Shown here: positions 1 to 33,151 of the stretch, in pieces
Layout: each line of letters starts with the position of its first letter
Numbering within the stretch: the stretch's first letter is position 1
Virus record (IMG/VR): IMGVR_UViG_3300029319_000238
Span: 1 to 33,151 of that record
Length of the DNA stretch: 33,151 bases
Direction: 5' to 3' (one strand)
DNA from: a virus
The notes under the pieces: model-generated
What the model saw: the letters and a program-made list of their open reading frames with translations, nothing else
The model's database searches: none
What the model was told of the DNA's origin: nothing
Translations under genes and position numbers: made by a program

Positions 1-153
1 GGCAAAGATATTCAGAGTATGGGGAATGACTTATCCAAATGGATGAGTGCCGCATCAGATATCGAGAACGCACAGAAGAGAGCTAAGAATCCTTCCTTCA
101 TTACTAAACTTACACGCAGAGGTAGTATCGAACAAGAAGCTGTTGAAGCATTG
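1..153. repeat. Terminal direct repeat, left copy
   Basis: Bases 1-153 equal 32999-33151 apart from one difference (T at 111, C at 33109), which is synonymous (CTT/CTC, Leu). The repeat lies inside a coding sequence that becomes intact only when the ends are joined. It therefore marks a circular assembly (circularly permuted or redundant genome) rather than natural terminal repeats. The single mismatch may be population variation or an assembly error. Confidence 0.93.
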
Positions 154-417
154 ACTGCAAAGAAACAACTTGAAGCACAGAGATATGAGCTACAACAGTT
201 TATTAAGTTTAGGCATGGTGTTAATGCATGGAATGAACTTCTTAAAATGGAAGCAGACATACGCAAACGTAGGCAAAAAGAGATATATGATAAACAAGTA
301 TTGCGACAAAAGATAATTACAGTTATCGTTTTATTACTTTGTGTTATAGTTGGTGGAGCTATATTACTAGCTTTTATATATGGATTGGTACAACTCGATA
401 GGGGAAACATAGGCTGA
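1..417 (+). CDS. Phage protein with C-terminal membrane anchor (3' part; gene spans the contig ends)
   Basis: The reading frame is open from base 1 and continues the gene that starts at 32918, so the intact protein on the circle is about 165 residues. The N-terminal and middle parts are Lys/Arg/Glu-rich and helical, including a run around RKRRQKEIYD. A strongly hydrophobic segment (VIVLLLCVIVGGAILLAFIYG) close to the C-terminus is a single membrane helix. It overlaps the next gene at ATGA and heads the lysis cassette. Proteins of this kind are common beside holin genes in marine podoviruses, but I know no assigned function; a virion or lysis accessory role is possible. The internal ATG at 19 is not the true start. 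Confidence 0.8.
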   Translation, partial: GKDIQSMGNDLSKWMSAASDIENAQKRAKNPSFITKLTRRGSIEQEAVEALTAKKQLEAQRYELQQFIKFRHGVNAWNELLKMEADIRKRRQKEIYDKQVLRQKIITVIVLLLCVIVGGAILLAFIYGLVQLDRGNIG

Positions 418-632
418 TGACTCCAGAAACATTAGACAAGTGGAAAATCCTCCCACGCTTGATGATGCTAGCTATGACCTGTGTTTATGTAAGGTGTATC
501 GAGTGGGCATTAAGCCAGCCTGATTTGACCACACAACAAGCTGGCTTAGTGTCTGTTGTTACTGGTGCTATGACTGGTGCATTTGCAATCTGGTTAGGAA
601 AGGAAACAAGTAATGAAAGCTCTATACGATAA
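417..632 (+). CDS. Small membrane protein, two predicted transmembrane helices (holin-like)
   Basis: A 71-residue protein. One hydrophobic helix lies around residues 12-31 (LPRLMMLAMTCVYVRCIEW) and another around 42-61 (AGLVSVVTGAMTGAFAIWL), separated by a short polar turn. Its start overlaps the preceding stop (ATGA at 416-419 region), implying translational coupling, and the next small gene begins inside its end. Size, topology and position before a holin-endolysin pair suggest a holin or antiholin-like role, but no family signature was recognised, so this is inference from context. Confidence 0.72.
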   Translation: MTPETLDKWKILPRLMMLAMTCVYVRCIEWALSQPDLTTQQAGLVSVVTGAMTGAFAIWLGKETSNESSIR

Positions 633-777
633 GTTAACAGATCGACAGAAGAAAACTATGGAGAAACATAGTAAGCATCATAGTAAGAAGCACATGATGG
701 CAATGGCTAAAATGATGGTGAAGGGAACTTCTTTCTCTGCCGCACATAAAAAAGCTATGAAAGAAATAGGTAAATGA
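613..777 (+). CDS. Tiny basic Lys/His/Met-rich protein
   Basis: A 54-residue ORF beginning with ATG at 613 behind an AGGAAA ribosome-binding site, ending in a TGA that overlaps the ATG of the holin gene (ATGA at 774-777). The sequence is rich in Lys, His and Met, with a central HSKHHSKKHMM stretch and a C-terminal AHKKAMKEIGK. Very similar small basic proteins with an AHKKAMK-type ending recur in marine phage lysis and structural regions, as far as I recall, without known function. Coupling on both sides makes it a real gene. Confidence 0.78.
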   Translation: MKALYDKLTDRQKKTMEKHSKHHSKKHMMAMAKMMVKGTSFSAAHKKAMKEIGK

Positions 778-1139
778 TATTCAAAGCACTACAACTTGTA
801 GGTGGCATGGCATCTACATGGATAGAATCTAAAGCTGAGTCTCAAAAACTAAATCTTGAGATAAAAAAGAAGCAGTTGACTGGAGATATTGACTGGGATT
901 TGGAGGCTATGAAGGGCTCTCAGTCTTCTTGGAAGGACGAATATCTTGTAATTTTATTTAGTATTCCTCTGATTCTTTGTTTCTGTGGTTCTTGGGGGAG
1001 AAATATTGTAGAACAGGGCTTCAGAGCCTTAGAAACGATGCCTGAGTGGTATCAAGTAACTTTGGGTTGTATTGTAGCCGCCAGCTTTGGCATACGCTCA
1101 GTGACTAAATTCTTTGGGCTACGAAAGAATGGGAAATAA
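774..1139 (+). CDS. Holin, GTA 3TM-type
   Basis: A 121-residue protein. The N-terminal half is amphipathic and charged (residues 15-50). A WKDEYLVILF segment then leads into a hydrophobic helix (residues 56-74), followed by GFRALETMPEWYQVTLGCIVAASFGIR, which contains the second membrane helix, and a basic C-terminal tail ending FGLRKNGK. The WKDEY plus PEWYQ...AASFGIR pattern matches holins of the gene-transfer-agent release family (GTA_holin_3TM). It lies just before the endolysin gene and is coupled to the preceding small gene by ATGA, as expected for a lysis cassette. Confidence 0.82.
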   Translation: MIFKALQLVGGMASTWIESKAESQKLNLEIKKKQLTGDIDWDLEAMKGSQSSWKDEYLVILFSIPLILCFCGSWGRNIVEQGFRALETMPEWYQVTLGCIVAASFGIRSVTKFFGLRKNGK

Positions 1140-1209
1140 TTGGGATAAACGTCGTGAGAACCTTCGCATACATAGGGATTGGGATATTAGAAACTTTAGG
1201 AGAGAAGAT

Positions 1210-1677
1210 ATGGCATTTAAATTATCACAAAGATCACTGGATAGATTGGATGGAGTACATCCTCAGCTTGTTGAGGTTGTTAAGAAAGCGATTGAGTATA
1301 CGGATGTAGACTTTGGAGTTATCTATGGTGTTCGAGACTTAGAGACTCAGAAAAAATTATATGAGGCTGGTAAATCGCAGACGATGACCAGCAAACATTT
1401 GATTCAGGAAGATGGTTATGCACACGCCGTTGATCTTATGGCGTATGATGGCAGTAACCCAAGCTGGGATATTGTGGATTATGATAATATAGCTGATGCT
1501 ATGCGAAAGGCTGGCAAAGAAGTTGGAGTTGATTTGGTTTGGGGTGCGGCATGGCACAAACTATTAACGATGTCACCGGATAGTGCAGAGGATTTAATGA
1601 ATGACTACATCGATACAAGACGAAAAGAAAATAGACGACCCTTCATCGATGGACCTCACTTCCAGCTCCACACCTAG
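1210..1677 (+). CDS. Endolysin, peptidase M15 type (L-Ala-D-Glu/VanY-like)
   Basis: A 155-residue cell-wall endopeptidase, predicted to cut peptide bridges of peptidoglycan after the holin opens the membrane. The N-terminus (MAFKLSQRSLDRLDGVHPQLVEVV) is the usual opening of phage M15 endolysins. Candidate zinc site: SKH at residue 63, the AHAVDL block with Asp75, and the closing GPHFQL with His150; a conserved Trp (WGAAWHK) precedes it. The block between His63 and Asp75 is longer than the canonical SxHxxGxAxD spacing. I chose ATG 1210 because AGGAGA sits 6 bases upstream; in-frame ATGs at 1114 and 1129 lack a good site. No signal peptide is visible. Confidence 0.88.
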   Translation: MAFKLSQRSLDRLDGVHPQLVEVVKKAIEYTDVDFGVIYGVRDLETQKKLYEAGKSQTMTSKHLIQEDGYAHAVDLMAYDGSNPSWDIVDYDNIADAMRKAGKEVGVDLVWGAAWHKLLTMSPDSAEDLMNDYIDTRRKENRRPFIDGPHFQLHT

Positions 1678-1756
1678 TCAGTTAGCTTTTGACTTTGATG
1701 ATTACGATGGGCCGCCTGAGTTGTGGCTAGAATACTTGTGGTCACTTCTCCCATAG
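1601..1756 (+). CDS. Small acidic protein overlapping the endolysin end
   Basis: A 51-residue ORF starts at ATG 1601 inside the 3' end of the endolysin gene in another frame, with GAGG about 9 bases upstream. It runs past the endolysin stop to a TAG at 1756. The N-terminal half is Ser/Asp/Lys-rich and the C-terminal half is acidic and aromatic (FDFDDYDGPPELWLEYLWSLLP). The end overlaps the convergent minus-strand gene by 15 bases. It fills what would otherwise be a gap and is positioned like late lysis accessory genes, but it resembles no spanin (no lipobox or signal helix). Function unknown. Confidence 0.55.
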   Translation: MTTSIQDEKKIDDPSSMDLTSSSTPSQLAFDFDDYDGPPELWLEYLWSLLP

Positions 1757-1954
1757 CTTCTTGCGTTCTATGTACAGAGAAATAATATCCTCGAAGTTAT
1801 CTGGTTTTCTTGGTGGGATTGTGCTGTAGATGTTGTATGCCTCGAAACATCTGTTCTCGTTATATACTTGTTCGCTTAGTTTCTGACATTCTCTTGCAGA
1901 CTCGAGGTCGATAGTCAGCATGAGAATGATAGTATGTGTCATCTTTTCTATCAT
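1742..1954 (-). CDS. Hypothetical 70-residue protein at the end of the early arm
   Basis: Starts at ATG 1954 with GGAGATAACT directly upstream. The protein begins hydrophobic (MIEKMTHTIILMLTI) and continues as charged helix with Glu/Lys/Arg and Tyr; no motif was recognised. It is the last leftward gene and sits beyond the strong hairpin at 1975-2014, so its expression would need read-through of that terminator or an unseen promoter. Its 3' end overlaps the convergent + gene ending at 1756. Confidence 0.58.
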   Translation of the reverse strand: MIEKMTHTIILMLTIDLESARECQKLSEQVYNENRCFEAYNIYSTIPPRKPDNFEDIISLYIERKKLWEK

Positions 1955-1974
1955 AGTTATCTCCGCTGGTAAAA

Positions 1975-2018
1975 GCTAGGAGGTCTGGCAAGCAGAGCAG
2001 TATGACCTCCTAGCATGT
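1975..2018. terminator. Bidirectional intrinsic terminator between the converging arms
   Basis: A perfect 11-bp inverted repeat (GCTAGGAGGTC at 1975-1985, GACCTCCTAGC at 2004-2014) encloses an 18-base loop. On the minus strand the stem is followed at once by TTTT. On the plus strand it is followed by ATGTTTT. It lies after the SSB-like gene (stop at 2053) and near where the rightward late arm ends, so it can serve both directions. Confidence 0.75.
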
Positions 2019-2052
2019 TTTAGGATTAGTTTATTTGGAGAAAACTATGTTC

Positions 2053-2430
2053 CTAAAACGGTATTTCATCTGATTCTATACCTTTGTCAACACCATTATC
2101 GGATGACATTGCATTTTTATCAGTCAGCTTCATAGACAGAATGTTACCTTTCTCTGTCTGCTTGACCCAAGCGGCAACTCGTTTCTCTCCAGAAGAAATC
2201 TCAGCTACACCAGTAAAGGCTGGTGCGTTTGGTGTATCGCTGTTGTTATCCCAAAGCCTACCAACTTTGACATAGATGTCTCTGATCGTAGTACCATCAG
2301 GCATTACGTCTTTGACCATAGCTATACGTTTGGTTTCACCCTCATCATTGAGACTGCCAGTACCAACAAGCTTGATTTGATCGCTAGAACTATTGAATAT
2401 AGCTCCAGTATTCGTGTTATCATATTCCAT
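2053..2430 (-). CDS. Single-stranded DNA-binding-like protein with SSB-type C-terminal tail
   Basis: A 125-residue protein from ATG 2430, preceded by CGGAGGT. The body carries alternating charged and beta-type segments (IKLVGTGSLND, KRIAMVKDVMPDG, RVAAWVKQTEKGNILSMKL). The extreme C-terminus is acidic and ends SDEIPF, close to the DDIPF tip by which bacterial SSB recruits partner proteins. It is last in a cluster with a YqaJ-like exonuclease and a Rad52/ERF-like annealing protein. The role as ssDNA-binding protein is inferred from the tail and neighbours; the OB fold cannot be confirmed by eye. A longer frame up to 2520 overlaps the upstream gene and lacks a ribosome-binding site. Confidence 0.7.
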   Translation of the reverse strand: MEYDNTNTGAIFNSSSDQIKLVGTGSLNDEGETKRIAMVKDVMPDGTTIRDIYVKVGRLWDNNSDTPNAPAFTGVAEISSGEKRVAAWVKQTEKGNILSMKLTDKNAMSSDNGVDKGIESDEIPF

Positions 2431-2440
2431 ATTACCTCCG

Positions 2441-2926
2441 TTAGAATGGATTGTTATCAGTCTTACCATTGTCAGCATTGTATTTGTTGTCGTGCTTACC
2501 AAGAAACACATCAGCATCACAGCCTAGATGGGACAGACCTTTAGTTAAGGCATCAGTCAATGCCATTTTACCAGCGTCTTCGGCTGGTCGTTTCATATCC
2601 TTGTGCCAGAAAGTTCTGCTACCAGCAATAGGACCGAATGTATTCTCTGGTATCTTAGTCCAGATAGTTACCTTCGCAACAATAAGTATCATATCGTTAG
2701 CTGATGGGTAGTCATACTCTGCGTTGTATCCCCAGCCAACACCTACTGGTCCGAATATCTTAGTCATCTTCATGATCTGATATTGCGGATCAATAGACGT
2801 AAAGCTTCTCTGACCAAAAGAAACTTTCTTCAGATACTTGAGGTCGGATTGTGCAAGCGAGTTCCACAAATCCATGTTCTGTTTTCTCTGCACAGTCGCT
2901 TGATATTCAGGGTCTTTCTTGTTCAT
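2441..2926 (-). CDS. Single-strand annealing recombinase, Rad52/ERF-like
   Basis: A 161-residue protein from ATG 2926 behind AAAGGAGGAAGT. The middle reads FTSIDPQYQIMKMTKIFGPVGVGWGY, which parallels the 'YI...W.vin.aneiFG..GW' core of Rad52-superfamily annealing proteins. The later EDAGKMALTDALTKGLSHLG matches their KxAVTDAxKRAxxxxG helix, followed by the DVFLGKHDN ending common in phage versions. It would anneal complementary single strands made by the neighbouring YqaJ-type exonuclease, giving a Red-like recombination pair. The C-terminus (KTDNNPF) resembles an SSB-type tip. The exact subfamily (ERF, Sak or other) is not certain. Confidence 0.75.
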   Translation of the reverse strand: MNKKDPEYQATVQRKQNMDLWNSLAQSDLKYLKKVSFGQRSFTSIDPQYQIMKMTKIFGPVGVGWGYNAEYDYPSANDMILIVAKVTIWTKIPENTFGPIAGSRTFWHKDMKRPAEDAGKMALTDALTKGLSHLGCDADVFLGKHDNKYNADNGKTDNNPF

Positions 2927-2942
2927 ACTTCCTCCTTTAATT

Positions 2943-3167
2943 TCAAAACATTTCTTTAAATTTTGTTTCTGCATTTAATCTAGCTAGCTTGGCAATCATT
3001 CTTACATCTTCTGGTTGCATTTTTAATTCATCAAACTCTCGTAGATTAAAACGTCTGTCGTCTTCTACTATCATACTGAAATCATCATCTGGATGAATCT
3101 CAACTCTGTGAATTGTTAGCCACTTGCCTGACCACAACTCTTTATCTTTTCTTCTTTTACCTCTCAT
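2943..3167 (-). CDS. Hypothetical 74-residue protein in the recombination cluster
   Basis: Starts at ATG 3167, overlapping the stop of the exonuclease gene (ATGA), with AAAGGAAAAG upstream. The N-terminus is very basic (MRGKRRKDKELW), then a mixed acidic region (HPDDDFSMIVEDDRR), ending in a charged helix. The pairing of a basic head with position between exonuclease and annealing protein suggests an accessory to recombination, but no domain was recognised. Confidence 0.75.
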   Translation of the reverse strand: MRGKRRKDKELWSGKWLTIHRVEIHPDDDFSMIVEDDRRFNLREFDELKMQPEDVRMIAKLARLNAETKFKEMF

Positions 3168-3994
3168 GTCTTTTCCTTTACTTTTATTGTTCTTCTTTTC
3201 TCGGTTATGTTTACAGATAATAAATCACAATCCATCTGATATACATCTGGTGGTATGTGGCTCATCAATCTCTTCTTGGCTGACTCGTTCTTCTTTGCAG
3301 ACTCAAGTGTATCAACATAGTCATGCGCGTCTGACATCCATTCGTTGTCTCTGTTCATGTCAAGCTTGACCTTCCTATCGATGGTGATGCTTGAGATATT
3401 TGGGGTCTCCGCATCCCTATCGATAGGAGGTGACTTCTTGATTACATGTTCCCAAAACTGTGTGATCTTACCCAGCATGTTAGCGCAGTATACTGGATCA
3501 AAGCCAATGTGTTTTGACTCCCACTTGCTGTTACCAAAGATGACAGACAGAAAGCAACCATCTGGTTTGTAGTCGTGCTTCTCGCAATGCATATTGTGTA
3601 GGTGCATGTAGAACTGTATCTGTGGCATGTATCTTTCGATAACATCAGTCATGTTCGTAAACGCATTGGTGTGCTTTGCTTCTACAATGTAGCTTTTCTT
3701 TTGGCTGTCTACGCACATCATGTCTGCTGTACCTTTGAGTGGTACATAGCCTCCCTCGAACTTGAACTCATGTTGAAGTACACGCTGAGTGCCAGCCATT
3801 GTATAGCCAGGTGAATGAGATTGTATCCACCAGTTGAGATTGAAATCCTCTGTAAATGCACCGAGCTGAACAGCAAATACATCAGTCAAGTCTTTGGGTT
3901 CTACAAGCCCAATCTTTTCCTGATAGAGTTCAGCCCATTCTCCATTCATAATTCTGATAGCATCGGTGCCGCCGATGAAGCCTTGTCTTTCCAT
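3164..3994 (-). CDS. YqaJ-like viral exonuclease (lambda-exonuclease fold)
   Basis: A 276-residue nuclease from ATG 3994 behind AAGGAGAAAACT. It shows the family order: GGTDAIRIMNGEW near the N-terminus (residues 8-20), an acidic helix residue in QLGAFTEDFNLNWW (about 45-58), LKGTADMMCVD (metal-binding Asp, about 87-97), IVEAKHTN (the ExK motif, about 104-111) and YMPQIQFYMHLH, the conserved Gln/Tyr helix. It would resect double-stranded DNA ends 5'-3' so the annealing protein at 2441-2926 can pair the strands. Length is normal for the family. The early-arm genes on both sides are tightly spaced. Confidence 0.85.
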   Translation of the reverse strand: MERQGFIGGTDAIRIMNGEWAELYQEKIGLVEPKDLTDVFAVQLGAFTEDFNLNWWIQSHSPGYTMAGTQRVLQHEFKFEGGYVPLKGTADMMCVDSQKKSYIVEAKHTNAFTNMTDVIERYMPQIQFYMHLHNMHCEKHDYKPDGCFLSVIFGNSKWESKHIGFDPVYCANMLGKITQFWEHVIKKSPPIDRDAETPNISSITIDRKVKLDMNRDNEWMSDAHDYVDTLESAKKNESAKKRLMSHIPPDVYQMDCDLLSVNITEKRRTIKVKEKT

Positions 3995-4027
3995 AGTTTT
4001 CTCCTTATTTATATGGCGATAATAGTA

Positions 4028-4519
4028 TCACTTACGCAACTCGTCAACAAAATAATCAAACCTTTCGAGATAATATTTGCGTCTCTCTAGGTCTGTTTTA
4101 ATCAGTCCGTATATATCTGAGTAGGGTGGAAGTATACGGAATGTTTTGATAGAGACATTGTATATGTGCATGATACAATCTGCTGGCATCTCTATCATAT
4201 TCTCAATCATGATATCAACTCGTTCACTGCACTCATCGATGCTCGTTTCGTATGGACGTTGAAACAAAAACTTCCAGCGAGTAAACAGCTGTCGTACTTT
4301 GTCCGGTCTATGTGGTGTTAGATACGCTTCGATGTTAGCCTTTGCAGCAATAGCATCTTCATGCTTGGTACAAGATACATCAAGCATACGAATATCTACA
4401 GAGTTCAAAGTATTTAGTTCTCTCACAAGCTGTTCGTTTGCTCTTGCTGGAGAACGAAACGATAGGAGGGTGGCGATGTTGCCATCCTCCTTGATAGGTA
4501 CAATGTTAGTCAATGTCAT
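4028..4519 (-). CDS. Hypothetical 163-residue protein, early arm
   Basis: Starts at ATG 4519 with GGAGGGCT just upstream, inside the end of the next upstream gene. Mostly helical with many Glu/Arg; a block ADCIMHIYNVSIKTFRILPPYSDIYGLIKTDLERRKYYLE near the C-terminus recalls the 'ffP...el...v..l...R' ending of small phage replication-associated proteins, but I cannot name a family. It sits between the exonuclease and a resolvase-like nuclease, so a role in replication or recombination is reasonable inference. Confidence 0.7.
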   Translation of the reverse strand: MTLTNIVPIKEDGNIATLLSFRSPARANEQLVRELNTLNSVDIRMLDVSCTKHEDAIAAKANIEAYLTPHRPDKVRQLFTRWKFLFQRPYETSIDECSERVDIMIENMIEMPADCIMHIYNVSIKTFRILPPYSDIYGLIKTDLERRKYYLERFDYFVDELRK

Positions 4520-4688
4520 AGCCCTCCGCTTTGAGCTGTTCTGCCAGCTCTTTTTGTTTTTGTAACAAGTCTATCTCTCTCTCTTGGAGAAAGATAATCA
4601 TTCGCTTGACCTCTGTTTTACGAGATAAAATCTCAAGGTAATCTAAACGAGGATTGTTTGTTGGTTCAGTGTTTGTTTGTTTTGTCAT
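4506..4688 (-). CDS. Small coiled-coil protein
   Basis: A 60-residue protein from ATG 4688, which has GGAGGG five bases upstream; the in-frame ATG at 4700 lacks a ribosome-binding site. After a polar Thr/Asn-rich head (TKQTNTEPTNNP) the remainder is one amphipathic helix with heptad-like Leu/Ile spacing (LEILSRKTEVKRMIIFLQ and onward), probably a dimeric coiled coil. It overlaps both neighbours by over ten bases. Function unknown. Confidence 0.68.
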   Translation of the reverse strand: MTKQTNTEPTNNPRLDYLEILSRKTEVKRMIIFLQEREIDLLQKQKELAEQLKAEGYDID

Positions 4689-5016
4689 AAGACCCTCCAA
4701 TTATTTTTGTAAATATTGATTCCCATACTCGGTCACTAATTATTACACAGTATCTAGGATCGCCAGCCTTACGTTTGCAGACTGCCATATCCCTATCTTC
4801 AAGAAGATTGAATACGTTTGGAAACGAACTCTTATCTCGATACTTAACTTCTACAAAGAGAACCTGACCATCAATCTCGATAGTCAAATCCCCTTTGTAT
4901 TCACCACCTAAACTGCCCGATAGTGGTTGCTTCTTTGTCTTTATACCTAACTGGTTGAATAGCTTTAGAAACCATCGTTCGTGGTAGCTTCCTTTTGCTT
5001 TATTTTTGCTAACCAT
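4666..5016 (-). CDS. PD-(D/E)XK nuclease, Holliday-junction-resolvase-like
   Basis: A 116-residue protein from ATG 5016 behind GAGGAGGATAC. Motifs in order: KGSYHERWF (Glu at about residue 13), QPLSGSLGGEYKGDLTIEID (catalytic Asp in KGD, about 43) and LFVEVKYRD (the ExK motif, about 56-58). This spacing and the glycine-rich loop before KGD are typical of archaeal-Hjc-like and phage resolvase-type nucleases. It would cut branched DNA left by recombination or replication before packaging. A VRR-NUC-like nuclease is the main alternative. Confidence 0.78.
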   Translation of the reverse strand: MVSKNKAKGSYHERWFLKLFNQLGIKTKKQPLSGSLGGEYKGDLTIEIDGQVLFVEVKYRDKSSFPNVFNLLEDRDMAVCKRKAGDPRYCVIISDRVWESIFTKIIGGSYDKTNKH

Positions 5017-5267
5017 GTATCCTCCTCATAACATTTATGGCAGATTAAACTGCTCTTATATAGAAAGACTACAAAGTATTGAGTCTGTTCACCGCAAGCA
5101 TCACACTTCTGCCATGCTCTTTGGACTTCTCCTTTATTTTTTTTGGAGCGTCGCAAGTTGTTCAATAGCTCTTTCAATCTTGATAGCAGTATCAAAGCGT
5201 AACTCTGTGCCTTTGAGTTGTCGATAGTATGTAGTCTTGGATAGTCCAGCCCAGTTAAATGCATCAC
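4965..5267 (-). CDS. Zinc-finger protein, frame possibly joined to the HTH gene upstream
   Basis: The well-supported part is the C-terminal half: WQKCDACGEQTQYFVVFLYKSSLICHKCYEED, a two-CxxC zinc ribbon, then a Lys-rich tail. The part upstream of about 5134 is the +1 frame of the HTH gene (5134-5325) and looks like shadow. A good ribosome-binding site (AAAGGAG) lies just after the HTH stop, yet no in-frame ATG, GTG or TTG follows it before the zinc ribbon. The HTH stop directly follows an A8 run; loss of one A would fuse HTH and zinc ribbon into one protein. True start uncertain. Confidence 0.55.
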   Translation of the reverse strand: MMHLTGLDYPRLHTIDNSKAQSYALILLSRLKELLNNLRRSKKNKGEVQRAWQKCDACGEQTQYFVVFLYKSSLICHKCYEEDTWLAKIKQKEATTNDGF

Positions 5268-5325
5268 GCAAACTGACCTTCTGATTCTCTGATTGAATAG
5301 TTAGCTGTTCCAAATAACTTTTCAT
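5134..5325 (-). CDS. Small helix-turn-helix DNA-binding protein (Cro-like)
   Basis: A 63-residue protein from ATG 5325. The segment VSLRDAFNWAGLSKTTYYRQLKG (residues about 17-39) is a helix-turn-helix: a first helix, the turn at AGLS and a recognition helix TTYYRQLKG, then a C-terminal helix. It overlaps the preceding gene by 60 bases and its start has only a weak ribosome-binding site. It ends CAA-AAA-AAA-TAA in a run of eight A, a candidate slippage site into the downstream zinc-ribbon frame. Probably an early-gene regulator. Confidence 0.65.
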   Translation of the reverse strand: MKSYLEQLTIQSENQKVSLRDAFNWAGLSKTTYYRQLKGTELRFDTAIKIERAIEQLATLQKK

Positions 5326-5662
5326 AGAGTCTAGGGTTACTACGTTTTGCTTGGAAATACAAGTATCTATTGATTGCTTTTGTACCCAATGCGGTAATAA
5401 AATATTTTCTTACAAGTCCAGGTGCTTTTGGATTTGCATATAACACGCGCTCATTGTCATGCATCTGTACTGATATGATGAATCCATAGCGATGCTCGAG
5501 CTGATGAAGTGTTGTGCTGATTGTTCCTTGCTTTAAGTCTGGCAGTTCCTTCCGAAAAGTAGAATATGATATTCGAGGAGGCTTTGGGTTTGACTTCTCT
5601 GTATATAGTTTTATTGTTGCAAGTATACGAACTTGATTAGACGTAAGTTTTTTCATGGTCAT
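5264..5662 (-). CDS. Winged-helix DNA-binding protein (MarR/PadR-like)
   Basis: A 132-residue protein. ATG 5662 is preferred (AAGGATACT upstream); the longest frame would begin with TTG at 5674. The region SNQVRILATIKLY...FRKELPDLKQGTISTTLHQLEHRYGFIISVQMHDNERVLYANP has the helix, helix-turn-helix and two-strand wing pattern of winged-helix regulators. The C-terminal third is basic with Tyr and Arg. It is followed by another DNA-binding gene, making a small regulatory pair in the middle of the early arm. Assignment is by pattern; the precise family is not established. Confidence 0.68.
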   Translation of the reverse strand: MTMKKLTSNQVRILATIKLYTEKSNPKPPRISYSTFRKELPDLKQGTISTTLHQLEHRYGFIISVQMHDNERVLYANPKAPGLVRKYFITALGTKAINRYLYFQAKRSNPRLYEKLFGTANYSIRESEGQFA

Positions 5663-5677
5663 AGTATCCTTCAAACT

Positions 5678-5704
5678 GGGGAGGCTTGTTGCCTCCCCTT
5701 TTTT
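5678..5704 (+). terminator. Intrinsic terminator facing against the early arm
   Basis: A perfect 8-bp GC-rich stem (GGGGAGGC at 5678-5685, GCCTCCCC at 5691-5698) with a TTGTT loop is followed on the plus strand by TTTTTT. On the minus strand the stem is preceded by A6 and followed by AGTTTG, so only rightward transcripts would be terminated. All genes here run leftward, so it would stop antisense transcription, for example read-through from the late arm. Confidence 0.72.
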
Positions 5705-5755
5705 GTATCAGACCACGCTGGTTACTGGATGGTGGTTTGTGCCAGAACTGATACA
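5704..5755. repeat. Long inverted repeat next to the antisense terminator
   Basis: TGTATCAG at 5704-5711 pairs with CTGATACA at 5748-5755, and ACCAC/GTGGT pair inside. With the adjacent terminator hairpin it fills the gap between two leftward genes. It could be an operator, an RNA processing site or part of the terminator. No family was recognised. Confidence 0.5.
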
Positions 5756-5757
5756 TG

Positions 5758-5937
5758 TTATGGTTGCATCTTCTGCTCGAGGATGTGTTCATAGACTTGA
5801 TCCATCAACTCTTCCATAGGAACGTTGACTGTCTTGATACCAACCTCGTCACAGAAGTTTAGAAGATCGATGCATGACATCCGTTGAACGGCATCACTTA
5901 CATCTTCTTTAAGTACCTCATTGGCTGGATGGGACAT
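5758..5937 (-). CDS. Hypothetical small acidic protein
   Basis: A 59-residue protein from ATG 5937 with AAAGGAG seven bases upstream; the TTG three bases earlier is not needed. It is acidic and helical (LKEDVSDAVQRMSCIDLLNFCDEVGIK, then MEELMDQVYEHILEQ). No motif was recognised. It overlaps the upstream gene by 20 bases in the early arm. Confidence 0.68.
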   Translation of the reverse strand: MSHPANEVLKEDVSDAVQRMSCIDLLNFCDEVGIKTVNVPMEELMDQVYEHILEQKMQP

Positions 5938-6160
5938 CAATTACTCCTTTCTCTTTGTCCTCTGTTGGAACATTCAATTCGTTACGAACATCATCAACGA
6001 AGTTGAATTGGTCTACGATATCTTTGAGTCTGTCATACACTTTCTCAAGATCGTATCGTGTACCAAACTGTGGAAAACGATCCGTGTCTTTTGACAATGC
6101 TTCATAGAAAAGCATATCTGATCTGAATCTTTCCTCAAGTGTTTGTGTTTTCTTTGTCAT
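5918..6160 (-). CDS. Hypothetical charged helical protein
   Basis: An 80-residue protein starting at ATG 6160, overlapping the stop of the preceding gene (TAATG), with AAGGA upstream. It is highly charged throughout (RFRSDMLFYEALSKDTDRF, DLEKVYDRLKDIVDQF), predicted all-helical and soluble. No domain was recognised; it belongs to the run of coupled early genes. Confidence 0.7.
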   Translation of the reverse strand: MTKKTQTLEERFRSDMLFYEALSKDTDRFPQFGTRYDLEKVYDRLKDIVDQFNFVDDVRNELNVPTEDKEKGVIDVPSSQ

Positions 6161-6483
6161 TAGAATAGTTCCTTCTGTTGTGGTTCATCACCTAGTTTTT
6201 GTTTTAAGCCTGACAGAAACTCCTCATTGCTTGTTGGTTCATCGCAATGAGTTGTACCGCCGTAATGTTCTGATTTGCGCGCCAGCATATACGAGCGATA
6301 CCCAGTCTCTGTCAGTGGACTCTTTACTTGATTACCATTTACATCGGTTACTATGAGTTCGAAGTGATCAACTACATAGGGCATACCATGCTCTGAATAG
6401 TTGAGATAGTCACGACAAACTCGTACACTGTGCGTCAAGGAGTGCCACACAAATGTTCCTACATCCTCACAAGATTTTTTCAT
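6160..6483 (-). CDS. Hypothetical protein, early arm
   Basis: A 107-residue protein from ATG 6483, inside the end of the upstream gene. Upstream in-frame codons up to 6669 overlap that gene completely and look like shadow. Features: VWHSLTHSVRVCRDYLNY, then VVDHFELIVTDVNGNQVKSPLTETGYRSYML, which reads as a short beta-rich module, followed by an acidic tail ending QQKELF. The TGYRSY element may contact nucleic acid or ligand, but I do not recognise the family. Confidence 0.65.
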   Translation of the reverse strand: MKKSCEDVGTFVWHSLTHSVRVCRDYLNYSEHGMPYVVDHFELIVTDVNGNQVKSPLTETGYRSYMLARKSEHYGGTTHCDEPTSNEEFLSGLKQKLGDEPQQKELF

Positions 6484-6853
6484 ACTTCTTGTAGTCCTTC
6501 TGCCAGTATGGTTTCTGTCTTGGAGATGATTCTTGACCAGCAAGTTCTGCATTGTACTGGTTGTTGATTTCTTTTTCGTAATGTTCTCGGAACATATACC
6601 TTGCAAAGTGAACTCCGTCTTTTGTTTCTCGGATTGCAATGATGTCTGCTCCACGCTGGTTGAGATCATGTACTCTTGATGCTAGTCTACGGCATCCGAA
6701 AGCCAAAGCATCTTTGTCTGTTATAGAACCATGCAAGCGTATACATGCCAGAACTAATCCGCATTGTGTGTTTGCTCTTGGTTCGTTGAAGTAGTCTCGA
6801 CCTATGTCATACTTCTGTAGGTCTTCCATATCTACTTTGGTAATAGTAACCAT
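6467..6853 (-). CDS. Probable DNA-binding protein with HTH and wing
   Basis: A 128-residue protein from ATG 6853 behind CGGAGGT. The middle, ITDKDALAFGCRRLASRVHDLNQRGADIIAIRETKDGVHFARYMF, matches the layout of the small phage 'helix-turn-helix' domain in which a Cys/Arg-rich recognition helix (CRRLASRVHDL) is followed by a two-strand wing. The C-terminus is Tyr/Lys-rich. Overlap with both neighbours (TAATG at the start, 17 bases at the end) indicates coupled translation. Regulatory role inferred. Confidence 0.65.
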   Translation of the reverse strand: MVTITKVDMEDLQKYDIGRDYFNEPRANTQCGLVLACIRLHGSITDKDALAFGCRRLASRVHDLNQRGADIIAIRETKDGVHFARYMFREHYEKEINNQYNAELAGQESSPRQKPYWQKDYKKYEKIL

Positions 6854-7224
6854 TAGTTTACCTCCGTTACTGTTGTAGTAAATTGTAAGTCTTTGACTGG
6901 TGAGTCAGGACCACTCTCGATATGTATGTCAAGAGTGCGGCATAACTCTGGAGCATACACACGCTCGATTGTGGATACGACTTTACCACTCTTGTCATAG
7001 AACTTGAGTGTGTAGTCATCACGCCAAGTTAGATCAACATCGACACGACCTTTGTGTATGAATCCATTGGTCTCCATTTTGATACCAGCTCTACGCTCTT
7101 TGGTTTCTGGTAGTGCATGGCAGTTGTGACCAACAATAACTCCCCAGCAGTTCATTGCATTAGGGTCTGCATACTGAATCTGCTTCAGGATTTCTTTACA
7201 ATAGTATAAGGTTTCGTTTGTCAT
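6853..7224 (-). CDS. Hypothetical protein, first gene after the internal early promoter
   Basis: A 123-residue protein. ATG 7224 is chosen because GGAGAAAGCT precedes it; the ATG at 7236 has no ribosome-binding site. The sequence is mixed alpha/beta with a C-terminal beta-rich half (GRVDVDLTWRDDYTLKFYDKSGKVVSTIERVYAP). No motif was recognised. A consensus-like promoter lies 18 bases upstream, so it probably opens a transcription unit covering the genes down to the terminator at about 2 kb. Confidence 0.68.
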   Translation of the reverse strand: MTNETLYYCKEILKQIQYADPNAMNCWGVIVGHNCHALPETKERRAGIKMETNGFIHKGRVDVDLTWRDDYTLKFYDKSGKVVSTIERVYAPELCRTLDIHIESGPDSPVKDLQFTTTVTEVN

Positions 7225-7241
7225 AGCTTTCTCCATTTATA

Positions 7242-7270
7242 ATTATAGTTAAATTAAGTAATAAAATCAA
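7242..7270 (-). promoter_or_regulatory. Sigma70-like early promoter (leftward)
   Basis: Read on the minus strand, TTGATT (7270-7265) is followed after exactly 17 bases by TATAAT (7247-7242), in an AT-rich stretch just upstream of the gene starting at 7224. The -10 is perfect and the -35 has the first four consensus bases. The absence of a phage RNA polymerase gene agrees with use of host sigma70 polymerase. Confidence 0.68.
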
Positions 7271-7283
7271 CTAGTTAAAATGT

Positions 7284-7316
7284 CGTGTCCTATTTAATCG
7301 TATTTATTAGGACACG
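7284..7316. repeat. Inverted repeat upstream of the early promoter (terminator or operator)
   Basis: CGTGTCCTA at 7284-7292 and TAGGACACG at 7308-7316 form a perfect 9-bp stem around an AT-rich 15-base loop. It sits between the stop of the gene ending at 7324 and the promoter at 7242-7270. On the minus strand the stem is followed by ACATTTTAAC, a weak T-tract. It may end the upstream unit or bind a regulator of the promoter. Confidence 0.55.
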
Positions 7317-7323
7317 GAACAAA

Positions 7324-7698
7324 TCATTGACCAGTCATTCGCTTCTTCATTGCAAGCAACTGGCTCTTGGCTGTCTCATCGAGTGAGCTACCCTGACCGA
7401 AGCGATGATTACGTCGTCTCTCGATCTCATTGTTTGCCCATATCAATCCGCATTTCACACTGCAGAAGTTGCCAAACTTCATGATGTATTTACCAGTGTA
7501 ACATTCAGTTACATAGTAAACCTTGCCATCATCTGAGTTACGTGGGGTTTCTTTTTTGATCGGTAGATTCCCACGATATTTTTCTCCAGGCTTTGTGCCA
7601 TAGAATGTTTTCTTCTCAGCTTGTGCTGGTCGCTGACAGTTATAGCAACGCACTTTGTGAGATATAATTTTAGGATTAGATTGATCATCGTGTCGCAT
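7324..7698 (-). CDS. Zinc-ribbon protein
   Basis: A 124-residue protein from ATG 7698 behind GGGAG. Two cysteine pairs, RCYNCQRPAQ (residues about 18-21) and FCSVKCGLIWANNE (about 78-82), are spaced like a split treble-clef or zinc-ribbon; between them is a Lys/Gly-rich segment and a beta hairpin (GKVYYVTECYTGKYIMKFGN). The C-terminus is basic (RRRNHRFGQG, MKKRMTGQ). Likely nucleic-acid-binding; function unknown. Confidence 0.72.
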   Translation of the reverse strand: MRHDDQSNPKIISHKVRCYNCQRPAQAEKKTFYGTKPGEKYRGNLPIKKETPRNSDDGKVYYVTECYTGKYIMKFGNFCSVKCGLIWANNEIERRRNHRFGQGSSLDETAKSQLLAMKKRMTGQ

Positions 7699-7948
7699 TT
7701 AGATTACTCCCTTGATAAAGATACCAAGCTACACCAGCCATCATAGCATCGGCAAGCTTGTAGTATGTTCTTGATCGGTTATGTTTCAAACAGCAGACTT
7801 CATACATAGGTTTTTTGTTTTCGTCATAGGTATCCCATATTTGAATGTCACCATCTTTCTTCAGTCTGTAATATTCAACACTCGTTAACTCACTATCATA
7901 CATACAATCCACACCATAGTGTTTATATATTTCAAATAGCTTTAACAT
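7685..7948 (-). CDS. Hypothetical protein, early arm
   Basis: An 87-residue protein from ATG 7948, which has AAAAAGGAGAAGACT immediately upstream; the longer frame to 8005 runs into a structured non-coding element and lacks a ribosome-binding site. Tyr/Asp/Lys-rich alpha/beta sequence (VEYYRLKKDGDIQIWDTYDENKKPMYEV) ending in a helix AMMAGVAWYLYQG. No motif recognised. Overlaps the next gene by 14 bases. Confidence 0.7.
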   Translation of the reverse strand: MLKLFEIYKHYGVDCMYDSELTSVEYYRLKKDGDIQIWDTYDENKKPMYEVCCLKHNRSRTYYKLADAMMAGVAWYLYQGSNLNATR

Positions 7949-7972
7949 AGTCTTCTCCTTTTTAATTATGTT

Positions 7973-8069
7973 AGTCCGAAGAACACATGGCTTTCCAAGC
8001 GTCAAGGTCGGCGAAGCCGCCGAAGGGAAACCTTTACGCGAGATGGAAAGACCTGTGTTATCGGAAACT
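7973..8069 (+). ncRNA. Compact structured RNA-like element (multi-branch, GNRA loop)
   Basis: This gap between two leftward genes folds almost completely. Stems: CCGA (7976-7979)/TCGG (8061-8064); AACACA (7982-7987)/TGTGTT (8054-8059); CTTTCC (7991-7996)/GGAAAG (8045-8050); GCGT (7999-8002)/ACGC (8036-8039). Inside are two hairpins, CGGC-GAA-GCCG (8009-8019) and AAGG-GAAA-CCTT (8023-8034), the latter with a GNRA tetraloop on the plus strand. The nested closing stems make a multi-branch fold of about 97 nt. Strand is judged from the GNRA loop only. If read on the minus strand it would be a leader of the gene at 7948. No Rfam family was recognised. Confidence 0.55.
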
Positions 8070-8416
8070 TATTTTGATAATTCGCGAACAGCTTCACGCG
8101 TCATGTGATCAACAAACCACGACATGAATGTACCTTCTCGTGCCATTGAATGTACGAAACCTGATGAGTGTGATGCTGGATCATCTGCATATCTCATCCG
8201 ATAGAACCAATTAGTTCCAAGCACATCGCATTTTTGTTTGTAAAAATATACATCAACTACTAAGTCTTCATGTTCATGATAGTGTTCACAGCTTGCATAG
8301 AAATCAACGTAGTCATCCTTCTCATAAAACTGTGGTACATACTGAATCAATTTGTATGGACGATTTAGTTTGTAGTTTTGCATTGCCAATTCTGGTGTCA
8401 ATAATTTTAGTGTCAT
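8069..8416 (-). CDS. Hypothetical protein, early arm
   Basis: A 115-residue protein from ATG 8416; the ribosome-binding site is weak (GTGAG). Rich in aromatic residues, His, Asp and Tyr (YVPQFYEKDDYVDFYASCEHYHEHEDLVVDVYFYK). Mixed alpha/beta, soluble. No family recognised. It is flanked on both sides by structured intergenic islands (7973-8069 and 8468-8673), unlike the tightly coupled genes further left. Confidence 0.65.
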   Translation of the reverse strand: MTLKLLTPELAMQNYKLNRPYKLIQYVPQFYEKDDYVDFYASCEHYHEHEDLVVDVYFYKQKCDVLGTNWFYRMRYADDPASHSSGFVHSMAREGTFMSWFVDHMTREAVRELSK

Positions 8417-8467
8417 GTTTGTAACTCACTTTCATTGATATTGATTTTGTTTCATTTGGTCAGAAGT

Positions 8468-8673
8468 CGTGAAGCAATCTCACGCCAACACCTAGTCATC
8501 CCCACCCATCGCCGTGAGGCGATTAGATAGACTGCCATGCGAAGCATGGCTTAGTGATAAATGATACACGACGAAGGAGTGAAGATAGGCTGTGCGTTTG
8601 GCAGTTCAGGGGTATGGCATTGGGAAACGCACAGCAATACAGCGTCCAGCAAGCTCTGCTTGCCGGATGCTGT
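8468..8673 (+). ncRNA. Second structured RNA-like island
   Basis: The 264-base gap between the genes ending at 8416 (start side) and 8681 contains consecutive perfect stems: CGTGA/TCACG (8468-8484); ATCGCC-GTGA-GGCGAT (8508-8523), a GNRA tetraloop; GCCATGC-GAA-GCATGGC (8534-8550); an 11-bp stem GCTGTGCGTTT/AAACGCACAGC (8589-8599 and 8625-8635); and a long hairpin 8639-8673 built from ACAGC/GCTGT, GTCC/GGAT and GCAAGC/GCTTGC. The GTCC/GGAT helix has a G.U pair that exists only on the plus strand, so a rightward transcript is favoured. No protein gene was seen here. Identity unknown. Confidence 0.55.
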
Positions 8674-8680
8674 GACAATC

Positions 8681-8800
8681 TTAGATTGCAAGTAATAAGA
8701 TTGTTAGGATGATAAACCCAGCGAAGATCAAGAAACCTGATAGGCTGTCAAGTATCTTCCATGCAAGGGATTTATTGTGACGATCATATCGTTTGTACAT
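8681..8800 (-). CDS. Tiny single-span membrane protein
   Basis: A 39-residue ORF from ATG 8800, overlapping the stop of the upstream gene (TAATG), with AAAGGAG eight bases upstream. The head is basic (MYKRYDRHNKSLAWK) and the rest is a membrane helix (FLIFAGFIILTILLLAI) reaching the C-terminus, so the basic end should face the cytoplasm. As an early gene it could modify the host envelope or exclude other phages; that is inference. Confidence 0.72.
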   Translation of the reverse strand: MYKRYDRHNKSLAWKILDSLSGFLIFAGFIILTILLLAI

Positions 8801-8961
8801 TAGTCAATCTCCTTTGATTCTTTGTAAGCGATCTCTTCTGCTGTCCATTCGGATGCACATACGAAGATGCTTTGTTGCCATACCTCGTCAGATGATTCGT
8901 GATCTGCGAAGTTGATCATGTATGCAAATGCTGGGTCGTCTAAGTATTTTGTATTGTCCAT
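8800..8961 (-). CDS. Small acidic hypothetical protein
   Basis: A 53-residue ORF from ATG 8959-8961 with AAGGAGACACAC upstream. Acidic (LDDPAFAYMINFADHESSDEVWQQ, AEEIAYKESKEID), with one Cys and two Trp. It is translationally coupled to the tiny membrane protein that follows. Very small acidic early proteins are typical host-takeover candidates in phages, but nothing here identifies a target. Confidence 0.7.
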   Translation of the reverse strand: MDNTKYLDDPAFAYMINFADHESSDEVWQQSIFVCASEWTAEEIAYKESKEID

Positions 8962-9020
8962 GTGTGTCTCCTTGATAATGTGAGTGCCACCCTTTGAGGG
9001 GTGACACTCGTTGATGTCAG

Positions 9021-9752
9021 TTAGATATTGAACTCAGTAGAAGCCTTAGCTTTGACACGAAGTTTCTCCTTCATCTCAGATGCTCTCTTCTTGGTCTCTT
9101 CCTTTGCCTTTGAAGCAAAGTGTTGCTCAACCTTTTTGATAGTCTCAGGCTTGATGTATATCTCACCATCATTGAGTTTCATGTACCAAGACTCTATCCA
9201 AGCTTGAAACATTTTCATCTTTACAACTGTCTCTGAGTTGTAGTTGATACGATCTTGCTTGTGATCAGCTTGTACAGAATCAATCTTCTCATCTGCACAT
9301 AGGTCGTCTAGGTTGTCCTGATCTCTTGCGATCATCTGTTCCAATCCCTGTATGGCATTGTATTGATCCATACCAGTTGAGTTCCATAGATACTTTGGAA
9401 GTAATCTTTTGAAACCATACTGTCCGATTGGAACAATCTCATCGGAGAGTTCGAACTCGTTGTCGCCAACTTTCTTCTTGTGGACGTAACGCTTGTCATC
9501 GTCCAGTGCATCGATGTCGATGTGCTTGTCGTGTGGATTGTACCACTGACCCTCACCCTCGAAGAACCACTCGATGTGTGCCATCGATTTGCCAATGTCC
9601 ATATCTCGGAATTGACAATCCACATCTTTTTTGGATTTGTGCATCTTGTCCAACGCTGGCGCGATGTATTTAGTACGCATATTGTGTAACTGTTGCGTAC
9701 CAAATCGAAGTAACTTTTCACACTCACTAATAATATTTGTATAATTAGACAT
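9021..9752 (-). CDS. Hypothetical 243-residue protein, first gene of the early arm
   Basis: Starts at ATG 9752 (or 9755; two adjacent ATGs) behind AAAAAGGAGACT; 9752 gives the better spacing. Highly charged and mostly helical, with an N-terminal helix-rich region (ECEKLLRFGTQQLHNM), an acidic middle (HIDIDALDDDKRYVHKKKVGDNEFELSDEIVP) and a long Lys/Glu C-terminal helix (FASKAKEETKKRASEMKEKL). No motif recognised. As the leading, most strongly placed early gene it may act first in infection. Overlapping frames on both strands within it are shadows. Confidence 0.75.
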   Translation of the reverse strand: MSNYTNIISECEKLLRFGTQQLHNMRTKYIAPALDKMHKSKKDVDCQFRDMDIGKSMAHIEWFFEGEGQWYNPHDKHIDIDALDDDKRYVHKKKVGDNEFELSDEIVPIGQYGFKRLLPKYLWNSTGMDQYNAIQGLEQMIARDQDNLDDLCADEKIDSVQADHKQDRINYNSETVVKMKMFQAWIESWYMKLNDGEIYIKPETIKKVEQHFASKAKEETKKRASEMKEKLRVKAKASTEFNI

Positions 9753-9788
9753 CATAGTCTCCTTTTTAAAGTTAAAATAAAATAGACA

Positions 9789-9816
9789 ATCATACATTCA
9801 TAGGTATTGCCTACAA
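9789..9816 (-). promoter_or_regulatory. Candidate leftward promoter of the early arm
   Basis: On the minus strand, TTGTAG (9816-9811) and TATGAT (9794-9789) are separated by 16 bases, 37 bases before the start at 9752. The -10 matches 5 of 6 consensus bases, the -35 only 3. The location, heading the early arm and before its first gene, supports it more than the match does. Confidence 0.42.
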
Positions 9817-9869
9817 GTTTAGATAAGAGGTCAGGGTTTTCTTTGGATGTCATCGAGTATAAGAAAATG

Positions 9870-9889
9870 TGACACGCCAAAGCGTGTCA
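9870..9889. repeat. Stem-loop at the left edge of the divergent non-coding region
   Basis: TGACACGC (9870-9877) and GCGTGTCA (9882-9889) form a perfect 8-bp stem around CAAA. The plus strand continues GATTTTGTT and the minus strand CATTTTCTT, both weak T-tracts. It could be a modest terminator in either direction or a protein-binding site. Confidence 0.5.
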
Positions 9890-9961
9890 GATTTTGTTGC
9901 AAAAGCGAGGAGACAAGCGCGATCTTGCGCGCAGTAGAGGAGTATCTTTGCACGAGACCTG

Positions 9962-10023
9962 TTATAAATTTCGCGAGGACTTTTGACAACTACGGCTGTC
10001 AACAAGTCGGAGTAAATTTATAA
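9962..10023. promoter_or_regulatory. Large interrupted palindrome between the divergent arms (operator or origin candidate)
   Basis: Three nested perfect arms: TTATAAATTT (9962-9971)/AAATTTATAA (10014-10023), GACTT/AAGTC, and TTGACA (9983-9988)/TGTCAA (9997-10002). Each strand therefore carries a perfect TTGACA and, 30 bases on, a TATAA-type box: TATAAT on the plus strand (10019-10024), TATAAC on the minus strand. The 30-base spacing is too long for ordinary sigma70 promoters, so a protein-binding palindrome, an AT-rich unwinding site or a special divergent promoter is possible. Confidence 0.5.
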
Positions 10024-10029
10024 TGATTC

Positions 10030-10866
10030 CATAGAAAATTCTGACAGCCCTGTTGGAGATGAGCTGGCTCATCTCCCCACACGGCAAGTCCAAGTCAAGC
10101 ATCTTCATTCGCAGTTAAGCGTGTCCATGTGTAGCGAATGTTGCTTGACTCAGGCACGTCTTGTGTGTGCCTGAGCTGGCTTGGATCGAAATCGACCTTG
10201 CCACTCATAGACTACGAGACATCGTTATTCGGTTCTATCGTCCGAATGACTGGCTCGTAGGCAATGTTTGGCAAGTGGGCAAGAGATGTGAATTGTCTTG
10301 CAGAACAGAGTGGTGCCAATTGCTTGGCACTGCAAGATGGCGCATGGGATGATGCGCCACCCAAGATTTCTTACCCTTCTGTGAAGGGCAATACCTTTGA
10401 ATGAATGATAGTGTGCGCGTCGGCAATCGTTCAATCGATCCCACGCAAGGCTGGTGGACTGGGGTGCAAGCGATGCTTGCGCCATAAGGGAGACAGACTT
10501 GTGTGAGGTGAAGACCCAGCTCGACTGGGCGGCGACCCATAGTCGCCGTTGGACTTGCCATGTAGAGTGACGTAAAACATTGCGTGTGACGGACTCGTCA
10601 CACATGTCTTGCAATGTTTTGACGACAGATTAGTGATTTCCTTTGCGTCGAGACGCATTGGGAATCGCAACCCTCTTGGGCGATTTGCAAGGCAAATCGT
10701 GTGTCGTAGGAGTGGCGCACACAATATCGATTGGCGCGACTGCGCAATATGTCGGTGTGGGTTTGGCATGGTTGGCACACCGACTGCGATTGTTCAGCTG
10801 GACAACAGCGTTCTAGCGTATTTTGCTGGCTCTTTCGCCAGCTTGAATACAAGTATTCAAAATACG
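10030..10866 (+). ncRNA. Very large structured RNA candidate (about 840 nt, dense stem-loops)
   Basis: There is no credible protein gene between 9752 and 10951, but the stretch is packed with stems. They include GGAGATGAG/CTCATCTCC (10055-10076), AGTCAAGCA/TGCTTGACT enclosing CATTCGC/GCGAATG (10093-10150), CTACGAG/CTCGTAG (10212-10260), GTGCCAA/TTGGCAC (10313-10330), GGCGCAT/ATGCGCC (10339-10358), CGGCGAC/GTCGCCG (10530-10548), AAAACATTGC/GCAATGTTTT enclosing GTGTGACG/CGTCACAC (10574-10620), CGATTTGC/GCAAATCG (10681-10699), GTCGGTGTG/CACACCGAC (10751-10784) and a junction closed by CGTATTTT/AAAATACG (10817-10866). Four G.U pairs valid only on the plus strand (in 10463-10483, 10633-10668, 10790-10805) indicate a rightward RNA. 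Size and ornateness recall giant phage RNAs such as GOLLD; identity is not shown. Confidence 0.6.
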
Positions 10867-10871
10867 ATAGG

Positions 10872-10899
10872 TTGTGTTGTCGTGCAATCTTTGTAGAAT
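10872..10899 (+). promoter_or_regulatory. Candidate late promoter upstream of the small terminase gene
   Basis: TTGTGT (10872-10877) and TAGAAT (10894-10899) are 16 bases apart, with TTTG just before the -10 (extended -10-like). It lies between the end of the structured region and the small terminase start at 10951. A perfect TTGACA at 10914-10919 also occurs but has no matching -10 at the right distance. Moderate to weak evidence. Confidence 0.4.
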
Positions 10900-10950
10900 A
10901 TGAAATTAATGTATTGACAAGTAGACAGAAAATACGGCACAGTTGACGGC

Positions 10951-11319
10951 ATGACACTTGTGAAGATAACCGAGAAACAGAAGAAGCTGGTTGATACGTT
11001 AGTAGCAAAAGGATGCAGTATCAAACAGGCAAGTGATGAAGCTGGATATGCAAAGGGTGAATCAGGCAGAGTAACTGCTAGTAAGGCTTTGAGAACACCA
11101 CATGTGCAACAGTATATGATGCAAGCAATAGCAGACAACATGAGCATAAATGCTACGAAAGCGTTGAATAAGATAGTGCAACTGTCAAGCAATGCTAAGT
11201 CTGAATACGTTAGCCTTGAAGCTAGTAAAGATTTGCTTGATCGTGCTGGGTTCAAAGCACCAGATAAGGTAATGCATAGCCATGTTGGTAATGTCAATGT
11301 AAAGATTGATTTGTCTTGA
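10951..11319 (+). CDS. Terminase small subunit-like DNA-binding protein
   Basis: A 122-residue protein. The first half, TEKQKKLVDTLVAKGCSIKQASDEAGYAKGESGRVTASKALRTPHVQQYM, is the helix-turn-helix pattern of phage small terminases (a 'KQ..F...l..G.s..qAa..aGY' opening followed by 'a...l..p.v..yi'). The rest is a helical oligomerisation region and a beta-type tail (VMHSHVGNVNVKIDLS). It would recognise the packaging site and load the large subunit encoded at 12675. It is the first gene of the late arm. The ribosome-binding site is weak. A 33-residue-shorter start is not supported. Confidence 0.75.
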   Translation: MTLVKITEKQKKLVDTLVAKGCSIKQASDEAGYAKGESGRVTASKALRTPHVQQYMMQAIADNMSINATKALNKIVQLSSNAKSEYVSLEASKDLLDRAGFKAPDKVMHSHVGNVNVKIDLS

Positions 11320-11351
11320 TGCTTCTCTGTATACCATACGAGCTAGTGAAA

Positions 11352-11461
11352 GTATTTGCTTGTGACGCTTGCGGAGCGCGCAAATACACAGATATATATT
11401 GTCGTTGGCTTGCAATATCCTACTAACGCAGTGGGGGGTAAAAATTGGCAAGCCAATGACA
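11352..11461 (+). other. Structured intergenic element downstream of the small terminase (pac-site or RNA candidate)
   Basis: The 213-base gap 11320-11532 contains two strong stems. GTATTTGC (11352-11359) pairs with GCAAATAC (11380-11387) and holds an inner CGCT/AGCG hairpin. TGTCGTTGGCTTGC (11400-11413) pairs with GCAAGCCAATGACA (11448-11461) over 14 bp, with one G.U pair valid only on the plus strand; its 34-base loop contains GTGGGGGGT. Sites next to small terminase genes often serve DNA packaging, but the G.U pair favours an RNA or mRNA leader. No coding sequence was found here. Confidence 0.5.
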
Positions 11462-11532
11462 CGCAATGGTCTTGCCCTCACATTATTCTTGAAAAAAGCT
11501 CGTTATTGTTTTAAGGCTAGAAGAAAAGGAGT

Positions 11533-11871
11533 ATGAGTATGAGAGTTGGGGTAATGGTAGCTGGTCTACTTAAAAAGTTATTGCAAACAAAACAGAACGT
11601 AGATAGTCTTTCTGAAGAGGAGATTGTTCATGGCAAAGACACCACTGTGGCAACGCAAGGGAGGAAAGAATCCAAAGGGAGGGCTAAACGCGGCAGGAAG
11701 AGCGTCAGCTCGAAAACAAGGAATGAATCTCAAAGCACCAGTAAAGTCAGGAGACAATCCTCGAAGAGCAAGCTTTCTAGCAAGAATGGGAAACATGAAA
11801 GGACCGGAAAGAGACTCAAAGGGAAGACCAACGAGACTTCTTCTAAGTCTAAGAGCATGGGGAGCAAGTAG
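11533..11871 (+). CDS. Possible overlapping gene upstream of and through the DUF6321-like gene
   Basis: A 112-codon frame begins at ATG 11533 with a strong AAAAGGAG site. Residues 1-35 (MSMRVGVMVAGLLKKLLQTKQ, then VDSLSEEEIVHGK) lie outside other genes and look like real protein. From about 11630 on, it runs through the next gene in another frame and becomes Ser/Lys/Arg-rich low-complexity sequence. Either it is a true overprinted gene, or a short protein whose stop was lost, or the first part is fused by a frameshift. The initiation signal is convincing; the product is not. Confidence 0.4.
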   Translation: MSMRVGVMVAGLLKKLLQTKQNVDSLSEEEIVHGKDTTVATQGRKESKGRAKRGRKSVSSKTRNESQSTSKVRRQSSKSKLSSKNGKHERTGKRLKGKTNETSSKSKSMGSK

Positions 11872-11941
11872 CAAAGCTGATGCTCGAGCGAAAGCAAAAG
11901 CTATTAGTAAACGCAACAAAGCAAAGAAAGGTAAATCATGA
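11630..11941 (+). CDS. DUF6321-like small basic phage protein
   Basis: A 103-residue protein from ATG 11630 with GAGGAG seven bases upstream. It has the very conserved string of this family as I know it: WQRKGGKNPKGGLNAAGR, LKAPVKSGDNPRRASFLARMG, GPERDSKGRPTRLLLSLRAWGASSKADA, then a Lys/Arg tail. Such proteins are widespread near terminase genes in environmental phages; function is not known. The high positive charge suggests DNA binding or packaging. Confidence 0.8.
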   Translation: MAKTPLWQRKGGKNPKGGLNAAGRASARKQGMNLKAPVKSGDNPRRASFLARMGNMKGPERDSKGRPTRLLLSLRAWGASSKADARAKAKAISKRNKAKKGKS

Positions 11942-12075
11942 AACATACAATGGGTTCTATTCGAGATAAGAAGAATGGTAATGGTTTAACTGCCAAGCAG
12001 AAGACTTTACCAAAAGACCTTCAAGAAAAAATTATGAAGTCAAAGAAGAAAAAGAAACCTTTATATAAGGCATAG
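11938..12075 (+). CDS. Tiny basic protein
   Basis: A 45-residue ORF whose ATG (11938) overlaps the stop of the preceding gene (ATGA). Lys-rich, ending KSKKKKKPLYKA, with a middle LTAKQKTLPKDLQEKIMKSK that resembles a short helical 'Lys-Lys-Leu-Pro' linker seen in other phage basic peptides. One of five consecutive small basic proteins between the two terminase genes. Function unknown. Confidence 0.7.
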   Translation: MKHTMGSIRDKKNGNGLTAKQKTLPKDLQEKIMKSKKKKKPLYKA

Positions 12076-12078
12076 GTC

Positions 12079-12246
12079 ATGGCAGTTAATGCGGCTGGTA
12101 ACTATACCAAACCAAAGATGCGTAAAGCTTTATTCAACTCTATAAAAGCTAGAGCTGTTCAAGGTACGGCGGCTGGCAAATGGTCAGCACGAAAAGCACA
12201 ACTCCTGGCTAAACTTTATAAGAAACGTGGTGGTGGATATACCTAA
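12079..12246 (+). CDS. Tiny basic protein with conserved phage-like core
   Basis: A 55-residue ORF starting three bases after the previous stop and ending in TAATG shared with the next gene. The core NYTKPKMRKALFNSIKARAVQGTAAGKWSARKAQLLAKLYKK is the type of sequence seen in many phage and prophage small basic proteins (a 'Y.KP..R......K......G...G.WSARKAQ.L...Y' pattern). Role unknown; a DNA- or packaging-associated role is inferred from charge and position. Confidence 0.75.
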   Translation: MAVNAAGNYTKPKMRKALFNSIKARAVQGTAAGKWSARKAQLLAKLYKKRGGGYT

Positions 12247-12488
12247 TGAAGAAGTCACAGAGAAGCTTAAAGGCTTGGGGAGAACAAGACTGGCAAACGA
12301 AAAGTGGCAAGAAGTCTTCCGTGACTGGGGAAAGGTATCTACCAAAGAAAGCAATCAAAGCTCTTACAGCAGAAGAGTACGCACGAACCACAGCAGAGAA
12401 AAGAAAAGCAAAGAAGAAAGGGAAACAATTTTCTTCTCAACCAAAAGCGATTGCAAAAAAGACAGCACTCTATAGGAAATTTGCATGA
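12246..12488 (+). CDS. Small basic protein
   Basis: An 80-residue protein in the ATG-overlapping chain. Pattern: SLKAWGEQDWQTKSGKKSSVTGERYLPKKAIKALTAEEYARTTAEKRKAKKKGKQFSSQPKAIAKKTALYRK. The 'W....W.TKSGK.S..TGERYLP..AI..L...EYA.TT..KR.....G.QF..QPK.IA..TA.YR' layout is one I recall from many marine phages. Lys/Arg-rich; no catalytic motif. A frame shadow at 12227-12475 is rejected. Confidence 0.75.
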   Translation: MKKSQRSLKAWGEQDWQTKSGKKSSVTGERYLPKKAIKALTAEEYARTTAEKRKAKKKGKQFSSQPKAIAKKTALYRKFA

Positions 12489-12688
12489 GCTTTATAAACA
12501 ATCTCAAACCAGAAGAGCATAGATATTTACGACGCATAGTAAAAGAAATACACTTCCAATACTTTGATGAGAAGCATGGAGCTTCTTTCGTCACTAATAA
12601 AATGCTAGATAATGTCATCGAGAATATTGGACCTGAGGTTGCAGAGGCAATGATAAGAACTGGTGTAGATAAAGGTGACAGAGTTTAA
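12485..12688 (+). CDS. Small hypothetical protein before the large terminase
   Basis: A 67-residue protein from ATG 12485, overlapping the previous stop (ATGA) and running 14 bases into the large terminase gene. Unlike its neighbours it is not basic: helical with acidic patches (LKPEEHRYLRRIVKEIHF; NVIENIGPEVAEAMI). It could be a packaging partner or adaptor; no family recognised. Confidence 0.7.
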   Translation: MSFINNLKPEEHRYLRRIVKEIHFQYFDEKHGASFVTNKMLDNVIENIGPEVAEAMIRTGVDKGDRV

Positions 12689-14195
12689 GTACAAGCCTGA
12701 TGGCAATGTTCTAAAAAGTTTTATGAAGGATGATAGTTTCTTTCGTGGTATTCGCGGTCCAGTTGGTTCTGGTAAATCTGTTGGATGCTGTGTTGAGTTA
12801 TTCCGAAGAGCATTAGAACAGAAACCAAATGATGATGGAGTTCGGAAATCTCGATGGGCTGTTATTCGAAACACCAATCCCCAGCTAAGAACTACAACAA
12901 TCAAGACATGGTTAGACTGGTTTCCAGAATCAGACTGGGGTAACTTTCACTGGTCTGTTCCTTATACTCACCACATCAAAGTAAATGATCTAGACCTCGA
13001 AGTAATTTTTTTAGCCTTAGATAGACCAGAAGATGTAAAGAAGTTGTTGTCATTAGAACTCACTGGGATATGGATTAATGAAGCAAGAGAAATACCAAAG
13101 AGTATAGTTGATGCATGTACTATGCGTGTTGGAAGATATCCAAGTATGAGAGAAGGTGGTGCTAGTTGGTCAGGTGTTATCTGTGATACTAACGCACCAG
13201 AAGAAGATCATTGGTGGGCTATCATGTCAGGTGAAGTTCCCATCCCTGATCACATTCCTCGAGAGCAAGCAACCATGTTAGTTAAGCCTGACAACTGGAG
13301 GTTCTTTGCACAGCCTCCAGCTATGAAAGAACATATTAATGATAGAAAAGAAGTAACTTCTTATTCTCTGAATAAAGATGCAGAGAACCGAAAAAATATT
13401 TTAGAAACATATTATCCTAATCTGATAAGAGGTAAGACTAAGAACTGGATAGATGTTTATGTAATGAATAGGTTGGGTTTGATTCAGGAAGGTAAACCAG
13501 TTTATCCTGACTTTCTTTCTGAAACTCATATAGCTGATGAAGAGATTCCAGTTGCTGTTGGTATACCACTATATGTTGGGATTGACTTTGGCTTGACTCC
13601 TTCTGCTGTCTTTGGTCAGAAGGTGAGAGGTCGATGGTTGGTGCAAGCTGAGATTGTTGCTGTTGATATGGGTGTAGTTCGTTTTGCTGAGTTACTGCGG
13701 CAAGAGATTGCAACACGATTTAATGGACTTGATGTTTATATTTATGGCGATCCAGCTGGTGACTTCCGAGCGCAGACAGATGAATCAACTCCTTTTCAAA
13801 TACTAAGAGGTGCTGGATTGAAAGCTGTGCCAGCTCCTAGCAATAGTGTTGACCTAAGATTGGAATCTGTTTCTTCTCAACTAACTAAGATGGCAGAAGG
13901 ATTGCCAGCCTTTATGATTGATAGAAGATGTGTAACATTGATCAAAGGTTTTCAAGGTGGTTATTGCTATAGACGTATGCAAGTATCTGGAGAAAGATAT
14001 GACGATAAACCTGAGAAAAATATGTACTCTCACATCCATGATGCCTTGCAATATATGATGCTTGGTGCTGGTGAAGGACGTAGTTTGATGTCTGGACAGA
14101 AACCAGTCAAAGCCTTCAATGCAAGAAAAGGCTTTGATATTTTTAGAAGATCGCCTAATAATAAGAAAAGTAGCTCATTTTGGAATAGACTATAA
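12675..14195 (+). CDS. Terminase large subunit (packaging ATPase and nuclease)
   Basis: A 506-residue motor that pumps DNA into the prohead and cuts concatemers. The ATPase domain has Walker A GPVGSGKS at residues 28-35, the RWAVIRNTNPQL segment, and a Walker-B-like LTGIWINEAR at 129-138. The nuclease domain shows an RNase-H-like acidic triad at about Asp304 (YVGIDFG), Asp359 (YGDPAG) and Asp456 (HDALQYM). Length fits T7-like and related podovirus enzymes. The start is GTG at 12675 with a weak ribosome-binding site, translated by coupling to the overlapping preceding gene. Confidence 0.93.
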   Translation: MTEFKYKPDGNVLKSFMKDDSFFRGIRGPVGSGKSVGCCVELFRRALEQKPNDDGVRKSRWAVIRNTNPQLRTTTIKTWLDWFPESDWGNFHWSVPYTHHIKVNDLDLEVIFLALDRPEDVKKLLSLELTGIWINEAREIPKSIVDACTMRVGRYPSMREGGASWSGVICDTNAPEEDHWWAIMSGEVPIPDHIPREQATMLVKPDNWRFFAQPPAMKEHINDRKEVTSYSLNKDAENRKNILETYYPNLIRGKTKNWIDVYVMNRLGLIQEGKPVYPDFLSETHIADEEIPVAVGIPLYVGIDFGLTPSAVFGQKVRGRWLVQAEIVAVDMGVVRFAELLRQEIATRFNGLDVYIYGDPAGDFRAQTDESTPFQILRGAGLKAVPAPSNSVDLRLESVSSQLTKMAEGLPAFMIDRRCVTLIKGFQGGYCYRRMQVSGERYDDKPEKNMYSHIHDALQYMMLGAGEGRSLMSGQKPVKAFNARKGFDIFRRSPNNKKSSSFWNRL

Positions 14196-14206
14196 GGAGA
14201 ATAGAT

Positions 14207-14503
14207 ATGTGCTTTGGTGGTGGTGGTAGAAGTGAACCTGAGAGAACAAGTCCAGTTGTTGACCAAGAACAAAAAGAAAAAGAGAAAGAAGAAAAGAAAC
14301 GAACTATTGAACGGCGGCAAGAAGAAAAAGAACGCACTATTGCACAAGAGCAACCAATAAAAACATCACTCACTTATGAGACTGGAGCAAAGACTGGTCA
14401 GTCAGTTATGCGTGGAAGTAGAGGACGAAGAGCATTATACACTTCTGCTCGAGGTGGTATTGGATATAGAAGTCCAATGAGTGGTGGAGGAATGTACGGC
14501 TAA
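14207..14503 (+). CDS. Gly-rich/coiled-coil structural-region protein
   Basis: A 98-residue protein behind AAGGAGAATAG. The N-terminus MCFGGGG is a cap seen on small proteins next to podovirus portals. The middle is an extended Glu/Lys/Arg helix (EQKEKEKEEKKRTIERRQEEKERTI). The C-terminus is Gly/Arg/Ser-rich (MRGSRGRRALYTSARGGIGYRSPMSGGG). It ends on the ATG of the portal gene. Possibly an internal or neck protein; unproven. Confidence 0.75.
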   Translation: MCFGGGGRSEPERTSPVVDQEQKEKEKEEKKRTIERRQEEKERTIAQEQPIKTSLTYETGAKTGQSVMRGSRGRRALYTSARGGIGYRSPMSGGGMYG

Positions 14504-16059
14504 TGCATGATGAAGAAATCATAGATTCCTTTCTGAAAAAATACGACAGAGCAAAATCAGTAAGACAAAGATGGGAAAGTCTCTTTGATGAGTGCTATGA
14601 GTTTGCTCTGCCTATGCGACAAACTTTTGGAACAAATAGTATTGGCGAAAGAAGAGATGATAAAATTTTTGATGAGACTGCTGTTGTTGGTGTTCAGGAA
14701 TTCGCGTCAAGACTTCAGGCTGGTCTAGTTCCAAACTTTGCTCGATGGGCTGACTTTACTGCTGGTAGTGAAGTTCCGAAAGAACAAAAAGATGCTATTA
14801 ATAATGAACTTGAAGAGGTAACTGATTATGTCTTTGAGGTTATTCAGAACTCAAACTTCGGTCAGGAGGTTCATGAATCGTTTATGGATTTGGCAATCGG
14901 TACTGGTGTACTGCATGTCGAGGAGGGCGATGCTATTAATCCTATTAACTTTACAGCTCTGCCTCTTCCTCATGTTGTACTGGATGTTGGTCCTGACGAT
15001 AGGATTGATCATGTATATAGAGAGAGGGATATTCGGTACTCTGATATAATGGTTCTATATCCTAAAGCAACAATCAACTCTCGATTGCAATCTGTTATGA
15101 CTGCTAATCCAGAGGGAAGAACAAAGGTATTAGAAATAATATGTAAAGACTATTCTCAAATTAATGAGGATGCATACTTCTGTATTATCTTTGATATAAA
15201 TACAAAGTGCATGTTGAAGTATGAAACCTTCAAAGGTACTGGCAGTAATCCTTTTATTTGTTTTCGTTGGAGCAAAGATCCCGGCGCGATCTATGGTCGA
15301 GGTCCACTTATCAATGCATTGAGTGCAATCAAAACTACTAACCTTACAATAGAACTGATATTAGAAAATGCACAGATGGCTATATCTGGTGTCTATCAGA
15401 TGGATGATGATGGTGTTATCAATCCAGATACAATTAACTTAGTGCCTGGAACTGTAATACCTAAAGCACCAAACTCTGCTGGACTGCAACCAGTTCAAGC
15501 CGCTGGATCATTTGATGTTGCCAATCTTATTCTTTCTGATATGCGACTTAATATTAAGAGGGCATTGTATAATGACATGCTCGGAAATCCAGATCGAACA
15601 CCAGCAAGCGCAACAGAGATAGCAGAACGTATGGCAGATTTATCAAGACGTATTGGTTCGGCTTTCGGTAGACTCCAAGCAGAATTAGTTCAACCAGTTC
15701 TACAAAGAGTAGTATACATCTTGAAAAAGCAAGGACGTATTAACATACCAACAATCAATGGTAGGTCAGTCAAAGTTCGTTCTGTTTCACCACTTTCACA
15801 AGCACAAGCCAATCAGGATATTACATCTATCAATAGATTTTTAGAAATGGTTGGAGTGCGCTTTGGACCTGAGTTAGTAAATGTATTAATTAATTCAGAA
15901 GAGACAGCAATATACCTAGCTAAAAAATTTGGTATACCAGAGTATCTACTAAGAGACTTAGAAGAACGTAAACAGATTATAGCTATGGCTCAACAACTAC
16001 AACAACAACAAGCAATGATGCAACAACAAGGAACTATGGATGAACAAACTCAGCAGTAA
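14503..16059 (+). CDS. Portal / head-to-tail connector (T7 gp8-like)
   Basis: A 518-residue protein of the 'Bacteriophage head to tail connecting protein' family. Recognisable parts: the N-terminal RQRWESLFDECYEFALPMR, FDETAVVGVQEFASRLQAGLVPNFARWADF, the FMDLAIGTGVLHVEEG block (about 125-140), the long central stem region with RWSKDPGAIYGRGPLINAL, and AERMADLSRRIGSAFGRLQAELVQPVL near the C-terminal third, ending in a Gln-rich tail. Twelve copies form the DNA entry ring to which tail tube A docks. The following gene starts inside its end. Confidence 0.95.
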   Translation: MHDEEIIDSFLKKYDRAKSVRQRWESLFDECYEFALPMRQTFGTNSIGERRDDKIFDETAVVGVQEFASRLQAGLVPNFARWADFTAGSEVPKEQKDAINNELEEVTDYVFEVIQNSNFGQEVHESFMDLAIGTGVLHVEEGDAINPINFTALPLPHVVLDVGPDDRIDHVYRERDIRYSDIMVLYPKATINSRLQSVMTANPEGRTKVLEIICKDYSQINEDAYFCIIFDINTKCMLKYETFKGTGSNPFICFRWSKDPGAIYGRGPLINALSAIKTTNLTIELILENAQMAISGVYQMDDDGVINPDTINLVPGTVIPKAPNSAGLQPVQAAGSFDVANLILSDMRLNIKRALYNDMLGNPDRTPASATEIAERMADLSRRIGSAFGRLQAELVQPVLQRVVYILKKQGRINIPTINGRSVKVRSVSPLSQAQANQDITSINRFLEMVGVRFGPELVNVLINSEETAIYLAKKFGIPEYLLRDLEERKQIIAMAQQLQQQQAMMQQQGTMDEQTQQ

Positions 16060-16309
16060 CATATCAAGTCTCGATGGATATCCTAGAGATAAGATTGACG
16101 ATCAAAACATATCTTTAAATTTTGTTTCTCTGTTTAGCTCACCAGCTGGAGCAGAAGTATTAAAGTATTTACGCAGTGTAACAATAGAAGCTGTACATGG
16201 ATCAGCTGTAACTAATGATACACTTCGTCATGCAGAAGGTCAGCGATATATTGTTGGCTTAATTGAAAGACGTATACAACATGGACATAGGGTAAAATCA
16301 AATGAGTGA
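16040..16309 (+). CDS. Bbp19-like small structural-region protein
   Basis: An 89-residue protein starting at ATG 16040 within the portal's last codons. The core FVSLFSSPAGAEVLKYLRSVTI...GQRYIVGLIERRI matches the 'F...F.T.aG..VL..Lr..t......eGqR..v..I' pattern of the Bbp19-type phage proteins that sit between portal and scaffold in podoviruses. Function unknown, probably morphogenetic. Confidence 0.75.
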   Translation: MNKLSSNISSLDGYPRDKIDDQNISLNFVSLFSSPAGAEVLKYLRSVTIEAVHGSAVTNDTLRHAEGQRYIVGLIERRIQHGHRVKSNE

Positions 16310-17027
16310 AGAACAAACACAAGAAGCACAACCACAAGAAGAACAGCAGACTATTGAAGTACCTCAAGAGTACGCTGATGAAAGACCGAAATGGTTACCT
16401 GAAAAGTTTAAGACTCCTGAAGACTTAGCTAACTCTTACGCAAATCTTGAGAGTAAGTTTGGTCAGAAAGAAGATGAAATACGCAATAGTGTTATGAAAG
16501 AGATTGAAGAGAAAGCGTATTCTGAAAGACCAGCAACTGCTGGAGACTATGTTGTTCCTGAAATTATTGATGCTGAAGAAGCTGTTGATAATGATCTTCT
16601 TGACTGGTGGGCTGATCATTCTTATGAGAATGGATTTTCTCAACAAGAGTTTGAGAATGGTATTCAAAAGTTTTATGAAGCGACAACTGGTGGATATAAT
16701 GCAGATGCAGAGATGGAGCAGTTAGGTGATAACGCACAAGAAAGAGTAGAAGCTGTTGGATTGTTTGTTGAGAAAACATTCAGTGAGGATACTCGATCTG
16801 CTATCGATGATCTCTGCTCAACAGCAGAAGGAATAAAAGCTATGGAGATTATTATGCATAATCTCAAAGAGAACCCTGTGTCTGGAACATCACAGCCAAC
16901 TGCTACACTTACTGATGATAAGCTTCGAGAGATGATGAATGATCCTCGATACTATAGTCCAAACCAGCGTGACCCAGCCTTTGTCAAAATGGTTGATGAA
17001 GGATTTAGAAAGATGTATAACAGATGA
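16302..17027 (+). CDS. Capsid assembly scaffolding protein (T7 gp9-like)
   Basis: A 241-residue, acidic, Glu/Gln-rich protein with no predicted globular core. Landmarks are PKWLPEKFKTPEDLANSYANLESKFG near the N-terminus and the GDYVVPEI...NDLLDWWADHSYENGFSQQEFENGI helix, typical of T7-like scaffolds, with a basic-hydrophobic C-terminus (KMVDEGFRKMYNR) that would bind coat subunits. It is placed as usual, just before the coat gene region. Its stop overlaps the ATG at 17024 (ATGA). Confidence 0.9.
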   Translation: MSEEQTQEAQPQEEQQTIEVPQEYADERPKWLPEKFKTPEDLANSYANLESKFGQKEDEIRNSVMKEIEEKAYSERPATAGDYVVPEIIDAEEAVDNDLLDWWADHSYENGFSQQEFENGIQKFYEATTGGYNADAEMEQLGDNAQERVEAVGLFVEKTFSEDTRSAIDDLCSTAEGIKAMEIIMHNLKENPVSGTSQPTATLTDDKLREMMNDPRYYSPNQRDPAFVKMVDEGFRKMYNR

Positions 17028-17058
17028 CCAAAAAAAAAGTAAAGAAGCCGATAAAGTA

Positions 17059-17583
17059 TTGACTTATATTAGAAGAGGCAACCTTGAGTTCAGACCATGT
17101 GTTGTATCTGATATTGATATTATTATCGATAACATGCGCTTACCTGATATCCGAGAGTGTGCATTGGTGGGTGTAACTCCAATGATTGCACTTAGAGTTC
17201 CTTTTGAAGAAAACGATTCAAGAGGTTTTACTATTACACATAATCGTAAACCTATTGCAATGTGTGGTGTTACATCGATGGATAAGTATATGCATACTGG
17301 AAAGATATGGTTTCTTGGAACTGATGAGGTCGATGATATATGGAAATCTTTCTACAAACATAGCAAATTGATTCTAAGTTTTCTTGCTATCGGTTATGAT
17401 ATTGTAGAAAATTATGTGCCAGTTGACCACGATAAGACTATCCGATGGCTTAAATGGATAGGATTTGAGGTAGAAGATCAACAGTATTTTATACATGATC
17501 ATGAGTTTGTGCGAGTTTTCTATTGCAATTTGAATAAATTTGAGTCTAATAATAGATTAAGTGAAAGACCCGTACTGCATTAG
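17059..17583 (+). CDS. T7 gp13-like (internal virion protein A family) acyltransferase-like protein
   Basis: About 174 residues. The frame opens around 16939 but overlaps scaffold there; TTG 17059 is a possible start. The more natural start, ATG 17024 (ATGA-coupled to scaffold), lies in another frame that needs a -1 slip on an A9 run (17030-17038) to enter this one. The body resembles GNAT-type and gp13/DUF2833-like proteins: FRPCVVSDIDIIIDNMRLPDIRECA, then ITHNRKPIAMCGVTSMD...GKIWFLGTDEV, and a C-terminal YVPVDHDKTIRWLKWIGFEVEDQ. Such proteins usually lie between scaffold and coat genes in marine podoviruses. Confidence 0.75.
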   Translation: MTYIRRGNLEFRPCVVSDIDIIIDNMRLPDIRECALVGVTPMIALRVPFEENDSRGFTITHNRKPIAMCGVTSMDKYMHTGKIWFLGTDEVDDIWKSFYKHSKLILSFLAIGYDIVENYVPVDHDKTIRWLKWIGFEVEDQQYFIHDHEFVRVFYCNLNKFESNNRLSERPVLH

Positions 17584-17668
17584 AGAAGCCCTCTACGGAC
17601 AACTTCGTTGAAAATTGCAAAGGATAATCTGAAACGTAATTGAAACTTTAACTTTGATGGAGCTAATA

Positions 17669-18484
17669 ATGGCAAACACTATTGATACAGCCTTTATTAA
17701 GCAGTTCGAATCTGAAGTTCACCTTGCTTATCAGCGTATGGGTTCTAAGCTACGGAACACTGTGCGTATGGCAAACAATGTGACTGGTAGCGTTGTACGT
17801 TTCCAGAAGATTGGAACTGGTAGTGCGAGTACCAAGTCCAGAAATGGTCTTGTGACTCCAATGGAATTAGCACATACAACTGTTGAGGCGACTATGAGTG
17901 ACTTCTATGCCGCCGAATATATCGACAAGTTGGATGAGCTAAAAATAAATATCAATGAGAGACAAGCAGTTGCGACTTCAGCGGCGGCGGCTCTTGGTCG
18001 TAAGACTGATGAGATTCTGTATACAGCAATGGATGCTGGTGCAAACTCAACTCAGATTCACGATACAAATGGTGCTGTTGAAAAAGCAGACTTGTTGACA
18101 TTGTTCGAAACCTTCGGTACTGCAAACATCCCTGAGGATGGTGGTAGATATCTTGCGATGCATCCAAAGGGTTTTGCTGATCTGTTTAACATAACAGAGT
18201 TTGCATCATCTGATTTTGTTGGTGAGCAGAATCTTCCATTTGCTGGTGGTATGACAATGAAGTCCTTCTTAGGATTTCAAATCTTTTCAACTGCGGCTAT
18301 CACAGCTGGAAAGAATATGGCTTACCATACAACATCTGTTGGTCTCGGTATTAACTCTGATGTTCAAACTGAACTTAACTATGTTCCAGAGAGAGCGTCA
18401 CATCTTGCAACGTCTATGATGTCTATGGGTGCTACTGTCATTGATGACAATGGTATCTATGAAGTCTTAGACAATAACACATAG
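17669..18484 (+). CDS. Major capsid protein
   Basis: A 271-residue coat subunit. ATG 17669 (MANTIDTAFIKQFESEVHLAYQRMGSKL) is chosen with GGAG seven bases upstream; an earlier in-frame ATG at 17654 has none. The beginning 'ANT..TAFI.QF..EVHLAYQ...SKLR..VR' and the later ALGRKTDEIL...YLAMHPKGFADL are typical of the HK97-fold coat proteins found in podoviruses lacking gp10. Codon use is noticeably cleaner than its neighbours, as expected of the most abundant virion protein. An 85-base gap precedes it with no clear promoter. Confidence 0.92.
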   Translation: MANTIDTAFIKQFESEVHLAYQRMGSKLRNTVRMANNVTGSVVRFQKIGTGSASTKSRNGLVTPMELAHTTVEATMSDFYAAEYIDKLDELKININERQAVATSAAAALGRKTDEILYTAMDAGANSTQIHDTNGAVEKADLLTLFETFGTANIPEDGGRYLAMHPKGFADLFNITEFASSDFVGEQNLPFAGGMTMKSFLGFQIFSTAAITAGKNMAYHTTSVGLGINSDVQTELNYVPERASHLATSMMSMGATVIDDNGIYEVLDNNT

Positions 18485-18495
18485 GAGATATTGAC

Positions 18496-18759
18496 ATGGC
18501 TTATAGTGCTAGTGGATTATCTCGATTGGCTGGTTCATCAAACATGAACTTGTGGAGTTATGTAACTACAGATGCTATTGCGGCTGTAAACTCTGCTGGT
18601 TATTTTAATGATGCCGCGAACATGCTAGCTGTTCGAGATGTTATTATTGTTGCTGATACAAACACTCCTACGACTAACTTTGTGACTGTTTTGTCAAATA
18701 CTGGAACTGTAGTAGATGTATCAGATGGTACAGCTATTGCTGAAACAGACGGCGACTAA
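18496..18759 (+). CDS. Capsid-associated / decoration-like small protein
   Basis: An 87-residue protein from ATG 18496 behind AGGAGATATTGAC. The opening MAYSASGLSRLAGSSNMNLWSYVTTDAIAAVNSAGYFNDAANMLAVRDVIIV is the familiar pattern of small beta-rich proteins placed directly after podovirus coat genes ('LW.Y.T.D....V...GYF..A...L...D.I'). The C-terminal half is a Thr/Val/Asp-rich beta segment. Role as head decoration or fibre base is inferred. Confidence 0.75.
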   Translation: MAYSASGLSRLAGSSNMNLWSYVTTDAIAAVNSAGYFNDAANMLAVRDVIIVADTNTPTTNFVTVLSNTGTVVDVSDGTAIAETDGD

Positions 18760-19346
18760 TGACTTCAACTGCGGCAGATAGCGCAATAGATATATCGAGT
18801 CGCGCTCTTATCCTGATAGGAGCTGAACCGATAACCTCGTTCACTGATGGTACAACAGAATCATTAGTTGCTTCGAGTCTCTATGAAGATATCTGCCGTA
18901 GTGCATTATCTAATACACGCTGGAGGTTTGCATCAGACCAAGCTGTATTAAATAGATTAACTGATGCTCCTACTGGTCGATATGATTTAGCATATCAACT
19001 TCCTTCAGAGACACTTATTGTTCATGCAATCACTGTAAATGATTCTCTTGTTCAGTATCAGATATATGGTGATATGGTTTTTGCTGATACATCTACGCAA
19101 GATTCTGTGATTGCTGACTATACATTTAGAGCAAGGGAAGAAGACTTTCCAAGTTATTTTACTGTTGCTCTTGAGTATGCGCTTGCTTCAGCGTTTGCTA
19201 CTTCTATTGCAAGAGATGGTAGCTTAATGCAACTGATGACACAGATGGCAGATCGTGCAATGCTCAAAGCACGAAACATTGATTCACAACAACAAACAAC
19301 TAGGGTAATCCCACAAACTAGATTCAGTGCATTTAGGAGAAGCTAA
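18759..19346 (+). CDS. Tail tubular protein A (T7 gp11-like adaptor)
   Basis: A 195-residue protein. It has the gatekeeper-type N-terminal block DISSRALILIGAEPITSF (residues about 9-27), SSLYEDICRSALSNTRWRFA and the YDLAYQLPSETLIVHAITVNDSLVQYQIYGD middle typical of gp11, then a helical C-terminal part ALEYALASAFATSIARDGSL. It closes the portal and holds the nozzle, which is encoded next (ATG overlap at 19346). Confidence 0.9.
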   Translation: MTSTAADSAIDISSRALILIGAEPITSFTDGTTESLVASSLYEDICRSALSNTRWRFASDQAVLNRLTDAPTGRYDLAYQLPSETLIVHAITVNDSLVQYQIYGDMVFADTSTQDSVIADYTFRAREEDFPSYFTVALEYALASAFATSIARDGSLMQLMTQMADRAMLKARNIDSQQQTTRVIPQTRFSAFRRS

Positions 19347-21610
19347 TGCAGAAAGCAAAAGTATCCGTCACGAATTTCCAGTTTGGAGAGATTAGTCCTA
19401 GTCTTATATCCAGAACAGATACAAAAGTTTATACTGCTTCTGCTCAAAAGATTGAGAACTTCTTCTTGAGAGCAGAGGGTGGACTGATAAAACGAGCTGG
19501 TCTCTCTAAGATATATGAATTTGATACAAGCATAGATACTTCTAAGACTCAGCAACATAGACTTGTACCTTTTATATTTTCAGATGATGAGAGATACATT
19601 GTTTCTCTTGAGCATCAAAAGATAAGAGTCTTTCAGATTGATACAAACAATGCAGTTAGTTTAGCGGCAACTCTTACAGCAGATTCAAGTGGTGCTAATA
19701 TACCTATAACTAATTTGAATATGCATGAAGTAACGTATGCACAATCCGGTGATGTTATGTTTATTGCACATCAAACATTTATGGTTCGTAAGCTTGTGCG
19801 TACTGGTCTTACTTCATTTCAAATGGAGACAAAGACATTTGATACACAGTCTGCTGGTGCAAAGATTTACCAACCATACTTTCAATTCCAAGACTTGGGT
19901 GTTACCCTTGATCCTTCTGCAAGTTCTGGCAATGGTATTACGCTTACAACGAGTGCCGCATATTGGGATATAACTGGATCACAAACAAATGGTAACTACT
20001 TAAATTCAAAACATGTTGGTATTACTATTAAGTATCATGATCAAGAAATAACTATTACATCAGTTCAGTCTGCAACTCAAGCAACTGGAAACTGTTTAGC
20101 TACACTAAAGAAAAGATTGAAGGTTGATTCTTTTCGGACTGACAATGGCGTGGCTACAGTTACTGTGACGTTAGTCAATCATGGATTCTCAGCTGGTGAT
20201 GCATTTGTAATTACAAACGCAAATACTGTTGGTGGGATATCTGGTAACAATCTAAATGGAAACAGAACAGTAGCAGAAGTCATTGATGACAATACGTTCA
20301 CATTTACCGCTGGTGGTAATGCGACTGATTCAGTAGCTGGTGGTGGTACTCCCTTTCTCGAAACACATGCGCCAGCTACGAATTGGTCAGAGCAATCATA
20401 CTCAGAGCTGAGAGGATATCCTGGAGCTGTAACATTTCATCAGAATAGATTATGGTATGGGGGAACTATTGCACAGCCAGATGGTCTTTGGGCTAGTAAG
20501 TCTAATGAGTTTTTTAATTTTGATATTGGTGATGCAAGTGACAATGACTCTATTGATATCACTGCGGCAATAGGAGAAGTAAATACTATACGTCATCTTG
20601 TGTCTAATAGAGACTTGCAATGCTTCACATCAACGGATGAATTTATTGTACCAGCTTTTGTTGAAAAGCCTACAACCCCTACAAATGCTACAATAAAAAG
20701 ACAAACTTCTTTTGGTTCTGCTTTTGTAAAGCCCTATGTGTTTGATGGTGCAACTGTGTATGTGCAAACATCTGGTGAGATTGTAAGAGAGTTTCTATTT
20801 GATGATGGACAAAATGCTTATACTGGTCAACCGATATCAAGCCTTGCCTCTCATCTAATTAAGAATCCAATACAAGCAAGCACTCTTGCTGGTGGTATTG
20901 ATCGTGCTGAAAGCTATTACTTTCTTGTAGATGCTGATGGAACTCTTGGTGTGTTTAATTCAAATAGAGGTGAGCAACGATACGGCTGGACACAGTTTAC
21001 AAGTCAAGGTTCATTCCATTCTATTTGCACAGTTGATACAAGAGTGTATGCTGTAGTTAAGTTTGATAAGGGAGATGGAACAAATAAATATATTCTCTGT
21101 GAGTTTGATACTAGCTTTAATACTGATATGGCTAAAACATATTCTGGTTCTAACGGAGTCTTCAACGTCAGTGCTGACTTTGCTAACGGTGCAGTCCTCG
21201 ATGTGGTCAGTGGCACTCATTATCTTGGTCAGTTTACTGTGGCTAGTGGCAACATCGATGTATCGGCTGTGGACAATTCTCTTTCATCAGCAGAGATAGG
21301 ATTCAAGTTTGATGTCAATCTAAAAACAAATCCAGTGGATGCAATGACAGCAGTTGGACCTTTGAGTGGTGAGCCGAGAGGTATGAATAAAGTAATTGTA
21401 GATTTGAGCAATACTTTATCTGTTTCAGTAAATAATAATAATCTTATTATACGTCAGGTTACAGATGATCTTAGTCAGGCTCGAACACCAGTAACTGGGA
21501 AAAGAGAGTTTAGATTACTTGGTTACTCAAAAGACCCTCAAGTTTCTATAAGTCAATCTGCACCTTTATCATTACAAGTAAATTCAATTATAGCGGAGGT
21601 AACATTCTAA
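19346..21610 (+). CDS. Tail tubular protein B / nozzle (T7 gp12-like)
   Basis: A 754-residue protein. N-terminal VSVTNFQFGEISPSLISRTDTKVYTASAQKIENFFLRAEGGLIKRAGL is the standard gp12 opening. A middle block of roughly residues 245-350 has a beta-sandwich insertion (NHGFSAGDAFVITNANTVGG...FTFTAGGNAT) of the kind found in environmental tail tubes, followed by LRGYPGAVTFHQNRLWYGGT and the propeller-like ASKSNEFFNFD...IDITAAIGEVNTIRHLVSNRDLQCFT. It forms the distal tail through which DNA exits. Genes on both sides overlap by one base. Confidence 0.92.
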   Translation: MQKAKVSVTNFQFGEISPSLISRTDTKVYTASAQKIENFFLRAEGGLIKRAGLSKIYEFDTSIDTSKTQQHRLVPFIFSDDERYIVSLEHQKIRVFQIDTNNAVSLAATLTADSSGANIPITNLNMHEVTYAQSGDVMFIAHQTFMVRKLVRTGLTSFQMETKTFDTQSAGAKIYQPYFQFQDLGVTLDPSASSGNGITLTTSAAYWDITGSQTNGNYLNSKHVGITIKYHDQEITITSVQSATQATGNCLATLKKRLKVDSFRTDNGVATVTVTLVNHGFSAGDAFVITNANTVGGISGNNLNGNRTVAEVIDDNTFTFTAGGNATDSVAGGGTPFLETHAPATNWSEQSYSELRGYPGAVTFHQNRLWYGGTIAQPDGLWASKSNEFFNFDIGDASDNDSIDITAAIGEVNTIRHLVSNRDLQCFTSTDEFIVPAFVEKPTTPTNATIKRQTSFGSAFVKPYVFDGATVYVQTSGEIVREFLFDDGQNAYTGQPISSLASHLIKNPIQASTLAGGIDRAESYYFLVDADGTLGVFNSNRGEQRYGWTQFTSQGSFHSICTVDTRVYAVVKFDKGDGTNKYILCEFDTSFNTDMAKTYSGSNGVFNVSADFANGAVLDVVSGTHYLGQFTVASGNIDVSAVDNSLSSAEIGFKFDVNLKTNPVDAMTAVGPLSGEPRGMNKVIVDLSNTLSVSVNNNNLIIRQVTDDLSQARTPVTGKREFRLLGYSKDPQVSISQSAPLSLQVNSIIAEVTF

Positions 21611-22047
21611 TGTTTCAGTTTATAGGTTTAATAGGTTCTGCTTTAGCGGCAAGTGCAACAATAGCCAGAGGTCAAGAAATAAAAAGACAGAAAGAAGCAG
21701 AAGCCGCACAGCTTGAGCAAGAAAGATTCCAGCGCAAGATACAAACTATGGAAGCACATAATGATATTCTTGATCAATATGATGATGCTGTTGAAACAAA
21801 TGAATCTCTCTTTGCTTTTATGAATAGAGATGACGATAATTCTTTGAGGAAATTTCGTGAATCTCAAGAAGCTTTGGCTGGTGAAGATACAAAGCGTATT
21901 GACTTTAAGGGAGTTGCAGAACGAGAGCAGTTGCGATTGAGAAGACTAAGTGCTTTGAGAGCTGGAGATGCGGCACTAAGAGCTTCACAGATAAGTGCAT
22001 TGTCAACCCTTGCATCAGGCGCGGCAGATTTTTATAAGAGTAGTTAA
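21610..22047 (+). CDS. Internal virion protein B-like (T7 gp14-like)
   Basis: A 145-residue protein. A hydrophobic Ala/Ile N-terminus (FQFIGLIGSALAASATIARG) is followed by a long charged helix (KRQKEAEAAQLEQERFQRK) and a second Ala/Arg-rich helix near the end (RAGDAALRASQISALSTLASGAADF). Position between the nozzle and two very large proteins and this composition match the gp14 class of core proteins ejected into the cell. The assignment is by context and composition. Confidence 0.78.
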   Translation: MFQFIGLIGSALAASATIARGQEIKRQKEAEAAQLEQERFQRKIQTMEAHNDILDQYDDAVETNESLFAFMNRDDDNSLRKFRESQEALAGEDTKRIDFKGVAEREQLRLRRLSALRAGDAALRASQISALSTLASGAADFYKSS

Positions 22048-25034
22048 TGGTTGTAAAATATAAAAGACAAGTAAGAAGTGATCCTATTGGAGTTATAAAA
22101 GCAGATATGTCTGTTGCTAACTCTTTAGCTGAGACTGCAAATGCAATAGGCAAAATGTCTAATGAAGCTTTTAAGCTTGCGGCAGTTGAAGCAGAAAAGA
22201 AAGGATTGGAATATATATCATCTAAATCTGATGCTGAGTTGTTCGGTATAGATGAAGAAGGTAAACCAGTAAACCTTGTCGATAAGTTAATAGCTGATCT
22301 ACCAGCAAAAGGTTTTGGTATGACTAGCTCTGCTGTCATTAGAAATGAAGCAAGACGTAGAGTAAAAGAGATTGCTCTTCAAAAGATTGAAGCTTATGGA
22401 ACTGAGATAAGAACTAAGTTTCCGTTTGGAGCAAATAAAGTTCGTGACCTTATGGGTGCATTTGTATCTGACTTAGCGGCACCATTTGGACCGGAGTATG
22501 GTCGATTAATAACTGACATCGGTACAAAGTATTCAAGTGGTTTAGTAAATAGTATTCATATAGATGCAACTAATAATGAGATTAAGAAAGCTGGCAATCT
22601 TCTCACTGCAGAAACAGCAAGAGATTTAAGTTACTCAGCAAGCACTCTTGGTGGCTCAAGTATGTTGACTGTGCGAAAAGCAATCGAAGCTATCAAGCAA
22701 GGTAAAGATGAACATCACAATGAAATTGTACAGCGTATAGATAACTCTTTTAATATTGGTCAAGCATCAACTACTGGTGCTAACTATACAGAAAAGAAAA
22801 TCTCTAACATTGCTATGGCAAAGTTTGAGAATAAATTTAGAAAGCATCTCAAGACTCCTGAAGGACAAACACTTGCATACGCTGTTAATGCTGAGATATC
22901 TGGACGAGGTAGACTTGATCTAAAGAGTTTTGATGGACAGCCTCCAGAGATTAAAGAATATGCTGAACTGTTGGAGCATATTGATAATGCTGGTATGCGA
23001 GGAGCATTAAGGCAGAATCTACAAAGATTAATTGTTGCTGATAATAGAATCGATGCTTATGCATCAAGTCAGGCAAGTGCAGTTGTTACATCTCAGGAAA
23101 GTCTTATTGATGCTGAATCTGAAAGAACAAAGATTGATTTACTTAACATAGGTAAAGTTGGTAGTAGACAATATACTGAGTTGTCTAGGAATCTATCTAA
23201 TGCTATTGGCACTGGTGATATTGCTGGTTTTACTGACATCATCAGCAAAACGAAAGATGAGATTATAAATGCTCAACGTATTCCAACAAAAGAAATAAAT
23301 GGAAAGACTGTAGCTGGTAGTAAGGCTATTCTCACTGAAACACAAGCTTCTTCTGCTATCGGATATCTTAACGATGTTGCCGCTGATATGATTGCTACAT
23401 ATTCAGCTAGTCAATTTAAATATGAGAATGGAACAGCTGATACACAAAAGATGTTAGCACTAGCTGAGATGTATAGAAGTGGTGGTCGAGGTGCAATGAA
23501 AGTTGCATCAAACTTAGGTTTCACTGATAGACAAATGGCAGTAGCTCAACTTACTTCTAGCACTCAACTTAAACCAGTTGGTCCAGCAAATATGGAACGA
23601 GATGTTGTTGCTGGATTTGATAAAGACTTTAGAACTGCTATTGCTGTAAAGCTTGAGGCTGATGCAAGGAGAGCAGATCAAATACAAAAAGTAAATAAGA
23701 CACAACTTGAACTTGCAAAGACTGTAAGTCGTATAGCTCCAACAACTCCTAGTGGTGAGCGTAATGATTATAGATTCTTTCAACCAACAGACAAGGAGAA
23801 GGAAGCGGCTGATATATATCTTGAAGGTAGATTTCCTGGCATTGATTTACAGAAAGCTTATTTTTCTGCTGACATGCAAAGTGGGGAGCTACGAGAAGAA
23901 ATGGATCGTTTAGTATTTGAAAAGAATATAATTCCTAAAAGCTTTGAAGAAGTAGTCAATTATGTTTTTGAAGGTAAAGCACAGCCTTCAGAAATAAATG
24001 GTATCATTGACTTCTTAATAAAAGCAAGTTCTCCAGAACCAGATATGTCTGGTAACTTTGATGAAGTACATCGTCTTGATGATCTTGTTGGGAAAGAAAA
24101 AATGATTCTTATAAGAGAAGCCTATCGAGCATCGCAACTCATTGGATCAAATGATCTTTCCCAAATACTTCGCAACTTTAGTAACTTCAAACGAGAAGAT
24201 AGAGGAGCGCAGTATAAAACAATATATAGCGCAACATTTGGTGAAGCCGATACAGATGATAAAAGAGTAGCTAACATTGATAATAAACTTGCTGGGTTTG
24301 AGTCTATTGCAAATGCTGGTGGTAGAGGATCGCATTTCTTTCGTGTAATTAAAAATGCTTTACCATTTTATATGTATCAACAAGTAGTTGAAAGGCAGAT
24401 GAATCCAACAATAGGTGATGTAGAAAACTGGGTTGATGGATTAGTAAAGACTCACTTCCCAAAGACTGAAGACTATGTGCTGGATGTTTTTGCTTATGGT
24501 TCAAAGGATGGTGGATATAGATCACCATTTGCATTGGCTCGACTTATGCCAGATCAGGAAATGAGAGAAGCCTTTTTAGAATATGTTGAAAGGGAAATAT
24601 TAAAAGTTGGAAACTTTACTCTCACTAACTCTAATCATGATCGAGGAGAGCTTGGTGAAAGAGACATCTCACTAAGAGAACGCATACAAAGAACAAGTCC
24701 ATTTAGTCCAATGGTAGGTCTAGGTTTAGAATTATCTGGAATGTTCTTTGATGCTCCAGAAACTCTTGGTCGATTTGGTGGAGATACATTCGATACTAAT
24801 AGAAAAAAGATATGGCTTGCACCACAATATGGTTCTGCACAAGCTCCCTTTCTCAACCTCGATGCTCCATTGAATCAGATGCAAGGCGCACGAAACTTAG
24901 TATTCGATGTTGTATATGCGGATAAGGGAGAGATAAAGTATCTCGTTGATCAGGATGAAAAGAAACAACCTTATGTTGTACAATTCAGTATTGCTCAGTT
25001 TCTTGATGATTACTACGGAAGAATGGTTGAATGA
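22047..25034 (+). CDS. Internal virion protein C-like (T7 gp15-like)
   Basis: A 995-residue protein with long helical stretches rich in Ala, Lys, Glu and Ile. The N-terminal region (SLAETANAIGKMSNEAFKLAAVEAEKKGLEYI) and repeated helices up to about residue 620 suggest the core-stack protein that forms a channel during genome delivery; the last third contains a more globular block (GDVENWVDGLVKTHFPKTEDYVLD...). No transglycosylase (SLT) motif was seen. Identification is from size, order and composition. Confidence 0.75.
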   Translation: MVVKYKRQVRSDPIGVIKADMSVANSLAETANAIGKMSNEAFKLAAVEAEKKGLEYISSKSDAELFGIDEEGKPVNLVDKLIADLPAKGFGMTSSAVIRNEARRRVKEIALQKIEAYGTEIRTKFPFGANKVRDLMGAFVSDLAAPFGPEYGRLITDIGTKYSSGLVNSIHIDATNNEIKKAGNLLTAETARDLSYSASTLGGSSMLTVRKAIEAIKQGKDEHHNEIVQRIDNSFNIGQASTTGANYTEKKISNIAMAKFENKFRKHLKTPEGQTLAYAVNAEISGRGRLDLKSFDGQPPEIKEYAELLEHIDNAGMRGALRQNLQRLIVADNRIDAYASSQASAVVTSQESLIDAESERTKIDLLNIGKVGSRQYTELSRNLSNAIGTGDIAGFTDIISKTKDEIINAQRIPTKEINGKTVAGSKAILTETQASSAIGYLNDVAADMIATYSASQFKYENGTADTQKMLALAEMYRSGGRGAMKVASNLGFTDRQMAVAQLTSSTQLKPVGPANMERDVVAGFDKDFRTAIAVKLEADARRADQIQKVNKTQLELAKTVSRIAPTTPSGERNDYRFFQPTDKEKEAADIYLEGRFPGIDLQKAYFSADMQSGELREEMDRLVFEKNIIPKSFEEVVNYVFEGKAQPSEINGIIDFLIKASSPEPDMSGNFDEVHRLDDLVGKEKMILIREAYRASQLIGSNDLSQILRNFSNFKREDRGAQYKTIYSATFGEADTDDKRVANIDNKLAGFESIANAGGRGSHFFRVIKNALPFYMYQQVVERQMNPTIGDVENWVDGLVKTHFPKTEDYVLDVFAYGSKDGGYRSPFALARLMPDQEMREAFLEYVEREILKVGNFTLTNSNHDRGELGERDISLRERIQRTSPFSPMVGLGLELSGMFFDAPETLGRFGGDTFDTNRKKIWLAPQYGSAQAPFLNLDAPLNQMQGARNLVFDVVYADKGEIKYLVDQDEKKQPYVVQFSIAQFLDDYYGRMVE

Positions 25035-28000
25035 AAAATATCAATGAAAGATTTTACACACCAACTCCTACTCTTCAGTACCATAAGGGATACCAGCAAG
25101 ACTATAATGCAAACCCAACATGGACTGATACTCTCAATGCAAACTTAGGGTATCAATATAAATCATTTCTAAATGCAATGTATCTTGAATCTAAGTATGG
25201 AGATGTTGCTGTTGATGATTCTCTGAGTGTCATTAACGAGATTAAAGGTACAGAATACGAGCAGTATTATAATGATTTAAAAGACGCAAAGAACATGGAT
25301 CATCTTAACGATATGAAAGTTCAGATTGATAAGATGAAACAACGTAGAGAAATACTAGCAAACTCAAGTATATGGGCGCAACTAACAACTGGATTGTTTG
25401 ATCCTTTGAATCTTGTAGCCTTACCATTTGGTGGACCAACTCTTGGTATTGCTCGATCAGCGTTTCGTGTTGGTCTTGGTGTAACAGCAACACAAGCTCC
25501 TATTGAAGTTGGTCGTCAGCTTTTTGATCCGACTGCAACTAAAACAGAATCAGCTTTGAATCTTGGTGCGGCTTTCTTTGTCGGTGGTACGCTTGGTGGT
25601 TTGCAATCTGTTGCTGGCAATGTAAGAGCAAATACAATAAATAAAACTATTGCTGAGATAGATGAATTTACAAAGATTGTAAACTCAGTTGATCCTGATC
25701 AATCAGCAAAGATAGGTCAGAGAGCAGATCGTGTTTATGATATTACGAATGATGGCTTGCAAAGCTTGAGTATGCGTATGAATGAAACTCGATTTACTGA
25801 TGAGCTTGTTGAAGAGCTTTCTGATCCTGATAAGTTAGTTGCGTATCTCAAAAAGAATTACACCGAGAAACAACTAAGAAATAATCTTACAAAGAAAAAT
25901 GTAAGTGCTTTGGCAAAAAAATTTGAAGGAGAAGCGCAAGTAAGAAAGCTAGAGAAAGGTAATGGTGAAATGAAGAACCCATATAATCTAGCTGAGAATA
26001 TCTTTACACGAAGCTGGTTCTATCGAGGGGTAACTAATCCATATAAGCGTGTGCTACAAAATAAAGAGTACAGTCAAGAAACTAAATTAGATTTGATAAA
26101 GTTAATTGGCGATCATGGTACTGCTCTTGAAGGAAACTTCATGGGATATAAAATGCCACATAGCATTTATATCAAAGCATCTGAATATGAAAGTGAATGG
26201 GTGAAAGCACATGATCAACTGCTTGAGATTTATGGTGAGATTACTGGTAAGGGTGTACCAGTAGAATCAAAGATGGATTACAACTTTGGTCGTAAGAGGT
26301 ATGATCAATGGCTAGAAGATACTTGGAAGAAGAGTGTAACTGACAATGCAAACATGACACCTCTTGAGAATAAAGCAAAGGATGTGTGGAATAAATTCTT
26401 CAAGCAATGGGAGGATAGGTTAGCAGAGACTGGACATCTTGCTACTGATGCTAGTCTGCGTAGACGTATTGATAAGTTGCGCTATGATCTTACCGATCCC
26501 AAAGATGGAGTAATTACACGCATAAATGAACTAGAGAATATGAAGAAGCGTAATGCTGTGCAAAGTAATGAACTTGAAGAATTAATTATTTTGAGAGATA
26601 GAATCCGTAGAGAATTACGACAAGAAGAAAATGCTTTGAAGTCTAAGCTTGGTGAGGATGGTGAACGCAAGGTATTTAAAGATGAAAACTTCTTTGCTCG
26701 ATTTTGGAATAAGCAAAAGATTATTGAGCAACGAGAGCAGTTCAAAGAAATACTTATGACTTGGTTTCAAGAAAATCCAAATGCTTTTGTCTACAATAAG
26801 AAAACAAAAACAGTTTCTTCTACTGAGTTATCTAGGAATCCTGATGAGATAAGCAAGAGAGTTGATGAAGTTATTAATATGCTTATCGATGAGGGTGATC
26901 CCTTCAATCAGATATCGTATGGCTACAATAAATCTAAGCACTTCCGACATAGACTTTTAGATATTCCAAACAGTAAAGTATCTGAGTTTATCATTGCTAA
27001 TCCAGTTCAGGTAATGATGACGTATACAAATAGAACAGCGGCACAGTATGAGTTTTATAAAACATTTGGATATCAAGACCCTGAGATAGTGATTGGTAAG
27101 ATCATTGCTCGAGAGGCAAAGAATGGAGTTGGTAAGAAATCTCTTGATGCTTTGCGAAGAGACTTCTTGCATAGCTATGATAGAGTTGCTGGTATTGTTA
27201 TACAGAACCCAGAATCTTTGAGTTTGAAGACTGCACAAATACTAAAAGACTTAGCGACATTAAACTATCTTGGTAGTGCTGGTTTCTCAACTCTTCCTGA
27301 TGCCGCAACTGTTCTTATGCAAAATGAATTAGCTCCTTTATTTAAGCAAATGTTTCAAGTGTTGAGTAATAACAAAGTAAGAATGAACGCTATGGAAGGT
27401 AGGCTTTGTGGTGAGATGCTCGAGATACTGAAGGGTGATGTTCATCTTAGACTACAAGAAGATATGTTAAACAATCCATTTCAAGGTACGCTGTTTGACA
27501 CAACAAAAGTAAAGAACATATTCTTCCAACTAAATCTGCTAGCTCCCATGACAAGAACATTTAAGATGATGTCATCAATGGCAAACTCTCATACAATTAT
27601 TGACTATTCTATAAAGCTGGCTAATGGTAACGCAACAGCAAAAGAAACGCAGTGGTTATTGCGTATGGGTATTGATAGGAAAGATGCATCGAAGATTAAT
27701 AATATGCGGAAGAAAGGATTCATTGAGGACTCTGATGGTTTTTATCTTGCTAACTCAGACGCATGGGACGATCTTGAAGCTACTAAAATCTTTAGACGAA
27801 CAATGAACGCTGGTATTAAGAACACTGTTCTTATGGGATCACCAGCAGATAAACCTTTGATAACAGATGGCATTGTGTATGTGCCAATGCGTATTGGTAG
27901 ATTCATGGGTCTCACAGAGGATCGCCGTATTCGAGGTTATGCTCGAGTAGAGAACGCAATACTTGGTTTACCTTTTCAATTTTATTCTTATTCTTTTGCT

Positions 28001-28495
28001 GCTCTGAATAAAATAACGACTCTTTATTCTCAGGGTGCAGTAACGAATAGGCTTGTTGGTATAGGTGCATCGATGGCTCTTGGGTATATGAGCTTGATGA
28101 TAAAGTACAGAAACAATCCTTACATTCTGGATGAAATGAGTCTTGAAGATAAGATGTTACGTTCTTTTGATACATCTGGATTGGCGGCTTTATACTCAGA
28201 TATGTACTATACTTCTATACAAACATCTCTTGCTCTTGGTGGGCCGGACTTAACAATGGGTTTAGTTTCTCCGAAGTTTCCGCAAGAGAAAGATTATATC
28301 GATGCGGCAACAGCTCCGCTAGGTGCTGGTGTGAGTGTAACTACAGATTTAGCAAGAGGTGCGGCTAAGTTTATTACTGGTGACTATGGTGAAGGGACGA
28401 AAGAATTTCTTGCTAACTTGCCTGGAGCTAGGTTATGGTTTATAAAAGATCAGGTAAACGATATGAGTCGCGCTATAGCTGGAAGAATGGATTAA
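25031..28495 (+). CDS. Internal virion protein D-like (T7 gp16-like), largest protein
   Basis: A 1154-residue protein overlapping the previous stop by ATGA. An amphipathic/hydrophobic segment near residues 115-180 (WAQLTTGLFDPLNLVALPFGGPTLGIARSAFRVGLGV) resembles the membrane-active part of very large ejection proteins; the middle is highly charged helix, and the C-terminal third has several hydrophobic stretches (YSYSFAALNKITTLYSQGAVTNRLVGIGASMALGYMSLMI). The GLFDPLNLVALPFGGPT block recurs in marine podovirus ejection proteins as I recall. No SLT-type muralytic motif was seen, unlike T7 gp16. Confidence 0.75.
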   Translation: MKNINERFYTPTPTLQYHKGYQQDYNANPTWTDTLNANLGYQYKSFLNAMYLESKYGDVAVDDSLSVINEIKGTEYEQYYNDLKDAKNMDHLNDMKVQIDKMKQRREILANSSIWAQLTTGLFDPLNLVALPFGGPTLGIARSAFRVGLGVTATQAPIEVGRQLFDPTATKTESALNLGAAFFVGGTLGGLQSVAGNVRANTINKTIAEIDEFTKIVNSVDPDQSAKIGQRADRVYDITNDGLQSLSMRMNETRFTDELVEELSDPDKLVAYLKKNYTEKQLRNNLTKKNVSALAKKFEGEAQVRKLEKGNGEMKNPYNLAENIFTRSWFYRGVTNPYKRVLQNKEYSQETKLDLIKLIGDHGTALEGNFMGYKMPHSIYIKASEYESEWVKAHDQLLEIYGEITGKGVPVESKMDYNFGRKRYDQWLEDTWKKSVTDNANMTPLENKAKDVWNKFFKQWEDRLAETGHLATDASLRRRIDKLRYDLTDPKDGVITRINELENMKKRNAVQSNELEELIILRDRIRRELRQEENALKSKLGEDGERKVFKDENFFARFWNKQKIIEQREQFKEILMTWFQENPNAFVYNKKTKTVSSTELSRNPDEISKRVDEVINMLIDEGDPFNQISYGYNKSKHFRHRLLDIPNSKVSEFIIANPVQVMMTYTNRTAAQYEFYKTFGYQDPEIVIGKIIAREAKNGVGKKSLDALRRDFLHSYDRVAGIVIQNPESLSLKTAQILKDLATLNYLGSAGFSTLPDAATVLMQNELAPLFKQMFQVLSNNKVRMNAMEGRLCGEMLEILKGDVHLRLQEDMLNNPFQGTLFDTTKVKNIFFQLNLLAPMTRTFKMMSSMANSHTIIDYSIKLANGNATAKETQWLLRMGIDRKDASKINNMRKKGFIEDSDGFYLANSDAWDDLEATKIFRRTMNAGIKNTVLMGSPADKPLITDGIVYVPMRIGRFMGLTEDRRIRGYARVENAILGLPFQFYSYSFAALNKITTLYSQGAVTNRLVGIGASMALGYMSLMIKYRNNPYILDEMSLEDKMLRSFDTSGLAALYSDMYYTSIQTSLALGGPDLTMGLVSPKFPQEKDYIDAATAPLGAGVSVTTDLARGAAKFITGDYGEGTKEFLANLPGARLWFIKDQVNDMSRAIAGRMD

Positions 28496-28498
28496 CAA

Positions 28499-30937
28499 AT
28501 GACAATATCAGTTTCAAATAATACACCTCGAGTATCATATACTGTAAGCGAGGGAGCTACTCAGACATCATTTACTGTCAACTTTGAGTTCTTTGCAGAC
28601 GCAGACCTAAGAGTATTTGTAGACAATACACTTAAAACTATCACTACTCACTACACTGTCTCAGGCGGTAATGGATCAACTGGCACAGTTACAATGAGTG
28701 TGACTGGAGCAAGTGGTGGATCGACTGTTGTAATCGTAAGAGCAATTGCACTTGAAAGGACTACCGACTTCCCCACTCAAGGTGCTTTTAATATTTCTTC
28801 TCTGAATACAGAACTCGATAGAATCATAGCAATTCATGCTGATGTGGATGATACTGCTGAACGAGGATTGAGATTACAGGAATCTGATGATGCAGTTGCT
28901 ACTACATTGCCTCTCAAAGATGCACGAAAAGGTACAGTTCTTGCCTTTAACGCTACAACTGGTGTGCCAGAAGCTGGACCAAGTATATCCTCCGTAACGA
29001 CTGTAGCAACGCAGTCAGCCAATATAAATACTGTTGCTGGTATAAGTGCAAATGTTACCACTGTGGCTGGTATACAAGCAAATGTGACGACTGTAGCTGG
29101 TATATCGAGCAATGTTACGACAGTTGCTGGAGTTGCTAGTAATGTGACAACAGTTGCTGGTATTCATGCTAACGTCACAACAGTTGCTGGCATAGCTAGT
29201 GACGTTACAGCTGTTGCTGGTATCTCAAGTGATGTTGCCGCTGTCGAAAATATCAAAGCAGATGTTACAACTGTTGCTGGGATTGCAAGTAATGTAACTA
29301 CTGTTGCTGGAATATCATCAAATGTAACAAGCGTCGCTAACATTGCATCGAATGTGACTACAGTTGCTGGCATAAATACAACGCATTTATCAAATGTATC
29401 TGGTGTTGCTTCTAATGTTGCTCTTCTCGGTACATCTGACGCAGTATCTGACCTTAATACTTTGGCGGCAATCTCTGGTGACATAACATCCCTAGCTAAT
29501 TCTCTTGAGAAAACGTATACAACTACTGTTGCTGGTGGTGTGTTTGTTCTCGATGGTAGTAACAATCCAGCTATCGAGATGTTTAGAGGTAATACTTATA
29601 TATTTAATCAGAACGACGCAACAAATGATGGACATCCATTAGTATTTAAGAATGGCAGTTCTGCGTATGAAGTTGGTGTTACTTACTTTCTGAATGGTTC
29701 TGCGACTACACAGTCAAACTATGTAAACACTACAACCTTCAATGCTGGTAGAAGCTCTGGCGATAGAAAGATACAGATAGAAGTTGCAACAACAGCACCA
29801 TCATCTGGATTGAGATACTACTGCTATGTTCATGGTAATGGAATGGGTAATACAATCACAGTCAAGGATAGTAATATATCTTTGGTTGCTGGTTCGATTG
29901 CAAATGTAAACTCAGTCGGTGGTGCTTTGACAAATGTTAATACAGTAGCTGGGTCAATCTCAAACGTAAACACAGTTGCTGGTGCAAACTCTAATATAAC
30001 TACTGTTGCTGGTGCTAACTCAAATATCTCAGCAGTTGCTGGTGCAATAACAAACGTAAATAATGTAGGTGGTGCAATATCTGCTGTAAATACAGTTGCA
30101 TCAAACATATCCGGTGTAAATAGTTTTGCTGATAGATACAGAATCGCATCTTCTGCACCGACCTCATCATTAGATGTTGGTGATTTATATTTTGATACGA
30201 CTGCTAATGAGCTGAAGGTGTATAAGTCCTCTGGTTGGGCGGCGGCTGGTTCTACAGTAAATGGAACGTCTGCTCGATTTACTTATAATATATCTGGTAC
30301 GCCAACCTCTGTTACTGGGAGTGATGCCAATGGTAATACTCTTGCTTATGACGCTGGTTTTATTGACGTTTATCTTAATGGTGTGAAACAAGTTAATGGT
30401 GTAGATGTTACTGTTACAAGTGGTGATACAGTTACGTTTGCTTCTGCTCTTGCAAATGGTGATGTGGTAGACATAGTTGGTTTCGGTACATTTAATGTGG
30501 CGGCAATAAATGCATCAAACATCAACTCAGGTACTTTACCAAACGCTAGACTGTCATCAGTTCCAAACTCAGCACTAGCTAACTCTTCTATTACAATCAA
30601 TGGTTCTGCTATTTCTTTGGGGGGTTCGGTAACTGTTGAGACAGATTTTACTTGGGAAACAAAAACATCTGCATTCAACGTATCGGCTAGTCGAGGATAC
30701 TTTGTTGATACCTCAAGTGGAGCTGTAACAGCTACGCTACCAGCCAGTCCTACTGCTGGTGACACTGTAAGATTTATTGACTTGAGTGCAACATTTGATA
30801 CTGCTAATTTAACTGTGGCTCGTAATGGTAAGAAGATACAAGGCGATGCTAGTGATATGACAGTTGCTACAGAACGAGCTGGATTTGCTCTGGTATTCTC
30901 AGGAGATACTCAGGGTTGGCTATTGATGGAGAAATAA
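28499..30937 (+). CDS. Tail fibre with T7-type N-terminus and embedded cupredoxin-like domain
   Basis: An 812-residue fibre. Residues 1-130 (RVSYTVSEGATQTSFTVNFEFFADADLRVFVDN...ERTTDFPTQGAFNISSLNTELDRI) are the T7 gp17-type tail attachment domain. Residues about 165-294 are a 10-residue repeat (NVTTVAGIxx), probably a trimeric stalk. Residues about 339-457 form a beta-rich domain with His379, Cys442, His445 and Met449 in a C-x2-H-x3-M arrangement like blue copper proteins. A second 10-residue repeat block follows (about 469-538), then the DRYRIASSAPTSSLDVGDLYFDTTANELKVYKSSGW module and a distal beta domain. It binds the host receptor. Confidence 0.88.
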   Translation: MTISVSNNTPRVSYTVSEGATQTSFTVNFEFFADADLRVFVDNTLKTITTHYTVSGGNGSTGTVTMSVTGASGGSTVVIVRAIALERTTDFPTQGAFNISSLNTELDRIIAIHADVDDTAERGLRLQESDDAVATTLPLKDARKGTVLAFNATTGVPEAGPSISSVTTVATQSANINTVAGISANVTTVAGIQANVTTVAGISSNVTTVAGVASNVTTVAGIHANVTTVAGIASDVTAVAGISSDVAAVENIKADVTTVAGIASNVTTVAGISSNVTSVANIASNVTTVAGINTTHLSNVSGVASNVALLGTSDAVSDLNTLAAISGDITSLANSLEKTYTTTVAGGVFVLDGSNNPAIEMFRGNTYIFNQNDATNDGHPLVFKNGSSAYEVGVTYFLNGSATTQSNYVNTTTFNAGRSSGDRKIQIEVATTAPSSGLRYYCYVHGNGMGNTITVKDSNISLVAGSIANVNSVGGALTNVNTVAGSISNVNTVAGANSNITTVAGANSNISAVAGAITNVNNVGGAISAVNTVASNISGVNSFADRYRIASSAPTSSLDVGDLYFDTTANELKVYKSSGWAAAGSTVNGTSARFTYNISGTPTSVTGSDANGNTLAYDAGFIDVYLNGVKQVNGVDVTVTSGDTVTFASALANGDVVDIVGFGTFNVAAINASNINSGTLPNARLSSVPNSALANSSITINGSAISLGGSVTVETDFTWETKTSAFNVSASRGYFVDTSSGAVTATLPASPTAGDTVRFIDLSATFDTANLTVARNGKKIQGDASDMTVATERAGFALVFSGDTQGWLLMEK
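29021..29380 (+). repeat. 30-bp in-frame repeat array 1 in the tail fibre
   Basis: Twelve consecutive 30-base units, starting at 29021 and every 30 bases to 29351, encode NVTTVAGI followed by two variable residues. A degenerate unit precedes them. Third-position differences and the reading frame show protein selection, not a CRISPR or intergenic repeat. Copy number could vary by recombination and so change stalk length. Confidence 0.9.
29903..30112 (+). repeat. 30-bp in-frame repeat array 2 in the tail fibre
   Basis: Seven 30-base units (starts 29903, 29933, 29963, 29993, 30023, 30053, 30083) encode the NVNTVAGAxx variant of the same decapeptide repeat. Together with array 1 it brackets the cupredoxin-like domain, which therefore sits between two stalk segments. 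Confidence 0.85.
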
Positions 30938-30938
30938 T

Positions 30939-31643
30939 ATGAGTACATACGAAGCAAATAGATATTCGTTTCCAGCGTCAGCTATAGCATCTGGTACGTT
31001 AGCTGATGCAAGAATACCAGACTTAGCAACATCAAAGATTACCTCTGGAACTTTTGCTGATGCTAGGTTTGCGGCATCTAATATTACACAACACGTTGAC
31101 CTTACAAATCTGAATGCAAGTAATCTTACAAGTGGTACAGTTCCAGACGCAAGAGTTGGTTCTAGTTCTGTTACCCAGCACGTTACTGCCGTTACGCAAG
31201 CGACTGGGACTTGGACACCATCTTTTACAGGGGTTTCTGTAGCCGATGTTACAGGACGTTATGCCAGAACTGGTAACTTATGTATGATAGTAGCCACTTG
31301 GAGATACAGTAGTCGTGCCGCACATACTAATACAAATGATTGGGTCATGTCTGGATTACCAATAACAGCGGCGAATGTTGGTAATACTTCTGGTGGTGGT
31401 ATGTGGACTGGTTACAATCGTGGTAAGCATCCTATTTTAAAAATTGTTGGTGGCACTACCACAGTAAAGTTTTTTACTTATGCCGCGCAAATGGATGTTA
31501 CATCAACATATCATAATCATGGTTCTTTTTCGATGTTCAGTGAAAGTTCTGGTGGACCTGGCTTGAAGGTTCTGGTTAGAGATGCTCACGATAGTACCAA
31601 TTCAAATAACTATGGGCATTGTGTGATTACTTATCAAGTTTAA
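30939..31643 (+). CDS. Fibre/adhesin paralog 1
   Basis: A 234-residue protein starting one base after the tail fibre stop. The first third is made of stalk modules (SKITSGTFADARFAASNITQHVDLTNLNASNLTSGTVPDAR, 41 residues, bases 31032-31154). A tip domain follows from about residue 87 (TGTWTPSFTGVSVADVTGRYARTGNLCMIVATWRYS...WVMSGLPITAANVG...). Its tip and stalk are homologous to the second adhesin at 32048-32911. It is likely a secondary receptor-binding protein attached to the tail fibre or tail. Confidence 0.82.
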   Translation: MSTYEANRYSFPASAIASGTLADARIPDLATSKITSGTFADARFAASNITQHVDLTNLNASNLTSGTVPDARVGSSSVTQHVTAVTQATGTWTPSFTGVSVADVTGRYARTGNLCMIVATWRYSSRAAHTNTNDWVMSGLPITAANVGNTSGGGMWTGYNRGKHPILKIVGGTTTVKFFTYAAQMDVTSTYHNHGSFSMFSESSGGPGLKVLVRDAHDSTNSNNYGHCVITYQV

Positions 31644-31660
31644 AAATGGAGATAAAATAA

Positions 31661-32047
31661 ATGAGTAAATATACATTAACAAAACATGAATTTTCAGTAG
31701 ATGTAGTTCGCACTTCTGACAATCATGCGTGTGGTTTTATGTGTTCAAATGTTTATGAAGATAGAGATGAACTGTATATGGATACAGTTTATTATAAAGA
31801 GGGTGACAATATACCAGAAGGTAAGAAAGTTGGTGATGTATGGTTTGAAGCAGATACTTTACCAGAGGGTAAAAAATTTGGAGATGTAAAGGTTGCTGGT
31901 CGTGGTTGGGTAAATGATGATTGGAATTGGGATGAAGAACTCCAAAAAGTATTTGGTGAGGTTGATGCTGACCTAAAGAAAGACCTTACAGAAATTTTTA
32001 CTACAGATATGAAAACAAAATATTTAGCACACGTAAAAGGTATTTAA
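31661..32047 (+). CDS. Small protein between the two adhesin genes
   Basis: A 128-residue protein from ATG 31661 behind GGAGATAAAATAA. Two Cys near the N-terminus (HACGFMCSNVY), then an internal pair of similar segments (NIPEGKKVGDVWFEAD and TLPEGKKFGDVKVAG), an aromatic block RGWVNDDWNWDEELQKVFGEVD and a charged C-terminal helix. The position between adhesin genes suggests a fibre assembly chaperone or adaptor, but there is no family match. Confidence 0.7.
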   Translation: MSKYTLTKHEFSVDVVRTSDNHACGFMCSNVYEDRDELYMDTVYYKEGDNIPEGKKVGDVWFEADTLPEGKKFGDVKVAGRGWVNDDWNWDEELQKVFGEVDADLKKDLTEIFTTDMKTKYLAHVKGI

Positions 32048-32911
32048 ATGACAAAAGCAAGAGATTTAGCAAATGTAATTAGTGGGTCTGGTACACTCAA
32101 TGCGAATGTTATACCAGCATTGCCAGCATCGAAGATAACGTCTGGTACATTCGCTGATGCTAGACTCTCTTCTAGTTCTGTTACTCAGCATGTGGATTTG
32201 ACTTCATTATCAGCAAGCAATCTTACATCTGGTACTGTACCATCTGCACGACTATCTTTATCAGCTAGTGATGTTCCAGACTTAGCAACATCAAAAATTA
32301 CAAGTGGTACGTTTGCTGATGCTCGATTGTCTTCTTCTTCTGTTACACAACACGTTGACTTATCTAATCTGAACGCATCTAATCTTACGTCTGGTACTGT
32401 ACCAAATGCACGATATGGCACTCCAACTTTTTCTGCCGCTAATTTAACAAATGTTCCAGCATCTTCTGTATCAACTGGAACTTGGACACCAGCTGTAAGT
32501 AGTGGAGCTATTACCAATGTTACTGCAAAGTATCAAAAAATTGGTCAACAAGTTTTTTGTCAATGTGAATATCAATGGAGTACACCGCCAACAACTGGTA
32601 CTTATCAGCAAAATTATACAGTATGGTATTTATCTGGATTGCCATTTACAGCTTTTAATTTTGGTCAAGCTTGGTTTCATGGACAAGTAAATGGTGTTGG
32701 TAATAATCAATCATCTTTGATGGGTTCAAGTCCTGGTTTTGTGCCAAATGGTATGACAAGAGTTTATAGGGTTAGAGAAAGCACATCACGACAAACAATT
32801 GCTTTTGATGTATATAACTCAAATATGTCTTATAGAAATCATGATGCCACTGATATGTCTGCATACAATGGTTACTGGTTTTGGAATATTGCATACTTAT
32901 CTGCAAGTTAA
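32048..32911 (+). CDS. Fibre/adhesin paralog 2
   Basis: A 287-residue protein starting right after the preceding stop. MTKARDLANVISGSGTLNANVIPALP is a common short fibre opening. The stalk module SKITSGTFADAR...NLTSGTVPxAR occurs twice (period 162 bases), once more than in paralog 1. The tip (TGTWTPAVSSGAITNVTAKYQKIGQQVFCQCEYQWS...YLSGLPFTAFNFG) aligns in layout with paralog 1 but differs strongly in surface sequence. Probably a second receptor-binding protein with different specificity. Confidence 0.82.
   Translation: MTKARDLANVISGSGTLNANVIPALPASKITSGTFADARLSSSSVTQHVDLTSLSASNLTSGTVPSARLSLSASDVPDLATSKITSGTFADARLSSSSVTQHVDLSNLNASNLTSGTVPNARYGTPTFSAANLTNVPASSVSTGTWTPAVSSGAITNVTAKYQKIGQQVFCQCEYQWSTPPTTGTYQQNYTVWYLSGLPFTAFNFGQAWFHGQVNGVGNNQSSLMGSSPGFVPNGMTRVYRVRESTSRQTIAFDVYNSNMSYRNHDATDMSAYNGYWFWNIAYLSAS
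32129..32413 (+). repeat. Tandem stalk module in adhesin paralog 2
   Basis: Two copies of a 41-codon module, starting at 32129 and 32291 (162-base spacing), match a third copy in the neighbouring adhesin gene at 31032-31154. They share strings such as TTTGCTGATGCT and ACACAACACGTTGACTT with small changes. The homology would allow recombination between the genes. Confidence 0.8.
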
Positions 32912-32917
32912 AATGAG

Positions 32918-33151
32918 ATGCTCGACCCATTAACAATTAGTGCCGCCGTTGCAACAGCTAATACGGCATTCAATGGGTTGAAGCGTGCTTTTCAGGTTGG
33001 CAAAGATATTCAGAGTATGGGGAATGACTTATCCAAATGGATGAGTGCCGCATCAGATATCGAGAACGCACAGAAGAGAGCTAAGAATCCTTCCTTCATT
33101 ACTAAACTCACACGCAGAGGTAGTATCGAACAAGAAGCTGTTGAAGCATTG
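32918..33151 (+). CDS. Phage protein with C-terminal membrane anchor (5' part; gene spans the contig ends)
   Basis: The gene starts at ATG 32918 (MLDPLTISAAVATANTAFNGLKRAFQVGKDIQSMGND), seven bases after the adhesin stop, and runs off the end of the window; its continuation is 1-417. The upstream ATG at 32913 is out of frame. The N-terminus LDPLTISAAVATANTAFNGLKRAF is the start I know for this class of marine phage proteins ('iDPis..A.A..AFN..K.gf..G.di.....d'). The full protein has one C-terminal membrane helix. Confidence 0.8.
   Translation, partial: MLDPLTISAAVATANTAFNGLKRAFQVGKDIQSMGNDLSKWMSAASDIENAQKRAKNPSFITKLTRRGSIEQEAVEAL
32999..33151. repeat. Terminal direct repeat, right copy
   Basis: Repeats bases 1-153 with one synonymous difference at 33109 (C for T). 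See the left copy; the overlap joins a split gene and so supports a circular unit of 32,998 bp. Confidence 0.93.

Follow-up and report, generated by a model that had tools for sequence, protein, structure and literature searches.

The window, i.e., the whole stretch of DNA analysed, is a virus record of 33,151 bases, from a small marine-type phage, with two divergent gene blocks separated by about 1.2 kb in which no credible gene lies. At 10951, the gene of the small terminase subunit (TerS) opens the right block; genes for TerL, the head-tail connector, the capsid, and the tail come after it. The left-hand neighbour of the gap encodes a product without a match in Pfam or PHROG; its predicted structure was of moderate confidence, and an informative fold match was not found. 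The homologues of this gene in relatives range from 90% down to about 19% identity. Its start is probably near 9749, behind a ribosome-binding site, rather than at 9797, and the non-coding stretch is therefore nearer to 1.2 kb than to the 1.15 kb given in the first-pass annotation, which was right about its non-coding nature. The putative RNA gene in the gap takes up about 3% of the 33-kb genome. No tRNA or tmRNA was predicted in the window by ARAGORN. The features of the locus are as follows:

9021-9749, minus strand: left-hand neighbour gene of unknown function (start inferred; homologues aligned)
9830-10888, plus strand: putative gene of a large structured non-coding RNA (folding z -10.4, covariation in homologous gaps, no ORF intact across relatives); ends approximate, the 5' end from the closing helix and the 3' end from the conserved boundary ahead of TerS
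9830-10047, plus strand: 5' domain with closing helix 9830-9841/10036-10047 (GUCAGGGUUUUC/GAAAAUUCUGAC)
9899-9951, plus strand: 5' purine-loop module GCGAGGAGACAAG ... GAGGAG, lying between the variable stems UGCAAA/UUUGCA; shared with types B and D
9960-10025, plus strand: helix 9960-9974/10012-10025 with inner helix 9978-9990/9995-10008 (three and one compensatory changes, respectively, in L032)
10094-10149, plus strand: nested stem GUCAAGCA/UGCUUGAC and CAUUCGC/GCGAAUG (fold z -3.6)
10188-10370, plus strand: M2 multibranch domain closed by GAAAUC/GAUUUC (10188-10193/10365-10370)
10195-10278, plus strand: M2 core, an 84-nt module conserved in types A, B, and C
10407-10728, plus strand: central domain closed by GAUAGUGUGCGC/GCGCACACAAUAUC (10407-10418/10715-10728)
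10574-10620, plus strand: two-step perfect stem AAAACAUUGC/GCAAUGUUUU and GUGUGACG/CGUCACAC (fold z -5.4)
10633-10668, plus strand: stem GUGAUUUCC..UGCGU/ACGCA..GGGAAUCGC (fold z -4.5)
10751-10784, plus strand: hairpin whose G-rich loop GGUUUGGCAUGGUUGG is conserved while its stem changes
10812-10871, plus strand: 3' three-way junction, common to type D
10889-10950, no strand assigned: conserved element ahead of TerS, outside the RNA, with TTGACA at 10915-10920; similarity to L002 resumes at 10890
10951-11319, plus strand: TerS, the right-hand neighbour (Pfam PF03592, PHROG 2538)

Pelagibacter phage EXVC031P Hodr was recognized as the nearest annotated phage (64% identity in TerL and 58.5% in TerS), and the phage group described here is related to this cultured pelagiphage. 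Among annotated phages, only Hodr carries this TerS, and none gave a match at the DNA level; in the genome collection, one relative was found via TerS (L108, 58%). As the only annotated isolate with this TerS, Hodr (L082, OQ414635) offers a cultured entry point. It has a shorter gap at about 5594-5930, which is strongly structured (z -6.5 on the plus strand and -2.0 on the minus strand).

For 9830-10900, the minimum free energy of the plus strand is -450 kcal/mol against -354 ± 9 kcal/mol in dinucleotide shuffles (z -10.4), and that of the minus strand is -401 against -296 ± 8 (z -12.9). There are 23 stems of at least seven Watson-Crick pairs in 9798-10950, compared with 8.4 in shuffled sequence. 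The first-pass annotation, which had claimed a dense set of stems, is borne out by this count and by the plus-strand z; its nested stems at 10093-10150 and 10574-10620 and its three-way junction at 10817-10866 also lie where it had placed them, each far stabler than shuffles. Tiles of 200 nt within the gap have plus-strand z from -2.4 to -5.2, against a mean of -0.55 (SD 1.26) for the remaining genome. Among the 200-nt plus-strand windows with the lowest energies genome-wide, most begin at 10001-10701; the fourth lowest begins at 8501, in a second structured element. No ORF of the gap stays intact across the window and its relatives L004, L032, and L005, so a hidden protein gene was rejected, in line with the annotation. 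Neither iterons nor direct repeats were found, and no clear promoter or terminator was identified.

A search of viral contigs with TerS gave 316 encoding stretches, of which the best 80 were fetched. In relatives close enough for comparison, the slot upstream of TerS is occupied by a gap of 0.55-1.15 kb, often with higher G+C than its surroundings. Most of these gaps fold better than shuffles, and the plus strand usually beats the minus strand. According to sequence, they were sorted into type A (the window, L004, L032, and L005), type B (L010, L012, L029, L030, and L034, plus L086, L089, and L096), type C (L021-L023), type D (L002, L003, L006-L009, L011, L014-L016, and L019), and type E (L017, L018, L020, L025, L027, and L028, with L024 related). 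Modules are shared among the types: M2 is present in A, B, and C, the 3' junction in A and D only, and the 5' module in A, B, and D. The more distant L065 and L067 also have strongly structured gaps upstream of TerS (plus-strand z -10.5 and -9.8, respectively), in which similarity to the RNA of the window was not detected; possibly, these are further RNA types in the same slot.

Covariation was evaluated against 40 column-shuffled alignments in which gap patterns and local conservation were kept. Consensus energies of the types analysed are 8-14 SD below these controls: -591 against -448 ± 12 for type A, -376 against -303 ± 9 for type B, and -355 against -243 ± 8 for type D. Pairs with changes on both sides number 49 in type A (26.5 ± 4.5 in the null, maximum 35) and 65 in type D (29 ± 5, maximum 42). 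In type B there are 24 (16 ± 4), which is inside the null range with its maximum of 27, and this type is thus backed by energy only. Long-range support comes from a 12-bp helix of type D, the counterpart of the window helix 9830-9841/10036-10047. Its segments lie 250-320 nt apart and are 12/12 paired in all 11 sequences, in five versions and with seven two-sided changing pairs, as revealed by a helix search independent of the energy model. Five type D helices have at least three two-sided changing pairs, compared with no such helix in each of four shuffles and two in a further one. Homologous gaps without stems or covariation, or with a protein gene, would have refuted the first-pass annotation; instead, the gaps of the relatives carry stems, are non-coding, and covary strongly, including at long range.

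Comparison with L032 indicates how far the individual helices of the window can be trusted. In the minimum free energy fold of the window, 29 pairs changed in a compensatory manner, 84 are broken, and 55 are gapped, so this exact single-sequence fold is only partly right and the consensus helices are a better guide. In the closing helix of the 5' domain, two pairs changed compensatorily and one is broken. In the nested stem at 10094-10149, the outer helix is poorly kept and the inner one has two compensatory changes. The closing helix of M2 has three of its six pairs changed compensatorily and none broken, and that of the central domain has two compensatory, two broken, and seven unchanged pairs. 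One compensatory change from A-U to G-C and no break were found in the two-step stem 10574-10620, and four compensatory and two broken pairs in the hairpin 10751-10784. The 3' three-way junction, which type D shares, has six pairs with two-sided changes and is 91.8% paired, against 31-42% when slid. A loop-loop pseudoknot joining the CUAUCG loop near 10235 to CGAUAG near 10865 was rejected: the window could form it, but L032 lacks CGAUAG.

Across types, the 7-bp outer helix of the M2 core is wholly rewritten, yet paired in every sequence. A covariance model of M2 recovers types A, B, and C and misses D and E, and scans of viral contigs with exact M2 patterns matched 14 contigs, the identical 14 both times. 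A purine-rich loop CGAGGAGACAA with variable flanking stems is common to types A, B, and D. Loops of the form (G/U)YCUAUCR cap hairpins on unrelated stems repeatedly, within and between types, and CTATC has the highest hairpin-loop fraction among pentamers common in the gaps (16/29, with a background of 15%). From this recurrence, it is inferred that the loop may make a tertiary contact or bind a protein.

The stretch 9830-10888 is probably, though not with high confidence, the gene of a structured plus-strand non-coding RNA of about 1.05 kb that most likely acts in trans and is exchanged as a cassette. Its structure, covariation, lack of coding content, conserved position, cassette exchange, and absence from known families are observed here. 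The main rival is a role in cis, in which the right-arm transcript would begin with the stretch as a very long, structured 5' leader, such as a put- or EAR-type element of processive antitermination or a timing element. TerS follows the stretch directly and has the same orientation, and no terminator was found between them on the plus strand. Set against this, TATTGACAAG is conserved about 38 nt upstream of the TerS start codon in types A-E and in L024, and its TTGACA, in the interval that separates the RNA from TerS, may belong to a promoter of its own. The element 10889-10950 has no clear -10 box or ribosome-binding site, and it may be either a promoter or packaging-related. The known antitermination RNAs are far shorter than about 1 kb, which also counts against a leader. 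A leader is regarded as unlikely, but not to be dismissed.

The strand of the putative RNA gene was approached through pairs that hold on one strand only. The four G.U pairs named in the first-pass annotation all exist, but the strand argument built on them alone is not significant. Among all stems of the window there are 12 G.U against 8 A.C, where composition expects 1.4:1, and among all gaps 201 against 141, not significant after composition is considered (p = 0.08). Consensus folds were also calculated with G.U pairing disallowed and retained only where both strands gave the prediction. At their varying positions, G.U pairs number 51 and A.C pairs 21 (p = 0.006, composition ratio 1.25); leaving out an element at 8440-8700 changes the counts to 43 and 21. 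In all three groups, the plus strand also has the better consensus energies and one-sided consistent changes. From these sequence comparisons, the plus strand appears moderately favoured, but it is not proven. Points against a plus-strand RNA gene are the equally strong z of the minus strand, the stem-only G.U count and type B pair count, neither of which is significant, the many broken and gapped pairs in the comparison with L032, and the lack of transcript data and of a clear promoter or terminator. A structured RNA of the minus strand, either a leader of the left arm or an antisense RNA, could account for the whole-region minus-strand z of -12.9, but in view of the 51 to 21 excess, the three groups, and the better plus-strand z in most gaps, it is improbable.

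Equally improbable is a replication origin or a cluster of palindromes acting as DNA cruciforms, with compensatory changes arising by template switching within palindromes. Many perfect hairpins, a location at the point of divergence, and structure scores on both strands would suit it. A folded RNA, unlike a cluster of independent DNA hairpins, should have long-range covarying helices, such as those spanning 250-320 nt, and loops that stay conserved while their stems change. The G.U excess and the absence of direct repeats or iterons also disagree with a DNA-level element.

The exchange of the RNA gene is seen in the comparison with L002. The two genomes are 94% identical up to 8928 and 76% in 9003-9778; similarity is undetectable in 9779-10889, and from 10890 to 16319 they are 97.2% identical. 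L002 to L007 have a 100% identical TerS, and only L004 among them carries the RNA of the window throughout. With near-identical flanks and identical TerS around unrelated cores, the RNA was exchanged, or diverged, as a unit bounded just before TerS, ahead of which only the last 60-74 nt stay conserved. In several relatives, the left neighbour gene diverges along with the RNA; this coupling is not strict, as no homologue of the left gene was detected in L032, whose RNA is of type A. The pattern suggests, by inference, that diversifying or frequency-dependent selection acts on the RNA. Near-identical phages whose main differences are the RNA cassette and the left neighbour gene provide natural experiments. 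Recognition of the stretch by TerS as a pac/cos region, or its action as an analogue of phi29 pRNA, is suggested by its adjoining the small terminase gene, but is improbable because the RNA core is unrelated in most phages with identical TerS and the conserved last nucleotides before TerS fall outside the RNA.

For the preferred trans-acting RNA gene, rightward transcription would start between the two arms, where the divergent promoters are expected. The RNA would fold into domains closed by long-range helices (5', M2 multibranch, central, and 3' three-way junction) and, alone or within an RNP and possibly in oligomeric form, would most likely act in trans during infection, as proposed for GOLLD and ROOL; the cassette would pass between phages by exchange. 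Transcription, the RNA ends, and the trans-acting function are inferred, and transcript data are not available.

A second structured and covarying element was observed in the left arm at 8440-8700 and is present in at least nine relatives. Its pairs with changes on both sides number 16, where shuffles give 6 ± 2 (maximum 13), and its 8 G.U against 0 A.C positions indicate plus-strand polarity, opposite to the surrounding genes. It had no match in Rfam. In L002, it also has the GUCUAUCA hairpin loop, as in the main RNA. A wider reading, which is only tentative, treats this element as a sister RNA within a superfamily of kilobase phage RNAs that occupy one fixed slot with exchangeable architectures built from shared modules (the 5' purine loop, GUCUAUCR-capped hairpins, and the 3' junction), and that act in trans under diversifying selection against host defence or rival phages.

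No family matched when the whole window was compared with Rfam (4227 families), no credible match was found for the gap region at E up to 10, and the relatives had none apart from one tRNA in L044. Membership in GOLLD, ROOL, OLE, or HEARO was rejected, as none of their covariance models matched; the view of the first-pass annotation, which had proposed this search, that membership cannot be claimed and a new family is possible, stands. Within the literature that was searched, no description of this RNA was found. To our knowledge, only a handful of non-ribosomal RNAs of bacteria and phages come near a kilobase, and those of phages have no known purpose. Here, a kilobase-scale RNA absent from Rfam occurs in a group related to cultured Hodr.

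OLE and HEARO are likewise large ornate non-coding RNAs, but not of this phage group, and their Rfam models do not match. The phi29 packaging RNA, of about 120-174 nt, is also a structured phage RNA, linked with packaging; the RNA found here has no Rfam match to a described packaging family, and it is not conserved jointly with TerS but changes while TerS stays identical. GOLLD has a universally conserved 3' region and a less conserved 5' region and forms a homo-oligomeric nanocage, and ROOL is an abundant discrete transcript. GOLLD is a giant RNA of phages and prophages, in many cases over 800 nt, and ROOL is a large structured RNA of phages and prophages without a known protein partner (PMC12286853). 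By size, phage origin, and complexity, these two appear to be the closest known kind. The RNA of the window resembles ROOL in being a large structured phage RNA, but has no Rfam model match and no tRNA island. At about 1.05 kb, it meets the length and non-coding criterion of GOLLD (about 800 nt or more, phage-encoded), and it shares with GOLLD a phage-encoded length of about 0.8-1 kb and an ornate multi-domain fold with variable and conserved parts. The GOLLD model of Rfam matched neither at the gathering score nor at E up to 10, in the relatives as well, and ARAGORN placed no tRNA in the window, whereas GOLLD often lies by tRNA islands, a criterion that is not strictly defining. Unlike GOLLD, this RNA sits between divergent arms beside TerS and is exchanged as a cassette. 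Most likely, it is a large phage RNA of the GOLLD and ROOL kind, with its function inferred, and belongs to a new family.
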